Assembly (NCBI GenBank): GCA_019638595.1
Contig: JAHBTJ010000017.1
Span: forward strand, 62,001 to 126,000
Direction of reading: 5' to 3'
Source: Chitinophagaceae bacterium
Lineage (GTDB): Bacteria > Bacteroidota > Bacteroidia > Chitinophagales > Chitinophagaceae
DNA length: 64,000 bases
A program made the position numbers and the translations under genes. Positions 1 to 64,000 of this stretch are shown piece by piece (within the stretch, counting starts at the first letter, position 1; the number at the start of each line of letters is the position of its first letter). The notes under the pieces are model-generated. The model worked only from the letters and a program-made list of their open reading frames with translations. It searched no databases and was not told the origin of the DNA.

Positions 1-355
1 TGTCTTCCAACGCTTTATTGCCTGTTTCCACAGCGCGGCTGTCGCACCAAATAATCGAAGGGCGGAGCACTGTTTTATTTTTATCTACTATTACCAGCCC
101 GTGCATCTGATAGGCTATACCAATAGCGCCAATATCTGCCGGGTTGTATTTTCCTGACTGATTGAGCTTTTGCAAGGCCTGCCGGGTATAATCCCACCAG
201 CTTTCAGGCTTTTGCTCCGCCCACCCGGGCTGCAAAGAAATAATGGGAGCTTCCGTTCCCGGAAACTGAGCCGATGCAACCGCTTTGGCTGAAGCGGCAT
301 CTACAACTGATACCTTTACAGAAGAAGTGCCTATGTCTATCCCCAATAATAACAT
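1..355 (-). CDS. FGGY carbohydrate kinase, xylulokinase-like (partial, N-terminal 118 residues)
   Basis: Reading leftward from an ATG at 355, the frame stays open to the window edge. The protein begins MLLLGIDIGTSSVKVSVVDA, the ATP-binding phosphate-1 loop of FGGY kinases (DxGTSS). It continues with GWAEQKPESWWDY, the QMHGLV motif and IIWCDSRA, all typical of xylulokinase-type members near residues 50, 85 and 105. The family phosphorylates a ketose such as xylulose in the cytoplasm. The C-terminal half lies outside the window, so substrate cannot be settled; gluconokinase-like or other FGGY kinases are alternatives. A ketose 3-epimerase about 6.6 kb away makes a ketose substrate plausible. 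The gene is divergent from the BatD gene. Confidence 0.88.
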   Translation of the reverse strand, partial: MLLLGIDIGTSSVKVSVVDAASAKAVASAQFPGTEAPIISLQPGWAEQKPESWWDYTRQALQKLNQSGKYNPADIGAIGIAYQMHGLVIVDKNKTVLRPSIIWCDSRAVETGNKALED

Positions 356-533
356 ATACCGCTATCGTTGATTTTTTAAGTAAATTGGAACAAGATACTA
401 AAAACATTTGCTGTATGCGGAAATCCACCGAGCGTTTTCGTTTTACGGCAACATTAATATATAAAATGTGTTTGAGCCCTATTCAGAAATGCGCTATACA
501 CCGCTTTTAACGCAACTTTAACCGGTTTTACAC

Positions 534-564
534 TTTGGGCCGTAAGGGGCAAGTGTTACATTTG
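534..564 (+). promoter_or_regulatory. Bacteroidota sigma-A-type promoter for the BatD gene
   Basis: TTTG at 534-537 is followed after 19 bases by TACATTTG at 557-564, a full match to the TTTG/TAnnTTTG promoter consensus. The predicted transcript start near 571 leaves a leader of about 40 bases before the ATG at 609. Confidence 0.7.
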
Positions 565-591
565 TTTGCGTGATATAATGCAGGTATGATT

Positions 592-600
592 GGGGGAGGT
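592..600 (+). promoter_or_regulatory. Strong Shine-Dalgarno sequence of the BatD gene
   Basis: GGGGGAGGT ends 8 bases before the ATG at 609. Such a strong purine-rich site is unusual in this window, where most genes lack an evident Shine-Dalgarno sequence. It supports the ATG at 609 as the start. Confidence 0.6.
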
Positions 601-608
601 AATTAATA

Positions 609-2522
609 ATGAAGCATATAGAAAAATATTTACTTCTAACTGTCTTATTTTTTTCAGTCTCATGTCTTGCCACACAACCCTGTGTTGGGCAGGCCAAAGT
701 TGTTGCGTCTGCCAGTAAACGCGTTATCAGTAACGATGAATTTGTAACTCTTCAGTTCAATGTAGAAAACACAAAAGACATTGAGCAGTTTATTCCCCCT
801 TCATTCAGCGGCTGTAAAATAATGGAAGGTCCTATGCATGTTGCCGGGTCTTCTACCATCAATGGCGTTCAAAGCAATTATATTTCATTCGTCTATATTA
901 TCCAGCCGCGCTTACCGGGCAGATACTCTTTTTCCGGCGCTTCGGCTAAGGTAAATGGCAAACGCCTTGTTTTCAATACGGTGAATATAGATGTTACCGA
1001 AGGACAGGGATCGTCCGGCTTATACAACTTTCAAAAAAACAGCAGGGAGCGTTACAGCCCGCCTGAAGAAGAACTGTACAGCGACTATATTCTCCGCAAA
1101 GGCGAAAACCTCCGGGATAAGATCAGGAAAAACCTTTTCATTAAGGTAGATGTAAATAAAACAAGCTGCTACGAGGGCGAACCGGTGGTGGCTTCCTACA
1201 AGTTATATACCCGCCTACGCTCCGAGTCGAAAGTATCAAGGCGTCCTTCCTTCAATGGCTTTAGCGTGTATGATATGGTTGACCCTTCCGTTCAGCCATC
1301 GGCTATTGAAAAGCTGAACGGGAAAGATTTCAATGTATACCTTATCCGGAAAGCTCAATTGTTCCCGCTGCAATCGGGCACCCTGGAACTGGATCCCGCG
1401 GAAGTGGAAAACGATATTACTTTTTTAAAGGCCGAATACGCGATGAAAGATAAGGGGGAACATTTGCCGGACTTATTGCGCTCGTTCGAAGCAGACGATA
1501 TTTATCACGAAGGAATCAAGGCTGAGAAAGTAAACATCAGAAGCAATCCTGTAGCGGTAACGGTAAAAGCATTACCGGACCTGAGCAAACCCGCTTCCTT
1601 TGATGGAGCAGTAGGTAAATTCAGCATAGAAGCCGCGGTAGACAAAAAGGAATTACAGCTAAACGACGCTGCCGTACTGAAGGTAATTATTAAGGGAGAA
1701 GGCAACTTTGGCATCATCAACGCGCCGGTTATAAAATGGCCTAAAGATGTGGAAGTATATGAACCCTCTGCCAAAGAAGATTTTTTAAAGAGCATGGTCC
1801 CGTTAAGAGGGTATAAAACTTTTCAGTACACCTTCATGCCCAAAAAAGCAGGCGCTACAACTATCCCGGGAATAGAGTTTTCGTATTTCAACCCCAAGGA
1901 ACATAAATATGAAACGGTGGTAACCGATTCCGTCAGAATACATACAACAGGTTCTGCCAATAACATGGATAAAGCAGGCTTTGCCGCCGAAGGGATATAC
2001 ACTGCCGCGAACAACGGGATCAACCGTTCATGGATTTTAGGAACAGCCGCCGTATTGCTTGCCATATTCGGTTTTATTTTATTCCGTTATATACGTGGCG
2101 GAAGCAACCATGTAAAATTTGCCATTCAACAAGCTCCTTCTTCCCTGCAGGCGCCCGCAATGCCGGCCGAAAAATCCGTGCAGGATGAGCTTGTTTCTGC
2201 ACATACTCCCGATCCGCTTTTCAATGCAAGACTGATGCTGATCCAGCAAAACAGCAGCGGATTTTATTCGGAGCTTAGCAAAACGATCAAAGATTTCAGC
2301 GCGGAAAAACTGGGCATTAAAACCACCAATCCCGGCAAACAGGCAATAGAGCAGGCACTAAAGGCGCAGGGCTTTGATGACATTATGATCTCGCAGTTCC
2401 AGTTACTGTTACAGCAATGCGAAGTAGCGCTATACACCCCTTCGCTGAATGACCTTGATATGCAATCTGCCTACGACCTGGCAGATGATTTTATTCAGCA
2501 AATGAATACGAAAGAGACATAA
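609..2522 (+). CDS. batD: BatD family protein (oxygen tolerance protein-like)
   Basis: The 637-residue protein has a signal peptide (residues 1-28), a long beta-rich periplasmic part made of Ig-like BatD domains (for example PPSFSGCKIMEGP and the repeated pattern around SFDGAVGKFSIEAAVDK), a membrane helix near residues 477-493 (WILGTAAVLLAIFGFILF) and a cytoplasmic tail of about 145 residues. BatD proteins normally act with MoxR ATPase and VWA proteins BatA/BatB/BatC at the envelope; their molecular role is not settled. None of those partners is adjacent here, so this is an orphan copy with its own promoter and strong ribosome binding site. The flanking genes are on the opposite strand. Confidence 0.85.
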   Translation: MKHIEKYLLLTVLFFSVSCLATQPCVGQAKVVASASKRVISNDEFVTLQFNVENTKDIEQFIPPSFSGCKIMEGPMHVAGSSTINGVQSNYISFVYIIQPRLPGRYSFSGASAKVNGKRLVFNTVNIDVTEGQGSSGLYNFQKNSRERYSPPEEELYSDYILRKGENLRDKIRKNLFIKVDVNKTSCYEGEPVVASYKLYTRLRSESKVSRRPSFNGFSVYDMVDPSVQPSAIEKLNGKDFNVYLIRKAQLFPLQSGTLELDPAEVENDITFLKAEYAMKDKGEHLPDLLRSFEADDIYHEGIKAEKVNIRSNPVAVTVKALPDLSKPASFDGAVGKFSIEAAVDKKELQLNDAAVLKVIIKGEGNFGIINAPVIKWPKDVEVYEPSAKEDFLKSMVPLRGYKTFQYTFMPKKAGATTIPGIEFSYFNPKEHKYETVVTDSVRIHTTGSANNMDKAGFAAEGIYTAANNGINRSWILGTAAVLLAIFGFILFRYIRGGSNHVKFAIQQAPSSLQAPAMPAEKSVQDELVSAHTPDPLFNARLMLIQQNSSGFYSELSKTIKDFSAEKLGIKTTNPGKQAIEQALKAQGFDDIMISQFQLLLQQCEVALYTPSLNDLDMQSAYDLADDFIQQMNTKET

Positions 2523-2628
2523 CACGTTGCGGCCGGCAGCACCGGGAATGCCTGCCTGAAGCTTTCATTGATTATCATGGCTGTACAAAAGTTCGGAACA
2601 CGTTCACTCATTACACTTACCACAGCTA

Positions 2629-3405
2629 TTAATATGGCGACGGGCTTACCGATGTCCATCCGCCATCTATCACAAGGCTTTGCCCGGTAATATGCCGTGA
2701 AGCGGGAGATACAAAAAACAGTGCTGCATTGGCTATATCCTGTACGGTGGCGGGTTTGCCCATAGGAGTAATACGGCTCCAGGTATGTATGTATTCAGGG
2801 TCGTTCGTGGTACGTTCGGTAAGGGTAGCGCCCGGCGCGATGGCATTTACGGAAATATTATATTCCGATAATTCAACTACCAGGTTCTTGGCCAGCATTT
2901 CCAGCGCGGCTTTTGTCATACCGTATGCCGCTAAATTTTTATGCGCCTGGTGTCCTGTAACCGATGACATCAGCAAAATGCTGCCACCTGATCTTTGCGC
3001 GATGATCTGGCGCGCCGTTGCCTGCGCTAACAAAAAGCTGCCGCCCAGGTTCAGTTGCATTACTTTATATAACGACGCTGCCGGGTAAGTAAGAAAATCG
3101 CCAAACAAGGTAATGCCCGCATTGGCTATAGCAATGGTAAGCTTGCCAAAATGTTTTACAGCAGTACCGACCATATTATCTATGCACCCCGCTGCAGATA
3201 CATCTCCCGGCACGGAAACGCAAGCATACCCTTTGGCTGCAAGCGAAGCGGCTGCCGCTTCGGAAAGCTTTTCGTCCAGGTCGTTCAGTACCACAGCGGC
3301 TCCTTCGGTGCACAACTGGTTTGCAATTTCAAAGCCTATCCCCTGCCCTGCCCCTGTTACGACCGCTACCTCTCCTTTTAATTTCCCGCTGGATTGTTGT
3401 TCCAT
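2629..3405 (-). CDS. SDR family NAD(P)-dependent oxidoreductase
   Basis: This 258-residue classical short-chain dehydrogenase carries the cofactor loop TGAGQGIG near residue 17, NDLDE after beta-2 (Asp suggests NAD preference), NAG in IANAGITLFGD, the catalytic Ser in LMSSVTG, and the Tyr/Lys pair in AAYGMTKAA. The C-terminus ends with GGWTS typical of glucose 1-dehydrogenase, gluconate 5-dehydrogenase and related polyol or sugar dehydrogenases. It is 36 bases downstream of the large cytochrome c dehydrogenase gene and transcribed in the same direction, which points to a sugar or polyol substrate. The exact substrate is not visible from sequence. Confidence 0.88.
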   Translation of the reverse strand: MEQQSSGKLKGEVAVVTGAGQGIGFEIANQLCTEGAAVVLNDLDEKLSEAAAASLAAKGYACVSVPGDVSAAGCIDNMVGTAVKHFGKLTIAIANAGITLFGDFLTYPAASLYKVMQLNLGGSFLLAQATARQIIAQRSGGSILLMSSVTGHQAHKNLAAYGMTKAALEMLAKNLVVELSEYNISVNAIAPGATLTERTTNDPEYIHTWSRITPMGKPATVQDIANAALFFVSPASRHITGQSLVIDGGWTSVSPSPY

Positions 3406-3441
3406 TCTAAAACAATTATAAAATTTCCGTACCGGCTCTGA

Positions 3442-6400
3442 TCATTTTTTTAATGATGAAAGATATTCAAGCAGGTCTGCCAGTTCCTGCACCAACATTG
3501 CCTGATGTAATGCAGGCATAACAGACGTTGCTGATTTCTTTTGAGATTTTATATCTGCCAGCTTCAGCTTTTCGGATTTACCACCGGGATATTTCAATTC
3601 CAGCTCCGACTCCGACCTGCTGGAAACGATACCCATTAATACGTTCCCGTCTTTCATGGTAATTTCCCAGTTCTCAAATCCAAAGCTAATACCTGCCGAA
3701 GGATTAACAATGGCTTCCAGCAAAGCCTCTTTAGGAAGCTTGTCGCCAATTTCCGACAGCTTAGGCCCAAAATCAATGCCTTCTCCTTTCACCTGGTGAC
3801 ATATGGCGCAATGAGTAGAAAAAATAGCTTTGCCTTTTTCGGTATTGCCCTTTAACGCCAGCACTTCATTTTTATCAAAAGCTTTTTTAGCCGTGCTGTC
3901 TTTGGAGGCGCCGGGCAAAAAAGCAGCAGCTTCTTCCAGGATATTCTGGGGCGTTCTGTCGGGCAACAGTCCGTTCACGAACGCGGGCACCAGTTCTTCC
4001 TGGATTTGTTTTTTACGAAGCATCTCCATGCCGTGCATCATACCTACCCAGTTTTTACCCAGTTGATCGGCGGCTATGAGCCGTTGCGATAAACCATAAG
4101 CAGGTGTTGTAACCACGGTTTTCAGGATTTCCATAGCAGTATTCCCGGCTCTGCCCATGGAGAGAAGCAACTTGTTACTTCGGGCAGTGTCTTTGCCGGC
4201 AAGAATGCCCTTCACCGTTTTTTCACCACCATAGCTTAAATAAAGCTTCATCGCATTAGCAGCCATGTCTTCACCAGCCTTATCTGTTACCAGCTTCAGC
4301 AGCCTGGGCTTTTCGCCGGTAAGATTATATTGGGCCACCAGCTCTAAAAAGCTCTTACTACCGTACACAGAATCGAGCACAAGCTGTAAGGCCTTACGTG
4401 CCACGGAAGATTTTTGTACATCTGCGGGCGTAAGATGATGCAGCAACAATACATCCAGCCGGAGATCTTTTGACTGGTTCTCTTCCAGCATTTTCAGCAA
4501 CAGGCTTGTTTTCAACGGATCTGTATTAAAATCAAACGCCCGGAAATAACGCTGTCTTGATTTCCAGTCTGTGCTCTCATCCATAGCCAGCGCTGCCAGC
4601 AAAGGAAGGGTTGTTTTAGAGCGTGCGCGCCATATAATATCTTTTCCTTTGGAGGTTTGGGCAGCATCCTGCTTTTTTTGCGCATACGCTTCAAAAAAAC
4701 GATCCCATTGCTTATCGGCTCCTATACCCAATGCTTCGAGGTACCACCTGTCTTTACCATCGTATTGCAGTGCAAGCTGCGTCCATAAAGCGGCCACTTC
4801 GGGTGCTTTATTATGGCGAAGTGCCAGCGCACATTCACGACGTACCTGCGGATCATTATCGTTTACCAGTTTCGTTACCATACCCAATACATCGGCATTC
4901 AACTGCCTGGCCGCCCTTAGCCCCATTATTCTAAAATCTGCGTTATCGCTTTTAATTGCCTGTTCAATATATTTTTCACCGCTCTTCATCTTCACCAATA
5001 CCCAAAATGCTCTTGCCCTCATACGGGGATTAGCCGCGGCATTATTCCATAGCTTTTCAAGCTCCGGCACCGCTTTATCACCCATCTCCTGCAACGTAAG
5101 CCATGCACGTCTTCTAACAGCCAGGTTGGGATTTTGCAAAGCGGCGATAGCGCCTGACGAAGACACGTAATCGAAAGAAGGAACTTTATAAGGGGTGTTA
5201 GAAGGAGCAATGCGGTATATACGACCGCGGTCTTTGTCTCCCATCGCATGCCCGCCCACACCGGGATCATACCAGTCTGAAACGATCAATGAACCATCGG
5301 GCGCCACACATACGTCAGACGGGCGGAACCATTTGTCTTTGGCGTTTTCAGCAATGTTTATAATGCGCGCTGTATACCCCGCGCCATCTTTGGTTACGGG
5401 GTAAGACCGCACAACATTATGCCCCGGCTCGCAATGTATCATCTGGTTCTGAAAGCTGTCGGGCAACAGCGTTCCTTCATAAATTACCATCCCGGTAGGA
5501 GAACCGGAACCTGTTTGCAAAAGATTGGGAACCACGCCGGGGTCGTTCAGGTGCCAATGCCTGAAAGGGATGGAGTCTTCCATATTGGTACGGCTGGCAG
5601 ACCAGCCCGCTCCGGTCATTTCATCGGTAAAGCCGTAATTACCATAATCCATTACATAGTTAATACGTACCCCTTTATTACCGTCGTCGTCGTTATCACT
5701 TTGCCACATGGTTCCATAGCTGTCTACCGCCACTTCATAGTTATTCCTGAAATTATGACCCAGGCATTCCACCTGCGATCCATCGGGGTTGCAACGGAAT
5801 ACCATTCCCTGCCTGTATTTCTTTGGCCCGATCTCATCGCCATCCTGGTCGAGCACGGTTTTCCCGTTTTTATCTTTTAAGGTTTTCCCTTCATTCCCAA
5901 AATTAAAATAGAGCTTTCCATCGGGGCCGAATGTAAACGTATGCATACCATGATCGTGCTGCACACCGCTGATGCCTTCAAAAAGTATTTCTTTTCTATC
6001 CGCTTTGTCATCACCATCATCATCATAAAAAGCCCATACATACGGGCTTTGAGAAACAAGCACCCGGTTGCCTAACACGCAAACACCCAATGGGGCATTC
6101 ATTTCCGGGCCCTGGTAAAATACTTTTGTGGTATCCGCTTTGCCATCACCATTGGTATCTTCCAGTATAATAATACGGTCGCCTTCGGGGTTAATGATAC
6201 TCTCCTTTCCGGGACGGTAATTGTATGCTTCCGCTACCCATATCCTCCCTCTTTCATCCACATCAATATTGGTAGGATTTTTTAGCATAGGCTCCGTGGC
6301 AACCACTTCAACTGTAAGGCCTTTGGTTACCCGCAGTCCTCTCAGCGCATTTTCAGGAAGCCGCTTTTGTTCTTCGGTAAGCGTAACCGTATCCTCAGCA

Positions 6401-6519
6401 TTTATTCCGTACTGCGTATCTGCATTATTGGAATTACAGGAAATAAGGGCGACCAAAAAGGGCACAAAAAGCATAGCCCATAGCTGATTCCCCAATCTGG
6501 GTAAGGGATTGTATTTCAC
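3442..6519 (-). CDS. PVC-type membrane-bound dehydrogenase with HEAT repeats and cytochrome c domain
   Basis: About 1,025 residues. After a lipoprotein signal (LVALISCNS) comes a six-bladed beta-propeller of the soluble sugar/sorbosone dehydrogenase type (NPTNIDVDERGRIWVAEAYN, DHGMHTFTFGPDG, SDVCVAPDGSLIVSDWYDPG), then alpha-helical HEAT-like repeats (VRRRAWLTLQEM, VRRECALALRHN), then a cytochrome c domain with CAICH about 120 residues from the end. Proteins of this architecture are thought to oxidise carbohydrate-like compounds outside the cytoplasm and pass electrons to heme c; substrate is unknown. The open frame extends upstream to an ATG at 6585, but that gives an unlikely N-terminus. 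I prefer the GTG at 6519, which yields a charged n-region before the hydrophobic segment; an ATG at 6474 is possible. Confidence 0.85.
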   Translation of the reverse strand: MKYNPLPRLGNQLWAMLFVPFLVALISCNSNNADTQYGINAEDTVTLTEEQKRLPENALRGLRVTKGLTVEVVATEPMLKNPTNIDVDERGRIWVAEAYNYRPGKESIINPEGDRIIILEDTNGDGKADTTKVFYQGPEMNAPLGVCVLGNRVLVSQSPYVWAFYDDDGDDKADRKEILFEGISGVQHDHGMHTFTFGPDGKLYFNFGNEGKTLKDKNGKTVLDQDGDEIGPKKYRQGMVFRCNPDGSQVECLGHNFRNNYEVAVDSYGTMWQSDNDDDGNKGVRINYVMDYGNYGFTDEMTGAGWSASRTNMEDSIPFRHWHLNDPGVVPNLLQTGSGSPTGMVIYEGTLLPDSFQNQMIHCEPGHNVVRSYPVTKDGAGYTARIINIAENAKDKWFRPSDVCVAPDGSLIVSDWYDPGVGGHAMGDKDRGRIYRIAPSNTPYKVPSFDYVSSSGAIAALQNPNLAVRRRAWLTLQEMGDKAVPELEKLWNNAAANPRMRARAFWVLVKMKSGEKYIEQAIKSDNADFRIMGLRAARQLNADVLGMVTKLVNDNDPQVRRECALALRHNKAPEVAALWTQLALQYDGKDRWYLEALGIGADKQWDRFFEAYAQKKQDAAQTSKGKDIIWRARSKTTLPLLAALAMDESTDWKSRQRYFRAFDFNTDPLKTSLLLKMLEENQSKDLRLDVLLLHHLTPADVQKSSVARKALQLVLDSVYGSKSFLELVAQYNLTGEKPRLLKLVTDKAGEDMAANAMKLYLSYGGEKTVKGILAGKDTARSNKLLLSMGRAGNTAMEILKTVVTTPAYGLSQRLIAADQLGKNWVGMMHGMEMLRKKQIQEELVPAFVNGLLPDRTPQNILEEAAAFLPGASKDSTAKKAFDKNEVLALKGNTEKGKAIFSTHCAICHQVKGEGIDFGPKLSEIGDKLPKEALLEAIVNPSAGISFGFENWEITMKDGNVLMGIVSSRSESELELKYPGGKSEKLKLADIKSQKKSATSVMPALHQAMLVQELADLLEYLSSLKK

Positions 6520-6614
6520 GTGAACTTTTTTTATTGTACAGGCAGGAATGATGCCATCGGGCAGGGAAACCACATCTATTCCCAATCGCCCATCTTACTA
6601 CTTGCCACTTATCT

Positions 6615-7460
6615 CTAGCCCAGCGCAGATCTTAAAAATTTTACGCCCTTTTCTGCGATATCTTCCTGGGAAGGCTCAAAGTCGCGCCAGATAGAAGCCG
6701 CTTTTGCAATTACTTTCACTGCGGGAGTAAACGACTCTATTACAATGCTCTTGTTATACCCTACCTCTTTTAACGCGGCCGCTATTTTTGCCCAGTTGAT
6801 CTGGTCGCCGCCCGGCGTACCACGGTCGGAGCCGCATGCGTGAAAATGCCCCAGCTTTTTACCTGCAAGCAAAATAGCTTTAGCCGGGTCTTTTTCCTCT
6901 ATGTTCATATGATAAGAGTCAAGATGCACATAAATAGCATCATGATCTACATCTTTTACCATTTGTACCGCCTGCGCCGCGGTATTGATAAAATCCGTTT
7001 CATAGCGGTTCAATGGTTCTATTGCCAGCTTACGGCCTTTGGACGCCGCATATTCCGAAAGCGACTTCAGGTGCTTAACTACTGTTGCCCATTGTTTTTT
7101 GTATTCTTCTTTATCCACCGGCTCGGCCCTGCCAACCGATGAGTACAGGGGACCTATCAGCACAGGGCAATCAAGCACTACCATTGCATCAAGCACGCTT
7201 TTAATATAATTGATAGCGTTCTGTTGCTGTATTTCATCGCCACGCAGATCACGGTCGGGGCCCATAGCCGCGCAAATAGAGCCGCAAACCAATCCATTAT
7301 CATCGAGCGCTTTTTTCACTGCTTTGGCATCAATATGACCCGCATCTTCCAATGCTATTTCAACAGAGTCGAAACCCCATTGCTTAAACTTAGGAAATAA
7401 GGAAACGCTTTCGGTAGTAAACGGCGATGTAAACAAAAATGTATTAACTCCAAAATTCAT
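6615..7460 (-). CDS. Ketose 3-epimerase (D-tagatose/D-psicose 3-epimerase family), TIM barrel
   Basis: This 281-residue TIM-barrel protein contains AIEPLNRYETDF, HLDSYHMNIEE, GHFHACGSDRGTPGGD and IESF. The predicted metal/catalytic residues are E148, D181, H207 and E242. Their spacings (33, 26, 35) equal those of the known tetrad E152, D185, H211, E246 in D-tagatose 3-epimerase, so the active site looks complete. The reaction would be reversible epimerisation at C3 of a free ketose using Mn2+ or Mg2+ in the cytoplasm. It sits between the FG-GAP lipoprotein and the cytochrome c dehydrogenase genes on the same strand, suggesting a rare-sugar or polyol pathway. A related hydroxypyruvate isomerase-like role is less likely. 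Confidence 0.85.
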   Translation of the reverse strand: MNFGVNTFLFTSPFTTESVSLFPKFKQWGFDSVEIALEDAGHIDAKAVKKALDDNGLVCGSICAAMGPDRDLRGDEIQQQNAINYIKSVLDAMVVLDCPVLIGPLYSSVGRAEPVDKEEYKKQWATVVKHLKSLSEYAASKGRKLAIEPLNRYETDFINTAAQAVQMVKDVDHDAIYVHLDSYHMNIEEKDPAKAILLAGKKLGHFHACGSDRGTPGGDQINWAKIAAALKEVGYNKSIVIESFTPAVKVIAKAASIWRDFEPSQEDIAEKGVKFLRSALG

Positions 7461-7497
7461 TGCTTCAAATTTTTAAGTATGTAAGTAGTTGATTGAA

Positions 7498-8694
7498 TTA
7501 CCTGATCTGCTCAAAAATGAATACCCCTTTTTTATTACCAATGATGATGTCAGCAAGTTTGTCTTTGGTAATATCCTGTACCACCAGGTTCAGCCCTGCG
7601 CCGGAATTATTATCAACAAGATGTGGTATCCATTGTGGCGTTTTGCCGGGCTTCAGTTCAAACCAATACAAAACAGCAGGCTCTTCTGCCCCGGGATCGT
7701 GTCCGTTGTGGGCGTAATATCGTTTACCGGTAATCAAATCAGGATAGCCGTCTTTGTTTATATCGGTAAAGAAAGAGCCATGCGATTGTGAAAATTCAGT
7801 AAAGATCTCGTGTTTTTTCCAGGTGATGTCATTGCCATTCTTCACCTGCTCATACCACCATATACCATAATTGTGGGCGGATGCGGCTATTACATCGTTG
7901 TCTCCGTCCTGGTCTACATCCATTACATGCATTTGAGAACACTCAGCGCCAAGGTCCGCTTTATGAAATGTCCAGTCGGGCTGAGTCCTGTCAACCGGCG
8001 CTTCCCACCAGCCTTCACGAACGACCACATCTTTGCGTCCGTCTCCGTTAATATCACCATATCCCAAACCATGTGTAAACATGTGCGTGCTTTGCAGGGT
8101 GTCGGAACTGATAGTATATGCCGTCCAGGTGGTATCTCCTTTCTTTACAGGCGACTTTACCCAGATATTCTTTTTGAGCACGGGATCATTACACAAAAGA
8201 TCCAGCCTGCCATCGCCATCTATATCTACCATGGAAGGCGATTCGTTTCCAACATTGGGGTATATCAAATGTTCTTTCCAGTAACCGCCTTTGTTTTTAG
8301 GATTTTCATACCAGTGTGTCGCCTTTCCGGGAAAACCAACGCGGATATAATCTATCCAGCCATCCTGGTTTACATCCATTGAAAAATTCAGGAAAGAATT
8401 ACCATAGGTTTTGGTATCATATTGCTCGCCCGGGATAATTTCATGCTTTTTCCAATCCGGTGCTTCAAACCAATAGGTACCCGCCAGTATATCCATTTTG
8501 CCATCCTTATTTACATCGCCCACAGCAACGCCTTCTGATATATATTCATTGGACAAAACATGCTTCCTGAACTTTATATCGCGGCTTTTGTTTTGCGCAC
8601 ATGCAACAGACAAAAAACAGGCAAATGCAGGAAGCAAAAAAGTGAACGGCGTAGAACTAACGGAGAAGAATAAACGATTTTTTATACTTTTCAT
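7498..8694 (-). CDS. FG-GAP/VCBS repeat secreted lipoprotein
   Basis: About 398 residues with an N-terminal signal ending in SVACAQNK, a probable lipobox. The remainder is a string of FG-GAP/VCBS blades with calcium-binding D-x-[DN]-x-D-G loops, for example GDVNKDGKMDILAG, VDIDGDGRLDLL, GDINGDGRKDVVV, MDVDQDGDNDVIA and TDINKDGYPDLI. It therefore probably folds as a seven-bladed calcium-binding propeller on the outside of the cell. The ATG at 8694 is chosen; a TTG six bases upstream is in frame but unlikely. It is 37 bases upstream of the epimerase gene, so co-transcription with the sugar genes is likely. Its ligand is unknown. Confidence 0.82.
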   Translation of the reverse strand: MKSIKNRLFFSVSSTPFTFLLPAFACFLSVACAQNKSRDIKFRKHVLSNEYISEGVAVGDVNKDGKMDILAGTYWFEAPDWKKHEIIPGEQYDTKTYGNSFLNFSMDVNQDGWIDYIRVGFPGKATHWYENPKNKGGYWKEHLIYPNVGNESPSMVDIDGDGRLDLLCNDPVLKKNIWVKSPVKKGDTTWTAYTISSDTLQSTHMFTHGLGYGDINGDGRKDVVVREGWWEAPVDRTQPDWTFHKADLGAECSQMHVMDVDQDGDNDVIAASAHNYGIWWYEQVKNGNDITWKKHEIFTEFSQSHGSFFTDINKDGYPDLITGKRYYAHNGHDPGAEEPAVLYWFELKPGKTPQWIPHLVDNNSGAGLNLVVQDITKDKLADIIIGNKKGVFIFEQIR

Positions 8695-8850
8695 ACCCAA
8701 GCTTTTAAATAACCTTCCGGAATACGGGGTTTAAATATATTCCATTTCAGCCTAATAACACCTGAATCAACATTAAAATTTGTTGGCAAAAGCCGGCGCC
8801 GGCACATAACAGTACAGGATGGCAGCAGGCTTATCGCAAAATCACAGTAT

Positions 8851-10203
8851 TCAGCTATTAAGGTGGCTCCAGATTATATCATATACATCCGTTGCTTTTA
8901 TCTCCTCTTTTTTTACAGGAGCATCTGTTATCAGTACCGGATGAAATGCAGGATCGGTATCTACCGCGCCATGCGATCCTTTTACAAGGGTAGCATCCAG
9001 CGGAATAACATCCATCACATACCGGAATCCGGCTTTTTTCCGTAATAATTTATAGGCCGCTCTTGCTTTAGAGGTCATGAATAATTCTACCGGGTCGTAT
9101 CCCGGCTTCTTATGAATATCCACTACCCGCGCGTAATCGGGTGCAACGGCGTCATCTAACCAAAAATAATAGGTGAACCAGCTATTGTTATCCGCCACCA
9201 GTACAATATCCCCCGAACGGCTGTGATCTATATGATAATCCTTCTGTGCTGAGCGATCCAGCACCAGGGCTACCCCCGGCAGGTTCGTTACTAATTGTTT
9301 TACCGTATTGTATACCGCCGCATCATTACAATAAATATGCGCTACCTGGTGGTCGGCAACGGCAAAAGCCCTGGAAGCGCCCGCATCCAGCAGCTCCAGC
9401 CCGCGTTCCACACGTATACCCAACAGGTCATGCTGCCTCAGTACCCTGTTAATATGAATGGGGTTTGATACGGGCGTTATGCCATACTCAGACAATAATA
9501 TAACAGACGCTTTCCGTGAAGCATAATACTGAACCAGGTCTTCAACCACTTTGTCAATTTCCCGCAGGTGGCCGCTGATCTTTGAAAGATCCGGGCCGTA
9601 TTTCTGCAGGCAGTAATCAAGATGCGGAAGGTATACCAGCGTTAAGGTAGGATCGTACTTTTTATCGGTATATACCGATGCGTCTGCGATCCATTTTGTA
9701 GAAGCAATGTCAGCGCCGGGGCCCCAGAACTTAAATAAAGGGAACTGCCCTAGTTCTTTCTGCAATTCATCTCTCAGCGAAGCAGGATGGGAATAGCAAT
9801 CCGGCATTTTGCGCCCGTCTGCAAGATAATTGGGACGGGGCGTTACCGAATAATCGGCGGTTGAATACATATTATACCACCAGCACATTTTGGAAACAGT
9901 GAAGGAAGGATCTTCCCTTTTTGCGCGTTCCCATATTTTTTCTGCCTGCACCAGCATGTTCGATTGCTTCCAGAATTTTATCTCTGCATCTGTTCTGTCG
10001 TACCAGCCATTTCCTACTATGCCATGCTCACCCGGCCATTTACCTGTTATATAAGTTGACTGCACCGAAGTAGTTACAGCCGGCAGCATGGGTGCAATAG
10101 TTTGCAGATGCCGGGAACGTACATATGCTTCCAGGAAAGGAGTATATTCTCCTATTAAAGAAGGCGATAATCCAACGATATCTATTACAACTGTCTTTTG
10201 CAT
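8851..10203 (-). CDS. eboF: EboF-like alkaline phosphatase superfamily protein (nucleotide pyrophosphatase/phosphodiesterase)
   Basis: The 450-residue protein belongs to the type I phosphodiesterase/nucleotide pyrophosphatase family. Visible features are the N-terminal metal Asp in VVIDIVGL, the nucleophile region PAVTTSVQSTYITG followed by GEHGIVGNGWYDR, the metal loop LPHLDYCLQKYGP, SEYGI and DHQVAH, and the C-terminal GSHGA. It is the last gene of the ebo cluster. In Nostoc punctiforme the ebo cluster is needed for export of a scytonemin precursor to the periplasm; the individual role of the phosphodiesterase-like member is not known. There is no signal peptide, so it is probably cytoplasmic. 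Assignment rests on family and on the conserved gene order. Confidence 0.85.
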   Translation of the reverse strand: MQKTVVIDIVGLSPSLIGEYTPFLEAYVRSRHLQTIAPMLPAVTTSVQSTYITGKWPGEHGIVGNGWYDRTDAEIKFWKQSNMLVQAEKIWERAKREDPSFTVSKMCWWYNMYSTADYSVTPRPNYLADGRKMPDCYSHPASLRDELQKELGQFPLFKFWGPGADIASTKWIADASVYTDKKYDPTLTLVYLPHLDYCLQKYGPDLSKISGHLREIDKVVEDLVQYYASRKASVILLSEYGITPVSNPIHINRVLRQHDLLGIRVERGLELLDAGASRAFAVADHQVAHIYCNDAAVYNTVKQLVTNLPGVALVLDRSAQKDYHIDHSRSGDIVLVADNNSWFTYYFWLDDAVAPDYARVVDIHKKPGYDPVELFMTSKARAAYKLLRKKAGFRYVMDVIPLDATLVKGSHGAVDTDPAFHPVLITDAPVKKEEIKATDVYDIIWSHLNS

Positions 10204-10208
10204 AATCT

Positions 10209-10246
10209 GGTTACAGGTTGCAAGTTACAAGCACAGGTTTTGGTTC
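10209..10246 (-). repeat. Short copy of the intergenic word-repeat family
   Basis: In the 43-base gap between eboE and eboF, read in the direction of transcription, the sequence runs CTTGTAACTTGCAACCTG followed by TAACC. These words match those found at 38.2-38.4 kb, 43.85-44.03 kb and 56.34-56.52 kb. It is the shortest copy recognised. Confidence 0.45.
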
Positions 10247-11455
10247 TCAAATCCCTAATTGCTCCAGCACCCATTTCATTTCCCTTATTATAGATTTGGT
10301 CTGAGGCAGGCGTATTGCTTCGGGCAACACTTCCCAGGTATATGTTTCTACTTCAAGATGCCGGGTGAAAGGGGTGGCTTTCTGTATCTGTAATACCTTT
10401 TCAATATCTTTTTGGGTGGATTGCAGCACGCCGAATTCATATATAAAAACCGGCACGTGAAAATGCGCCCGCCATTCTGTTACCGATGGCACATACGCGT
10501 CCTGCAAGGCTTCGGGCATATCTTTATAACGGATAAGATCACCTGTGTTTGTTTGGGCAACTACCTGGTGGAGATAGGTTGATTCATTGAATTGCGAAAA
10601 GGCTTCCACTACAGGTGATCTTTTTGCAGGATCAGTAGCCATATCCGCTTTCAAGGCGGCGCTGATCTGTATCTTTCCCGTTTGTATGCCTGACTCTTTT
10701 AACCGGTTTATCATCCATGCATGATCCTCGTAGCTCACCGCAAAATGACAAACATCATAACACAAACGGATATGCTCTTTAATGTGATCTTCCGCCATTT
10801 GCCCGGATATGCTGTATAGTTTACTTAAATAAGCGATCCCTTTTGGTAATAGCCAGCTCATATACCAGTCCAGGAATTCTTTTCCATCCCCCAGCAAACC
10901 ATCCGGCTCCGGCTCAATATCAATATGAATAACCTTACCGGTTGCCTGCTTTATTTGTATCAACTGGTCCGTAACCTGTAACAGGTTGCGGGTTGCGGTT
11001 TCAAAAATCCCGGGCAGTTCCCCGGTGGTATGCCAGTAGCGATAGGTAAGCGGCGAAGTGGATATGCCTCCATCCATATGCTGTGGCAATAATTCAGAAA
11101 GTAGCTGTGCCAGCCTTATGGTATACTGTGTTCTTTCAGTTGTAGTCCAGTCGGGCGCATGTACCTTATCTTTTACAATGGTACGATGAAATCCACCGTA
11201 AGGAAAACCGTTCATGGTGAACACATAACAATCATTTTCGGTTAGCCATTGCCGGAATATATCCAGGTTTGCAGGCTTCACCAGCTCACGACTGGCTGTA
11301 TCCGAAAGCCTGAGCCCAATACCAAATGGTTTTGTTGGAGACAGCTCTTTTTTAATAGCAGGTACATGTTCCTGTAGCATCAGGAAATGTTCCTCCCAGG
11401 TTTCTCCTGCATGTATATTGCTGCAATACGTAAGATGTCCCTGCGATGTAATCAT
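10247..11455 (-). CDS. eboE: EboE family metabolite traffic protein (TIM-barrel, sugar isomerase-like)
   Basis: The 402-residue protein has the typical EboE opening (HLTYCSNIHAGETWEEHF) and a xylose isomerase-like barrel with IDIEPEPDGLL, LCYDVCHFAVSYED, KIQISAALKAD and the C-terminal HLEVETYTWEVLP. Potential metal ligands E, D, H and E occur at the expected strand ends. The protein is cytoplasmic (no signal peptide). It lies 33 bases downstream of eboD and is fifth in the conserved A-F order. No defined reaction is known for EboE; a sugar- or sugar-like substrate is suggested by the fold only. Confidence 0.88.
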   Translation of the reverse strand: MITSQGHLTYCSNIHAGETWEEHFLMLQEHVPAIKKELSPTKPFGIGLRLSDTASRELVKPANLDIFRQWLTENDCYVFTMNGFPYGGFHRTIVKDKVHAPDWTTTERTQYTIRLAQLLSELLPQHMDGGISTSPLTYRYWHTTGELPGIFETATRNLLQVTDQLIQIKQATGKVIHIDIEPEPDGLLGDGKEFLDWYMSWLLPKGIAYLSKLYSISGQMAEDHIKEHIRLCYDVCHFAVSYEDHAWMINRLKESGIQTGKIQISAALKADMATDPAKRSPVVEAFSQFNESTYLHQVVAQTNTGDLIRYKDMPEALQDAYVPSVTEWRAHFHVPVFIYEFGVLQSTQKDIEKVLQIQKATPFTRHLEVETYTWEVLPEAIRLPQTKSIIREMKWVLEQLGI

Positions 11456-11488
11456 GATTGTATAGTTATACGAATCTGCTTGTTTTTT

Positions 11489-12646
11489 TTAAGTATATAG
11501 TACCAACTGTGTTTTCAGCCATGCAGAAGCCTGTATCAATAAAGCGGCATCCAGCTCATGTACTTCTTCGCCTTTTCCTATGGCCGCCAGCAGCATAATG
11601 GTAAGCCTGCCGCCCAGGTGTTCCCTGAATTCATTCAATCCCGCCAGTACAACACTTTCCTCGTTTTCTATTTCCATTAAAGGATGTGTAACCGAAAAGC
11701 CAAGCTGCTGCAACAACTGAACGACAGCAACGGCATCCGCCTCGCTCAGCCTGCCCGACACAAAAGAATACGCGCTGTCTAACGCAATACCCATTGCCAC
11801 CGCTTCGCCATGACGAATAGTAAAATGCGAAAGCTGCTCCACTTTATGCGCGCTCCAATGCCCAAAATCCAACGGACGGGATGAACCCATTTCAAAAGGA
11901 TCGCCTCCGGCAATATGCTCCAGGTGCAATTGAGCGCAACGATGGACCAGGTATCGCATCGCTGCAATATCCCTGGCCGACAGTACCGCGGCATTCAACT
12001 GCAGCCATTCAAAAAAAACGCGGTCTTTGATCAATGCCACTTTCACCGCTTCCGACATACCGGAGCGCCATTCTTCGTTGCTTAAAGTAGTAAGAAAAAA
12101 GGAGTCGTTGAATACAGCGACCGGTGGCGTAAAAGTGCCCAGGAAATTTTTTTTACCTGCATGATTGATACCGTTCTTTACACCTACACCTGAATCGTTT
12201 TGCGAAAGCACCGTAGTGGGCACGCGTATATGCCGTATACCCCTGTGCGATACAGCCGCTGCATAACCTACCAGGTCGAGTATTGCCCCGCCACCGATAG
12301 CAACGATATAAGAATGCCGGTCAATGCCGTAATGATCTACAGATTTCACCAGGCTGTTAAACAATTTTTCTGAATTTTTGGCGCTTTCGCCACCGGGAAT
12401 CACCAGCACGTCTTCAATAAGCTCAAACATGCTTTCGTTTGCAAAATAATTCCGGATCTGCTCTTTGAGATACGTGTGATTTTCGAATACGCCTCCATCA
12501 ATCACAAAAAAAATTTTACGGATCGTTTCAGTTTTACCGCTCTTCAAAAAATCAAGAAATACAGTATTGCCGGGTGCAAAAAGATGTTCTGTAAAAAAAA
12601 CCTTGTATTCAAATCTTACATTAAATGACTGCTGGAGGTAATTCAT
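11489..12646 (-). CDS. eboD: EboD, 3-dehydroquinate synthase-like sugar phosphate cyclase homologue
   Basis: The 385 residues show the 3-dehydroquinate synthase fold: the NAD loop AIGGGAILDLVGYAAA, then RVPTTVLSQNDSGVGVKNG, FLGTFTPPVAVFND, the metal region DFGHWSAHKVE and RHGEAVAMGI. Zn ligands Glu and His are present. True AroB proteins have SSVGGKTGIN where this has SGVGVKNGIN, a difference shared with EboD/cyclase paralogues, so it probably is not the housekeeping AroB. As a sugar phosphate cyclase it would convert a seven-carbon sugar phosphate to a cyclitol-like product, but the substrate in ebo pathways is unknown. It is separated by 78 bases from eboC and 33 from eboE. Confidence 0.87.
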   Translation of the reverse strand: MNYLQQSFNVRFEYKVFFTEHLFAPGNTVFLDFLKSGKTETIRKIFFVIDGGVFENHTYLKEQIRNYFANESMFELIEDVLVIPGGESAKNSEKLFNSLVKSVDHYGIDRHSYIVAIGGGAILDLVGYAAAVSHRGIRHIRVPTTVLSQNDSGVGVKNGINHAGKKNFLGTFTPPVAVFNDSFFLTTLSNEEWRSGMSEAVKVALIKDRVFFEWLQLNAAVLSARDIAAMRYLVHRCAQLHLEHIAGGDPFEMGSSRPLDFGHWSAHKVEQLSHFTIRHGEAVAMGIALDSAYSFVSGRLSEADAVAVVQLLQQLGFSVTHPLMEIENEESVVLAGLNEFREHLGGRLTIMLLAAIGKGEEVHELDAALLIQASAWLKTQLVLYT

Positions 12647-12724
12647 TTCGTATGTATCTAAAATAGTTTAGTACCGCGGATTAAAAGGGTATAAAAATAA
12701 GCTATTGCGGGCAATTATGCACAT

Positions 12725-13630
12725 TCAGGTAACGGCAAACAAGTTTGCCAGGAATAACGACAATGGCAATAAAAGCAAGATCACTATTGCCGTGTATGGC
12801 ATACCGAAAGCTGCCGCCCAGGCGGCATTCATTACTATAAGAGCGATCACCCCCGATTTAACCGCCTTCCCTATATGCGCGGCTTCCGGTTCCCGGATGG
12901 CTTTGCGCAGCGGCGGAAAAATCAGCGCTGCCAGTAATCCGGCAAATACAAGTACATATAATCCCGGGCTTTGGTTAACGAACGAAACGATTAAAATACC
13001 CGTTAATACCAGTCCGTATAAAAAGCCGGCGGCGTACAACGTGTTTTTTTTACCGCCGTGTACTTCTCCCCTGCTGATCATTGTGATGGCGGCAATATAT
13101 ACTATGGGAACAATACAGATATACCAGTACCGCTGTATAGCTGCCGGTATAATACTGATGCCCAATAATAAATTCAATCCCCTGCAAATACCCATATTCA
13201 ACGGGCCCAGCCAGGCGTGGTGCTTTCCCCATTTATCGTACAACAGCGCCCCGGCCGCAATGCCTGTCGCAATCAGGAATGATCCTGATAAAATATAATC
13301 GTGCACAAACGCAGCCGAAACAATGCCAACAGCCAACAATACCGCCCCAAACAAAGCTGCCCTGGTTTTGGTTATCAACCCGCCCGGAATAGGACGTTCG
13401 GGGCGTTCCTTTGCATCCAGCTCCGCGTCGAATACATCATTCCATACAACACCACCTCCATACAGTCCAACAGTAGAGAGGATCAATAAAATTACAGGCG
13501 CCCATGAAAACGAAGGCTGATCCACAGAAAGAAAATAACCGGAAATAGCAATACCGGCCAGGATGTCGGAAACAGCCGTAATAATATTTGCCAGCCGCAT
13601 CAGCCGGAGAAATCCCATCAGCTTTTTCAC
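12725..13630 (-). CDS. eboC: EboC, UbiA-like prenyltransferase
   Basis: A 301-residue polytopic membrane protein with about eight or nine helices. It carries the UbiA aspartate-rich motif NDVFDAELDAKERPERPIPGG in part (NDVFDAELDAKERPER), which binds Mg2+ and a prenyl diphosphate. The start is a GTG at 13630 placed in the string TAAGGATGTG, where the eboB stop codon, an AAGGA ribosome binding site and the start lie within ten bases; the ATG in that string would run straight into a stop. Only four bases separate it from eboB, so the two are translationally coupled. It probably prenylates a small aromatic or cyclitol acceptor at the inner membrane, which is inference. Confidence 0.88.
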   Translation of the reverse strand: MKKLMGFLRLMRLANIITAVSDILAGIAISGYFLSVDQPSFSWAPVILLILSTVGLYGGGVVWNDVFDAELDAKERPERPIPGGLITKTRAALFGAVLLAVGIVSAAFVHDYILSGSFLIATGIAAGALLYDKWGKHHAWLGPLNMGICRGLNLLLGISIIPAAIQRYWYICIVPIVYIAAITMISRGEVHGGKKNTLYAAGFLYGLVLTGILIVSFVNQSPGLYVLVFAGLLAALIFPPLRKAIREPEAAHIGKAVKSGVIALIVMNAAWAAAFGMPYTAIVILLLLPLSLFLANLFAVT

Positions 13631-13634
13631 ATCC

Positions 13635-14621
13635 TTATCTTATTATAATTGAGTCTTTATCCATACGGGGTTGTTGGCCGCCCCGCAAAATAGTGTTACC
13701 ACTGAATTTCTGACTTTGGTCTATTTCTTTTACCGCTATAAAATCCGCTTCGCTGATCTGCCCGCTTTGCCCAAAAGCGGTAATGGCATTTTGGTAAGTT
13801 ACCATACGGATCGCATCATCGGAGATGCCCTGCTCTTTCATAAGCGCTGCCGTTTTAGGTACAGCCAGCGGATCGCTGATACCCCAGTCGGCTGCCGAGT
13901 TCACCATAATGCGTTCTGTGCCATACTGCTTTACAATATCAACCATACGCTCATTACCCATTTTTGTAAACGGATAAATGGTAAACGCCGCCCAAAAACC
14001 ACGGTCCAGCACTTCTTTCACCGTTTCTTCATTGTTGTGATCCACTATTACCATAGCGGGATCAAGCTTATGCTCTAAAGCAATATCCATACTGCGGGTG
14101 GTACCGCGTTTTTTGTCGCGGTGAGGAGTATGTATCTGTACCGGCAGCCCGGCTTCTTTAGCCAACTCCAACTGAAGACGATAATATTTTTCTTCCGCGG
14201 CGGTCTGATCGTCAAAGCCAATTTCACCAACTCCCACCACTCCTTCTTTATAAATGAATAAAGGCAGTATCTCCATTACCTGTTCCGCCAGCGGTTCGTT
14301 ATTGGCTTCGCGTGAGTTCAGCCCTATTGTACAATAATGTTTAATGCCGAATTGAGACGACCGGAACCGCTCCCACCCTATCAGGCTGCTGTAATAATCC
14401 CGGAAGGTATCAATACCCGTACGCGGTTGTCCCAGCCAGAAAGCAGGTTCTATCAGCGCTACCACACCGGCATCGGCCATCGCTTCGTAATCATCCGTTG
14501 TACGGGAGGTCATATGCACATGCGGATCAAAAAACTGCATACCCTTTATACGGCCCAGGTATGAGGTATCCTGCGCACCAGGCTGAAGATCTTTTTCGGT
14601 AATGTTATGACTGCAACACAT
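13635..14621 (-). CDS. eboB: EboB, TatD-like metal-dependent hydrolase
   Basis: The 328-residue amidohydrolase-superfamily protein has the metal motifs DPHVHM near residue 33, GVGEIGFD, QIHTPHRDKK, VDHNNEET and NSAADWG, which fit the His/Glu/His/His/Asp ligands of the TatD family. It is cytoplasmic. Its start at 14621 overlaps the 3' end of eboA by 17 bases. In the ebo clusters this member is always a TatD-like hydrolase; natural substrate unknown. Residues 1-27 precede the barrel and look loosely conserved, so a start at the internal Met before QFFDPHVHM cannot be excluded. Confidence 0.87.
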   Translation of the reverse strand: MCCSHNITEKDLQPGAQDTSYLGRIKGMQFFDPHVHMTSRTTDDYEAMADAGVVALIEPAFWLGQPRTGIDTFRDYYSSLIGWERFRSSQFGIKHYCTIGLNSREANNEPLAEQVMEILPLFIYKEGVVGVGEIGFDDQTAAEEKYYRLQLELAKEAGLPVQIHTPHRDKKRGTTRSMDIALEHKLDPAMVIVDHNNEETVKEVLDRGFWAAFTIYPFTKMGNERMVDIVKQYGTERIMVNSAADWGISDPLAVPKTAALMKEQGISDDAIRMVTYQNAITAFGQSGQISEADFIAVKEIDQSQKFSGNTILRGGQQPRMDKDSIIIR

Positions 14622-15483
14622 GTTCTTTCATTTTTATTGCCAGCGAATCCCATGTTAACATTCCGGATCGTATGGCAGATGTAAGTTCGGGGTTTGTATC
14701 CAATAATTCCTTCGCGGGCATATAACTGCTATCGTTACAGGCTAACGCGGCGGCTTCTCTTTCTAATGCATTTCCTGATGCCGCCAGCTTTTGAATATCG
14801 GGGAAAAATTCTTCATCTGTAAATTTCCCTACACATCTCCATATTTGAGGGTTAATAGTACGATAAGCCGCCCACCGCTCATGTGCGTAATCGCGAAGTA
14901 TGCACGCTAATTCTTTATTTGCTCTTTTATCTAATCCAATAATTTTTTCAACCGGCTTTTCCGTAAAAAAAGCTTTCATTACCAACTGGTTCCAGGCCGG
15001 TTCGCTTAAATAGGCCGCAGGGTAAGGATTGTTGCACATGATCGCCTGCAATGCATCACCAATATTGCTCCGGATGCCTTCGGCACAGCGGGCTGCCCAC
15101 GCTTCAGGATAAGCGAGCAACGGTAATGCGGAATATAAAGCTACCAGCTCATTTACTTCCGCCGTCAAAAACAGGTTCTCCACTTGCCGGATGTATCTCT
15201 CTTTATCGCTGCTATCCAATTGTAGCAGAAGCCAAACCCTTGCCAAACGATCTGTTAACCAGTCGTTAACATACAGTCCCGGCGCGTATTCCGCTAAATC
15301 CCGCTGCTGCTGTTGAGTAACAGAAATATTCCGTTTACCGGTTTTACGGGGTATCATTACAAAGGCGGTATTAAAAGAAGTACTGTCTGCACGGGATTTT
15401 TCAAGCAACCACTCCATAGCATCGCCCGTTATATTTTGTCGAAGTATTTCCGATAGTACCCGGTTTGGTTGAAAATGAGGCAT
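14605..15483 (-). CDS. eboA: EboA family metabolite traffic protein
   Basis: The 292-residue all-helical protein matches the EboA pattern, with LALYSALPLLAYPE-like sequence (VALYSALPLLAYPEAW), NIGDALQAIMCNNPYPAAYL, WNQLVMKAFFTEKP and HERWAAYRTINPQIWRCVGKF. The family has no assigned catalytic activity. It is the first gene of the six-gene cluster and its final 17 bases overlap eboB. It has no signal peptide. The start ATG at 15483 gives a sensible N-terminus; a divergent gene begins 110 bases away, so the cluster promoter must lie in that gap. Confidence 0.87.
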   Translation of the reverse strand: MPHFQPNRVLSEILRQNITGDAMEWLLEKSRADSTSFNTAFVMIPRKTGKRNISVTQQQQRDLAEYAPGLYVNDWLTDRLARVWLLLQLDSSDKERYIRQVENLFLTAEVNELVALYSALPLLAYPEAWAARCAEGIRSNIGDALQAIMCNNPYPAAYLSEPAWNQLVMKAFFTEKPVEKIIGLDKRANKELACILRDYAHERWAAYRTINPQIWRCVGKFTDEEFFPDIQKLAASGNALEREAAALACNDSSYMPAKELLDTNPELTSAIRSGMLTWDSLAIKMKEHVLQS

Positions 15484-15546
15484 AAAAAATACTTTAACTT
15501 TGTATACCTAGGCTAAGTAAGTATAAATAAATTTATATTTAAACCT

Positions 15547-15554
15547 CAAATTTA
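15547..15554 (-). promoter_or_regulatory. Candidate -7 element for the ebo cluster
   Basis: Read leftward, TAAATTTG matches TAnnTTTG exactly and lies 64 bases before the eboA ATG. No well-spaced -33 TTTG is seen (one occurs only 14 bases upstream), so the call is tentative. Confidence 0.35.
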
Positions 15555-15593
15555 GCGATTACATCTTTCAAACGTACATTGAATTTATTTGCT

Positions 15594-15977
15594 ATGCTCC
15601 TTACTATTCTCAACATCGTTTTTTGCATTGCTTTTGTTTGGTTTGCCTGGTTCAACCTTAACGATAACGATGCCTGGCTTTGGGTAAGCATTTATATGAT
15701 AGCTGCTGTTTTGTGCGGTTTGGCCGCTTTTAAGTATTACTTTCCGATGATATATATCCCCGTTCTCATTTTTTATTTTCTATATGCGCTACGGTTGTTT
15801 TTTGTAAAAGACGGTGTGCTGGACTGGCTCACCAAATACAAACGGGCTCATATCGCGCAAACAATGCAGGCTACCAAGCCTTATATTGAACAAACACGTG
15901 AATTTTTCGGGCTGCTTATCATCAGCGGAGCGCTGATCATGAACTATTTTGTAGCAAAATTACCGGAAAGTATGTAA
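15594..15977 (+). CDS. TMEM220 family transmembrane protein
   Basis: About 127 residues from the ATG at 15594 (an in-frame TTG at 15579 is less likely). Three or four hydrophobic helices are visible: LLTILNIVFCIAFVWFAWF, WLWVSIYMIAAVLCGLAAF, MIYIPVLIFYFLYALRLFF and a C-terminal FGLLIISGALIMNYF. The motif WFNLNDNDAWLWVSIYMIAA and the terminal REFFGL are typical of the transmembrane family 220. Function is unknown. It is divergent from the ebo cluster and convergent with the CHAT gene, from which only 13 bases separate it. Confidence 0.8.
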   Translation: MLLTILNIVFCIAFVWFAWFNLNDNDAWLWVSIYMIAAVLCGLAAFKYYFPMIYIPVLIFYFLYALRLFFVKDGVLDWLTKYKRAHIAQTMQATKPYIEQTREFFGLLIISGALIMNYFVAKLPESM

Positions 15978-15996
15978 AATGCTTTCCGGTTTAATT
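15962..15996. terminator. Bidirectional intrinsic terminator
   Basis: ACCGGAAAG at 15962-15970 pairs with CTTTCCGGT at 15982-15990 across an 11-base loop that contains the TMEM220 stop codon. It is followed by TTAATTT on the plus strand and by AATTTTG on the minus strand, so it can serve both convergent genes. Confidence 0.65.
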
Positions 15997-18807
15997 TATA
16001 GCATACGTTTCTTCTTTTCCTTTTTTCTTTGATCTTATCAAAACGATCAACACCATACAGCCCAGCAGTACTGCTATTCCGCCAAGCAGGAAAGCCCATT
16101 TGGAAGTGAAAGGAGATTCATACAAAGGTTGTGTTTGCCCGATCAATACCAGGTGAGCCCAGTAGGAAGGATGCATTTGTTTGGGATGCTGCTTTATAAA
16201 ATCCAGCTTAGACAGCCGTAAGGCATTGGTAAGATCATATCCCTTATCCATATACCTGTAAAAACGGTTAATGATATATGCCGTAGACTTATCGTTGGCG
16301 GGCCAAAGTGTTGTTACCACGCTTGGGCACCCGGCATACAATACACCACGGCTCAGGCTCATTACACCTTCCCCTTCCACAAACTGCCCTACACCTGTTT
16401 CACAGGCGCTCAGCAGCATCAACCGCGTAGAATCCAGGTTGAGCCCGTAAAGCTCATTCAGGTATAATTTATAGCTATCCGGGCGTGTAGAATCTTCGGG
16501 ATAGAACGCTATAAAAGATTGAGACGGCTTACGTACATCCATAACCGCATGCGTGGCAAGATGCAGTATATCGTAATGGTTGGAAGATTTTAAAAAGCTC
16601 GCCTTCGTGGCCGACTGGTCAAGCAAAATCTTTCCTTTTAGTCCTTCTACCTCCATCCTGGTAGCCGGTAAGCGGTCGAGAATAATAGAATCGGCATACG
16701 AATGCATTCCCTTATTCATAAAAGGAACCAGCGCAATAAGTGAGGGCTTTTTGTAATGAACCTTCACTTCGTGCTCGGTTATGAACTGGGTAGTAATGTT
16801 GTAGCTGATGGCATAATCCTCGATCAGCATTCTTCCGTTAGCCGGGTTCACCAGGATTTCGAAAGGGAAATAGTAAAATACCCCGTCCGGTAAAATGATC
16901 CATTCTTTTTTGTCTTTAATAAGAAGGAAAAAAGGCGCGATGCATCTTGCAAAAAGGTTCTTTACTACACTGTCGGCCAGCGAGCCACTCAGCTTTTCGG
17001 TTTGTTGTAATCCCTTCTGCAGGGATTCGATGGATCTAAAATCAATTTCATCCAGGGAAACCCGTTCGTATTGTATATCGCTTTTTGTAACAGCGAAAAT
17101 ATACAGGGCTGTTCCGCTAAAATAAAAGTCAAGCAATGCCTGGTTTTTACCAATACTGTTTTGCAAAACTTTGGCGTGAAACCGGGCATCTGCTTCATCA
17201 TGCCTCTTGTTCAGCCAGGTATACTGCCGTATTTTTTGTTGCAGCAGGGCAAGCTCAAGCTCAAAATTCCGCTTTTCCGTAAGCAAGTCTCCTTCTGTTT
17301 CGTTTTGTTGTTTGTCAAGCCTGATCTGTAAACGGGCAATATTGTATTTTATCTCCCGCTCTCTTTGCAATAAGCTGTCCGGAACCTGCATTTTACTCTT
17401 CACCGAAAACTCCTTTAAATTAGCAACCAACACCGAGGATTTATTCCGCTCTACCGTATAATATCCTTTCCATAACAGCTCCTTATTACCGGTAATATCA
17501 TATAGCTCGGCGGCAAGATCAATAGATTTATTATACGCTATATTATTATTGCTTTTCAAAAATATCCTGGCCTCATCGGTGTCCACGGTCCGTTCGAGAT
17601 AGGCGGCCAGTTGAATAGCCGACTGGTACGCGTCGAGAGAAGCCTCAAGGTAACGTACTGCCTTATCACGGCGGTATAACTTTTCAAAGCAATCTCCTTT
17701 TTTAATTAAAGCGTTAAACAGGTTGAAAGAAGAAGTGGCTCCTGAAAAATCAGCAGGATTACTATATATGCTCGTATCGGCATAATCGTACATCATGCTG
17801 ACAACAGACTGCTGGTAATGCTGCAGCGCTTTAACCGGATCACCCATGGCGGCGTAGTAATCGCCGCTATAACGTTCATGTATACCCTGCGTAATTTTAT
17901 TTACGCCGATGGCATGACCGTTGGTTTTAACATTGAACAAATGAAGGTAGTATGCGGCTGAATCGTACTGCTTCAGCAGGAGATGCGCATTGGCCATGTA
18001 ATTCAATAGTTCGGCGGAAGGCCTGATCCTGTTGCTGCTATGAAAATAATGCAACGCTTCTTTATACCGGTCCATCATCATATAAATGTTCCCGATGTTC
18101 AATGATATATCATCGGTAAACCTTTTGTACTGCAACAGCTTTTTATATTTCTCCAATGCTTCTTCGTACCTGCCCAACCGGTTAAGTATAGTAGCAATGT
18201 TATTTTCAAACCCTATTTTTAGCGGCTGGCTGTTTTTGTCCCGGGCAATTAATTGCAACGCCTTTTCAAAGCAGTTCTTACTTTGTAAATAATTTCCTCC
18301 TTCAAAATACAAAGCCCCCAGTGTATTATACAGCCGCTCTACTTCGTGGGGCATATTATATTTCTCGCTTAGCTCCTGCGCCTTTTCCAGTAAAATACGG
18401 GTAGAATCAAATTTGTTTTCCCTGTAGTATATGCCGCCGGCATACAGCAACGGCTTAAATTGAAGCGAATCACGGATGCGGTTATTTTGACCCGCTATTG
18501 TAAGCGCATCCAGGTATAGCTTCTTGGCTTCTTCGTAATTGCCCAGCACTTCCGCCAGCACCCCCCTTTTCCAGCAGGCATTAAACAATAAGCTATCTGG
18601 AAAGCCTACCTGCTTTTTACAAGTGGCTATTATGGCATCAAATTCTTTCCGGGCAACGGCATCTGTTTCGTCAGTAGGTTCTGACAGGTTAAACAGGCTG
18701 TCGGCATTAAGATACTTTTGCTGTATAAGGGCAACAGGCACAGGCTCACCCGACCGGGACAACACGTAACAGATCACAAATAGGATAATGATGAACACCC
18801 TGCGCAT
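15991..18807 (-). CDS. TPR-CHAT domain protein with C-terminal membrane helix
   Basis: The 938-residue protein has an N-terminal signal sequence, about 400 residues of TPR repeats (for example YNTLGALYFEGGNYLQSKNC, FENNIATILNRLGRYEEALE, NIGNIYMMMDRYKEALHYF), a coiled-coil around 450-530, and a C-terminal CHAT peptidase-like domain. The His/Cys dyad of the caspase-like family is intact: H753 in HLATHAV and C802 in LSACETG. A membrane helix follows near 904-926, so the CHAT domain probably faces the periplasm or is tethered to the envelope. CHAT proteins are caspase-like proteases in several regulatory and defence systems; the target here is unknown. The start codon directly follows the U-tract of a hairpin. 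Confidence 0.87.
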   Translation of the reverse strand: MRRVFIIILFVICYVLSRSGEPVPVALIQQKYLNADSLFNLSEPTDETDAVARKEFDAIIATCKKQVGFPDSLLFNACWKRGVLAEVLGNYEEAKKLYLDALTIAGQNNRIRDSLQFKPLLYAGGIYYRENKFDSTRILLEKAQELSEKYNMPHEVERLYNTLGALYFEGGNYLQSKNCFEKALQLIARDKNSQPLKIGFENNIATILNRLGRYEEALEKYKKLLQYKRFTDDISLNIGNIYMMMDRYKEALHYFHSSNRIRPSAELLNYMANAHLLLKQYDSAAYYLHLFNVKTNGHAIGVNKITQGIHERYSGDYYAAMGDPVKALQHYQQSVVSMMYDYADTSIYSNPADFSGATSSFNLFNALIKKGDCFEKLYRRDKAVRYLEASLDAYQSAIQLAAYLERTVDTDEARIFLKSNNNIAYNKSIDLAAELYDITGNKELLWKGYYTVERNKSSVLVANLKEFSVKSKMQVPDSLLQREREIKYNIARLQIRLDKQQNETEGDLLTEKRNFELELALLQQKIRQYTWLNKRHDEADARFHAKVLQNSIGKNQALLDFYFSGTALYIFAVTKSDIQYERVSLDEIDFRSIESLQKGLQQTEKLSGSLADSVVKNLFARCIAPFFLLIKDKKEWIILPDGVFYYFPFEILVNPANGRMLIEDYAISYNITTQFITEHEVKVHYKKPSLIALVPFMNKGMHSYADSIILDRLPATRMEVEGLKGKILLDQSATKASFLKSSNHYDILHLATHAVMDVRKPSQSFIAFYPEDSTRPDSYKLYLNELYGLNLDSTRLMLLSACETGVGQFVEGEGVMSLSRGVLYAGCPSVVTTLWPANDKSTAYIINRFYRYMDKGYDLTNALRLSKLDFIKQHPKQMHPSYWAHLVLIGQTQPLYESPFTSKWAFLLGGIAVLLGCMVLIVLIRSKKKGKEETYAIN

Positions 18808-18835
18808 AAAAAAAGGTAATCACGGATTACCTTTT
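18808..18835 (-). terminator. Intrinsic terminator/attenuator hairpin directly before the CHAT start codon
   Basis: On the minus strand an 11-bp perfect stem (AAAAGGTAATC / GATTACCTTTT at 18835-18825 and 18821-18811, loop of three) continues into three more T residues, giving a T7 tract, and the next bases are the ATG at 18807. It lies between the lipoprotein gene and the CHAT gene, so most readthrough would be terminated before the CHAT coding region. Confidence 0.7.
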
Positions 18836-18861
18836 AAAACGCTGTTTTATTTTGATTATTA

Positions 18862-19752
18862 TCAACGATTGGCAACAATTACTATATGAGGCGGCCTGGG
18901 ATTGGGCGCTTTTTCCTTTTTACTCGGAAGAAGCCAGTTTAAGATGTTATCAACCGCATCCGTAATATCATTTATCAACGCTCCGGGAACGTCAGACAAA
19001 TTACTATAATATGTAAATTTCAGATCTATCTTACGCAGCGCTTTATTGCTGCAGTCGCTCAAACGATAGTAGAGAGTTCCCTCTACTGTTTTCCCGTTTG
19101 CAGGAGTGAGGGTACCAAAAATTCCATCCAGCACCGAACGTTTTAAACTTATTACGCCCGTTTGTTTATCAATCCGTATATTTTTTGAATTTAATGTCTG
19201 ACCGGGCGGCGGTTCATCAGCAATACCGTTGCCATTGTCATCGTCCTCATCATCGTCAAACTCACAATCAGAAAACAAGCCGCCCGTACCACAAACAGGA
19301 GTAGCGTTAATATTGCCATTGTATACGGGAACAGCCAGCGTATCGTCATCCGACAATACATAAATGCCATCCATATAGGTAATTCCCGAGGTTATTACCT
19401 TTGTAAAACAGGTATCCTGCGACCCATCAGCAATAAAACCAATCCTGAAGGCCAAACCGCTCTCACTTTTGGTTACATTGATCTCACCCGTACTGTTGTC
19501 AATGATCAACCCTTCCGGCTGGGAAATGTATTGTCCTTGCCCGGGATTGTTTAGCGGAGATACTTTATAATCTTTACCAGAGCTAAGGTATTGATAACAA
19601 ATAATGGAATCTCCGTAATCGGGCACACAGGAATTATTTAAAAGTTTGCTGACTTCCTGCGAATCCTTTTCAAGATCGGGATTTGCTTTTTTAGTACAGG
19701 CCAAAAGCAGAACAAATGCTATTACCGTCCAATAGCTTTTTTTCTCTTTCAT
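18862..19752 (-). CDS. Conserved-type lipoprotein of unknown function upstream of the CHAT gene
   Basis: A 296-residue protein with a lipoprotein signal (VIAFVLLLACTKK, predicted lipidated C19). The rest is predicted mostly beta, with two similar phrases of the form IDNSTGEINV and IDKQTGVISL, which resemble repeats of a cadherin-like or putative-Ig adhesive fold. Between them is a very acidic stretch DDDEDDDNGNGIADE that could bind calcium. I do not recognise the family. It is 54 bases upstream of the TPR-CHAT gene on the same strand and probably in the same transcription unit, with a terminator hairpin in between. Its role may be that of a surface partner for the CHAT protein, which is inference. 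Confidence 0.7.
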   Translation of the reverse strand: MKEKKSYWTVIAFVLLLACTKKANPDLEKDSQEVSKLLNNSCVPDYGDSIICYQYLSSGKDYKVSPLNNPGQGQYISQPEGLIIDNSTGEINVTKSESGLAFRIGFIADGSQDTCFTKVITSGITYMDGIYVLSDDDTLAVPVYNGNINATPVCGTGGLFSDCEFDDDEDDDNGNGIADEPPPGQTLNSKNIRIDKQTGVISLKRSVLDGIFGTLTPANGKTVEGTLYYRLSDCSNKALRKIDLKFTYYSNLSDVPGALINDITDAVDNILNWLLPSKKEKAPNPRPPHIVIVANR

Positions 19753-19961
19753 AAGGTGGGATTAAACTTTTTAATGAAGCGCTTACGGCGCTGCCACATT
19801 GAAATACTAAAATAATTTCAGTAAAAATACTATGCAAACTTTTGAAGCCTTATTTGAATAACATATGCTAACAGCCGGCAGCTGTGCTGTAAAATCCTAT
19901 AAATCAATCACCTGCAAAAAATGCCTGTGCTTTTTTTGATCCCGGATAATACCGTTAAATA

Positions 19962-21074
19962 TCAAACCCTGAGAAAGGCCTTTTTCCTGTACATGAAATA
20001 AAGGAAAGCCCATTTAACAGCAAGAAAACAGAACACGAATACTACCGCGTTGTAAGGTTCACCTGCCAGTTGAAGCAGCCATTCAAAAAATGAATGGGTA
20101 GTACTCTTCCAGTCAATGAATGAGCCCGACATGTATATCAGGATGGAGTTCATACCGATCACCGTAAAAAAGAATGCCCATTTGCGATAACCTTTTATAT
20201 CAATAATATAATAAAACAATGTAAGCAGCAGGAGGCTCAGTCCGCCCACATGCAATACAAATGAGCTGCTCCACAGGTTTTTATTAATAGGGAATACGAG
20301 GTTCCATAACTGTCCTAATGCTACCATCAGCCCTCCCGCTATTGCCATGTATCTTACTTTTTTCAAAGCATCAGCGAAATGATTTTTCAGGTAAGTGCCG
20401 GTTAATATTCCAAGCAGTCCTGTTGCAATGGCAGGAAGGGTGGATACCAATCCTTCCGGGTCGTGCACTCCGGGCGCCAGGAGCTTGCCGGGTACCAGCA
20501 GCGTGTCAATATACGACGCAATATTTCCCTCACGGGTAAGCGTACCTGCCGGATAGCCGGGCGCCGCAAAAAATAAAAATAAAAGCCAGTACCCCAGCAA
20601 CAGTCCGCCAAACCATATTGTTTGCGCTTTCCTTCCCGAATAGATATAAATGATATTGGCAAACATATACGCCAGCCCGATACGCCCCAGTACGCTCGGA
20701 AAACGCATTTCTGAAATGGGTTGAATGATGAGATCATTATTCTTTACCCAGCCCAATAGCACCAGTATTAATCCCCGCTTTACCACCTTCCATACCAGCT
20801 TTCTTTTGTCAACATTATTGTCCAGTTGCCGTCCTATAGAATAAGGCGTAGCTACACCGGCTATAAACAAAAACAAAGGGAATATAAGATCATACACCCT
20901 GAACCCATCCCAGTCAGGGTGGGTGAACTGGTGCGATAAAGCCTGCCAGAAAGGAGCATTGGTAACTTTTGCCAACGAATGAAAAATACGTTCACCACCA
21001 ATGATCCAGAACATATCAAATCCTCTTAACGCGTCCAGCGAATGAAGGCGTTGCAGGTTGGAAGAATGCATCAT
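19962..21074 (-). CDS. DUF5009/HGSNAT-like membrane acyltransferase
   Basis: The 370-residue polytopic membrane protein opens with RLHSLDALRGFDMFWIIGGE, the hallmark of the heparan-alpha-glucosaminide N-acetyltransferase (DUF1624/DUF5009) family, and carries about ten helices (FPLFLFIAGVATPYSIGR, VLGRIGLAYMFANIIYIY, VIGMNSILIYMSGSFIDW). The family transfers acyl groups across a membrane to glucosamine-type sugars in animals; bacterial substrates are mostly unknown. Two ATG codons are adjacent at 21074 and 21071. It is divergent from the ASPIC/UnbV gene. Confidence 0.83.
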   Translation of the reverse strand: MMHSSNLQRLHSLDALRGFDMFWIIGGERIFHSLAKVTNAPFWQALSHQFTHPDWDGFRVYDLIFPLFLFIAGVATPYSIGRQLDNNVDKRKLVWKVVKRGLILVLLGWVKNNDLIIQPISEMRFPSVLGRIGLAYMFANIIYIYSGRKAQTIWFGGLLLGYWLLFLFFAAPGYPAGTLTREGNIASYIDTLLVPGKLLAPGVHDPEGLVSTLPAIATGLLGILTGTYLKNHFADALKKVRYMAIAGGLMVALGQLWNLVFPINKNLWSSSFVLHVGGLSLLLLTLFYYIIDIKGYRKWAFFFTVIGMNSILIYMSGSFIDWKSTTHSFFEWLLQLAGEPYNAVVFVFCFLAVKWAFLYFMYRKKAFLRV

Positions 21075-21227
21075 ATAATAATACAGCTTTGCCCGGGTTG
21101 AATAATCAATAATGATTCGAATATAGGAAATTAGTCAGGTTGTTAATACGCTTGTTTTATGAATGATGCAGATCGTTCATTGATATTAATGGATGAACCC
21201 TACATTTGTTGTTTATTCATGTTCCGG

Positions 21228-24200
21228 ATGCCGAAGCAATTTTTACGTTATTTTGTTTTTTTCCTGTTTGCCTGTTGTGGTTGCTATAACCGTCACAAAG
21301 ACACCTATGTTCCTCCTGCTGATCCGCTGTTTACACAATTAGACAAATCATACACGGGTATTGACTTTCGCAACGATTTAAAAGAAGAAGCCGGCTTTAA
21401 TGTTTTTAATTACAGGAATTTCTATAACGGCGGAGGTGTAGGCATTGGTGATATTAACAACGACGGATTAGCCGATATTTACTTTACCAGCAACATGGGC
21501 AAAAACCGCCTGTATCTCAACAAAGGTAATATGCAGTTTGAAGACATTACCGCTTCGGCCGGCGTTGGCGGAACAAAGGGCTGGAGCACGGGAGTGTCGC
21601 TGGTAGATATTAATGGTGACGGGCTACTTGACATATATGTATGTAATTCCGGGAACATAGAAGGAGACGACCGGGCAAATGAGCTTTTTATCAACCAGGG
21701 TAATGTAACTTTTAAAGAAGAGGCGGCTCAGTATGGATTAGAGGAAAAGCAGGCGCTTACCACACATGCCGCTTTTTTTGATTACGACCTGGATGGCGAC
21801 CTGGATTGTTATATACTCAACAACAGCGTAAGACGGATCGGGAGCTTTGGATATGATAAAAATATCCGTACCACACGCCACCTGCAGGGAGGACATAAGC
21901 TGTTCCGCAACGATCATGGAAAATTTACAGATGTAAGCGAGCAGGCAAATATTTACGGAAGCGAGATCAGTTTTGGGCTGGGCGTAAACATTGCTGATCT
22001 GAATGGCGATCACTGGCCGGACATCTACATCAATAATGATTTTTTTGAAAAAGACTATCTATATATCAACCAACGGAACGGAACATTTAAAGAAGCCATA
22101 GAAGATTACCTCGGGCACATTAGCCTTGCTTCGATGGGAGCAGATATTGCAGATATTAACAACGACGGATTGCCTGAAATTTTTACAACAGAAATGCTGC
22201 CGGAGGATGATTACCGCCTGAAAACGCTCACCAAGTTTGAAGACTACGATTTTTTTAATGCCAAGGTAAAAGGTGATTTTTATTACCAGTATATGCAGAA
22301 TGCCCTGCACCTTAACAATGGAGATCTCACCTTTTCTGAAATCGCTTTTCTTTCCCACACGGCGGCTACCGACTGGAGCTGGGGTGCATTGATCTTTGAT
22401 TTAGACAACGATGGATGGAAAGACATATTTGTATGCAACGGCATTTACAAGGATATAACCAACCAGGACTTTATTGACTTTCTTGCCAACGACAGGAATA
22501 ATATCCAGGTACTCGCCGAAGGAAAATTCGATTTCAGGGAATTTCTCGACTCATTAGGAAGCAGGCCGATCCCGAACTATGTATTGATCAACCAACGCGA
22601 CCTTACATTCAGCAACCGATCGTACGAACTTGGGCTGGGAATGCCCGGTTACAGCAACGGGGCCGCATATGGCGACCTGGATAATGATGGCGACCTGGAC
22701 ATTATAGTTAACAATGTAAATATGGATTGTTTTGTATACCGGAACAATACCAGCTTAAAAAACAACAATCACTATCTTAAGATCAGGCTGCAGGGCGAAG
22801 GAATGAACACTTACGGCGTTGGCGCCAGGGTAAGTGTACATATTAACCACGAAAAAAGAGAGCTTTACCAGGTGCTCTCGCGTGGTTTTCAGTCAAGCTC
22901 CGATCCTGTACTGAATTTTGGATTGGGTGAGCAAAAGCATATTGATTCGGTTGTGATTTCATGGCCCGATCTTTTGCAGCAAACACTCTACCATGTGCCT
23001 GTTGATACTGTTATTACTGTAAGGCAGCGTGAAGCCAAAGTAAAATTCGTACAACCACCCGCTGCCATTCCTTTGTACCAGGAAGTAAGTACGGCAAAAA
23101 TTACCGGCGCTTCCGCGCATAGAGAGAACAGCTTTATTGACTTTGATAAGGAACGGCTTATTCCCCGGATGATATCAACAGAGGGACCAAAATGCGCGGT
23201 AGCGGATGTGAACGGAGACGGGCTGGATGATTTTTTTGTGGGAGGCGCCAGGAACGATTCAGGAAAGCTGTTCATACAACAGCGCGACGGAAGCTTTACC
23301 CGTTCTATGCAAAAAGTATTTGCCATTGCCAACGACTACGACCAAACGGGCGTGGTTTTCCTGGATGCGGATAATGATGGAGATAATGATCTGTTGGTTG
23401 TATATGGCGGCAATGAAGACAAAGATGCTAATGCCGGGATGCAGCCTACCCTGTATCTGAACGATGGCAAAGGCAATTTCAGTATGGCGCCTGATCGTTT
23501 TAAAGATATCAGTCTTACCGCGTCGTGTGCAGTGGTTGCAGATGTGAATGCCGACGGCTACGCCGATGTATTTATAGGAGGGAGGGTGGTGCCGGGCAAA
23601 TACGGCGTCAATCCCCGGTCGTACCTGCTCATCAATAACGGCGCGGGAACTTTTACCGATCAAACATCTTCCCTCGCCCCGGATTTACAACATATCGGCA
23701 TGGTAACCGATGCCGCATGGGTAGATACAGATGGAGATAATATAAAAGAATTGATAGTAGTGGGCGACTGGATGCCTGTAACTATATTTAAAAGCACCGG
23801 CGGAACTTTTGTAAAAAAAGAGTTGCCTGTATCGAACGGCTGGTGGAACTGCATACGCGTGGCGGATTTGAATAACGACGGGGCACCTGACCTGGTGTTA
23901 GGAAACCTTGGGCTGAATTCAAAGATCAGGGGTGATGTATCGCATCCCGTAGAACTATACGTAAAAGATTTTGATGGCAACGGGCAAAGTGAATCCATAT
24001 TATGTTACTACAAGTCCGACAGTGTTTCATATCCATTACCGCTAAGAGGTGATCTGATCATGCAGGTGCCGGAGCTAAAAAATAAATTTATAAGATACGC
24101 TGATTATGCCGGCAAAACCATCCACAGCATCTTTACCGGCAAAGAACTCCGGGATGCGCTGATGCAAAAAGCCAACCAGTTGCAAACCTGCATTGCACTA

Positions 24201-24539
24201 AATGACGGCAAAGGGAACTTCACGCTTACAGCATTGCCCGTACATGCCCAGTTTTCGCCCGTATATAGTGCCCTGGTCGGCGACCTGGATGGCGATGGCC
24301 AAAAAGATATACTGCTGGGCGGGAACTTTTATGGCGTAAAGCCTGAAATAGGCCGGTACGATGCCAGCTACAGTTGTTTTTTAAAAGGCGATGGTAAAGG
24401 CAACTTCAACTTTTTGCCTAACAATGTAACCGGTATGATCGTTAAGGGCGAAGTACGCGATATTATTCAGTTGCCCCGGGGCATTCTTTTTGTAAAGAAC
24501 AACGACCGGCTGCAATTGTTTGAAAAGAAACGTAAATAG
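21228..24539 (+). CDS. FG-GAP repeat and ASPIC/UnbV domain lipoprotein (CRTAC1-like)
   Basis: About 1,103 residues. The ATG at 21228 starts a short basic segment and a hydrophobic core ending in a lipobox-like ACCGC, so the mature protein is probably an outer-surface lipoprotein; earlier in-frame ATGs at 21159 and 21219 are less likely. FG-GAP blades with GDINNDGLADIYF, VDINGDGLLDIYV, FDYDLDGDLDCY, IADLNGDHWPDIYI, GDLDNDGDLDIIV and later copies fill both halves. An ASPIC/UnbV domain is near the middle (LKIRLQGEGMNTYGVGARV, SRGFQSSSDPVLNFGLG). Such proteins often neighbour SusC/SusD-like systems or sugar uptake loci, none of which is adjacent here. It ends six bases before the convergent efflux adaptor gene. 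Confidence 0.85.
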   Translation: MPKQFLRYFVFFLFACCGCYNRHKDTYVPPADPLFTQLDKSYTGIDFRNDLKEEAGFNVFNYRNFYNGGGVGIGDINNDGLADIYFTSNMGKNRLYLNKGNMQFEDITASAGVGGTKGWSTGVSLVDINGDGLLDIYVCNSGNIEGDDRANELFINQGNVTFKEEAAQYGLEEKQALTTHAAFFDYDLDGDLDCYILNNSVRRIGSFGYDKNIRTTRHLQGGHKLFRNDHGKFTDVSEQANIYGSEISFGLGVNIADLNGDHWPDIYINNDFFEKDYLYINQRNGTFKEAIEDYLGHISLASMGADIADINNDGLPEIFTTEMLPEDDYRLKTLTKFEDYDFFNAKVKGDFYYQYMQNALHLNNGDLTFSEIAFLSHTAATDWSWGALIFDLDNDGWKDIFVCNGIYKDITNQDFIDFLANDRNNIQVLAEGKFDFREFLDSLGSRPIPNYVLINQRDLTFSNRSYELGLGMPGYSNGAAYGDLDNDGDLDIIVNNVNMDCFVYRNNTSLKNNNHYLKIRLQGEGMNTYGVGARVSVHINHEKRELYQVLSRGFQSSSDPVLNFGLGEQKHIDSVVISWPDLLQQTLYHVPVDTVITVRQREAKVKFVQPPAAIPLYQEVSTAKITGASAHRENSFIDFDKERLIPRMISTEGPKCAVADVNGDGLDDFFVGGARNDSGKLFIQQRDGSFTRSMQKVFAIANDYDQTGVVFLDADNDGDNDLLVVYGGNEDKDANAGMQPTLYLNDGKGNFSMAPDRFKDISLTASCAVVADVNADGYADVFIGGRVVPGKYGVNPRSYLLINNGAGTFTDQTSSLAPDLQHIGMVTDAAWVDTDGDNIKELIVVGDWMPVTIFKSTGGTFVKKELPVSNGWWNCIRVADLNNDGAPDLVLGNLGLNSKIRGDVSHPVELYVKDFDGNGQSESILCYYKSDSVSYPLPLRGDLIMQVPELKNKFIRYADYAGKTIHSIFTGKELRDALMQKANQLQTCIALNDGKGNFTLTALPVHAQFSPVYSALVGDLDGDGQKDILLGGNFYGVKPEIGRYDASYSCFLKGDGKGNFNFLPNNVTGMIVKGEVRDIIQLPRGILFVKNNDRLQLFEKKRK

Positions 24540-24545
24540 AACGCC

Positions 24546-25640
24546 TTATTTTATCAGCGTACCTTCCCTGATCTCATCCGAAGCATGAAGTATAATTTCA
24601 TCACCACCTTTTAGATCACCAAATACCTCGGTATAATCGTTAGAGGTCAGTCCAACCTTAATATCCCTGAACAGGGCTTTCCCTTCCGCCACCTGTATAA
24701 TGTATTGCCTTTCTGTTGAACGCACAATAGCGTGATTGGGCACCAGCAACGAAGCCGCGCTTGACAATAAAGGAATTTTAACTTCGGCATACATTCCTGC
24801 TTTCAGCGTTTGATCCTTATTATTAATATCAATTTCTATTGCTTCGGAACGAAGGCTGCTGAGCGCATTAGCGGAGCGGCTGATCATTGCCGTATTTTCC
24901 TTGCCGGGAATGGCATTGTATGTAAACCGCACCGGGCTTTTCAAATCAACCTTATCCACATAGGCTTCCGGAATAAATACTTCCAGCCTTAGTTTCTGTA
25001 AATGCTGTAATACCAGCAGGGGCAGATCATTCGCTTTACTGCCTGGTCCCACAAGCGTACCGGCGGAAATATTCCGCTGGATAATAACCCCGTCGAAAGG
25101 CGCTGTTACGGTAAGGTATTCCTTAATATTATTCATAGCCTCCACATTTGATCTTTCCGACATCACTACCGCTTCATCCGCTTTCATTTTCGACAAAGCA
25201 TTGTCCAGGTCAAGCGGAGCCACTGCTCCTGCCTCCTTGGATGCTTCATAAAGCCTCCTGTATTTGTCCTTGCTTGCTGCCGCGTTTTCCTGCGCGTGCG
25301 TAAATTTAGACATGGCTGCCTGCACCTGCGATTCAATTTCCGGGGCTTCCAGCGTAAGCAATACCTGGTTTTTCCTTACAATGCTGCCCCTGTCAACTTT
25401 TACAGATTCCACGAACCCGTTTACCCTGGCATAAATATTCACTTCTTCAAAAGGCTTTAACTGGCCGGGTAATTTTACATAACTCGATAAGGGCTGCTCC
25501 TTTACCAGCCCTATCTCGTATTTACTTTCCGAATGGGCGGCATCTTTTTTCCCCGTCATATCTACCGGCTGCTGACGATTGGAACACGCAACAAGAAACA
25601 GCATTATAAAAATCAGGGGCTGATAACATTTATAGTTCAT
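24546..25640 (-). CDS. RND efflux periplasmic adaptor (HlyD/MFP family lipoprotein)
   Basis: The 364-residue protein has a lipoprotein signal (IMLFLVACSNRQQ), a barrel-sandwich lipoyl part (VNIYARVNGFVESVKVDRGSIVRKNQVLL), an alpha-hairpin coiled coil near residues 110-170, the second lipoyl half (VTAPFDGVIIQRNISAGTLV) and beta-barrel and membrane-proximal domains. It bridges the inner-membrane pump and the outer-membrane channel. It is the last gene of the leftward unit, 11 bases after the RND gene. Confidence 0.9.
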   Translation of the reverse strand: MNYKCYQPLIFIMLFLVACSNRQQPVDMTGKKDAAHSESKYEIGLVKEQPLSSYVKLPGQLKPFEEVNIYARVNGFVESVKVDRGSIVRKNQVLLTLEAPEIESQVQAAMSKFTHAQENAAASKDKYRRLYEASKEAGAVAPLDLDNALSKMKADEAVVMSERSNVEAMNNIKEYLTVTAPFDGVIIQRNISAGTLVGPGSKANDLPLLVLQHLQKLRLEVFIPEAYVDKVDLKSPVRFTYNAIPGKENTAMISRSANALSSLRSEAIEIDINNKDQTLKAGMYAEVKIPLLSSAASLLVPNHAIVRSTERQYIIQVAEGKALFRDIKVGLTSNDYTEVFGDLKGGDEIILHASDEIREGTLIK

Positions 25641-25651
25641 GTTGATAGATT

Positions 25652-28600
25652 TTAGTTTGATTCATTTTTTGTTTCAGGCATCAGTGAGGGCGATTTGTAC
25701 CCGGCTTTTTGCTGAAGCCATGCAAAAGCCTGCGGCAGCACAAAAAGCGCGGCGATGGTAGAAGCGAAGAGCCCGCCAACTACAGCTCTTCCTAACGGAG
25801 CTGCCTGTTCGCCTGCCTCACCCATACCCAGCGACATGGGCATCATACCTGCTATCATAGCAAGGCTTGTCATAAGAATAGGGCGCATACGGATGGAGGC
25901 GCTCATGATCGCGGCTTTATCCGCGTTTTTATATTCCGGCCGCAGGTTTTCCGCGTTGGTCACTATAAGAATAGCATTGGCTACAGAAACGCCTGTAGAC
26001 ATGATCATGCCCATATACGACTGCAGGTTAAGCGTAGAGCCTGTAAGCAACAATGCCGCCAGTGATCCCGCTATTACCGCCGGCACTGTTGACAATACTG
26101 CCAGCGATAATTTAAATGACTGGTAATTGGCAGCCAGTAAAAGAAAGATAACAATAATAGCAAAGAGCAACCCGCTCTGCAAACTGCTGAATGTTTCTTT
26201 CAGCAAGGCCGACATGCCTTTAACTTCCGTTATCAATCCTTTAGGGGGCGCGTCCATAGAAGCCAGCAGCTTTTCCACTTCAGCAGTAGCAGCGCCCAGA
26301 TCCTTTTGATGGATATTAGCGCTCACCGTTAAAAAGCGCCTCGGGCCGGAACGGTCATACTCACCCGGAACATACGCGGTTTTGAAGCTGGCAATATCAC
26401 CCAGCACGGGACTGCTTTGTCCTTTAACCAGCGGTATCTCCCTTAATTCATCCATTGTATTCATCACGTATTCCGGTATCTGCACCTGTATCTGGTACGT
26501 GTAGGCCTTCTCCTCATCCAGCCATTGATTTTTTTCTGTAAACCGGCTGGAAGAAGTGCTGGCGGTTACAGACCGGGCAATATCCTGGATATTCAAGCCC
26601 AGTTGAGCCGCTTTCAACCTGTCGAGCGAAATAGTAACCACCGGGAATTTTAAAGGCTGCGCTATCTGCACATCCCGCAAAAAAGACACCTGCTTTAATT
26701 TCTCTACTACTGCATTGGCGTATTGCTCTATTTCCGCCATACTCTTTCCTGCCACCCGTACCTCAATAGGCGTAGCGGCGCCCTGGCTCATTATTTTTTC
26801 AGTCATATCTATAGGCTCAAAACTCAGGCGCAGGTGCGGCATGGCATACAAAATATTGCGCCGTAACGCGTCTTTCAGCTCATCTATATTCACTTTAAAA
26901 TGTTTATCCAGCGAAACCTGCATAATAGCTTCATGGGTGCCTGTATTAAAAATGTAAAGATTACTGGTACCATAGCTGCTGGGTATTAATCCCACGTAAG
27001 CCGAACTGATAGCTACATGATGATTAACGGTCGTATCAATAATTTGCAATACTCTTCTTACGGTTTCTTCCGTGCGTTCAAGCCTGGTGCCGTCGCGTTC
27101 TTTGATCCTTAGCTGAAATTGCCCGTTGTTCAATTTGGGCATCATGTCCTTTCCAATCAGCATAAACCCGGCGGCAACCATAGCTATTACTACCACCATA
27201 TACCCTGCTACCATCGGCTTTTTGAACCGCATGTATTTTTGGATCAGCTTGATATAACGAAGCTTTACACGTTCAAAAAGATCATTCTTCTCGGGAGTGT
27301 TGTGTTCGCTTGTAAGATGATCGGTTACCTGCTTCCGTTCTGCCGTGTCCAGTGCCATTCCCGCATGCGCATGTATACGACCGTGATGATACTGCTGGTA
27401 CTTTTCTGCTTTTATCATCCAGTTCGATAATATGGGAACAAGTGTTTGTGCAATTACATACGAAATGATCATCGTAAAGCCAATGGAAAGCGACAATGGC
27501 AAAAACATCGCTTTAGGCACACCGTTCATCATGAGCGAAGGAGCAAAAACCGCCAGTATACAAAGCAGGATGAGCAGCAACGGAAAAGCGATTTCCTGGC
27601 AGGCATCAAGGATCGCCTGCTTTTTATCTTTCCCCATCTCAAGATGCTGATGAATATTTTCAATGGTAACGGTTGCCTGGTCTACCAATATGCCTATAGC
27701 CAAAGCAAGACCGCTCAGGGTCATAATATTGATCGTTTGCCCGTTTAAGGAAAGTAGCAATACACCTATCATAATTGAAACAGGAATAGTGATGACAACG
27801 ATCAGGCTGCTGCGTAAGTCTCTCAGGAACAATAATACCATCAACCCTGTAAGCAAGGCTCCCAGGGCTCCCTCGGTAACAAGGCTTTCCACCGCGTTTA
27901 CAACAAATACCGATTGATCAAATTCGTAGGAAATATTAATATCATCGGGAAGCAGGGATTTAATGTCAGGTATCTTAGCCTTTAGCCCCTGCACTACCTG
28001 CCAGGTAGAAGCATCGGCCGTTTTAACCACAGGTATATACACCGATCGTTTACCATTGATCAGCGCATAGTCAACCGTTATATCCGTGGCATCGGCTACC
28101 CTGGCTATATCTTTTACAAGCACCGGAACGCCGCTCTTTGTTACAACAGGAATATCGCCAAACTCCTCGATTTGCTGTACCAGTGTATTGATAGTGGTAA
28201 GATACATGGTATTATCAAGTCGTATATTTCCCGAGGGAGCCATTACATTAAACTTTGCAAGAGCGGCCACTACTTCATCGGCCGTAAGATTATAGCTGCG
28301 GAGCTTGTTCGGATCAACATTTACAGTGATAGCCCTTGAGTTGGCGCCAAACGGCGGTGGCGCTGATAGGCCCGGAACCGACGCGAACATAGGCCGTACA
28401 CGGGTGGATGCGAGATCATAAATTTCTTTGAGCGTTCGTTTTTCGCCCGACAACACCAACTGCCCCACCGGCAACGATGAAGCATCAAAACGCACCACCT
28501 GCGGAGGCAATGCGCCCGGCGGAAAAAATTTCATAGCCCTGTTAACCTGCAACGCCACCTGCGCGCTGGCTTCGGCCATATTGGTATTTTCGTAAAAATT

Positions 28601-28879
28601 TATTTTCAGCATGGTAAGCCCCTGTATGTTTTTGGCTGTAATGCTCTTTACACCGTTCACATACAGGAACTGGTCCTGCAGGCGTGTAGAAAAAAAGCCT
28701 TCCATCTGCTGCGCCGACATCCCGCCATACGATTCAATAACGTAAATAGTAGGTAAGTTCAGCCTGGGGAAAATATCAATGGGCATTTTTACCACTGCAA
28801 TTATCGAAAACAAAACGAGGCTCAATACAATCACCAGGGTGCTGACAGGCTTTTTAAGCGCTGTTGTAACTAAAGACAT
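25652..28879 (-). CDS. RND efflux transporter permease (AcrB/CusA superfamily)
   Basis: A 1,075-residue RND transporter with the usual two halves of six helices: N-terminal TM1 (LVIVLSLVLFSIIAVVKMPIDIFPRLNLP), porter segments, and the TM4 proton-relay region GLALAIGILVDQATVTIENI. Between the two halves, near residues 490-520, is an unusual His-rich cytoplasmic insertion (YHHGRIHAHAG, then DHLTSEH). The family exports drugs, solvents or metals by proton antiport. The sequence is closer to hydrophobic/drug RND pumps than to CusA, but the His-rich loop leaves metal sensing possible. It is seven bases downstream of the TolC gene. Confidence 0.9.
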   Translation of the reverse strand: MSLVTTALKKPVSTLVIVLSLVLFSIIAVVKMPIDIFPRLNLPTIYVIESYGGMSAQQMEGFFSTRLQDQFLYVNGVKSITAKNIQGLTMLKINFYENTNMAEASAQVALQVNRAMKFFPPGALPPQVVRFDASSLPVGQLVLSGEKRTLKEIYDLASTRVRPMFASVPGLSAPPPFGANSRAITVNVDPNKLRSYNLTADEVVAALAKFNVMAPSGNIRLDNTMYLTTINTLVQQIEEFGDIPVVTKSGVPVLVKDIARVADATDITVDYALINGKRSVYIPVVKTADASTWQVVQGLKAKIPDIKSLLPDDINISYEFDQSVFVVNAVESLVTEGALGALLTGLMVLLFLRDLRSSLIVVITIPVSIMIGVLLLSLNGQTINIMTLSGLALAIGILVDQATVTIENIHQHLEMGKDKKQAILDACQEIAFPLLLILLCILAVFAPSLMMNGVPKAMFLPLSLSIGFTMIISYVIAQTLVPILSNWMIKAEKYQQYHHGRIHAHAGMALDTAERKQVTDHLTSEHNTPEKNDLFERVKLRYIKLIQKYMRFKKPMVAGYMVVVIAMVAAGFMLIGKDMMPKLNNGQFQLRIKERDGTRLERTEETVRRVLQIIDTTVNHHVAISSAYVGLIPSSYGTSNLYIFNTGTHEAIMQVSLDKHFKVNIDELKDALRRNILYAMPHLRLSFEPIDMTEKIMSQGAATPIEVRVAGKSMAEIEQYANAVVEKLKQVSFLRDVQIAQPLKFPVVTISLDRLKAAQLGLNIQDIARSVTASTSSSRFTEKNQWLDEEKAYTYQIQVQIPEYVMNTMDELREIPLVKGQSSPVLGDIASFKTAYVPGEYDRSGPRRFLTVSANIHQKDLGAATAEVEKLLASMDAPPKGLITEVKGMSALLKETFSSLQSGLLFAIIVIFLLLAANYQSFKLSLAVLSTVPAVIAGSLAALLLTGSTLNLQSYMGMIMSTGVSVANAILIVTNAENLRPEYKNADKAAIMSASIRMRPILMTSLAMIAGMMPMSLGMGEAGEQAAPLGRAVVGGLFASTIAALFVLPQAFAWLQQKAGYKSPSLMPETKNESN

Positions 28880-28886
28880 AAGGGCA

Positions 28887-30275
28887 TTAATTTAGGGTTT
28901 GTAATAAAAGCGGCAATTGGTTTTCGACCATCGCTTTTTGAAAAAGCGCTTTACAAAACATATACCGCGCAAGGGTATAATCCGTTTCCGCACGATAGAG
29001 TATACTGAGGGCCGTATTGAGCTCCACTATATTTGTTAACCCGTTCCTGTAAAGCGAAAGCTTTTGCCTGTAAGCGGCATTGGCAGCTTCAAGCTGCCGG
29101 GGTATTTCAAGCAGCCTGCTGTAAGCCGTGGTAAGCTCTACCTGCGCCTGCTGCAGGGCAACCGCCATTTCAGCTTCCTGTTCGCCCAGTTTCTTCAGGG
29201 CATACTCCGTTCCGGCCTGCTGCGTTTTTAACTGCAGCTTTTTCCGCTTGTTATCGAAAATATTATAGGTAACTCCCACCCCAAGCAAATAATTGCCGCG
29301 TTCAAAGCCCATGCCTTTTGATAAGGCGCGAAATTCATCGCTGGCGCTTACACTGGATCCCCTGCCCCATATGGCTGCCTGCAGGGCAACTTTAGGCATA
29401 TACATTTTTTGTACCCATGCTTCCTTATCCAGGCTGTTTTGATGAAGCGCCTTGTAGTATAGCAACAATGGGTGCGATGCAGTATCAGGATCCATCATCA
29501 AAAACGACGCATACCGGCTGATCAGTCTGTCTTCCAGCAAAGTATCAGGCACTATCTTTTCGGTATTTATTCCGCTGATATAGGAAAGCCGCAGCTGGTT
29601 CTTTTTCATTTGGTTCGATAATTCAAGCTCTATTAGTCTTGCCCGCGACAATTCAGCTTCCGCAATGCTGGTATCCACCCCCGCCTTTATACCGGCAACG
29701 GCCAATGCATGTATAATCCGTTTTATTTCCTGGTTACGGATAATGTTCCGGGATTGTATCTGCATCATATCGCCCAGTTGTATTAATTGCAGGTAATGAT
29801 CAATAGCAGCTACCTGCATGCTGTACCTGGAACGCTCAAACCCCGACTGCTCCACCTTAAGATCGGATTCCGCTACCTGCTGCCGGGCTTCATACGCGCC
29901 AAAATTGTATATCTCCCAGTCAAAAGACGCAATGCCTATATTAGTTAAAATTGTAGATGCGTTTCCCTCCTGTCTTACACGCGAGTTGGAAGGCACAATG
30001 CCATACGAAAAATAGCCGCCGGGTAAATTATTGTTGGTGCCTACATCAATTTGATAATTCAGCCTGAGAGAAGGCCACCAATTGTACCTGCTGGCCTCAA
30101 ACTGCGCCTTCTTTATACCAATAGCAGCAGAATCCGCCATTAAAGAAGGAGCATTTAACTGCACACGCTCCAGCATCTGTGTAAGCGTTATTACCGGGGA
30201 TGATTGCTGCCCATACGCTAATATGCCTGACACAAATAAAGGCAGCGCCAAAATAAAACTTCTGGTATTCAACAT
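28887..30275 (-). CDS. TolC family outer membrane efflux protein
   Basis: A 462-residue protein with a signal peptide ending in GILAYGQQ and two homologous outer membrane efflux repeats with long helical segments (for example EAEMAVALQQAQVELTTAYSR and LYRNGLTNIVELNTALSILYRAETDY). It forms the outer-membrane channel of the tripartite pump and is the first of the three pump genes. The ATG at 30275 is followed immediately by a good signal peptide. Confidence 0.9.
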   Translation of the reverse strand: MLNTRSFILALPLFVSGILAYGQQSSPVITLTQMLERVQLNAPSLMADSAAIGIKKAQFEASRYNWWPSLRLNYQIDVGTNNNLPGGYFSYGIVPSNSRVRQEGNASTILTNIGIASFDWEIYNFGAYEARQQVAESDLKVEQSGFERSRYSMQVAAIDHYLQLIQLGDMMQIQSRNIIRNQEIKRIIHALAVAGIKAGVDTSIAEAELSRARLIELELSNQMKKNQLRLSYISGINTEKIVPDTLLEDRLISRYASFLMMDPDTASHPLLLYYKALHQNSLDKEAWVQKMYMPKVALQAAIWGRGSSVSASDEFRALSKGMGFERGNYLLGVGVTYNIFDNKRKKLQLKTQQAGTEYALKKLGEQEAEMAVALQQAQVELTTAYSRLLEIPRQLEAANAAYRQKLSLYRNGLTNIVELNTALSILYRAETDYTLARYMFCKALFQKAMVENQLPLLLQTLN

Positions 30276-30415
30276 GAATCGCGATTAAGAGTTTAAATTG
30301 AAACAAAGCCGGTTACACCCGGCCTCAAACCGGTATATTCCGGTTAGCTTTTTACGAATAATGTATGCTACTGCTTCAGGAGAAATGATTCCGCCAAAAA
30401 ACGGAGATGATGTAA

Positions 30416-30790
30416 TTAAAGCACAGGAGGTCCGCGCAAAACAGCCAGCGGATGATCGCAGGAGGAAACAAAATGAGCATTATAGCTATATAGCTTTTTT
30501 TTAACGGGAGGAACCACAGAAAGCAATGACGAGGGCTCCGGTATATGCAAAATAAATTTCGGTACCTGGAATCGCTTATTGATCCTTATTCCGGCTTCAT
30601 CGTCATCAGTAAATTTATTATCACCGTCTTTATCTACAATTAAGATGGGAGATTTGGAAAACTGCTTTACACTAAACACCAGTACCGTATTCTGCCTGCC
30701 GGGTAAATCAGGATTTACCGAAAGCAACTGGGCAGCAAAAAATATCAAATATAAAACAGCATGCATGATGGTTGAAAATGCCTTTCTCAT
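30416..30790 (-). CDS. Small secreted protein of unknown function upstream of the RND operon
   Basis: About 124 residues from the ATG at 30790 (another in-frame ATG at 30808). There is a hydrophobic N-terminal segment (IMHAVLYLIFFAAQLL) that looks like a signal peptide or membrane anchor, a short acidic segment VDKDGDNKFTDDDE that resembles a calcium-binding loop, and a C-terminal tail SSCDHPLAVLRGPPVL. I do not recognise a named family, though small secreted proteins ending in a Pro-Pro tail are met upstream of efflux genes in Bacteroidota. It lies 140 bases before the TolC gene on the same strand and may be part of the operon. Confidence 0.55.
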   Translation of the reverse strand: MRKAFSTIMHAVLYLIFFAAQLLSVNPDLPGRQNTVLVFSVKQFSKSPILIVDKDGDNKFTDDDEAGIRINKRFQVPKFILHIPEPSSLLSVVPPVKKKLYSYNAHFVSSCDHPLAVLRGPPVL

Positions 30791-30929
30791 GGTATATCCT
30801 TTATGCATCCGAACGAAGTTAATAAAAAGTAAGTTAGTTAACCGCTAACAACCCTGCTCTGTTGTATGTTCAGCCCTGTGTGTTTGTTATACATATGTTA
30901 AATGAACACCCGCATAACAGGCAATCTGC

Positions 30930-30943
30930 GTGATAAATATCAC
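30930..30943. promoter_or_regulatory. Crp/Fnr-type operator 1 (before the regulator gene)
   Basis: GTGATAAATATCAC, a GTGA-N6-TCAC palindrome. Its centre is 28.5 bases upstream of the TAAATTGC promoter-like element at 30965, matching class II activator spacing near -41.5. The regulator gene starts at 30991, so autoregulation is likely. Confidence 0.65.
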
Positions 30944-30990
30944 AGCCTTCATAAATATTACAATTAAATTGCAGCCACTAAATGCGTTTC

Positions 30991-31638
30991 ATGGAAAATA
31001 GCATACAACAATTACCTGTTCTTTTTCCGGGTTTTCAACTCGATCTTATTGAAGAGCTTTCAGATACAGGCGAGATCCGTTCGTTCAGATCGGGGGATAT
31101 TATTATGAGAACAGGACAAAACATACGCTTTACCATGCTGGTGGTAAGCGGGCTCATTAAAGTGTACAGGGAAGATGATGAAGGAAATGAATACTTCATA
31201 TATCACCTGCATCCCGGCGAAGCCTGCGCGGTTTCCATGATATGCGCTACCAGGCAGGAAACCAGTCATGTAATGGCAAAAGCGGTTGCCGATACGGAAG
31301 TAATTACCATTCCTTTGGCGCGCATGGATGAATGGATGACAAAATATAAAACCTGGTATTATTTTGTACTGGAAACTTACAGAGGCCGCTTTGAAGAGCT
31401 GTTGTATACCATTGATCATATCGCCTTCCGCAATATGGATGAACGGCTGTTGTTCTACCTGCGCAAACATCAAAAAAGCTTACACACAAACCGCATTGAT
31501 ATTCCGTTTACCGAAATAGCACAGGAGCTGAATTCCTCGCGGGAAGTTATTTCAAGATTAATGAAAAAGCTTTCTGATCGCGGATTGGTAAAGCTTCACC
31601 GTTCATACGTAGAAATTACAGACCTCTCCCTGCAATAG
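30991..31638 (+). CDS. Crp/Fnr family transcriptional regulator of the sulfur genes
   Basis: 215 residues from the ATG at 30991 (an ATG nine bases upstream is possible). An N-terminal cyclic-nucleotide-like beta-roll (residues 20-115) is followed by a dimerisation helix and a winged helix-turn-helix. The recognition helix reads SSREVISRLMKKL, with R184, E185 and R189 in the positions of the three DNA-contacting residues of E. coli Crp (R180, E181, R185); this predicts recognition of GTGA half-sites. Four such palindromes occur in this locus. Cysteines C79 and C85 in ACAVSMIC could sense persulfide, which is inference. No Fe-S ligand cluster of Fnr type is present. It precedes the exporter and the persulfide dioxygenase. 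Confidence 0.88.
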   Translation: MENSIQQLPVLFPGFQLDLIEELSDTGEIRSFRSGDIIMRTGQNIRFTMLVVSGLIKVYREDDEGNEYFIYHLHPGEACAVSMICATRQETSHVMAKAVADTEVITIPLARMDEWMTKYKTWYYFVLETYRGRFEELLYTIDHIAFRNMDERLLFYLRKHQKSLHTNRIDIPFTEIAQELNSSREVISRLMKKLSDRGLVKLHRSYVEITDLSLQ

Positions 31639-31665
31639 GCAGCCCGGGAATTATCAATGCTGCTG

Positions 31666-31679
31666 GTGATAATAGTCAC
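31666..31679. promoter_or_regulatory. Crp/Fnr-type operator 2 (before the TauE/SafE gene)
   Basis: GTGATAATAGTCAC lies with its centre 29.5 bases upstream of AAAATTTG at 31702-31709, a TAnnTTTG-like element close to the start of the exporter gene. Confidence 0.6.
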
Positions 31680-31710
31680 GAAATAATATACGCAGTCCCG
31701 CAAAATTTGC

Positions 31711-32526
31711 ATGAAAGATCTGTTCATGGAAATTGCAGGATATATAGCAGCGGCATTCATTGGTATTTTACTCGGCATGATGGGTGGCGGAGGATCCATA
31801 CTAACCGTTCCCATGCTGGTATACCTGTTCAGGATGCAACCTTTATATGCTACGTCCTATTCTCTTTTTATAGTGGGCTTTACAAGCCTTACAGGAGCTT
31901 TCGGTAATTACCTGAAAGGTTTAGTGCATATACGTACAGCCATTTTATTTGGTATTTCATCCTTTGTAACCGTATTTGCCGTACGAAAGTGGATAGTACC
32001 TGCCATACCCGATATTATTATATCCACTCCGTATGTGGAGTTAACAAGCTCCGCGCTCACCATGATCTTATTTGCAGTGCTGATGGTGATTGCCGCTATA
32101 AGCATGCTGCAAAACAAAGAAGGAAAAAACAGCCGCTACATTACTAATGCCAGCTTACCCGTTGTTAAACTGCTACTTTACGGAGCGGGCATCGGGATAG
32201 TAACGGGGCTGCTGGGTGCGGGAGGTGGGTTCCTGCTGATACCGGTGTTGGTAGTATTATTACAACTGCCTATGAAAGAAGCTATAGGCACATCGCTCCT
32301 CATCATTTCTATTAATTCGCTTATTGGATTTGCAGGCGATTTAGGGCACTACCACATGGACTGGAAAAAATTATTGCTTATTACCAGCATAGCGGTTGCA
32401 GGAATATTTGCAGGTGTGGCCTTATCTCAAAAGATCCCGGCACAAAAGCTCAAAAAAGCATTTGGATGGTTCGTATTGCTGATGGGTATTATCATCCTGG
32501 CTAAAGAAATCGTAAATAAGTCATGA
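31711..32526 (+). CDS. TauE/SafE family sulfite/anion exporter
   Basis: A 271-residue membrane protein with about eight helices and the two family motif repeats, GILLGMMGGGGSILTVPMLVYL near residue 18 and GIGIVTGLLGAGGGFLLIPVLV near 155 (each quoted only in part by position). It exports sulfite, thiosulfate or other organosulfonate-derived anions. It stands between the Crp/Fnr regulator and the persulfide dioxygenase-rhodanese gene, so export of sulfite formed by persulfide oxidation is the best guess. The start at 31711 could also be the ATG at 31726, which would fit the promoter position better. Confidence 0.85.
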   Translation: MKDLFMEIAGYIAAAFIGILLGMMGGGGSILTVPMLVYLFRMQPLYATSYSLFIVGFTSLTGAFGNYLKGLVHIRTAILFGISSFVTVFAVRKWIVPAIPDIIISTPYVELTSSALTMILFAVLMVIAAISMLQNKEGKNSRYITNASLPVVKLLLYGAGIGIVTGLLGAGGGFLLIPVLVVLLQLPMKEAIGTSLLIISINSLIGFAGDLGHYHMDWKKLLLITSIAVAGIFAGVALSQKIPAQKLKKAFGWFVLLMGIIILAKEIVNKS

Positions 32527-32528
32527 AT

Positions 32529-32542
32529 GTGATGAGAGTCAC
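32529..32542. promoter_or_regulatory. Crp/Fnr-type operator 3 (before the persulfide dioxygenase gene)
   Basis: GTGATGAGAGTCAC begins three bases after the exporter stop codon and 50 bases before the next start. The promoter-like element CAATTTTA at 32565 lies 29.5 bases from its centre but matches the consensus poorly. Confidence 0.6.
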
Positions 32543-32591
32543 GTTTACAACAAAAATGTTTAACCAATTTTACAACAATTAAAAACGAGTT

Positions 32592-34010
32592 ATGAAAATA
32601 GAGCAAATTTATACCGGGTGTCTTGCACAGGGTGCATACTATATCCAAAGTGGAAAAGATGCCGTTGTAATAGATCCTTTGCGCGAAGTAGAGCCTTATA
32701 TCCGCAAGGCGGAACTCAACAACGCGAAAATCAAATACGTTCTTGAAACACATTTCCACGCCGACTTTGTTTCGGGACATCTTGATCTGGCTAAAAAAAC
32801 CGGCGCCACAATAGTATACGGGCCGGGAGCTGAGCCTGCATTTGAAGCCTATATAGCTAAAGATGGAGAGGAATTAAAAGTGGGTGATGTTACTATACAG
32901 GTAATTCATACCCCCGGGCATACCATGGAAAGCACCTGCTATTTACTGAAAGATACAAAGGGCAGGCCCATAGGGCTGTTCAGCGGCGATACGTTGTTCA
33001 TTGGAGACGTGGGCAGGCCCGACCTGGCCCAAAAAGTAAAAGCAGAGCTTACACAGGATAAGCTTGCCGCCCACCTGTACGATTCCCTGCGTAATAAAAT
33101 AATGACCCTGCCCGACGATGTAATAGTATACCCCGCGCACGGAGCGGGAAGCGCCTGCGGTAAAAACATGAGCAGGGAAACTACCGACACGCTGGGGCGC
33201 CAAAAGCAAACCAATTACGCGTTGCGTGCAGATATGACGAAAGAAGAATTCATCAGCGAAGTAACCAAAGGACTTACCACACCTCCTTCCTATTTTCCGC
33301 TGAATGTGATGATGAATATACAAGGTTATGAAAGCATTGATAAAGTGCTGGAACGCGGACAGCACGCGTTGAGCGCCGAAGCGTTTGAAGCTGCCGCCAA
33401 CGAAACAGGAGCTCTTATACTGGATACCCGCGATACGGAGACTTTTGCAAAGGGTTTTATTCCCAATTCTATCAATATAGGTATTGACGGCAACTTCGCT
33501 CCCTGGGTGGGAGCCATGATCCCGGACATTCAACAGGAAATTTTACTGGTAACAGAAAAAGGCAGGGAAGAAGAAGTAATTACACGGCTCGCCAGGGTGG
33601 GCTATGATCACACCATCGGGTACCTGAAAGATGGTTTTGAAGCATGGAAGAAAGCCGGTAAGGAAACAGACGAAATACAGTCCGTTACGGCCGGGGAGCT
33701 GGCAAACCTTCTGCCATTGCAGGATGTTAATATGCTGGACGTTCGCAAAAAAAGCGAGTACGAAAGCGAGCACCTGCTGGGATCGGAAAATATGCCGCTC
33801 GACAATATCAACGATAATATGCCTTCGCTCGATAAAAACAAAACCTACTATGTTCATTGTGCGGGAGGATACCGCTCTATGATCTTCAATTCCATTCTGA
33901 GAGCCCGGGGCTATCATAATCTTATAGATGTAAAAGGCGGTTTTAAAGCCATTAAAGAGAACGGGAGCTTTGAGATAAGCGATTATGTGTGCCCCACCAC
34001 TTTATTGTAG
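32592..34010 (+). CDS. CstB-like persulfide dioxygenase-rhodanese fusion (MBL fold, pseudo-rhodanese, rhodanese)
   Basis: The 472 residues comprise an N-terminal metallo-beta-lactamase-fold persulfide dioxygenase with the 2-His-1-Asp iron site of ETHE1: H54 in ETHFHADF, H110 in HTPGHT and D133 in SGDTLF. A first rhodanese domain (about 265-360) lacks the catalytic Cys (the loop reads VTEKGREEE), and a second (about 375-465) has an intact active loop HCAGGYRS with C423. This order matches staphylococcal CstB, in which the dioxygenase oxidises a low-molecular persulfide to sulfite and the rhodanese forms thiosulfate. It should act in the cytoplasm in sulfide and persulfide detoxification, together with the adjacent exporter. 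Confidence 0.87.
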   Translation: MKIEQIYTGCLAQGAYYIQSGKDAVVIDPLREVEPYIRKAELNNAKIKYVLETHFHADFVSGHLDLAKKTGATIVYGPGAEPAFEAYIAKDGEELKVGDVTIQVIHTPGHTMESTCYLLKDTKGRPIGLFSGDTLFIGDVGRPDLAQKVKAELTQDKLAAHLYDSLRNKIMTLPDDVIVYPAHGAGSACGKNMSRETTDTLGRQKQTNYALRADMTKEEFISEVTKGLTTPPSYFPLNVMMNIQGYESIDKVLERGQHALSAEAFEAAANETGALILDTRDTETFAKGFIPNSINIGIDGNFAPWVGAMIPDIQQEILLVTEKGREEEVITRLARVGYDHTIGYLKDGFEAWKKAGKETDEIQSVTAGELANLLPLQDVNMLDVRKKSEYESEHLLGSENMPLDNINDNMPSLDKNKTYYVHCAGGYRSMIFNSILRARGYHNLIDVKGGFKAIKENGSFEISDYVCPTTLL

Positions 34011-34088
34011 CCTGAAGAAAAAGAGGTGGCGGAAGCCGCTATCCGCTCCTCTTCAAAACCAATACGGAAACTTCTAAAATCAACAAAC

Positions 34089-34328
34089 ATGTCAAAGCAT
34101 CCTGATGATACAGCCTCTGAAAAAAGGGTAATCTGGTTCAGCCGTATCCTGCGGTGGACACTGGGAGTATTTTTTATTGGCGCCGGCATTATGTATTATA
34201 CTGAAGGAGCGTGGCCGGCTATTATGCTCGGGGTTGTATTTATTGTAACGGGCTTTTTCAGGCCAACACATTGTTTAGGCGGAAGCTGTGCTGTGCCGCC
34301 ACGACAGCCTTCTCAAACCGCCGAATAA
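34089..34328 (+). CDS. YgaP-like (DUF2892) membrane protein
   Basis: 79 residues from the ATG at 34089 (an upstream GTG at 34026 is in frame but gives a poorer N-terminus). Two hydrophobic helices (WTLGVFFIGAGIMYY and PAIMLGVVFIVTGFF) are followed by RPTHCLGGSCAV, a Cys-rich tail like that of the YgaP transmembrane domain. In E. coli this domain is fused to a rhodanese; here it directly follows the rhodanese-containing gene, about 78 bases away. A role in handling or exporting sulfur species is plausible but unproven. Confidence 0.7.
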   Translation: MSKHPDDTASEKRVIWFSRILRWTLGVFFIGAGIMYYTEGAWPAIMLGVVFIVTGFFRPTHCLGGSCAVPPRQPSQTAE

Positions 34329-34374
34329 TACGCTTGCAAAAAGCAATAACAGGTAATTCATAAAAGGTAGCAAC

Positions 34375-34388
34375 GTGACAAAGATCAC
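34375..34388. promoter_or_regulatory. Crp/Fnr-type operator 4 (before the second DUF2892 gene)
   Basis: GTGACAAAGATCAC has its centre 29.5 bases upstream of TATATTTA at 34411-34418, a seven-of-eight match to TAnnTTTG. The downstream gene starts at 34437. Confidence 0.65.
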
Positions 34389-34436
34389 AGCCTGGCAGGA
34401 AAATGGCTGTTATATTTAAGGATAAACTATTTCATC

Positions 34437-34643
34437 ATGAAAAAAAATGTAGGCTCCGCAGACCGGGCAATCCGGCTCACTTTAGCAGTGGTTTTTACTT
34501 TATTGTATGTAACAAAGGTTGTTACCGGCACTCCCGGCATTGTTCTGCTGGTAGCCGGCATCATCCTGGCACTTACTTCATTGATCAATTTCTGCCCGGT
34601 TTACGCTTTATTGGGCATCCGTACCTGTACCGTAAAAAAATAA
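34437..34643 (+). CDS. YgaP-like (DUF2892) membrane protein, second copy
   Basis: 68 residues with the pattern typical of the DUF2892 family: NVGSADRAIRLTLAVVFTLL, a second helix IVLLVAGIILALTSLINF and the motif CPVYALLGIRTC with two conserved cysteines. It has its own predicted Crp/Fnr-controlled promoter and closes the sulfur locus. Function is unknown; linkage to rhodanese genes is common. Confidence 0.75.
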   Translation: MKKNVGSADRAIRLTLAVVFTLLYVTKVVTGTPGIVLLVAGIILALTSLINFCPVYALLGIRTCTVKK

Positions 34644-34816
34644 AAACCACGATTTTATAGCCAGGCTACCCGGTATTTTTGCCTTTTTTTGACCCACCTG
34701 GCATTTTTCCCTTCTGTTCATCGAAGGTTTAAGGCTGATCATCGAAATCAGCTTTTACAGATTGAGTTGCATTTTATTTTTACAGTCGCTTAGTTACCCT
34801 AAAACCAATACCTATT

Positions 34817-35761
34817 ATGCAACTTAAAAGAATTATAGTTGTAATTGTAGCATGTCTCTCCAGCGCTTTCTTCTGCATATATACTATTCCCATACACAGA
34901 AGTTACCTGGCCGAAATAGAGATCAACGCAGACGACCTCATTACCTACCGCACATTACTGGACACAACCAACTGGAACAGGTGGTATAAACATAATGATC
35001 AAACATTCCAGGCTATACCGCATACTATTTCTATCATTCCTGATAAGCAAAAAAAGAAGTTCGCATACGTATTGCATGAAAATGAAAATGAAATACGCGA
35101 GGGCGGCATACAGATCATTAAAAGTAACAGGTGGAACAGCAAAATCAAATGGACCGAAAAGCTGGTATTTGAAAAAGACATTCAGCAGAAATTAAAATTG
35201 CTTTTTCATCCTGAAGAGTTCAGGTCGGTTTTTTTACAGAATGTTATTCAGTTTAAAAGCCATATTGAACATCCCGACAATATATTTGGCGGTATTGCTT
35301 TTGAACGTCGCAATATTCCCGCAAAAAAGCTGGTCATTCTTTCCGATACTGCAAGTGCAAGCGATATTGAAGCCAAAGCCAACGAGCTGCACCAGTTTAT
35401 TATTAATTCTGTCCCGGAAAAATATTTAGTACAAAAAGATATTTATATCAGCCAGCACGAAATATTCAACGATACCCTTGCATACATAAGAGTGGGTGTA
35501 AGTGTTTCCGAAGACCTGTTCACAGTAAAAGCGCCGCTGGATATTCGTGATACCGAAGATCATTCCGCTATTGTAATGTATATTGAAAAAGGGTATACGG
35601 AGATCAACGAAGACATTTCCATTATGTACGAATGGCTGAAAAAGAATGATGCCAGGCCATCTACCGGTTTCTGGATAGAACATACCCCCTCTACCGCCAT
35701 TGCCCAAAACGATGTAAAGCATCCGCTTACCATCATCCAGGAATTTTATTCGATAAAATAG
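34817..35761 (+). CDS. Membrane-anchored protein with SRPBCC-like and effector-binding-like regions
   Basis: 314 residues. A short N-terminal hydrophobic helix (IIVVIVACLSSAFFCIYTI) is followed by a region with NWNRWYKHNDQTF that resembles the start of polyketide cyclase/SRPBCC proteins, and a C-terminal half (from about 210, IYISQHEIFNDTLAYIRVGV and VMYIEKGYTEINEDISIMYEWL) that resembles the AraC effector-binding (GyrI-like) fold. There is no DNA-binding domain. Proteins of this arrangement occur in Bacteroidota with unknown ligand. It stands alone, not in an evident operon. Confidence 0.65.
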   Translation: MQLKRIIVVIVACLSSAFFCIYTIPIHRSYLAEIEINADDLITYRTLLDTTNWNRWYKHNDQTFQAIPHTISIIPDKQKKKFAYVLHENENEIREGGIQIIKSNRWNSKIKWTEKLVFEKDIQQKLKLLFHPEEFRSVFLQNVIQFKSHIEHPDNIFGGIAFERRNIPAKKLVILSDTASASDIEAKANELHQFIINSVPEKYLVQKDIYISQHEIFNDTLAYIRVGVSVSEDLFTVKAPLDIRDTEDHSAIVMYIEKGYTEINEDISIMYEWLKKNDARPSTGFWIEHTPSTAIAQNDVKHPLTIIQEFYSIK

Positions 35762-35857
35762 CATGAAAAGTAAAGCCCGGAAGACATTTGGGAAATTATT
35801 CACTCCATATCTCCCCTCACCCAGGCGGACGCACAAACAGGTATGAATTGCGCAGAA

Positions 35858-35968
35858 AGGGTAGCACCTACGAGGCATAATAACAGCTTATTTTTTTGCA
35901 GCACAAGGACAATCCGTTTGTAAACCACTGGCAGGCTCAATTCCCTGCTATACCGTAGGTGCAGCCCT
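35858..35968. repeat. Imperfect inverted repeat in a 397-base intergenic gap (REP-like or miniature element)
   Basis: AGGGTAGCACCTACG at 35858-35872 is mirrored by CGTAGGTGCAGCCCT at 35954-35968 (13 of 15 positions pair), enclosing 81 bases. The surrounding gap (35762-36158) has no convincing gene; a reverse frame across it lacks any recognisable domain. The arms resemble dispersed palindromic words in Bacteroidota, but this window has one copy only, so mobility is inference. Confidence 0.45.
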
Positions 35969-36145
35969 CTTTTACCCCCTGAGCATGGAAAATTTCTGAC
36001 GGCCCCTGCGAAAATTGGAACTTTCCTCATCACAGGTAAATACCGCCTTTTGTAATTGTTGTATAACCACATTAACAAGACCTGTACGCCAAAATAGGAT
36101 GCGTTTGCCCTGTTACCCTGGCCATCTTTCTTACTCAACTAACAG

Positions 36146-36153
36146 TATCTTTG
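36146..36153 (+). promoter_or_regulatory. Candidate -7 element of trmB (near-leaderless)
   Basis: TATCTTTG matches TAnnTTTG and ends five bases before the ATG at 36159. If used, the transcript would start at or next to the start codon. A TTG at the -33 position is not evident. Confidence 0.35.
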
Positions 36154-36158
36154 CCCGC

Positions 36159-36863
36159 ATGGGTCATAAGAAACTAATTCGTTTTGAAGCGATCAAAAGC
36201 TTCAGGAATGTGCTGCAGTATCCTGAAGGAATGCCTGGCAAATGGAATCATTTCTTTAAAAATGAAAATGATATTACCCTTGAGCTTGCTTGTGGAAAAG
36301 GAGAATATACCGCAGGACTTGCCCGGAAATATCCCGGCAGGAATTTTATTGGAGTAGATCTTAAAGGCAACCGCATTTGGGCGGGCGCTAAAAAATGCCT
36401 GGACGAAAAGCTGGAAAACGCAGCCTTTCTCCGCACACAAATAGAAAGGATCACTGATTATTTTGCCCCGGGAGAGGTGAAAGAAATCTGGATCACATTT
36501 CCCGATCCGCAATTAAGACTGTCAAGGGCAAAAAAAAGACTTACACACCCCCGGTTTCTGCGGCTTTATCAAAAAATAGCAGCTCCCGGCGGAGCTGTTC
36601 ATCTCAAAACAGATTCTCCCGACCTGTACCGGTTTACCAAAACGGTAGCCCAACTTTACCAACTACCGGTACTGGAGGATATAGAGGATATTTATAACGA
36701 AGCTGTCATCAGCGAAGAACTGCAGATCAAAACATATTACGAAAGCCTGGACATAGCTCAAAGCAACAGGGTACATTATCTTAAGCTTACATTAAATGGT
36801 GAAATTTCGCCTGAAAAAGACGAGCAATTAAAACAGTTGCTGCAGGAACCGGCTGTTGATTGA
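36159..36863 (+). CDS. trmB: tRNA (guanine-N7-)-methyltransferase
   Basis: 234 residues. The SAM-binding region LELACGKGEYTAGLA near residue 45, GVDLKGNRIWAG, and the family motif ITFPDPQLRLSRAKKRLTHP (about residues 118-137) identify TrmB, which makes m7G46 in the variable loop of tRNA. The Bacteroidota version has FPDPQ in place of FPDPW. The open frame extends upstream to 36015, but the ATG at 36159 matches the family start and a promoter-like element ends just before it. Confidence 0.9.
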   Translation: MGHKKLIRFEAIKSFRNVLQYPEGMPGKWNHFFKNENDITLELACGKGEYTAGLARKYPGRNFIGVDLKGNRIWAGAKKCLDEKLENAAFLRTQIERITDYFAPGEVKEIWITFPDPQLRLSRAKKRLTHPRFLRLYQKIAAPGGAVHLKTDSPDLYRFTKTVAQLYQLPVLEDIEDIYNEAVISEELQIKTYYESLDIAQSNRVHYLKLTLNGEISPEKDEQLKQLLQEPAVD

Positions 36864-36930
36864 AAGAAAAAACTGTGTATGAAAATATACCTGGCCCTGA
36901 AGAGCGAACTATCAACCGAACAATAATACC

Positions 36931-37323
36931 ATGCAACGAAAAGCAAAGCCTAAGGCTTTAAAAACAAAAGCGCCCGGCAGGAACAGGGCAGCCGGCAAGG
37001 ATTCTTTTTTTGAATCGGTGTACGAAGTAGTAAGGTTGATACCCAAAGGACGCGCCACCTCCTATGGAGCCATTGCGGCATACCTTGGTACAAAGCTGAG
37101 CGCACGCATGGTGGGCTGGGCAATGAATGCAGCAGGTAATGTTACCCCTTCTGTTCCAGCGCACCGCGTGGTAAACCGCAATGGTATGCTTAGCGGTAAG
37201 CATCATTTTCCGGAACCCGGCTTAATGGAAAAATTGCTGAAGAAAGAAGGGATTAAAATAAAAAATGATACCATTGTTGATTTTGAAAAAGTATTCTGGG
37301 ATCCCTCCCGTGAATTGCTGTAG
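36931..37323 (+). CDS. Alkyltransferase-like protein (ATL), MGMT family without catalytic Cys
   Basis: The 130-residue protein has a basic N-terminal extension (residues 1-24 rich in Lys, Arg and Ala), then the MGMT DNA-binding domain with VVRLIPKGRATSYGAIAAYLG and RMVGWAMNAAGN. The active-site motif is PAHRV (A77) where O6-alkylguanine transferases have PCHRV, so it cannot transfer alkyl groups. ATL proteins bind O6-alkylguanine in DNA and recruit nucleotide excision repair. Bacterial ATLs often have Trp at this position; Ala is also known. Confidence 0.85.
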   Translation: MQRKAKPKALKTKAPGRNRAAGKDSFFESVYEVVRLIPKGRATSYGAIAAYLGTKLSARMVGWAMNAAGNVTPSVPAHRVVNRNGMLSGKHHFPEPGLMEKLLKKEGIKIKNDTIVDFEKVFWDPSRELL

Positions 37324-37369
37324 CAGCATTCAGCTAATTGCCTTAGCTTACAGTTAAAATAGAACCGCT

Positions 37370-38188
37370 ATGTCATTTAAGGGAAAAACAGTTTTTATTA
37401 CAGGAGCAAGCAGGGGTATTGGCAAAGCCATTGCACTAAGATTAGCAAAAGAAGGAGCACAGATAGTAATAGCAGCGAAGTCGGTGGAAGAAACCCCTAA
37501 GCTCGGCGGCACTATTTTTTCCGCCGCCAAAGAAGTAGTGGAAGCCGGAGGAGAGGCTTTGCCTGTTCAATGCGATATACGGAACGAAGAGCAGATAGCA
37601 CAGGCTGTAGCCAAAACCATTGAAGTGTTTGGTGGAATAGATATTTTGATCAACAACGCTTCCGCCATTTCACTCACCCCCGTAGAAAAAACAGAACCCA
37701 AGCGCTTCGACCTGATGTTCGACATCAATGTAAGAGGAACTTTTTTTGTAAGTCGCGCCTGCATACCCTACCTGCGCAAAGGAAACAACCCGCATATCCT
37801 GAACTTATCGCCTCCTGTAAATCTTCAACCCAAATGGCTGGGCAACCATGTAGCATACACAATGAGCAAGTACAACATGAGCATGATCGCATTAGGGCTG
37901 GCGGAGGAATTAAAGAAAGATAAAATAGCAGCCAATACGCTGTGGCCCCAAACAACCATTGCAACCGCGGCTGTTCAAAACCTGTTAGGAGGAGATGCGC
38001 TGATAAAAATGAGCCGTACTCCCGACATTGTTGCAGACGCAGCATATTATATTCTTTCGCGCCCATCGGATAGTTGTACAGGCAATTCCTTTATTGATGA
38101 ACGGGTGCTGGCCGAAGAAGGCATTACCGATCTAAGCAAATATAACGTGGTACCCGGCGCACAGTTATATCCTGACCTGTTTTTGTAG
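37370..38188 (+). CDS. SDR family oxidoreductase, HSDL2-like
   Basis: 272 residues with the NAD(P) loop TGASRGIG (residues 10-17), NNASAISLTPVE, LNLSPPVN in place of the usual Ser loop, and the Tyr/Lys pair in AYTMSKYNMSM. The long insertion SVEETPKLGGTIFSAAKEVVEAGG is typical of hydroxysteroid dehydrogenase-like protein 2 family members, often annotated as short-chain dehydrogenases of lipid or propionyl metabolism. Substrate is unknown. It follows the ATL gene by 46 bases on the same strand. Confidence 0.83.
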   Translation: MSFKGKTVFITGASRGIGKAIALRLAKEGAQIVIAAKSVEETPKLGGTIFSAAKEVVEAGGEALPVQCDIRNEEQIAQAVAKTIEVFGGIDILINNASAISLTPVEKTEPKRFDLMFDINVRGTFFVSRACIPYLRKGNNPHILNLSPPVNLQPKWLGNHVAYTMSKYNMSMIALGLAEELKKDKIAANTLWPQTTIATAAVQNLLGGDALIKMSRTPDIVADAAYYILSRPSDSCTGNSFIDERVLAEEGITDLSKYNVVPGAQLYPDLFL

Positions 38189-38199
38189 AAGCTTGTAAC

Positions 38200-38408
38200 C
38201 TGTGTCAGCTATCAGCGGTCAGGTATCAGCCGTCAGCAATGGAAAGTTGACAATTGACAGTGGACAATGAAAAATTACGCGTTTACCGTTTGAGGTTTAT
38301 AGTCTACACAACTTCAAACAACAAACCTGAAACTATAAACCAGAAACCACAAACATCTCAAATTTCAAATCTCGAATCTCAAATCCTCCCTCCTGAAACT
38401 TGTAACCT
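38200..38408. repeat. Intergenic word-repeat array
   Basis: Between the convergent SDR and metG genes the sequence is made of short degenerate words. Examples are TCAGCTATCAGC-like phrases (CAGCTATCAGCGGTCAGG, ATCAGCCGTCAGC), AACTATAAACC at 38331-38341, TCTCAAATTTCAAATCTCG and GAAACTTGTAACCT at 38395-38408. The same words recur in the gaps at 10.2, 43.9 and 56.4 kb. No open frame or RNA family is recognisable. Confidence 0.6.
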
Positions 38409-38411
38409 TCA

Positions 38412-40511
38412 CTAGCTTACTCCCGCTCCCGGAATTATTACATTTTCCGGCTTTACAAAATGTAGCTTACCAGCTTCATCTTCCGCCATCAGTATCATAC
38501 CGTTGCTTTCTATTCCCCTCATTTTTCTTGGAGCCAGGTTGGCCACCACCACCACCTGTTTCCCAACAATTTCCTCTGGCTTAAAATGCAGGGCTATACC
38601 CGATACAATGGTCCGCTTTTCAAAGCCAAGGTCTACTTCCAGCGTCAACAGCTTATCTGCTTTTTCTACTTTGGAGGCCGCATCAATAGTGCCCACCCGT
38701 AAATCCAGCTTTGCGAAATCATCATATATAATCTCAGGTTTTAAAACCGGCGCTACCTCTGCCTTATCTCCGGCAGTTGTTGCAGCTACTGCTACCTTGT
38801 CAACGGCGTTGGCTTTGAGCTTTTCAATTTGGGCAGCTATCTCGCTGTCTTCAATTTTACGGAATAGCAGCTCGGGTGCACGAAGACTATATCCTACGCT
38901 CAGCAACTTCAGGCTTCCGGCATTTTCCCAATCCAGCATCTTTTCCACTACCTTAAGCATATGCAGCATTTTTCTGGCGGTGCCCGGTAAAAATGGATTG
39001 ATCAGTATGGCCAGGTTAGCGGTGAGCTGCAAGCTCAGGTGCAAACAGTTGTCAATTTCTTTTTGGGCCAACGCCGCAGCCTCGCCGCCTTCGGTTATTT
39101 TTTTGGCTTTGATCCAGGGCTCTTTTTCCTGCATATAACGATTACCCTTACGCGACAATTCAATTACTTCAAACAATGCCTCCCTGAAGCGGTATTCCTC
39201 CAGGCTTTTTGTAATCTTTTCTACTGCCTGCTTTATATCAGCTATCAACTGCTGATCGGCAGCGTCTATAGTATCGTTGTGAAAAGGAGGCACCTTTCCG
39301 CCACACAGCTTATGCATCAATACCAGCGCACGGTTTACAAAATTGCCGAATATCGCTACCAGCTCGCTGTTATTCCTGTCCTGGAAATCCTTCCAGGTAA
39401 AATCATTGTCTTTGGTTTCCGGCGCGTTGGCGCACAATACATAGCGCAGCACATCTTCACAACCTGGAAAATCCTTAATATATTCATGCACCCAAACCGC
39501 CCAGTTACGGCTGGTGGATACTTTATCGCCTTCAATATTCAGGAACTCATTCGCCGGCACATTATCGGGCAATACAAAATTGCCATGCGCTCTCAGCATA
39601 GCGGGAAAGATGATACAGTGAAAAACAATATTATCTTTTCCAATAAAATGCACCAGCTTGGTATCTTCCTTACACCAGTAATCTTCCCATTTATCGGTAA
39701 GCTCTTTTGTAGCGCTAATATACCCTATGGGCGCGTCAAACCAAACATACAACACTTTTCCTTCCGCATCGGGCAACGGAACCTTCACGCCCCAACTACT
39801 GTCCCTGGTCATTGCCCTGCTCTGCAAACCGCTGTCCAGCCAGCTTTTACATTGCCCGTACACATTATTCTTCCACTCCTTATGATCTTCCAGCACCCAT
39901 TGCTTCAACCATTCTTCATAGTGCTGCAAAGGAAAATACCAGTGCTTTGTTGTACGTTTTACCGGCACCGCATCGCTGAGCGTACTGCGTGGATTGATCA
40001 ACTGTTCAGGGCTTAGTGCAGACCCGCATTTCTCGCACTGGTCGCCATATGCATTAGGGTTGCCACAAACCGGGCAGGTACCTGTAATATACCTGTCGGC
40101 TAAAAAAACCTTCGCCTGCTCGTCGTAATACTGCTCCGTTTCCTTTTCTTCAAATAAACCGGCATCATACAGCTTTTTAAAAAAATCTGCCGATGTTTGG
40201 TGGTGAACAGCATTACTGGTGCGGGAATAAATATCAAACGATATACCCATCTTTTCAAAACTGTCTTTAATGATCGCATGATATTTATCTACGATCTGCT
40301 GCGGGCTCACTCCCTCCTTCATGGCACGGATAGTGATGGGTACGCCATGCTCATCGCTTCCTCCTACAAATTTCACATCCCGCTTTTGCGCCCGCTGGTA
40401 ACGCACATAAATATCCGCCGGAATATAACATCCCGCTAAATGACCAATATGCACAGGCCCGTTGGCATAGGGTAATGCCGCCGTAACCAGTATTCTTTTA
40501 TAATCTTCCAT
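38412..40511 (-). CDS. metG: Methionyl-tRNA synthetase
   Basis: 699 residues. [12 protein letters not shown] carries the HIGH motif near residue 20, a zinc knuckle [18 protein letters not shown] lies near 145-162, and the KMSKS loop reads [12 protein letters not shown]. An anticodon-binding helical domain and a C-terminal EMAP-like tRNA-binding domain (from about residue 595, [20 protein letters not shown] in part, [15 protein letters not shown]) complete the standard long MetG. It charges tRNA-Met in the cytoplasm. The start at 40511 is followed at once by the conserved catalytic core. Confidence 0.95.
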
Positions 40512-40600
40512 ATGCTCTAAAAAGAATGCAAAAGTAACTCAATGGCACGACATGAAGCGATTTGCTATCTTCGTCTTTTATGCTTGTTAAATTGTTCGCA

Positions 40601-42757
40601 ATGAAGAAAATCATCCCTGTATTACTGTTCGCGTTGGCCTGCTGCCTGTTAAAACCGGCTTTTGCCAACGAAGGAATGTGGTTGCCGCAACTGCTGGCTG
40701 CCTTAAATGAAAAGGAAATGAAGGCTATGGGTATGAAAATAAGCGCGAAGGATATTTACGACATCAATAAAAGCAGCCTGAAGGATGCCATTGTAAGCCT
40801 GGGCGGATTTTGTACGGCAGAAGTAATTTCGGGAGATGGGCTTTTGCTCACCAACCATCACTGCGCGTTTGACGCCATACAGAAGCATACTACCCTGCAG
40901 CACAACTATATTGACCGGGGTTTTTGGGCAATGAACCGGAAAGACGAGCTACCCAATCCCGGGCTTACCGCTACGTTTATCGTACGTATTGAAGAAGTAA
41001 CCCAACAGGCGCTTCAAAATATAACCGGTGACATGGAGGAAAGAGAACGGCAGTCTGCGGTAGACAAAAATCTTAACGCAGTAAGGGCAGCCACTGCAAA
41101 AGAGGAGTGGCAGGATGTGCTGATCCGCCCGTTTTTTGAAGGCAACCGGTATTTTTTATTTATTACAGAAACGTATACAGATATACGATTGGCGGGAGCG
41201 CCCCCATCTTCTATCGGGAAATTTGGCAGCGATACCGATAACTGGATGTGGCCGCGCCATACCGGCGATTTTGCCATGTTCCGCATTTATGCAGATAAAA
41301 ACAATCGCCCTGCCGCATACTCAGCCGATAATATACCCTACAAGCCCAAACGGTTCCTGAATATTTCGCTCGATGGGCTGGAGAAGAACGACTTTACGAT
41401 GGTATTTGGGTTCCCGGGGAGAACACAGGAATATTTATATTCCGCCGCTATCGCGCAGGTGCTGAACCGCCAGAACCCCGCCAAAATAGCCATCCGTAAC
41501 CAGGCGCTCAATATAACGGATAAGTATATGCGCCAGGATCCGGGTATTAAGATCCAGTATGCGTCCAAATTTGCCTCTACCGCCAACGCCTGGAAAAAAT
41601 GGATAGGAGAAAGCCAGGGGTTGCAGGCAACGAACGCCGTTGCAAAAAGGCAGCAATATGAAGCCGAGTTCCAGAAAAGGGTAAATGCCGCCGATAGCCT
41701 GGGCAAATACAAAACCCTGTTAAACGAGCTCAGTGCCGCATATACTTCTTTTGATGCCCCCGCATTGTACCGCGATATTTTTAATGAAACGGTACGGAAT
41801 GTAGAAATGCTTTCTTTTACCACCCGTGTCATTCCCTTGATCAATGCATCCACCAAAGGCGAAGCCACCTACAACAATCATCGCGATGACCTGAAGGAAT
41901 ACAGCACCGGATTCTTTAAGAATTTTCAGCCTTCGGTTGATAAGGAAGTAGCGGTTGCATTGCTTGAGCTGTACAAAGAAAAAATGCCGGTATCTTTTAT
42001 TCCTGCTGTTCTACAGAACGGCAGCAATACAACAGACCTGGTGCAACATATCTTCAGCACTTCTTCACTGGTAAGCGCAACCGCTTTTAATAATGTTATA
42101 AGCAAACCAATGGCTGAAGCCGTGAACATATTAAGAACAGATCCCCTGGTGCAGCTTGCTTCGGAAATGGGCAAATTATATGCTGATAACAACCTGCCTG
42201 CCATTAACGAGTGGCAGGTAAAAATAAACAGGCTGCAGCAGGTATATATGAAGGCGCAGATGGAAGTATTTCGTGAAAAGAAATTTTATCCCGATGCCAA
42301 CAGTACATTACGCGTTACATACGGTAAGGTAAATGGTTATACCGCAAAAGATGCGGTTTTGTATGATCATTACACTTACCTTGACGGCGTAATGGAGAAG
42401 TATGTGCCCGGCGATTATGAATTTGACGTTCCTGCAAAACTAATTGAGCTGCACGCTAAAAAAGATTATGGCAGGTATGGCATTAACGGAAAGATGCCGG
42501 TTTGCTTTATCGCCTCCAATCATACCACGGGCGGCAATTCCGGCAGTCCCGCGCTCGATGCCTACGGCAACCTGGTAGGATTGAATTTCGACCGGGTATG
42601 GGAAGGAACCATGAGCGATATCAACTACGATGCCTCTATATGCCGTAATATTATGGTGGATGTACGGTATATTTTATTTATTGTAGACAAGTTTGCCGGC
42701 GCAGGTCACCTGCTGAACGAAATGAAGCTGGTGAACCCGAAGAAGATAAAAAAGTGA
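40601..42757 (+). CDS. S46 family dipeptidyl-peptidase, DPP11-type
   Basis: About 718 residues from the ATG at 40601 (in-frame ATG at 40580 and TTG at 40562 are less likely because the next residues MKKIIPVLLFALACC form a signal peptide). The trypsin-like catalytic Ser is in HTTGGNSGSP and the catalytic His in TNHHCAF. An Arg occurs exactly 18 residues after the nucleophile (GLNFDRVWEG). In P. gingivalis DPP11 Ser655 and Arg673 have the same spacing and the Arg gives Asp/Glu specificity; DPP7 has Gly there. The enzyme should release dipeptides with P1 Asp or Glu in the periplasm. It has an intrinsic terminator. Confidence 0.9.
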   Translation: MKKIIPVLLFALACCLLKPAFANEGMWLPQLLAALNEKEMKAMGMKISAKDIYDINKSSLKDAIVSLGGFCTAEVISGDGLLLTNHHCAFDAIQKHTTLQHNYIDRGFWAMNRKDELPNPGLTATFIVRIEEVTQQALQNITGDMEERERQSAVDKNLNAVRAATAKEEWQDVLIRPFFEGNRYFLFITETYTDIRLAGAPPSSIGKFGSDTDNWMWPRHTGDFAMFRIYADKNNRPAAYSADNIPYKPKRFLNISLDGLEKNDFTMVFGFPGRTQEYLYSAAIAQVLNRQNPAKIAIRNQALNITDKYMRQDPGIKIQYASKFASTANAWKKWIGESQGLQATNAVAKRQQYEAEFQKRVNAADSLGKYKTLLNELSAAYTSFDAPALYRDIFNETVRNVEMLSFTTRVIPLINASTKGEATYNNHRDDLKEYSTGFFKNFQPSVDKEVAVALLELYKEKMPVSFIPAVLQNGSNTTDLVQHIFSTSSLVSATAFNNVISKPMAEAVNILRTDPLVQLASEMGKLYADNNLPAINEWQVKINRLQQVYMKAQMEVFREKKFYPDANSTLRVTYGKVNGYTAKDAVLYDHYTYLDGVMEKYVPGDYEFDVPAKLIELHAKKDYGRYGINGKMPVCFIASNHTTGGNSGSPALDAYGNLVGLNFDRVWEGTMSDINYDASICRNIMVDVRYILFIVDKFAGAGHLLNEMKLVNPKKIKK

Positions 42758-42760
42758 GTA

Positions 42761-42807
42761 CAGGGTTCCGAACCTTTTGAAAGGTTCGGAACCCTGCTTT
42801 TTATTTT
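42761..42807 (+). terminator. Strong intrinsic terminator after the DPP11-type gene
   Basis: A 17-bp perfect inverted repeat (arms at 42761-42777 and 42780-42796, two-base centre) begins three bases after the stop codon and is followed by CTTTTTATTTT. The long perfect stem suggests efficient termination. Confidence 0.85.
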
Positions 42808-42832
42808 GCAATTAAGTATTTTTACCGCGGTT

Positions 42833-43846
42833 ATGAATCGTAAACATTTTTTATCGTCGGTGTTAACGGCCGGAACAGCCTTACCGGCAATTGCTTCCTT
42901 GTTACATGATGCCGATACTCCCCCCCTTGTTCCCCCGGCCCTGAAACCGGGTGATGTGATCGGTATTACTTCTCCGGCAGGCTTTATTACAATAAATGAG
43001 CTGCAGCCGGCCATACAAAAAATAGAGAGCTGGGGATTGAAGGTAAGGCTGGGTAATACCATCGGGAAACGGGATTTCAGCTTTGGCGGTACAGATAATG
43101 AAAGAGCCAGGGATTTTCAGCAAATGCTGGATGACCCAGCCATTAAAGCCATTATGTGCGCACGGGGAGGATATGGCGCTGTAAGGATCATTGATAATTT
43201 GAATTTTTCAAAATTCCAGGGCAGGCCCAAATGGATCATCGGGTTCAGCGATATTACCGTACTGCATTCGCACATCAACAGTAATTACAAAATAGCTACC
43301 ATTCATTCTAAAATGTGTAACAGCTTTCCGGAAGACTGGAATAAGGCGGAACCAATACAGGTTGAAACCATTGCCTCTATTAAGGATGCGCTGACCGGTA
43401 TAAAAATGAAATATGCCGCAACGCCCAACGAAAGGAACAGGACAGGCATAGTGGAAGGAACATTGATTGGCGGCAATTTAAAAACAATAGAAAACCTTTC
43501 GGGCTCGAAATCGGAAATAAAAACTGCGGGAAAGATCTTGTTTGTAGAAGATACCGGCGAATATCTTTACAGCATTGACAGGATGTTCTGGAACCTGAAG
43601 CGTACCAATAAATTATCCCAGCTAAAAGCTTTGATCATAGGCGGCTTTAAAATAAAGCCCGATGAACCCGGCGAAGAGTTTGGAAGGAATTTGCAGGACA
43701 TTGTTTGGGAAAAAGTGAAGGAATACAGTTATCCTGTTTGTTTTGATTTCCCCGTTGGGCACCAAAAAAATAATTTTGCTGTAAAATGCGGTGTATTACA
43801 CCGGTTAAGCGTAACCGCAGGTAAAGTAGAGTTGGTGGAAATATAA
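42833..43846 (+). CDS. S66 LD-carboxypeptidase, first of two paralogues (exported)
   Basis: About 337 residues from the ATG at 42833, with an N-terminal export signal (FLSSVLTAGTALPAIASLL). The serine nucleophile lies in IGFSDITVLHSH, equivalent to Ser106 of E. coli LdcA (GHSDFTA). The catalytic Glu and His regions are FVEDTGEYLYSIDRM and DFPVGHQKNNFAVKCG. The family cleaves the L,D bond of tetrapeptides in cell-wall recycling. Because it has an export signal, it probably works on peptidoglycan in the periplasm. A related gene lies 183 bases downstream without such a signal. Confidence 0.87.
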   Translation: MNRKHFLSSVLTAGTALPAIASLLHDADTPPLVPPALKPGDVIGITSPAGFITINELQPAIQKIESWGLKVRLGNTIGKRDFSFGGTDNERARDFQQMLDDPAIKAIMCARGGYGAVRIIDNLNFSKFQGRPKWIIGFSDITVLHSHINSNYKIATIHSKMCNSFPEDWNKAEPIQVETIASIKDALTGIKMKYAATPNERNRTGIVEGTLIGGNLKTIENLSGSKSEIKTAGKILFVEDTGEYLYSIDRMFWNLKRTNKLSQLKALIIGGFKIKPDEPGEEFGRNLQDIVWEKVKEYSYPVCFDFPVGHQKNNFAVKCGVLHRLSVTAGKVELVEI

Positions 43847-43849
43847 AGA

Positions 43850-44029
43850 TTCGATATTTGAAATTTGAGATCTGAGATGAATGTGTCGTGTCCTGGTTTA
43901 TTGTTTATAGTTGGGAGTTTATAGTTGGGAAACTCTAAACTGAAACTTGCAACCTATGACCTGTAACCTGCAACAGCCATCAAATATCAAATCTCAAATA
44001 ACCTGAAATTTGTAACCTAAAAATCTCAA
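43850..44029 (+). repeat. Intergenic word-repeat array upstream of the second S66 gene
   Basis: The whole gap between the two S66 genes is composed of words such as TTTGAAATTTGAGATCTGAG, GTTTATAGTTGGGAG repeated within a few bases, GAAACTTGCAACCT, ATGACCTGTAACCTGCAAC and ACCTGAAATTTGTAACCT (44001-44018), ending directly at the next start codon. It shares the exact 14-mer GAAATTTGTAACCT with the array at 56.48 kb. Confidence 0.6.
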
Positions 44030-44938
44030 ATGTTCAAAATTCCCCCTTACTTAAAAAAAGGAGATACGATCGGGATCGTATGCCCCGCGGGATATATGCC
44101 AATCGAAAAGGCCCAGGCATGCATTCATACCTTACAACAATGGGGATATAAAGTAAAAGCAGGTAAAACCCTCGGCGGCATGTCAACCAACTATTTTTCC
44201 GGCACCGATGAAGAGCGGCTGAACGACCTGCAGCAAATGCTGGATGATAAAGAGGTACAGGCAATTTTATGCGGCCGCGGCGGGTATGGTGTAAGCCGCA
44301 TTATTGATGGTATTGATTTCTCCGCATTTAAGAAAAAGCCCAAGTGGCTGATCGGCTTCAGCGATATAACCGTTTTGCATACGCATATTCATACCCGTTA
44401 TAAAACAGCCACCCTGCATGCGCCCATGGCAGGCGCTTTTAACGATGATGGCCCCGCATCGGTATATGTGCAATCTTTACAAAAAGCGCTTGGGGGCAAA
44501 AAGTGCGCTTATACCGCGGATGCACATCCGTTAAACAGGAAAGGCCGTGCTGAGGGCTTGCTGGTTGGAGGCAACCTGGCTTTGCTGGCTCATGTAACAG
44601 GCTCCATATCTGAACCGGACACCAAAAACAAGATCCTTTTTATAGAAGACGTGGGTGAATACATTTACAATGCAGACCGGATGTTGCTTCAATTAAAAAG
44701 AGCCGGAAAGCTCGATCATCTTGCCGGCCTTATTATAGGTGGCTTTACTGATATGAAAGATACCGACAGGCCATTCGGCAAGCCTGTTTACGAAGCCATA
44801 CACGGCATTATAAAAGAATACAGCTATCCTGTTTGTTTTAACTTCCCCGTAAGTCATGGCAAAGAAAATTATGCGCTCAAATGCGGTATCCGGCATGCGC
44901 TCAGTGTTGGCAAAAAAGTAACATTAAAAGAGCTGTAA
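44030..44938 (+). CDS. S66 LD-carboxypeptidase, second paralogue (cytoplasmic)
   Basis: 302 residues starting directly with the catalytic domain (YLKKGDTIGIVCPAGYMP). It carries GRGGYGVSRIIDGI, the nucleophile region LIGFSDITVLHTH, LFIEDVGEYIYNADRM and NFPVSHGKENYALKCG, so all three S66 catalytic positions are present. No signal peptide is seen, so it is the expected cytoplasmic tetrapeptide recycling enzyme (LdcA role). Roughly half of residues match the preceding paralogue, indicating an old tandem duplication with relocation of one product. Confidence 0.88.
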   Translation: MFKIPPYLKKGDTIGIVCPAGYMPIEKAQACIHTLQQWGYKVKAGKTLGGMSTNYFSGTDEERLNDLQQMLDDKEVQAILCGRGGYGVSRIIDGIDFSAFKKKPKWLIGFSDITVLHTHIHTRYKTATLHAPMAGAFNDDGPASVYVQSLQKALGGKKCAYTADAHPLNRKGRAEGLLVGGNLALLAHVTGSISEPDTKNKILFIEDVGEYIYNADRMLLQLKRAGKLDHLAGLIIGGFTDMKDTDRPFGKPVYEAIHGIIKEYSYPVCFNFPVSHGKENYALKCGIRHALSVGKKVTLKEL

Positions 44939-45011
44939 TATATTCCAAAACAGAAAGGACCACCGCATTTCAGCCGGCAGTCCCTATTCAACCGTCCAAT
45001 ATTTTTTACCC

Positions 45012-46610
45012 TTATTGTTTAATTATTTTGGAAGAAGTGATCACTCCTTTGTCGGTGCTTATATGTACCATATATACTCCTTTTGCAAGACGGTTAGCCT
45101 CCGCTATTGTAATGACATTGTTCCCGGCATTAACAGATGCTGTTTTCACCAGTTTAACCTCTCCGGAAAGGTTATAGATTTTAATGGTAAGCGCAGCTTT
45201 TTGAGCGGATTTGAAATTGACATTAAGCTGGCTGCTGAACGGGTTGGGCCAAGCCTGCACAGAACCCGTATTTTCGGTATTGAACTTTACAGACTTTACG
45301 TCTGTATACCTGCTTCTGCCATCCGGCTCAATTGCCCTGATCCTGTAATACACTACCGGAGGATGTGCGGAAGATAAATCCCTGTCATCATAATTATAAT
45401 TTGTAATATTTTGCCGGCCTGCTACTTTAACAACACGGGTAAAATCAATGCCGTTGTCGCTGCGTTCTACCTCAAAATAAGTACCTGCATCGTATTGAAC
45501 CGCCCAGCTTAAAACAGGAATACCGGCAGAAAGTGAAACGGAAAAATCGTTCCATACCACCGGTAAAATAATTACACTGGTATATATGGATGAGCACGAA
45601 GTATAAGAAAGCACCCCGGTAGTATCAGGAGCAGGAAACTGCGCATATACAGCGCTTGAATATACAGTGCCCCACTGGTCGTCAAAGATCTGGGTTGTCT
45701 TTGTTCTGTTTACGGTATAAATTCTCAAAACATCCGAAGTGGTGCCGCCTGTACCTACAGTACCGCTGGTAGTGCTTTTTCCCCAAATGTACAGGTATCC
45801 GTTACCGGCTACATTACCCCAGTTGGTAAACTGTACGGTTTTAATAATACTGTTGCCTGTATTGATAATATTACCGCTGTTGGTGAGCGTTGAATTAGTT
45901 GCGTTACCGGCAGCCCATAATAAGCCGGCATTGTAAACTGTTCCACTATTAATGGTAAACCCTTTTTGAGCTACCATACGGCATGTATTTGTGAAAGAAG
46001 TACTGCCTCCTATCGTAAAGCTTCCCCCGGCAGAAAAAAGTCCCTCGTTGGTAATTTGCCCCTTGCCTACACTAAAATTCCCCCCTATTGTAAAGCTCTT
46101 TTTGTTAGAGATAGCAGCGTTTCCCCATACGTTGAAATCAGAGGCTATGCTCACATCTCCATTATTAATAAAGCTGGTATTATCCGCATTGATGGCAAAA
46201 GAGCTTTTAAAGGTTAAAGTTGCTCCTATATTGTTGATCCACACCTGGTTACCACTTCCGTTTACCTGCGAGGCATTGTTAATGGTTACAGAACCGTAAT
46301 TATTCAGTGCAAAACCAGCTTCCGTATCAAAAGAAGAAAAAACAGCCGTTCCATATACTACGTAGGGACCACGCAAACCATTAACACTGCCGGGCTTAAG
46401 AGTTGCTCCGGCAGCTACGGTTACCTTTCCTCCACCATTCCAGTTGGTAATACTGCCGGTAAATGTGCCCTGCTTAATGTAAAGACTATCACCGCTTTGT
46501 AATGTATAAGAAGTGGATGTACCATTGTCTATATAAGTAGTTTGGCCGAACAACCACACCGGAACAAATGCCGGCAGAAGAGAAAGGATAAGGAAATTAA
46601 AGCGTTTCAT
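45012..46610 (-). CDS. T9SS type A sorting-domain protein with repetitive beta-helix region
   Basis: 532 residues: signal peptide (LILSLLPAFVPVWLFGQ), then a region to about residue 290 rich in Asn, Gly, Thr and Ser with short recurring phrases (VTINNASQVNGSGNQVWIN, FINNGDVSIASDF, FTIGGNFSVGKGQITNEG, FTIGGSTSFTN), probably a parallel beta-helix. A fibronectin III-like region follows (YFEVERSDNGIDFTRV, YYRIRAIEPDG), and the C-terminal 75 residues form a Por secretion tail (AWPNPFSSQLNVNF, IYNLSGE, GVYMVHIS). It is therefore secreted to the cell surface by the type IX system. Ligand unknown. Confidence 0.85.
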   Translation of the reverse strand: MKRFNFLILSLLPAFVPVWLFGQTTYIDNGTSTSYTLQSGDSLYIKQGTFTGSITNWNGGGKVTVAAGATLKPGSVNGLRGPYVVYGTAVFSSFDTEAGFALNNYGSVTINNASQVNGSGNQVWINNIGATLTFKSSFAINADNTSFINNGDVSIASDFNVWGNAAISNKKSFTIGGNFSVGKGQITNEGLFSAGGSFTIGGSTSFTNTCRMVAQKGFTINSGTVYNAGLLWAAGNATNSTLTNSGNIINTGNSIIKTVQFTNWGNVAGNGYLYIWGKSTTSGTVGTGGTTSDVLRIYTVNRTKTTQIFDDQWGTVYSSAVYAQFPAPDTTGVLSYTSCSSIYTSVIILPVVWNDFSVSLSAGIPVLSWAVQYDAGTYFEVERSDNGIDFTRVVKVAGRQNITNYNYDDRDLSSAHPPVVYYRIRAIEPDGRSRYTDVKSVKFNTENTGSVQAWPNPFSSQLNVNFKSAQKAALTIKIYNLSGEVKLVKTASVNAGNNVITIAEANRLAKGVYMVHISTDKGVITSSKIIKQ

Positions 46611-46867
46611 TTGTAAGGTTTTGACTATTTGACTTTCGAAATTTGCCTGGTTATCTACCCGTTTTTACACTAAGTGAAAAACCAGAAAATTTAAATGTTT
46701 ACACTTATTAATAACGTAAACTTATAGTAGAAAACACTTATTATGAATAGCCAGACCCTTAAATTGACTTAAGTTAACCCGAGGCGGGAAAAAAGGGTTG
46801 ATGTATGCTAATAAAAGCTTTAATATATTGAAAATCAGATCTGTATTTTACGATGAGCAGTAAGATT

Positions 46868-47365
46868 TCATCGGTGATTGCGCGGGGCGTCGAAAAAAAG
46901 GAAGTTTTTAGGAGCTGATCGAAAATCGCTCCAATGGCCAATATCGGCCTGCACAGCAAACATGGCACAGGTGGGCATATCATCTACCCGTACCACATCG
47001 GTAAGGGTATTTACAAAAAAGGTGATTCCCGGGTTGTGAGAAAAAATGGCCAGATGGTGCAATGCATCGTCTGTTTGAGCAATAATATTATAGAAGACTT
47101 CCACCTCGGCCAAATACAAAGCATCCTTCAAAACAATCCGGTCAACATCATATCCAAATTGTTTTGCAAAATAGGCAGCGGTTTTGCGGGCTCTTTTTGC
47201 AGGGCTTGAAATAAAGGAGTCAACAGGTATTTTTCTGTTATACAGCAATTCCGCCATTAGTGGGGCATCGTGCTTACCCCTTTCGTTAAGGGGCCGGTCG
47301 AAATCACTTAAACTGACATCATCCCAACTGCTTTTAGCATGCCGGATCAAAATAACGGATCTCAT
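46868..47365 (-). CDS. SixA-type histidine phosphatase
   Basis: 165 residues. The RHG-like motif is LIRHAKSSWDD at residues 6-16, followed by DRPLNERGKHDAP, SSPAKRARKTA and the second catalytic His in FSHNPGIT. This is the short SixA subgroup of the histidine phosphatase superfamily, known in E. coli for dephosphorylating a His-phosphotransfer domain. The substrate here is unknown. It is separate from neighbours by gaps of 257 and 177 bases. Confidence 0.88.
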   Translation of the reverse strand: MRSVILIRHAKSSWDDVSLSDFDRPLNERGKHDAPLMAELLYNRKIPVDSFISSPAKRARKTAAYFAKQFGYDVDRIVLKDALYLAEVEVFYNIIAQTDDALHHLAIFSHNPGITFFVNTLTDVVRVDDMPTCAMFAVQADIGHWSDFRSAPKNFLFFDAPRNHR

Positions 47366-47542
47366 TTCTCTTTATTAGGGGAAGGAGGTGATTTACAAAG
47401 TAATAGCCTGAAATTTGGAAGAATTTCAAAAGGGTACCCAATTAAAAATTATAACATTATACTACATAGGAAACGCAGGATCTAAAAACGGGTGCAAAAA
47501 AACTTTCAATGTTGCAACAAAAATCAAGCCAACACAGCCCTT

Positions 47543-49390
47543 TTAGTATCCCCGAACATTTTTTCCTTCCATATAATTTATAAATGCCTTATTAACAACC
47601 TTGTTTCCACCGGGTGTGGGATAGTTACCGGTAAAATACCAGTCGCCGGTATTGGTTGGGCATGAATCGTGCAGATCCTCAATGGTTTGGTATATAACAT
47701 CAATATGGATGTTTACGTCGGGCGGGGTGATGAGCTGTGCGATCTTTTTAGAGATAGTTTCGGCAGTAAAAGGTTTATATACCTGGCGCACAACATTTTC
47801 GGTATGCAACTGGTTGTTCCGCTCCAGTTCCCGGCAACGATCGTACAGATCCTGCAGCAGCCCCTCCATTTTATTCTCTTTAATGAGCCCGATCGCCGCC
47901 TGAAAAGCAATAAAATCGCCCATCTTGCTCATATCAATTCCATAACAATCAGGATACCGTATCTGAGGGGCCGAAGAAAGGATAATTACTCTTTTAGGTT
48001 CCAGCCTTGATAACATCCGTACAATGCTTTCCCGAAGCGTGGTTCCTCTTACAATAGAATCGTCAATCACCACCACCGTATCTTCCTTACGCTTAATAGA
48101 ACCGTAAGTAATATCGTATACGTGCTGCACCAGTTCATTACGGCTTACGTCTTCGGTAATGAATGTGCGCATCTTCACGTCCTTATTGGCAATTTTTTCC
48201 ACCCTTATACGGCGGTTGACCATTTCCGCCAGCTTCTCGGCATCAAAATCCTTATCCCACGAACGGATGCGCTCAACCTTTACTTTATTCAGGTAATCTT
48301 CCATCCCCTTCAGCAAGCCATAAAAGGCTATTTCAGCAGTATTGGGTATAAAGGAAAAAACAGTATTTTTTAAATCGTAGTTAATGGACTTTAAAACCGC
48401 ATCACTCAGGTGGTTGCCGAGGGCTATCCGTTCGCGGTATATTTTCTCGTCGTTACCCCTTGAAAAATAGATCCGTTCAAAACTACAGGCACGCCTTTCT
48501 TTAGGCTCAATTATCTGCTCCACCTGGTAACTGCCGTCGGCTCTTACAATAAGGGCATGTCCCGGCATAAGCTCTATCACTTCTTTTTCGCTTACATTGA
48601 ACGTTGTCCGGATGGCAGCCCTTTCAGATGCCGCCACTATAATATCATCACTTACATAGTAATAAGACGGGCGAATGCCATGGGCATCCCGCATCACAAA
48701 ACTATCTCCATTGCCTATCAGCCCTCCTACATGAAAGCCGCCGTCAAAAAGCTTTACCGATTTCTTCAACACATTTACAATATCCAGCCTGTCGGGGTGC
48801 AGCTCATCTTCTTTCACCAAAAAATGATGAACCACTTCCATCATGGCCGCAAGATCGCTTTGCTTTTGAAATGTTCCCGGCTCTATATTTACAAGCGAAA
48901 AAAGCTCTTCGGTATTAACCAGGTTAAAATTACCTGCCAATGCAAGGTTAAGGGCAGGTATAGTATGGCATTTTATGAACGGGTGGCAAAATTCAACATT
49001 GTTTTTTCCCTGGGTTCCATAACGCAAATGCCCCAGCAAAAGTTCTCCCATAAAGCGGAGATGCCCCTTCATAAGCCCCGGATGCTTCTTTATGTCCGGT
49101 TGATATTTTTCCAGCTCGGCCAGCTCTTCAGATACCTGCCGGAAAAGGTCTGCAATAGCCATGGTTTGAATACTCCTGATGCGATGCATGAAAGGATAAC
49201 CCGGCTCCGTATCAAGCTTTACTGCGGCAATCCCGGCCCCATCCTGCCCCCGGTTGTGTTGCTTTTCCATTAACAGATACAGCTTGTTTAAGCCGTACAT
49301 TACCGTACCATACTTTTGCTGGTAATATGAAAAGGGCTTTCTAAGTCTTATGAATGCCAGACCGCATTCATGTTTTATAGGATCGCTCAT
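47543..49390 (-). CDS. purF: Amidophosphoribosyltransferase (PurF) of the long Bacteroidota type
   Basis: About 615 residues from the ATG at 49390 (SDPIKHECGLAFI). The Ntn glutaminase Cys follows an eight-residue leader, as in family members, with EKQHNRGQDGAGIA and HLRYGTQG. The C-terminal PRTase domain has the PRPP loop VVVIDDSIVRGTTLRES. It would form phosphoribosylamine from PRPP and glutamine in purine synthesis. The frame upstream to 49468 is ignored as it runs through the promoter. Many Bacteroidota have two PurF-like proteins; this longer form may be the secondary one, so the symbol is provisional. Confidence 0.8.
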   Translation of the reverse strand: MSDPIKHECGLAFIRLRKPFSYYQQKYGTVMYGLNKLYLLMEKQHNRGQDGAGIAAVKLDTEPGYPFMHRIRSIQTMAIADLFRQVSEELAELEKYQPDIKKHPGLMKGHLRFMGELLLGHLRYGTQGKNNVEFCHPFIKCHTIPALNLALAGNFNLVNTEELFSLVNIEPGTFQKQSDLAAMMEVVHHFLVKEDELHPDRLDIVNVLKKSVKLFDGGFHVGGLIGNGDSFVMRDAHGIRPSYYYVSDDIIVAASERAAIRTTFNVSEKEVIELMPGHALIVRADGSYQVEQIIEPKERRACSFERIYFSRGNDEKIYRERIALGNHLSDAVLKSINYDLKNTVFSFIPNTAEIAFYGLLKGMEDYLNKVKVERIRSWDKDFDAEKLAEMVNRRIRVEKIANKDVKMRTFITEDVSRNELVQHVYDITYGSIKRKEDTVVVIDDSIVRGTTLRESIVRMLSRLEPKRVIILSSAPQIRYPDCYGIDMSKMGDFIAFQAAIGLIKENKMEGLLQDLYDRCRELERNNQLHTENVVRQVYKPFTAETISKKIAQLITPPDVNIHIDVIYQTIEDLHDSCPTNTGDWYFTGNYPTPGGNKVVNKAFINYMEGKNVRGY

Positions 49391-49413
49391 GAAGAGGTTT
49401 AAAAAAGAAGTCG

Positions 49414-49447
49414 CAAAGTTACGTTGTTTACACTTAGAAAAAGCAAA
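49414..49447 (-). promoter_or_regulatory. Promoter of the purF-type gene
   Basis: On the minus strand TTTG (49447-49444) is followed after 22 bases by TAACTTTG (49421-49414), matching the -33 and -7 consensus. The -33 element overlaps the U-tract of the terminator of the preceding gene. The ATG at 49390 is 23 bases downstream. Confidence 0.6.
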
Positions 49448-49479
49448 TAAAAAAACCCGCTGAATCATTACAACGGGTT
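49444..49479 (-). terminator. Intrinsic terminator of the coiled-coil protein gene
   Basis: On the minus strand AACCCGTTG pairs with CAGCGGGTT (9 bp, one G-T pair, 8-base loop at 49479-49454) and runs into a T tract (TTTTTATTTGC). It follows the coiled-coil protein gene by 52 bases and immediately precedes the purF promoter. Confidence 0.7.
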
Positions 49480-49530
49480 ACAATTACAGGCTGCCTTTCA
49501 TAGTGACGCTATAAAAAGCGCCAGTTTAAA

Positions 49531-50169
49531 CTAACTATTTCGTTTAGCTTTTAGTTGTTCAAGCATTTTCCGCTGGTTTTCAACGTCCTGGCTCTGGGTT
49601 TGCTGCTTCTGCTTGTTCGATTCCAGGTCTTCCTGCAGTCCTTTGATCTTTTTTTCGAGCGAAGCCTGCTCTTTTACCAGGTCGTCATACTTTTTTTCCG
49701 CCTTTTTGGTGGCTTCTTCCTGGGCTAAAATATCCTGTTCCAGCTTATAAGCTACAGACTGGGAACTGACCTGCGCGTAAAAGCCATCTGAGGTTAACAT
49801 AGTGCCGGCAAGCGGAACGGGTGTAGCATGCTCATTGGGTTTGCTTGTAAAAAAATGAACTACACTCACGTCTTTTTCTTTCCTGCTTTTCCTGTCTACC
49901 TTTATATACAGGTCACAACGCTCATCGCTGATCTCGGCATTATCAACATCCTTAAAAGTGAGCCAGCCCTTGCTTTCTTTAGGCTTATATCCCATTTTGG
50001 CCATTTTGTTCTTAATAGCCTGCTCAACAATATCAGACTCATTGTTGATCTCCATTTTCTTTACGGTACGTTTAATTCCGCTGAATTCAATTTCACCTTC
50101 ACTAACCTGGGCAATTGAAAAGGGGGAGTGGAATAGAAATGCAAAAAGTAGTAGAAAAAAAACTCTCAT
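49531..50169 (-). CDS. Secreted coiled-coil protein of unknown function
   Basis: About 212 residues from the ATG at 50169 (the longer frame from 50217 lacks a signal peptide start). A signal peptide (FFLLLFAFLFHSPFSIAQ) precedes a compact alpha/beta region (EGEIEFSGIKRTVKKMEI, ERCDLYIKVDRKSR), and residues about 140-210 form a long coiled coil rich in Lys, Glu and Gln (EEATKKAEKKYDDLVKEQ). It probably acts in the periplasm. I do not recognise the family. It has its own terminator and is divergent from the flippase gene. Confidence 0.65.
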   Translation of the reverse strand: MRVFFLLLFAFLFHSPFSIAQVSEGEIEFSGIKRTVKKMEINNESDIVEQAIKNKMAKMGYKPKESKGWLTFKDVDNAEISDERCDLYIKVDRKSRKEKDVSVVHFFTSKPNEHATPVPLAGTMLTSDGFYAQVSSQSVAYKLEQDILAQEEATKKAEKKYDDLVKEQASLEKKIKGLQEDLESNKQKQQTQSQDVENQRKMLEQLKAKRNS

Positions 50170-50298
50170 CGCAATAGTTTTTGATACAGACGATAAGGTA
50201 ATTAAAAATGGTTGCATATATCAAAAAAAATATTCAAAAACTCTTTCGGCACAGTACATTACCTTTATTTCTGAACTTAATTTTGTTGTTTAAACATT

Positions 50299-51807
50299 TT
50301 GTTTTTGGCAGGCATTAAACAATTAGCAGGACAAACCCTTTGGTATGGAGTAAGCAGTATTGTACCAAGATTGCTCAACTATTTACTTACCCCCTATCTT
50401 ACCCTCAAGCTTTCGGGCGCCAGCTATGGCGATATGACCCTGGTATACGCGTTGATCTCTTTCCTGTTCATTATTTATACTTACGGATTAGAAACCGCCT
50501 ATTTCAGGTTCAGTCAAAAAAAAGAATACGAGGCAGACCTTTATAATACCAGCAGCGTTTCCATTATAACATCTACCATTATTTTAAGCGTAGGGTTATG
50601 GTTCTTTGTTCAACCACTGGCAACCCTTACCAACGTGCCGGAGCACCCGGAGTATATTAAGATCGCCATTTTAATTGTAGCGTTCGATACGCTGGCCGTT
50701 ATACCCTTTGCAAAGCTGAGGCAGGCGGGGCGGCCTGTCAAATACGCGGTGGTGCGCATTTCGGCAGTGCTGCTTAATATAGGCGTATTATACTTCTTTC
50801 TGTCTGTAAGTCCCAGGCTTGCCAGGTCAAATCCCAATAGTGTTTTTACCGTTATCAGCAATAGCAATTTTGAAACTGCCTATGTTATTATCTCCAACGC
50901 GCTGATGTCGCTGTTCACCCTGGTGCTTTTATGGAAGGAATTCCAGGCTTTCCGCTGGCGGTTCAATCCGGCACTCTGGAAAGAGATCATGATCTACTCT
51001 TCGCCTATGCTTATTGTTGGGTTTGGCGGTATGATCAATGAAACGCTCGATCGCATTATGCTGGGCTGGTGGGGCATACCTGTTGCGGGCGGCAGCATTA
51101 AAGACGATATAGGCACCTATGGCGCGTGCTATAAATTGTCTATTTTAATATCCCTGTCTATCCAGGCTTTCCGCCTGGGCGCAGAACCCTTTTTTTTCAA
51201 GCAGGCCTCCGGCGAAAACCCACAACGGGTATATGCCCGGGTAATGAAGTTTTTTGTGATCATACTGTGCCTGATGTTTTTATTTGTAGCGCTTTACCTG
51301 GATGTTTGGAAGCATTTCATACAGAATAAATCCATGTGGGCCGGACTAAAAGTAGTGCCGGTTTTATTGCTTGCCAACATGTTCCTCGGCATCTACTACA
51401 ATCTTTCCGTTTGGTATAAAATAACCAACAAAATAAGCTCCGGCGCATGGATCACCATAGCCGGAACAATTATTACCATCCTAATCAACTATATTTTTAT
51501 ACCTAAATACAGTTATGTGGCAAGCGCCTGGGCTACTTTTTTCTGCTATCTTACTATGATGGTTAGTTGCTATGTTTGGGGGCAAAAGGAATACCCGGTA
51601 CCCTATGCCTGGAAAAAACTGCTGGCATATATTGTAATTGCAGTGCTGCTGTATTTCTTACATACATGGCTTACCGCTTTGTGGACCAACGAAATGTTCA
51701 GCTATATACTGGCTACCCTTATATTATTTGCCTTCGGAATATTTGTGCTGAGAGTTGAAAAAAAAGAGTTTCAAAAAATGCCTGTTATTGGCAAATACAT
51801 CCGGTAA
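50299..51807 (+). CDS. Polysaccharide flippase (MATE/Wzx-type, MOP superfamily)
   Basis: 502 residues with about 14 membrane helices. The N-terminus AGQTLWYGVSSIVPRLLNYL and the segment TYGLETAYFRFSQKKE are typical of lipid-linked oligosaccharide flippases in Bacteroidota. It would move undecaprenyl-linked glycans across the inner membrane. No ATG is available before the conserved N-terminus: the frame starts with a TTG at 50299 (a second TTG is two codons on), so a non-canonical start is needed. Two bases separate its stop from the hemJ start, so they are co-transcribed. Confidence 0.83.
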   Translation: MFLAGIKQLAGQTLWYGVSSIVPRLLNYLLTPYLTLKLSGASYGDMTLVYALISFLFIIYTYGLETAYFRFSQKKEYEADLYNTSSVSIITSTIILSVGLWFFVQPLATLTNVPEHPEYIKIAILIVAFDTLAVIPFAKLRQAGRPVKYAVVRISAVLLNIGVLYFFLSVSPRLARSNPNSVFTVISNSNFETAYVIISNALMSLFTLVLLWKEFQAFRWRFNPALWKEIMIYSSPMLIVGFGGMINETLDRIMLGWWGIPVAGGSIKDDIGTYGACYKLSILISLSIQAFRLGAEPFFFKQASGENPQRVYARVMKFFVIILCLMFLFVALYLDVWKHFIQNKSMWAGLKVVPVLLLANMFLGIYYNLSVWYKITNKISSGAWITIAGTIITILINYIFIPKYSYVASAWATFFCYLTMMVSCYVWGQKEYPVPYAWKKLLAYIVIAVLLYFLHTWLTALWTNEMFSYILATLILFAFGIFVLRVEKKEFQKMPVIGKYIR

Positions 51808-51809
51808 AC

Positions 51810-52352
51810 ATGGTTTATATCAAAGCCCTCCATATAATATTTGTAGTTACCTGGTTTGCAGGACTGTTTTACATGCCGCGGTTATTAATATACAATCGCG
51901 AAGCGCAGGACAAGCCTGAACCTGCCCGCAGCATTTTACAGGAACAGCTTATCATTATGATGAAGCGGCTCTGGTACGGCATTACGGTACCTTCTGCCAT
52001 ACTAACTTTAATATTCGGACTGGCTACCATGGTAAAAAGCGGGTGGCATAAGCTACTGTTTCAGCCCGAGGGTAACTGGCTGTTACTGAAGCTCATTTTT
52101 GTATTGTTCCTTTATATTTATTTTATTATTGAACACCGCATGTTCCTGCAGCAAACAAAAGGAATATTTAAACAAAGCTCGCAACAGTTACGTATATGGA
52201 ATGAAATAGCCACTATTTTTTTAATAGCCATTGTAATGCTGGTGGTGGTAAAGCAAAATATGAGCGTGGTGTGGGGGCTGACTGGTTTGATATTATTTAT
52301 TATTGTATTAATGAGCGCCATCAGGGTGTACAAACTGCTTCGAAAAAAATAG
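51810..52352 (+). CDS. hemJ: HemJ-like protoporphyrinogen oxidase (CopD family)
   Basis: 180 residues and five hydrophobic segments. The N-terminal ALHIIFVVTWFAGLFYMPRL has the His (residue 8) and Arg of HemJ, and a Lys follows in a later helix (KLIFVLFLYIYF). HemJ oxidises protoporphyrinogen IX to protoporphyrin IX in the inner membrane in heme synthesis. It lies two bases after the flippase and about 200 bases before the heme uptake genes, a functional neighbourhood of heme metabolism. Confidence 0.85.
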   Translation: MVYIKALHIIFVVTWFAGLFYMPRLLIYNREAQDKPEPARSILQEQLIIMMKRLWYGITVPSAILTLIFGLATMVKSGWHKLLFQPEGNWLLLKLIFVLFLYIYFIIEHRMFLQQTKGIFKQSSQQLRIWNEIATIFLIAIVMLVVVKQNMSVVWGLTGLILFIIVLMSAIRVYKLLRKK

Positions 52353-52554
52353 GCACAGCTACGGGCGCTTTACCCTGGTAAACCAGCTTCCCTTATTGAC
52401 ATGGCAGGCAGCTCCTGTTGCATGCAGCGCTATAAGATTCCGCTTTTCGAAAACGATTTTCCCGATTACAAAAAGAAGCCCGGGCAGGGCCGAATACCTT
52501 TGCACGTTACGTATTTCGCCCTGCGATTTTCCATAATAACAGGTTGTTTAAACT

Positions 52555-54861
52555 ATGGCGTGCAGATATTCATATATTTTGTTTTTGATATTACTGGGAA
52601 ATATCTCCGCATATGCCCAGCAGCAGCCGGGTGAGATCGCCGGTAAAATTTTTACCAGTGACGGGCTGCCTGCTCCTGGGATCAGCTTAACACTCAAAGA
52701 CACCCGGTTTTCGGGTATTACCAACGAAACAGGAGTTTTCCGTATTAAAGCCCCTGCCGGAACTTATACGCTTGTTGTAGAATCTGTAAGCAATCAACCC
52801 GAAACAGTTACAGTGTCGGTAAAAGGTGGTTTGGTTACCAATATTCCTGCTATTACCCTCCCGCAAAACTCAAAGCAATTACCGGAAGTGGTTGTAACGG
52901 GGCAGTATGGGGTACAGTCGCTCAAAAACTCTGTTTATAAAGTTCGGTCTATTGGCAAAGAGCTGATACAAATGCGCAATGCAACTGACCTTGCCGGAGT
53001 ATTGAACAATGAACTGGGCATTCGTTTCAGTTCAGACTTTGCTTTGGGAGAGACTGATATTAACGTAATGGGTATGTCGGGGCAAAATGTAAAAATTTTA
53101 TTAAATGGCGTACCGCTAGTAGACAGGGGAAGCATACGGCAGAGCCTGAGCCAGATTGATATCAATAGCATAGAAAAGGTTGAGATAGTGGAAGGACCTA
53201 TGTCTGTAATGTACGGCACGGATGCGCTTGCAGGAGTGATCAATATCATTACTAAAAAAAATGCTGCTAAACAAAACAACACTTACAATATTGGTGCACG
53301 AATACAAGAAGAAACTGCCGGGAGCGAATATGACCCCTTTCGAAAAAAGGGACTGCATAACCAGAATATACATGCAGGCTGGACCCACAAATCAGGTATA
53401 AATGTAGGTGTTGGTGCCACAAGAAACAACTTTGGAGGCTGGCAGGGAACAAAAACAGGACGCCAGAAAGATTTTCGTCCCAAAGACCAGCTTTTTGCAA
53501 ACGGAACAATAGGTTACCGGAATCAAAAGCTCAATACATGGTACAGGCTCGACCTGCTTGACGAAACCATCACCATCGAAGGGCCTGTTGCTGCTGACAT
53601 GGCAACAGACCAGGAATTTATTACACGCCGCTTTACTCATACAATGCAGGCCGATTGGCTTTTGAATGAAAAATTAAATTTCAATGGTAGCTTTTCTTAC
53701 CAGGATTACCACCGCCGCACGCGGACAACAGATCTTGATTTATTGACCGGTAAACGCACATTAAATACACGGTTAGAAGGAGGACAGGATATGTCTGAAT
53801 TCAGTACCCTGTTTTTTAGGGGAACAGCTCAATACAAAATGTCGCCAATGGTGTCATTTCAGCCTGGTATTGAAATAAAATCTGACCGGACAACCGGTCC
53901 AAGAATAACCGGGAACCCTACTATTACCGATTATTCACTATTTGCTTCTGCTGAAATAAAGCCGGTTTCATTCATTAATATTCGTCCGGGAGTTCGATTT
54001 TCAAAAAACTCGGTATACGATGCTCCGCCGGTGATCCCTTCACTTAATACTAAAATTTCGCTTAGCAAAAAAACAGATTTGCGCCTGTCCTATGGAAGAG
54101 GGTTCCGTGCACCTGCATTGCAGGAATTGTATTTTGATTTTCACGATGCCAACCATAGCATTAACGGAAATCCTGATCTGAAAGCAGAATACTCCAACAG
54201 CTTTACAGGTTCGCTTTCTGTACTGGCAGTTGAAAAGCAACAGTTAAGATTTAATACTTCATTATCTGGATTTTATAACCATTTTAAAAACCGGATTGAC
54301 ATAGCCAACAATATTAATCCCTCCCGCCCTAATGAATATTATTACATTAATGTTTACCAATACAAAACAACCGGCGGTACGCTTGAAAACACTGTATACT
54401 GGAAAAAACTCCAGGCAACGCTGGGTGTGTCTTATATAGGCAGGTACAACGATTATTTTGGAGATGGCACTTATGACGACAACAAAACGTTGCCTCAATT
54501 TGTATGGTCTCCTGAAATAAACAGCAACATACTGTATTATATTGATAAGGCCGGAATGAAATTAGGCCTGTTTTATAAATATACCGGCAAGCTCCCGCAA
54601 TACCAGTTGGTTACTGCCGGCAACGGGCAACAATCTGTTGTTTTAGGAACCGTAGCAGGCTTTCACACAGCAGATTTCACTGCATCGAAAAATATAGGCA
54701 GGTATGTTATTTTAAATACCGGCGTAAAAAACATCTTTAATGTAAAACGTATTAATAATAGTATTCAGGATACCGGGGGGGTGCATTCTTCAGGCGGGGA
54801 TGTCCTAAAATCGTATGGCACTTCTTTCTTTCTCGGACTGGCTTTTAGCTGGAACAAATAA
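52555..54861 (+). CDS. TonB-dependent heme receptor
   Basis: 768 residues: signal peptide, N-terminal carboxypeptidase-regulatory-like domain (EIAGKIFTSDGLPAPGISL), a plug (residues about 115-230, ending with VEIVEGPMSVMYGTDALAG), and a 22-strand barrel. In the barrel FRAP at 517-520 and NPDL at 539-542 correspond to the FRAP/NPNL motifs of heme receptors, with His530 and His534 between them as possible heme ligands. The downstream HmuY-like and HmuTUVS genes support heme transport. Coding sequence in the middle looks more AT-rich than neighbours, typical of exposed loops. Confidence 0.88.
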   Translation: MACRYSYILFLILLGNISAYAQQQPGEIAGKIFTSDGLPAPGISLTLKDTRFSGITNETGVFRIKAPAGTYTLVVESVSNQPETVTVSVKGGLVTNIPAITLPQNSKQLPEVVVTGQYGVQSLKNSVYKVRSIGKELIQMRNATDLAGVLNNELGIRFSSDFALGETDINVMGMSGQNVKILLNGVPLVDRGSIRQSLSQIDINSIEKVEIVEGPMSVMYGTDALAGVINIITKKNAAKQNNTYNIGARIQEETAGSEYDPFRKKGLHNQNIHAGWTHKSGINVGVGATRNNFGGWQGTKTGRQKDFRPKDQLFANGTIGYRNQKLNTWYRLDLLDETITIEGPVAADMATDQEFITRRFTHTMQADWLLNEKLNFNGSFSYQDYHRRTRTTDLDLLTGKRTLNTRLEGGQDMSEFSTLFFRGTAQYKMSPMVSFQPGIEIKSDRTTGPRITGNPTITDYSLFASAEIKPVSFINIRPGVRFSKNSVYDAPPVIPSLNTKISLSKKTDLRLSYGRGFRAPALQELYFDFHDANHSINGNPDLKAEYSNSFTGSLSVLAVEKQQLRFNTSLSGFYNHFKNRIDIANNINPSRPNEYYYINVYQYKTTGGTLENTVYWKKLQATLGVSYIGRYNDYFGDGTYDDNKTLPQFVWSPEINSNILYYIDKAGMKLGLFYKYTGKLPQYQLVTAGNGQQSVVLGTVAGFHTADFTASKNIGRYVILNTGVKNIFNVKRINNSIQDTGGVHSSGGDVLKSYGTSFFLGLAFSWNK

Positions 54862-54894
54862 AGTAATTAACAACACAACAATAATTATTTGCAC

Positions 54895-56280
54895 ATGAAA
54901 CAACTACAGTATTTACTGGCAATTATTTTTATGGCGGCAACGATCGTATCATGTAAGGACAGCGATCCGCCGCTACCCGATAATCTTGCTAATTTCGAAA
55001 GCGGCGAAACCGGCATTGGTACTGATATAACAGAAAAGGAAGTAAAGATCAATCTTTCCCGCGCAGCCACTACGGATATAACCGTAACACTGTCTTTAGA
55101 AGGTACGGGAGTAACCTACGGCACAGAGTTTACCACCACCCCGGCAGCTACCGGCAACAATATTTCTGTAGTGATCCCTTCCGGCAGTACCAGCGGATCG
55201 TTTAAAATAACTAAAAAAGATGATATTTTCCTGTCAGGAGAAGAGAAAGTGAAGTTTATAATGGTATCTGTCACATCACCTGTTCTTGTAGGCACTACCA
55301 AAGAACTTACCGTAAGCTTTTCTTCCATTGTTTCCGAAGGCTCGCAACTAACGCTGGAAGGGAAAATTGGCCCGCAAGACTCGATATATTTCAATGCAGT
55401 ATACGTTGACCTCAGCAACAATAGCCAATTGCCGGTTGGCAGAAAAACATGGAACCTGGGTTTTGAAAACGGCTCCGAATTCAGGGTCATCCTGAATCCC
55501 GGCTATCAAAGCACGGTTGCTGCCATTGACAAAACTGACCTGGCAGCTTTTGAAATTTCTGATACTACCGGCGTTGGGCTTGACCATAGTATTACAGATC
55601 CCACTAGCGCCGTATTGGTAGACTATTGGGATGGCGACCTTACTAAAACCGCCATTGCGCCTGTTTCTGCCAACGATGCTGAAAACAAGGTTTACCTGTT
55701 AAGCTTTGAAGGCAGCAAGGAAAGCGATAAATGGTATAAGCTGAAAATAACACGAAATGGTACTGGCTATAAAATACAATATGCATTAGTTGGAGAAACT
55801 ACGCTTAAAAACCTCGACGTTCCAAAGAATGACGCGTACAATTTCACTTTCGTTTCGCTCGAAACCGACAAGATTGTAGATGTTGAACCTCAAAAAGAAA
55901 AATGGGATATTATGTGGGGCTACAGCACTTATAATTCAGGGCTTGGCTCACCTTACTGGTTCCAGGACTTTGTATTATTAAACTACGTTGGCGGAGCCCA
56001 GGCGGCAGAAGTGCTGGAATCTACCGTTACTTACGATGCATTTGTAGAATCAAATATAGCAGCTATTACATTTTCCAGCACCCGCGATGCCATTGGCAGC
56101 AAATGGAGACAAGGTGCAGGCCCCTCAGGCCCCGGCACTATCAAACGCGACCGCTTTTATGTAGTAAAAGATCCTTCCGGCAATGTATACAAACTTAAGT
56201 TTGTAAGCTGGGGCGGTGGCGGCGACAGCGGTGAAAGAGGCAAACCTGTTATTGAATACAAACTGGTGAAACAGGGATAA
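54895..56280 (+). CDS. hmuY: HmuY-like heme-binding lipoprotein with N-terminal Calx-beta-like domain
   Basis: 461 residues from the ATG at 54895. A lipoprotein signal (MAATIVSCKDSD) is followed by a Calx-beta-like part (residues about 30-150; VTLSLEGTGVTYGTEFTT, SGEEKVKFIMVSV), then an HmuY-like domain (SIYFNAVYVDLSNN, RKTWNLGFENGSEFRVILN, KWDIMWGYSTYN, RDRFYVVKDPSGNVYKLKF). HmuY is a surface hemophore that extracts heme for HmuR in P. gingivalis; there it is much shorter. The gene begins 33 bases after the receptor, so they are co-transcribed, and an intrinsic terminator follows. Confidence 0.82.
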   Translation: MKQLQYLLAIIFMAATIVSCKDSDPPLPDNLANFESGETGIGTDITEKEVKINLSRAATTDITVTLSLEGTGVTYGTEFTTTPAATGNNISVVIPSGSTSGSFKITKKDDIFLSGEEKVKFIMVSVTSPVLVGTTKELTVSFSSIVSEGSQLTLEGKIGPQDSIYFNAVYVDLSNNSQLPVGRKTWNLGFENGSEFRVILNPGYQSTVAAIDKTDLAAFEISDTTGVGLDHSITDPTSAVLVDYWDGDLTKTAIAPVSANDAENKVYLLSFEGSKESDKWYKLKITRNGTGYKIQYALVGETTLKNLDVPKNDAYNFTFVSLETDKIVDVEPQKEKWDIMWGYSTYNSGLGSPYWFQDFVLLNYVGGAQAAEVLESTVTYDAFVESNIAAITFSSTRDAIGSKWRQGAGPSGPGTIKRDRFYVVKDPSGNVYKLKFVSWGGGGDSGERGKPVIEYKLVKQG

Positions 56281-56304
56281 TTAATTTTTTAAATATGAAC
56301 GAAG

Positions 56305-56331
56305 ATACCGGCTGTACTGGCCGGTATTTTT
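56305..56331 (+). terminator. Intrinsic terminator after hmuY
   Basis: ATACCGGC at 56305-56312 pairs with GCCGGTAT at 56320-56327 (7-base loop) followed by TTTTTG. It separates the receptor-hmuY unit from the ABC transporter unit. Confidence 0.8.
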
Positions 56332-56340
56332 GTTGGTGGG

Positions 56341-56520
56341 AGGTAGCTATGGGCTGTTGGCAGTGAGCTATCGGTTATCAGCAATTTATAGTTTATGGTT
56401 TGTTGTTTGTGGTTACACAGTTGGCAAACCTTGCACAGACGAAGGCACAGACCATAAACTATAAACCTCAAACCCGAAATTTGTAACCTGAACCCCTGTA
56501 ACCCGCCCTCACTCCTTCCC
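56341..56520 (+). repeat. Intergenic word-repeat array before hmuT
   Basis: Within a 322-base gap (56281-56602) this segment consists of words such as AGCTATCGGTTATCAGC, TTATAGTTTATGGTTTGTTG, ACCATAAACTATAAACC, GAAATTTGTAACCT (56476-56489), and AACCCCTGTAACCCG. It shares exact words with the arrays at 38.3 and 44.0 kb: AACTATAAACC and GAAATTTGTAACCT. The remaining 80 bases before hmuT are AT-rich and presumably carry its promoter. Confidence 0.6.
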
Positions 56521-56602
56521 CTTTGCGCAACTATTTTTCCCGATTTAATAAATCATTGTTGAGGTTTTACAGGATTTTTGTACCCTTAAATTTTCCACGT
56601 TG

Positions 56603-57454
56603 ATGAATCCTTTAAAAAGAATACAGTTCTGCCTGTATGGTATTATATTAATATATGCTTCCTGTACTCCCGAAGCAAAGAAACCTGCTATTAACTCAGA
56701 AAGGATTGTTTCCCTCGACGGTTCCCTTACAGAAATTATTGCCGAAATAGGCCTGGAAAAAAATATTGTAGGTGTGGATGTTACCAGCACCTACCCTGCT
56801 TCGGTAAACGCTTTACCTAAAGCCAGTCATACCCGTACCGTAAACCCCGAAGCTGTTATAGCCATGAAGCCCAGCGTAATATTTGCGCTCGAAAAAGGCA
56901 TGAAGCCTGAAGTGGAGCAGCAATTTTATTCTGCAGGCATACCGCTGGTCATCCTGAAAAAAGACTACAGCATACAAGGCACTAAAGATCTGATAAAACA
57001 GGTGGCCGATACATTAGGAAAAGGAGACAGGGTAGACGCATTGTGGAAGCAGGTTGACGATGACATGGCCTCCGTAAAAAACTATGATACCAAACCCAAA
57101 GTGCTTTTTGTATATGCCCGCGGAGTAGGCGCCATGAGTGTAGCCGGCAAAAAAACCGCGCTTGATAAAATGATCGAACTGGCGGGAGGCATCAATGCCG
57201 CTTCGGAAATAGAGGATTTTAAACCTTTTACACAGGAAGCGCTGGTGGAAGAAAATCCTGATGTAATATTGTTTTTTGACAGCGGGCTCGAAAGCCTGGG
57301 CGGTATAGACGGTTTATTAAAAATGCCCGGCATAGCGGCTACCAGTGCAGGTAAAAATAAAAAGATCGTAACAATGGACGGGCAACTCCTGGCCGGCTTT
57401 ACGCCGCGGGTTGGAAAAGCAGTAGCCCGGTTATCGGAACTTATTCATCAATAA
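56603..57454 (+). CDS. hmuT: Heme ABC transporter substrate-binding protein (HmuT-like)
   Basis: About 283 residues from the ATG at 56603. A lipoprotein signal (YGIILIYASCTPE) precedes the periplasmic-binding fold of the heme group: IVSLDGSLTEIIAEIG, VGVDVTSTYP, RTVNPEAVIAMKPSVIFA and KVLFVYARGVGAMSVAGK. It would deliver heme to HmuUV. It is followed 28 bases later by the permease. Confidence 0.88.
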   Translation: MNPLKRIQFCLYGIILIYASCTPEAKKPAINSERIVSLDGSLTEIIAEIGLEKNIVGVDVTSTYPASVNALPKASHTRTVNPEAVIAMKPSVIFALEKGMKPEVEQQFYSAGIPLVILKKDYSIQGTKDLIKQVADTLGKGDRVDALWKQVDDDMASVKNYDTKPKVLFVYARGVGAMSVAGKKTALDKMIELAGGINAASEIEDFKPFTQEALVEENPDVILFFDSGLESLGGIDGLLKMPGIAATSAGKNKKIVTMDGQLLAGFTPRVGKAVARLSELIHQ

Positions 57455-57482
57455 AAGCGTTATTTCTAACCCCGGAGAAAAC

Positions 57483-58526
57483 ATGAAACCTGCTGTACTG
57501 GTAACCACTTTAACCGGCATTTTACTTGTAGCGGTAATTATTTCCGCCGGGTTGGGCGCGCTATCCGTATCGCCGTTGCAAAGCATCGCTATTTTATTAA
57601 GGCAGGTGGGCATACACCTGGATGTACCATACAGCGATCAGCAGGAAGTAGTAATTACCGCTATACGGCTGCCCAGGGTATTGTTTGGCATTTTTATAGG
57701 CGCCACCCTGGCTATGTGCGGAACCGCCATCCAGGGCTTGTTCAGGAATCCGCTGGCAGACCCTGTGCTGATAGGCATTAGCAGCGGAGCCGCCCTTTTT
57801 ACAGTAGTTATGATAGTAGCAGGACTGCAATTATTTGCCGGGCTGTTCAATATGATAGGTGCGTACGCATTAAGCCTGGCTGCTTTTGCCGGCGCTTTTA
57901 TTACGGCTATTATTGTGTACCGTATTTCGCAGGCGGGCGGAAAAACCATTGTAAGCACTATGTTGCTGGCTGGTATTGCCATCAGCGCTATGGCAGCAGC
58001 CGGTACCGGCATCATGACGTTAATGGCGAATGATGCCCAGTTGCGTACCATCACCTTCTGGAACCTTGGAAGCCTGGGGGGCGCCAACTGGCAAAGCCTG
58101 GGGGTACTGGTTCCGGTTTGCATGATCTGCCTGGTTGGACTGCCAACGCTTTCCAAACCATTGAACGCGCTGGTGCTGGGCGAAACCAACGCAGCGCATA
58201 TAGGCATTAATGTAGAATCGCTGAAAACAAAAGTAATTGTATTAACAGCCCTTGGAGTAGGCGTGTGTGTGAGCGTGAGCGGTATTATTGGTTTTGTAGG
58301 GCTGGTAACGCCGCATATTATACGCAAGCTGATCGGCCCCGAACACAAAAATGTTTTTATAGCATCGGGGCTGCTGGGAGCCATTATACTGGTAATAGCC
58401 GACCTGCTGTGCCGGACAATTATTGCCCCTGTAGAAATACCGATAGGAATAGTAACGGCTTTACTGGGCGCTCCTTTCTTTTTGTACCTGTTATTAAAAG
58501 AGAAAAAAACACAGATCGTTTTTTAA
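57483..58526 (+). CDS. hmuU: Heme ABC transporter permease (FecCD family, HmuU-like)
   Basis: 347 residues with about ten membrane helices and the FecCD hallmarks IRLPRVLFGIFIGATLAMCGTA (in part), GLFRNPLADPVLIGISSGAA, and GFVGLVTPHIIRKLIG, the ATPase-coupling loop. Its stop overlaps the ATPase start by one base (TAATG), a sign of coupled translation. It moves heme through the inner membrane. Confidence 0.92.
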   Translation: MKPAVLVTTLTGILLVAVIISAGLGALSVSPLQSIAILLRQVGIHLDVPYSDQQEVVITAIRLPRVLFGIFIGATLAMCGTAIQGLFRNPLADPVLIGISSGAALFTVVMIVAGLQLFAGLFNMIGAYALSLAAFAGAFITAIIVYRISQAGGKTIVSTMLLAGIAISAMAAAGTGIMTLMANDAQLRTITFWNLGSLGGANWQSLGVLVPVCMICLVGLPTLSKPLNALVLGETNAAHIGINVESLKTKVIVLTALGVGVCVSVSGIIGFVGLVTPHIIRKLIGPEHKNVFIASGLLGAIILVIADLLCRTIIAPVEIPIGIVTALLGAPFFLYLLLKEKKTQIVF

Positions 58527-59302
58527 TGTTACAGGCAGCACACATATCGTTTAAGAACAGCCATCGCTATTTGCTTCATAACGTAAGCTTTGAGGTAAAG
58601 GCGGGTGAAGTATTATCGGTACTGGGCGCTAACGGAGCGGGCAAAAGCACTTTGCTGAAAAACATCAGCGGGGAGTTGCAGCCGCATAAGGGAACGCTTA
58701 TTTTTAAGAACAAGCCTTTGCATTCCTGGAAAAACCACGAGCTGGCCCGGCAAAGAGGCGTATTAAGCCAGCATTACCAGGTATCCCTGCCATTCACCTC
58801 GTTCCAGATAGCCATGATGGGCAGGTACCCGCATTTTAAAAACCATCCGCTGCCGAATGACCACGATATTGTTAAACAATGCCTCTGTTTCAGCGGCATT
58901 GAACATCTTGCCGACCGTAATTACCTTACCCTGAGCGGCGGTGAGCAGCAGCGCGTGCAAATTGCCAGGGTATTGGCGCAGTTGTGGGACGATGCTTCAA
59001 CCGATAAATTATTATTGCTGGATGAGCCGGTAAGCGCCCTGGATATACAGTACCAGCATCACATTATGCAGCTCATCCGCAAGCTGGCTGTAAGGGGATT
59101 TGCCATCATAAGCGTAGTACACGACCTGAACCTGGCACTTCAATACAGCGACAGGATCTTGCTGCTAAAGAATGGAACGCAGGTAGCCTTTGGCGATACC
59201 GCCCTGCTTAACAAACAACATATTAAAGAAGTATACGGGGTAGAGTCGGAACTGATAGCGCACCCCGTGGAGAACAGGAAATATATCATCATAACCGAAT
59301 AA
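58526..59302 (+). CDS. hmuV: Heme ABC transporter ATP-binding protein (HmuV-like)
   Basis: 258 residues from the ATG at 58526. Walker A is GANGAGKST, the signature LSGGEQQRVQIARVLAQ, Walker B LLLLDEPVSALD, and the switch His is in VVHDLN. The open frame extends upstream inside the permease gene, but the ATG in the TAATG overlap is the right start since the protein begins with LQAAHISFKN of the ATPase. It energises heme import. Confidence 0.93.
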   Translation: MLQAAHISFKNSHRYLLHNVSFEVKAGEVLSVLGANGAGKSTLLKNISGELQPHKGTLIFKNKPLHSWKNHELARQRGVLSQHYQVSLPFTSFQIAMMGRYPHFKNHPLPNDHDIVKQCLCFSGIEHLADRNYLTLSGGEQQRVQIARVLAQLWDDASTDKLLLLDEPVSALDIQYQHHIMQLIRKLAVRGFAIISVVHDLNLALQYSDRILLLKNGTQVAFGDTALLNKQHIKEVYGVESELIAHPVENRKYIIITE

Positions 59303-59325
59303 TTTAATAATATAATTTTACAAAC

Positions 59326-60360
59326 ATGTCAGCAACTACTACCACATTACTGGAAAAATACGAAGAAGTGAAAAGGCAAAATCCCAAAATGCGCATCAGG
59401 GATATTGCCAAACATTTACAATCAAGTGAAGCCGAATTACTGGCTACCGGCATTGGCAGCCATGTAACCCTGCTGGAAGGTGATTTTGAAAACTTCCTGA
59501 AAGAAGTAAGCAGTATGGGAAAAGTAATGGCGCTTACACGCAACGATCATTGTGTACATGAGCGTAAAGGCGTATACAACAATGTATCGTTTGAAAATCA
59601 TGTTGGGCTCGTGCTTGATCCCGATATTGATCTGCGGCTGTTCATGATGCACTGGAAATATGGCTTCGCGGTAAATGAGAACGACCGCTTCAGCTTCCAG
59701 TTTTTTGATAAAAGCGGCGAGGCTGTTCACAAAATTTACATGATCGAACAGAGCGATATGTTGGCCTATGAACGCATTAAAGCCGCCTATACCGCGCCCG
59801 ACCAGTCAAAACCCGTTATAACCGAAGCTTACAAACCCACGCCTGCGGAAAAACCGGATAGTGAAATTGATGTAGCAGGATTCCGGGATGAATGGAAAAA
59901 CATGACCGATACCCACCAGTTTTTTGGCATCACCCGTAAGTACGGAGTAAGCCGGGTGCAGGCGCTGCGCCTGGCACCCGAAGGTTTTGTACAGGAAGTG
60001 AGCAACGATACTACGGAAAGGCTATTGCAGTATTCCGCCGATAAGCAGGTGCCCATTATGATATTTGTTGGCAGCAGGGGCTGCATTCAAATACATACAG
60101 GAGAAATCAACAAGCTCATGCGTACAGGCCCCTGGTATAATATACTGGACCCGGAGCTTAACCTGCACTTGCGCACAGACATGATAGCACGAAGCTTTAT
60201 TGTAAAGAAACCCAGCGAAGCGGGCATTGTAACCGCACTGGAGGTTTTTGATAAAGAAGGGAACCTGATCGTTCAATTCTTCGGGAAGCGAAAACCCGGC
60301 ATACCCGAACTGGAAAGCTGGAGAGAAGCGGTGGAGACGGTTGTTAGTGGCAAGGAATAA
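59326..60360 (+). CDS. hmuS: Hemin-degrading factor (HmuS/ChuS family)
   Basis: 344 residues containing two homologous HemS/ChuX domains, each opening with a similar segment: about residues 10-165 (GSHVTLLEGDFENFL, NDHCVHERKGVY) and 185-340 (FFGITRKYGVSRVQAL, VGSRGCIQIHTGEI). These proteins bind heme in the cytoplasm and release iron or hand heme on. It ends the heme operon, 23 bases after hmuV, and a terminator follows. Confidence 0.92.
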   Translation: MSATTTTLLEKYEEVKRQNPKMRIRDIAKHLQSSEAELLATGIGSHVTLLEGDFENFLKEVSSMGKVMALTRNDHCVHERKGVYNNVSFENHVGLVLDPDIDLRLFMMHWKYGFAVNENDRFSFQFFDKSGEAVHKIYMIEQSDMLAYERIKAAYTAPDQSKPVITEAYKPTPAEKPDSEIDVAGFRDEWKNMTDTHQFFGITRKYGVSRVQALRLAPEGFVQEVSNDTTERLLQYSADKQVPIMIFVGSRGCIQIHTGEINKLMRTGPWYNILDPELNLHLRTDMIARSFIVKKPSEAGIVTALEVFDKEGNLIVQFFGKRKPGIPELESWREAVETVVSGKE

Positions 60361-60376
60361 GTGTATGAAATAAGAT

Positions 60377-60422
60377 AAGTGAAAGGAATCACCACCTGTT
60401 TTGTTTTTCCTTTCACTTTTCA
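60377..60422 (+). terminator. Intrinsic terminator after the heme transport operon
   Basis: AAGTGAAAGGAA at 60377-60388 pairs with TTCCTTTCACTT at 60407-60418 (12 bp, 18-base loop) and is followed by TTCACCTTTT. It lies between hmuS and the nitroreductase gene. Confidence 0.65.
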
Positions 60423-60445
60423 CCTTTTATAAAACTATAAGCGCA

Positions 60446-61030
60446 ATGCAATACAATGCAGAGGTCATCAATCATTTGATCCGCAACAGGAGATCTGTTT
60501 TTCCCGACCAGTTTGAAACAGGCAGGCGGGTACCTGATGAAACGATAGAAGAAATACTTATAAATGCAACCTGGGCGCCTAATCATGGACGCAATGAGCC
60601 CTGGTTGTTCACAGTATTTACAGGCAGCGGACTTCAAAAACTGGCCGATTTTCAGTCATCGTTATACAAAGCAGAAGCCGGAGATACTTTTAGCGACGCT
60701 GCTTTTACCAAATTGCAGAAACAACCGTTAAAAGCGTCGCATATTATTGCCATAGGAATGAAAAGAGGAATGAACCGTCGTATACCCGAAATAGAAGATA
60801 TAGAAGCTGTAGCCTGTGCGGTACAAAATATTTACCTGTCTGTAAGCGCTTATGGATTGGGCGGGTACTGGACAACAGGAGGCATTACTTATAAAGATGC
60901 TGCCAAATCATTTTTCGGACTGGGCGAAGAAGACAGGCTGCTTGGGTTCTTTTATATCGGCTATGCGGGAGTGCCATCTGCGGGAAGTCAAAGAAATACC
61001 CGGGAAAAAATAATCTGGGTAAAAAACTAA
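60446..61030 (+). CDS. Nitroreductase family protein
   Basis: 194 residues from the ATG at 60446. FMN-binding features are IRNRRSVFPDQF, NATWAPNHGRNEPW, a central helix with AVACAVQNIYLSVSAYGLGGYWTTGG and GFFYIGYAG (quoted in parts). The family reduces nitro compounds or flavins with NAD(P)H; related members (BluB, HBN1, YdjA) differ in detail. The pattern is near the small YdjA-like group. It follows the heme operon but is separated by a terminator, so a heme role is not implied. Confidence 0.87.
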   Translation: MQYNAEVINHLIRNRRSVFPDQFETGRRVPDETIEEILINATWAPNHGRNEPWLFTVFTGSGLQKLADFQSSLYKAEAGDTFSDAAFTKLQKQPLKASHIIAIGMKRGMNRRIPEIEDIEAVACAVQNIYLSVSAYGLGGYWTTGGITYKDAAKSFFGLGEEDRLLGFFYIGYAGVPSAGSQRNTREKIIWVKN

Positions 61031-61198
61031 ACAAAGAAAACGCCGAAAGAAAAAATACGACTATAGCCAACGGGATAGCAATTACTACATCAGCCAACTG
61101 TTAAGTGAAAGTTAAAGGATATCAGGCAGCATATTCTTTTCCGTTTTTACAGCAATCATTTGTTCTTTTTTATAAAAGTTTTTTGAGCAAAAGAAGAA

Positions 61199-61216
61199 GG
61201 GAGCACGACTGCTCCC
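61199..61216 (-). terminator. Possible minus-strand terminator
   Basis: GGGAGC/GCTCCC with a six-base loop is followed on the minus strand by TTCTTCTTTTGC. It would end a leftward transcript from the non-coding stretch, but no gene is known on that strand. Confidence 0.35.
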
Positions 61217-61481
61217 CTCGATCCCTAATCCCTAAACCCTGGAAAAAATTTATCTAATAAGAATGTTGTATTGTTTGATGATCGTTTTCCTGTATTGCAG
61301 TATTTTTCTGCTTTGTAATTTTCATTCGCTATGTTACTCCATTTTCAGAAATTGTGCCAAACATTGCTAATATGAACATTCGCGCATGTTTTTTTTCTTT
61401 GCCATAAAATTTTATGCTCTAACATCCATCCAGGTAGCTGTTTATTATACGGTGCTGTTTTAGTTTTTCGCTCTATACATA

Positions 61482-61530
61482 ACCTGCCTGCATGTAGTAC
61501 ATCTGCCGGTAGCAGATCCTGCGGGCAGGT
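61482..61530. other. Nested stem-loop, candidate structured RNA
   Basis: An outer ACCTGCC/GGCAGGT stem (61482-61488 and 61524-61530) encloses an inner ATCTGC/GCAGAT stem (61501-61506 and 61512-61517) with loop CGGTA. It lies beside the 11-bp palindrome at 61548-61575. Confidence 0.35.
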
Positions 61531-61547
61531 ATTATCATTTATAATTT

Positions 61548-61575
61548 TTAACTGTGTAACCCGGTACACAGTTAA
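61548..61575. repeat. 11-bp perfect inverted repeat
   Basis: TTAACTGTGTA at 61548-61558 and TACACAGTTAA at 61565-61575 flank ACCCGG. No T tract follows, so it is more likely an operator or structural RNA element than a terminator. Confidence 0.5.
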
Positions 61576-61809
61576 CCTGTACCCGTGGGAAATTGTTACC
61601 TCAAAAACAGCGTTGCTGCAAAACAGGCAGCCCTGCACAACTATTCAATTCGTACCACATTCGTTTATGCGTTACTGTTCTACACACACATACGGGCTTT
61701 TAAAAATAAAATACCACAATGCGGGTATATGCCCTGACAATCATTTATATCAAAACGTGGCATAGTGTGGAAATCTCCGCCGAAGCCGACCCGCTTTGCT
61801 TTACCGGCG

Positions 61810-61837
61810 TTGAATAGCCTTTATTTCTGTAACTTCG
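61810..61837 (+). promoter_or_regulatory. Candidate promoter of ileS
   Basis: TTG at 61810-61812 is followed after 17 bases by TAACTTCG at 61830-61837, one mismatch from TAnnTTTG. The predicted start near 61844 gives a leader of about 14 bases before the ATG at 61858. Confidence 0.5.
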
Positions 61838-61857
61838 CCAACATTTTTCTGGCAGAT

Positions 61858-64000
61858 ATGGCTACAAAATACAAGGAATATACAGGATTGAACTTACCGG
61901 CAATAGAACAGGAAATACTTTCAAAATGGATTGATAATCAAACATTTAAAAAAAGTATTGCCATACGTGAGGGTGCTGCGCCCTTTGTTTTTTACGAAGG
62001 TCCGCCCAGCGCCAACGGCATGCCCGGCATTCACCATGTAATTTCGCGTACATTAAAAGACCTGGTATGCCGCTATAAAACCATGCAGGGCTTCCAGGTA
62101 AAAAGGAAAGCCGGGTGGGATACACACGGGCTGCCGGTAGAGCTGGGTGTGGAAAAAATGCTGGGTATTACCAAAGAAGATATCGGTAAAAAAATATCCG
62201 TTGAAGATTACAATGCTACCTGTCGCCGGGAAGTTTTAAAATATAAAGACAAATGGGATGAGCTTACCCGGAAAATGGGGTATTGGGTGGACCTCTCCGA
62301 TCCTTATATCACTTTTGACAATAATTATATAGAAACCCTTTGGTGGTGCCTGAGTGAGCTGTATAAAAAAGGATTATTGTACGAAAGCGTAAGCATACAA
62401 CCCTACTCCCCCGCCGCAGGTACAGGTTTAAGCTCTCATGAACTGAACCAGCCCGGTACCTATAAAATGGTAAAAGATACTTCTGCAACAGTACTTTTCA
62501 GTTTAGCAAAATCACCAGGATATTCCCGTTTAGGAAATGAGGAGGGATTGTCTACTTGGCAGAATATGGAAAAATATGGAGAGTCTGATTTCTATAGACA
62601 ACTATTCCAAAAAACCCAGGATGCATGGAAAGAAAACCCGGTAGGTTCTAAAAGCGTTTTTTTCATGGCATGGACTACAACTCCTTGGACCCTACCCTCA
62701 AACTTAGGTCTTGCCGTTGGAAGAAATATTGATTACGTACTAATCAAAACCTTTAACCCTTATACGCATGAGCCTATAAACGTAATTCTCGCAAAATCTC
62801 TCGTCCTTAAATACTTTAAAGCCGAAAATGAGAACGGAGATTTTAACACTTATACTTCTGACTCAAAAAATATCCCCTGGAAAATATTAAAAGAATTTAA
62901 AGGACATGACTTAGCAACACTTTATTATGAGCAACTATTACCATTTGAAGCAAATACTGTTGCCAAGGTAAGGGAATTTACTCCTAACGCTAATCCATTT
63001 AAGGTAGTAATTGGTGATTTTGTTACAACTGAGGATGGTACCGGCATCGTACATGTAGCACCCGCATTTGGCGCTGATGACTTCCGGGTAGGACAAAAAA
63101 ACAATATCGGCATTGTAACACTGGTGGATCGTGAGGGTAAGTTTATTGATGGTGTGGGTGAGTTCAGCGGGCGATATGTAAAAAATTATAAAGACGAAAA
63201 AGATTATGTAGATGTAAATGTGGACATCTGTGTAAAGCTGAAAAAAGAGAACCGCGCCTTTAAAATAGAAAAGTACGAGCACAATTATCCGCATTGCTGG
63301 CGTACAGATAAACCTGTACTGTATTACCCGCTGGATGCCTGGTTCATAAAAACCACGGCCTTAAAGAACCGGATGGTGGAGCTCAACAAAACCATCAACT
63401 GGAAACCCAAATCCACAGGCGAAGGCCGCTTTGGTAACTGGCTGGAAAATATGGTAGACTGGAACCTGAGCCGCAGCCGCTACTGGGGTACTCCCCTGCC
63501 GGTATGGAGAACAGAGGATGGAGAGGAAGAAATTTGCATAGGTTCAATAGCCGAGCTGAATGCTGAGATCAAAAAAGCCGGCGAAATATTAGGTGGAGGC
63601 GTAAATAAAAACTATTTGCATGAAGGGATACTGGACCTGCATAAGCCTTATGTGGATGAGGTAATACTGGTTAGCAAAACCGGTAAGCCCATGAAAAGAG
63701 TTCCCGACCTGGTGGATGTTTGGTTCGACAGCGGCGCCATGCCGTATGCGCAATGGCATTTCCCTTTTGAAAATAAAGAGATATTCGCACAAAACTACCC
63801 GGCCGATTTCATTGCCGAAGGGGTGGACCAAACCCGCGGATGGTTCTATACTTTACATGCTTTGGGCAGCCTGCTCAAGGAATCTGTTCAGGAAGAACTT
63901 AAAAAAGCCGGTTTTGAAGTAAGCGATGAAAAATATCCCGGGCTGGCATATAAAACCTGCGTTTCTAACGGGCTGGTGCTCGATAAGAACGGCAACAAAA
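61858..64000 (+). CDS. ileS: Isoleucyl-tRNA synthetase (partial, N-terminal 714 residues)
   Basis: The frame starts at the ATG at 61858 (MATKYKEYTGLNLPAIEQEI) and remains open to the window end. Class I motifs are FYEGPPSANGMPGIHHVISR (HIGH region), KRKAGWDTHGLPVELGVEK, the CP1 editing segments TTPWTLPSNLGLAVG and GTGIVHVAPAFGADDF, then LSRSRYWGTPLPVWR and DFIAEGVDQTRGWFYTL. It charges tRNA-Ile and hydrolyses misacylated Val-tRNA. Residues about 209-396, the editing domain, are encoded by DNA of about 35% GC with different codon choice while the flanks are about 50%, indicating a recombined segment. The C-terminus is outside the window. Confidence 0.93.
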   Translation, partial: MATKYKEYTGLNLPAIEQEILSKWIDNQTFKKSIAIREGAAPFVFYEGPPSANGMPGIHHVISRTLKDLVCRYKTMQGFQVKRKAGWDTHGLPVELGVEKMLGITKEDIGKKISVEDYNATCRREVLKYKDKWDELTRKMGYWVDLSDPYITFDNNYIETLWWCLSELYKKGLLYESVSIQPYSPAAGTGLSSHELNQPGTYKMVKDTSATVLFSLAKSPGYSRLGNEEGLSTWQNMEKYGESDFYRQLFQKTQDAWKENPVGSKSVFFMAWTTTPWTLPSNLGLAVGRNIDYVLIKTFNPYTHEPINVILAKSLVLKYFKAENENGDFNTYTSDSKNIPWKILKEFKGHDLATLYYEQLLPFEANTVAKVREFTPNANPFKVVIGDFVTTEDGTGIVHVAPAFGADDFRVGQKNNIGIVTLVDREGKFIDGVGEFSGRYVKNYKDEKDYVDVNVDICVKLKKENRAFKIEKYEHNYPHCWRTDKPVLYYPLDAWFIKTTALKNRMVELNKTINWKPKSTGEGRFGNWLENMVDWNLSRSRYWGTPLPVWRTEDGEEEICIGSIAELNAEIKKAGEILGGGVNKNYLHEGILDLHKPYVDEVILVSKTGKPMKRVPDLVDVWFDSGAMPYAQWHFPFENKEIFAQNYPADFIAEGVDQTRGWFYTLHALGSLLKESVQEELKKAGFEVSDEKYPGLAYKTCVSNGLVLDKNGNK

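Follow-up and report, generated by a model that had tools for sequence, protein, structure and literature searches.

We consider it likely that a protein encoded in the window (the whole 64,000-nucleotide stretch of Chitinophagaceae DNA analysed here) is a class II activator of the Crp/Fnr type that controls sulfide detoxification, and probably one that senses persulfide or polysulfide through its cysteines. The initial annotation had placed identical GTGA-N6-TCAC operators before the regulator gene, a TauE/SafE exporter gene, a dioxygenase-rhodanese gene and the second of two YgaP-like genes, and a search of the window sequence recovered all four as exact matches (Table 1). Its sulfur-stress theme is also supported. 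Relatives of the switch with a matching DNA signature occur in many Bacteroidota.

Table 1. Features of the regulator locus, in window coordinates
Feature	Position	Strand	Remarks
Operator 1 (GTGATAAATATCAC)	30930..30943	+	Palindromic; 5′ of regulator gene; exact match
-7-like box TAAATTGC	30965..30972	+	Regulator promoter; weak
Crp/Fnr-type regulator, 218 aa	30982..31638	+	PF00027 and HTH_Crp_2 above cut-off
Cys82 codon	31225..31227	+	187/188 aligned homologues; sole exception a truncated reading
Cys88 codon	31243..31245	+	137/188 aligned homologues; clade-limited
Recognition helix R187-E188-V-I-S-R192	31540..31557	+	
Operator 2 (GTGATAATAGTCAC)	31666..31679	+	5′ of TauE/SafE gene; exact match
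-7-like box AAAATTTG	31702..31709	+	TauE/SafE promoter
TauE/SafE-family exporter	31711..32526	+	PF01925, E 8e-41; likely true start ATG 31726
Operator 3 (GTGATGAGAGTCAC)	32529..32542	+	5′ of dioxygenase-rhodanese gene; exact match
-7-like box CAATTTTA	32565..32572	+	Dioxygenase-rhodanese promoter
CstB-like persulfide dioxygenase	32592..34010	+	PF00753 (metallo-beta-lactamase) and two PF00581 rhodanese stretches
Small membrane protein	34089..34328	+	Weak YgaP-like_TM match, 23.9 bits vs cut-off 25.3
Operator 4 (GTGACAAAGATCAC)	34375..34388	+	5′ of second YgaP-like gene; exact match
-7-like box TATATTTA	34411..34418	+	Second YgaP-like promoter
YgaP-like membrane protein, 68 aa	34437..34643	+	PF11127, E 2e-21

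The regulator and its target genes

Pfam scores of 46.4 bits (PF00027) and 39 bits (PF13545), both above cut-off, place the regulator in the Crp/Fnr superfamily, with a cNMP-binding-like domain at the N-terminus and a Crp-type helix-turn-helix at the C-terminus; no NCBIfam equivalog cut-off is reached, and Pfam gives no match to a CsoR or ArsR fold at E 0.001. An alternative in-frame ATG at 30991 is possible. The nearest solved relative is PDB 3dv8 (E 6e-19), a Crp/Fnr-family protein whose aligned stretch carries Cys-X5-Cys at the corresponding place. R187, E188 and R192 make up the Crp-like Arg/Glu/Arg recognition helix that had been recognised initially. Both arginines are kept in 108 of 109 drawn homologues, in which residue 188 is V (58), E (49) or A (2).

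Translation of the exporter more likely starts at ATG 31726 than at 31711, because relatives conserve ATGGAAAT there and 31711 directly abuts the -7 box. A metallo-beta-lactamase domain followed by two rhodanese domains is the architecture of CstB-like dioxygenase-sulfurtransferases, and this activity is predicted for the third gene, whose best solved relatives are 3tp9 and 3r2u. No separate operator precedes the first YgaP-like gene (ATG 34089), which is probably transcribed by read-through from its dioxygenase neighbour. Searching for an RNA switch, Rfam gives no match across 30000-36500.

The proposed regulon in the genome and in relatives

The motif was sought upstream of orthologous genes and is present there, with exact GTGA-N6-TCAC sites 5′ of the exporter gene in 39 of 40 related loci and 5′ of the dioxygenase-rhodanese gene in 38 of 46. 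The regulator gene has an exact site in only 13 of 66; autoregulation, as initially suggested, therefore fits this genome but would be a minority trait among relatives. Genome-wide, we find five strict composites of operator and promoter box, compared with none on the reverse strand and none in the control, and all five precede sulfur genes or this cluster's YgaP-like gene. Two of them lie outside the window, before a rhodanese/YeeE operon and the gene for sulfide:quinone oxidoreductase (SQR; E 3e-103 against the solved mitochondrial SQR), so the circuit is wider than the small, local and self-contained one first proposed.

Further candidate targets, found in single or few relatives and some named by eye, include OsmC, thioredoxin-like, peroxiredoxin, oxidoreductase-rhodanese, outer-membrane efflux and SulP genes. 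Sites before SulP genes are seen in L185 (by eye) and L194. In the window's own genome, a candidate site at C1:380873 (GTGATAAAATTCAC), with a base 10 that is not a purine, has both a SulP gene and a gene for a Crp paralogue next to it.

Regulator loci themselves have a sulfur-gene neighbour within 1.5 kb in 70 of 108 drawn cases (51 of 108 when only TauE, dioxygenase, YeeE and SQR are counted) and none within that distance in 38. Read by eye, 11 of 24 sites in 20 chosen regions lead straight to a sulfur gene; the remainder lead to a formate-THF ligase, an MFS-like gene, a TetR-like gene, an unknown gene or none. Across 296 genomes there are 73 sites in the 96 with a regulator homologue and 49 in the 200 without, compared with 13 and 14, respectively, for the reversed control.

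Cysteines in the former nucleotide pocket

Missed in the initial annotation were the cysteines that replace the nucleotide pocket. In CRP, cAMP is contacted by E72 and R82. In the register given by a gap-free aligned stretch, the E72 equivalent in 109 homologues is M, I, L, V or S and never Glu, and the R82 equivalent is Arg in only 8. The regulator scores 48.7 bits on the NCBIfam CRP equivalog against a cut-off of 266, and on residues and score alike it falls outside the cAMP-responsive CRPs. Of all sequence features, the cysteines at the pocket give the best indication of the signal.

Cys82 sits at the former pocket and is nearly invariant (Table 1; the truncated reading, L259, was scored as lacking both cysteines). 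In the window's clade Cys88 accompanies it (40 of 43 drawn homologues with identities of 38% and above), but it is found in 61 of 109 overall and in 3 of 32 below 34% identity, where Cys82 is the only cysteine in many homologues. As Cys88 is not general and Cys82 often stands alone, bridging between two cysteines cannot be how the family as a whole works. Cys-X5-Cys was considered as a family hallmark and dropped when 68 further loci were added to the first 40, which had been hand-picked from 110 hits, several for a nearby composite site, and showed Cys88 in 36 of 41. The 75 of 78 for Cys88 in the set of 78 related loci leans towards this residue because one search peptide contains it. Fnr oxygen sensors have four conserved cysteine ligands for [4Fe-4S]; no such set is found in the aligned homologues (188 rows for Cys82 and Cys88, 120 for other positions), in which C89 occurs in 36 of 120 rows and no other cysteine in more than 8 of 120. 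None of 15 paralogues in the genome has both cysteines, and one fragment has Cys at 88.

Thiols respond to many reactants, and with Cys82 alone in many homologues the regulator might instead sense NO, peroxide, an electrophile, a metal or general thiol redox, the sulfur genes responding indirectly or as one arm; thioredoxin-like, peroxiredoxin and OsmC genes among the targets would suit such a role. We regard this as unlikely, as the core of the regulon, here and in relatives, is the sulfide/persulfide pathway itself (SQR, dioxygenase, rhodaneses, YeeE, TauE).

Promoter architecture

The first base of a TAnnTTTG-like box stands 29.5 bp from the operator centre at three genes (TauE, dioxygenase, YgaP-like) and 28.5 bp from it at the regulator gene, in agreement with the range first reported; among the 15 aligned regulator sites, 6 show the shorter spacing. 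In the window itself the boxes match TAnnTTTG imperfectly, and we take them as real because of 103 aligned sites and the spacer peak in relatives. In 78 related loci, a relaxed operator is followed by the A of a -7-like ANNTTT box at a spacer of 23 bp 123 times, compared with 0-9 times for any other spacer of 15-31, and 64 of the loci hold this composite. Within 1.5 kb of all 108 drawn loci, spacer 23 occurs 52 times versus 0-12 for others (17-30), in 46 loci, the relaxed composite being missing from the other 62; among the 68 loci that were not hand-picked the figures are 27 versus 0-6. Among aligned TauE sites, 35 of 40 have ANNTTTG at this spacer; among aligned dioxygenase sites, 41 of 45 have ANNTTT there and 18 have ANNTTTG.

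The operators would then be centred about 41.5 bp before the predicted start site, a class II Crp-type position. The reported lack of a -33 element holds tentatively: TTG is found at that position in 3 of 103 aligned sites versus 10-15 in four control windows, a comparison in which the operator's right half-site fills part of the position by construction, but TTTG (2 of 103 versus 1-7) does not differ from the controls.

Known persulfide sensors are typically repressors according to the available text of two sources (PMC9774590, PMC6195638), and the operator overlaps the polymerase-binding region, so the regulator could block polymerase until relieved by persulfide, as SqrR or CstR do. This seems rather improbable: repression would not need a spacing fixed to 1 bp (123 versus at most 9), and the rarity of TTG at -33 (though TTTG equals the controls), the Crp-like recognition helix and the class II-like position all speak for an activator.

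Operator specificity and the link between regulator and site

Among homologues that have a site, those with E188 show G at base 3 of the half-site in 84 of 90 cases, and those with Val188 show other bases in 24 of 25. Six E188 loci (L071, L072, L074, L078-L080) use mostly A sites, and the V188 locus L175 uses G. Raw counts give a Fisher value of 2e-21. Placed on the tree, however, the association loses its significance, with 7 changes, 3 supported independent pairs and p 0.25, and a smaller row set agrees; we therefore do not claim an overwhelming covariation.

Another Crp/Fnr protein of the cell might bind these sites, the adjoining regulator being incidental. The genome has 15 other cNMP-domain matches, and one such paralogue (L198, C1:380474) also has R-E-...-R in its recognition helix; next to its gene stands an exact GTGATAAAATTCAC, followed at spacer 23 by ANNTTT. 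We consider this very unlikely, as sites adjoin regulator homologues throughout the phylum (in the 296 genomes, 9 within 1 kb, 8 of them outside the window's own genome, versus about 0.03 expected), while none of the 15 paralogue loci has a sulfur neighbour or relaxed composite within 1.5 kb. Base 3 varies with residue 188, a trend that lacks significance on the tree, and in L163 both types occur next to each other.

That the palindromes are chance occurrences with no regulatory role is a negligible prospect and was rejected: the bare motif is no commoner genome-wide than its reversed control (38 sites in 7.06 Mb versus 36), but four sites in 3.46 kb exceed chance (Poisson P of at least four about 5e-9 per stretch at the genome's own site density), making clustering the signal, and position and spacing are conserved in relatives. 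A fifth exact match in the window, at 60379, is itself read as a probable chance occurrence because base 5 is not a pyrimidine and it lies inside a GTGAAAGG/CCTTTCAC inverted repeat. This match carries ANNTTT at spacer 22.

Proposed mechanism

We propose that the regulator belongs to a Bacteroidota Crp/Fnr subfamily governing sulfide and persulfide detoxification. Its dimer would bind GTGAY-N4-RTCAC (GTNAC-N4-GTNAC in distant members) and, from the place where a -33 element would lie, recruit RNA polymerase to the -7-like element. In the former pocket, devoid of ligand residues, the invariant Cys82, joined by Cys88 in the window's clade, most likely reacts with persulfide or polysulfide and so switches DNA binding or activation. 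Where both cysteines are present a di- or polysulfide bridge may form; with Cys82 alone, persulfidation or a mixed disulfide may take its place. Among the predicted targets, SQR would oxidise sulfide, the CstB-like dioxygenase and rhodaneses would oxidise or transfer sulfane sulfur, and the TauE, YeeE and YgaP-like proteins probably carry products over membranes.

A broader reading, which could go either way, is that the pocket became a covalent Cys82 sensor (with Cys88 added in the window's clade) across a widespread Bacteroidota subfamily, making it a direct persulfide-responsive activator of sulfide detoxification whose specificity shifts between GTGAC and GTAAC with Glu/Val188. If true, the model would supply a major phylum with a sulfur-stress regulator, place a new sensor site inside the classic Crp/Fnr fold, and join Crp-type class II activation to Bacteroidota -7 elements. 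Its predictions are clear: a single essential cysteine, a single operator with a single spacing, and a specificity switch that occurs in nature.

Comparison with known systems

E. coli CRP binds a GTGA half-site with an R-E-...-R recognition helix and acts at class II promoters. The regulator shares its fold family, half-site, helix and class II-like geometry, and differs in the unkept E72/R82 positions, the pocket cysteine, the sulfur regulon and the low equivalog score. Fnr-type [4Fe-4S] oxygen sensors belong to the same superfamily and have the same recognition-helix position. Unlike Fnr, the regulator has just one widely conserved cysteine position, 82; cysteines at 88 and 89 are confined to some members of the family.

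Among the open-licence papers listed, no Crp/Fnr persulfide regulator was found by title or abstract start, a weak negative given that the slash term cannot be matched. Known persulfide sensors are of CsoR, ArsR and Fis type, plus OxyR, LasR and OhrR, in the available text of PMC9774590, where Crp is confined to two cited works about cytochrome oxidases and 'Bacteroid' does not occur. For dithiol persulfide sensors, in which exposure to persulfide yields a di- to tetrasulfide bridge, the two-cysteine pattern fits the window's clade and not the whole family. CstR (CsoR-family) and SqrR/BigR (ArsR-family) have another fold and are repressors, as far as the available text of PMC9774590 and PMC7315123 goes, whereas our regulator is a presumed activator; they resemble it in their conserved sensing cysteines (a pair only in the window's clade) and in controlling sulfide-oxidation, persulfide dioxygenase and YeeE/YedE genes. 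FisR, which the same portions of these sources describe as a sigma-54 activator with three cysteines and not a Crp/Fnr protein (PMC9774590, PMC7315123), is like the proposed regulator a cysteine-based activator of sulfur genes.

Sulfur gene cluster and operators in the window

The window, taken from a 7.06 Mb genome (C9:62001-126000, C9 being one of its contigs), encodes a Crp/Fnr-type regulator, a TauE/SafE exporter, a CstB-like dioxygenase-rhodanese (metallo-beta-lactamase plus double-rhodanese protein) and two small YgaP-like membrane proteins. The closest regulator in the named sequence collection is 92% identical and derives from a Chitinophagaceae MAG. All four exact GTGA-N6-TCAC operators proposed in the initial annotation are present (see table). 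The bare palindrome is not enriched across the 7.06 Mb genome (38 versus 36 reversed controls), but the Poisson probability of four sites in 3.46 kb is ~5e-9 per stretch.

Operators in the window and strict composites (GTGAY-N4-RTCAC-N23-ANNTTT) on contig 12 of the same genome
Feature	Sequence	Position	Location	Lies before
Operator	exact GTGA-N6-TCAC	30930	window	
Operator	exact GTGA-N6-TCAC	31666	window	
Operator	exact GTGA-N6-TCAC	32529	window	
Operator	exact GTGA-N6-TCAC	34375	window	
Composite	strict		contig 12	rhodanese, two Sulf_transp (YeeE-like) proteins and further genes
Composite	strict		contig 12	gene for a protein matched best, among solved structures, by mitochondrial sulfide:quinone oxidoreductases (E 3e-103)

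A fifth exact palindrome (window 60379-60392), with ANNTTT at spacer 22, lies inside a GTGAAAGG/CCTTTCAC inverted repeat and was read as a hairpin rather than an operator. The exporter's first ATG (window 31711) directly abuts the -7 box; ATG 31726, at whose position relatives conserve ATGGAAAT, is the likely true start. A TolC-like/RND/membrane-fusion set on the minus strand (24546-30275, named by eye) adjoins the regulon, and the exact operator was not found there. ORFs 34817-35761 and 30416-30808 lack a Pfam or NCBIfam match; an 81% identical counterpart of the former adjoins the regulon of a relative (locus L005).

Operator spacing in relatives

The 78 loci fetched from named records by regulator protein hold 129 sites, or 133 with the addition of four loci of the own genome that were retrieved by motif. 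These 133 have a half-site spacer of 6; each of the spacers 2-5 and 7-11 gives 5-9 matches, and the reversed pattern gives 8. For 103 sites, the window's four among them, a regulator, TauE, dioxygenase or YgaP-like start follows no more than 300 bp downstream. Aligned on the palindrome, these 103 show GTGAY-N4-RTCAC followed by A (+30.5), TTT (+33.5 to +35.5) and G or A (+36.5). This is in register with TAnnTTTG, the Bacteroidota -7 consensus, the box starting 29.5 bp from the palindrome centre and upholding the proposed operator-to-box geometry. The relaxed composite GTNAY-N4-RTNAC-N23-ANNTTT was counted 123 times with its spacer of 23 (at least once in 64 of the 78 loci), and every other spacer in the range 15-31 gave 0-9.

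The motif indeed recurs upstream of orthologous genes, with exact sites at TauE in 39/40 loci and at dioxygenases of at least 55% identity in 38/46. Autoregulation fared less well: site 30930 precedes the window's regulator, but only 13/66 relatives' loci have an exact site upstream of the regulator gene. In those promoters the spacer tends to be a base shorter (ANNTTT at 22 bp in 6/15, at 23 in 1/15, neither in the rest). In two Flavobacterium loci (L044, L047) the regulator accompanies two tandem dioxygenase-like genes, the first with a CTGAC-N4-GTCAG palindrome replacing GTGAC and the second with GTAACTATTATCAC.

Spacing fixed to one base, with the centre near the inferred -41.5, favours class II activation as the probable mode. 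The proposed absence of a -33 element agrees with the scarcity of TTG there (3/103 sites versus 10-15 in controls) but finds no support in TTTG (2 versus 1-7), and the test is a weak one.

Distant homologues and probable operator recognition

Loci apparently without the GTGAC motif mostly carry GTAAC/GTTAC-type palindromes at unchanged spacing. A draw of 296 genomes of the phylum, independent of the search peptides, yielded 110 regulator matches in 96 genomes (E <= 1e-30), and 108 loci were read, 40 hand-picked first and then the other 68. Counts of the relaxed composite at distances of up to 1.5 kb from the regulator reach 52 for spacer 23, spread over 46 loci, and range from 0 to 12 for every other spacer of 17-30; the corresponding figures for the 68 loci that were not hand-picked are 27 (24 loci) and 0-6. 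A sulfur-gene neighbour (tblastn E <= 1e-3 within 1.5 kb) accompanies 70/108 loci, or 51/108 if limited to TauE, dioxygenase, YeeE and SQR, falling from 19/20 at regulator identities of at least 45% to 14/32 below 34%. In a control confined to one genome, the own, no such neighbour was seen at any of the 15 loci that encode its other cNMP-domain proteins.

The Crp-like Arg-Glu-Arg recognition helix is recovered: R187 and R192 are conserved in 108/109 drawn homologues, and residue 188 is Val in 58, Glu in 49 and Ala in 2. R187, residue 188 and R192 correspond to R180, E181 and R185 of Crp. The Crp E181 contact would predict pairing of Glu-188 with G at half-site base 3, as is seen among 115 homologues with a site: G predominates in 84 E188 homologues and not in 6, while 24 V188 homologues show other bases and 1 shows G. 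One genome (L163) carries a natural specificity pair, with GTNAC operators near a V188 copy (2588-3121) and GTGAC...GTCAC just after an E188 copy (6730-7305). On a helix-free tree, this covariation comprises 7 changes, 3 supported independent pairs and 0 opposite (p 0.25). Covariation supports, without proving, that the window-type regulator itself reads the operator. Paralogue L198 has a recognition helix similar to the regulator's.

Probable regulon beyond the window

Of the five strict composites in the own genome, the window has three and contig 12 the other two; the reverse strand and the control each have 0. The initial reading as a sulfur-stress circuit is right in kind, but it was too narrow in calling the circuit small and self-contained, since both contig 12 sites precede sulfur genes; C82 is added as a sensor candidate.

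The 296 genomes together contain 122 strict sites and 27 control matches. The 96 regulator-bearing genomes account for 73 sites and 13 control matches, the 200 that lack it for 49 and 14. Many sites of regulator-less genomes are, by eye, near-identical repeats within two genera that resemble coding sequence. Nine sites, 8 of them in other genomes than the own, have a regulator homologue no more than 1 kb away, where ~0.03 such sites would be expected. We read 20 site-bearing regions, picked from genomes with several sites and holding 24 sites in total. By this reading, 11/24 lead directly to a sulfur gene, and further ones to SulP transporters, thioredoxin-like proteins, a flavoprotein, an outer-membrane efflux protein and a small membrane protein that Pfam does not match. 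At 6/24 no sulfur-related gene could be named; the genes met there include formate-THF ligase, a TetR-like and an MFS-like gene.

In relatives, operators also stand at outer-membrane efflux genes (L014:3770, L018:3140 and L024:8640 by eye, L177:5662 by Pfam), a possible sulfur efflux route, and at OsmC-family genes (L162:2851 by Pfam, L046:7220 by eye), hinting that OsmC-like proteins take part in persulfide stress. Operator-like sites occur at SulP transporter genes (L107:3374, L185:1955, L194:2473), the first being own-genome C1:380873, which has SulP on one side and a second Crp/Fnr gene on the other.

Candidate sensing cysteines

C82 and C88 presumably correspond, in a gap-free alignment register, to Crp I70 and F76 in the nucleotide-pocket stretch; residues equivalent to Crp E72 and R82 are not conserved. 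C82 is present in 187/188 aligned homologues, the sole exception being an incomplete reading, and C88 in 137/188. By identity in the full draw, C88 occurs in 20/20 at 45% or more, 20/23 at 38-45%, 18/34 at 34-38% and 3/32 below, where C82 is the only cysteine of many homologues. None of 15 own-genome paralogues has both cysteines. Given the sulfur targets, the simplest reading would be a thiol switch for persulfide or polysulfide centred on C82, with the C82-C88 pair probably used only in the window's clade.

A large group (L229-L273 and others, mostly below 38% identity) has Cys82 as (nearly) the only cysteine, a CIMSFLGG-like pocket and frequently a TARVVVSR helix; it may represent a sister regulator that responds to another signal. 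A Crp/Fnr-family structure (PDB 3dv8 chain A) has Cys-X5-Cys in the same pocket stretch, and the motif may be more widespread than the present sequence set.

An Acinetobacter Crp-like protein is reported to be persulfidated, to unknown effect (PMC7315123). CstR and SqrR use a cysteine pair (PMC9774590), a possible parallel that is confined to the window's clade.
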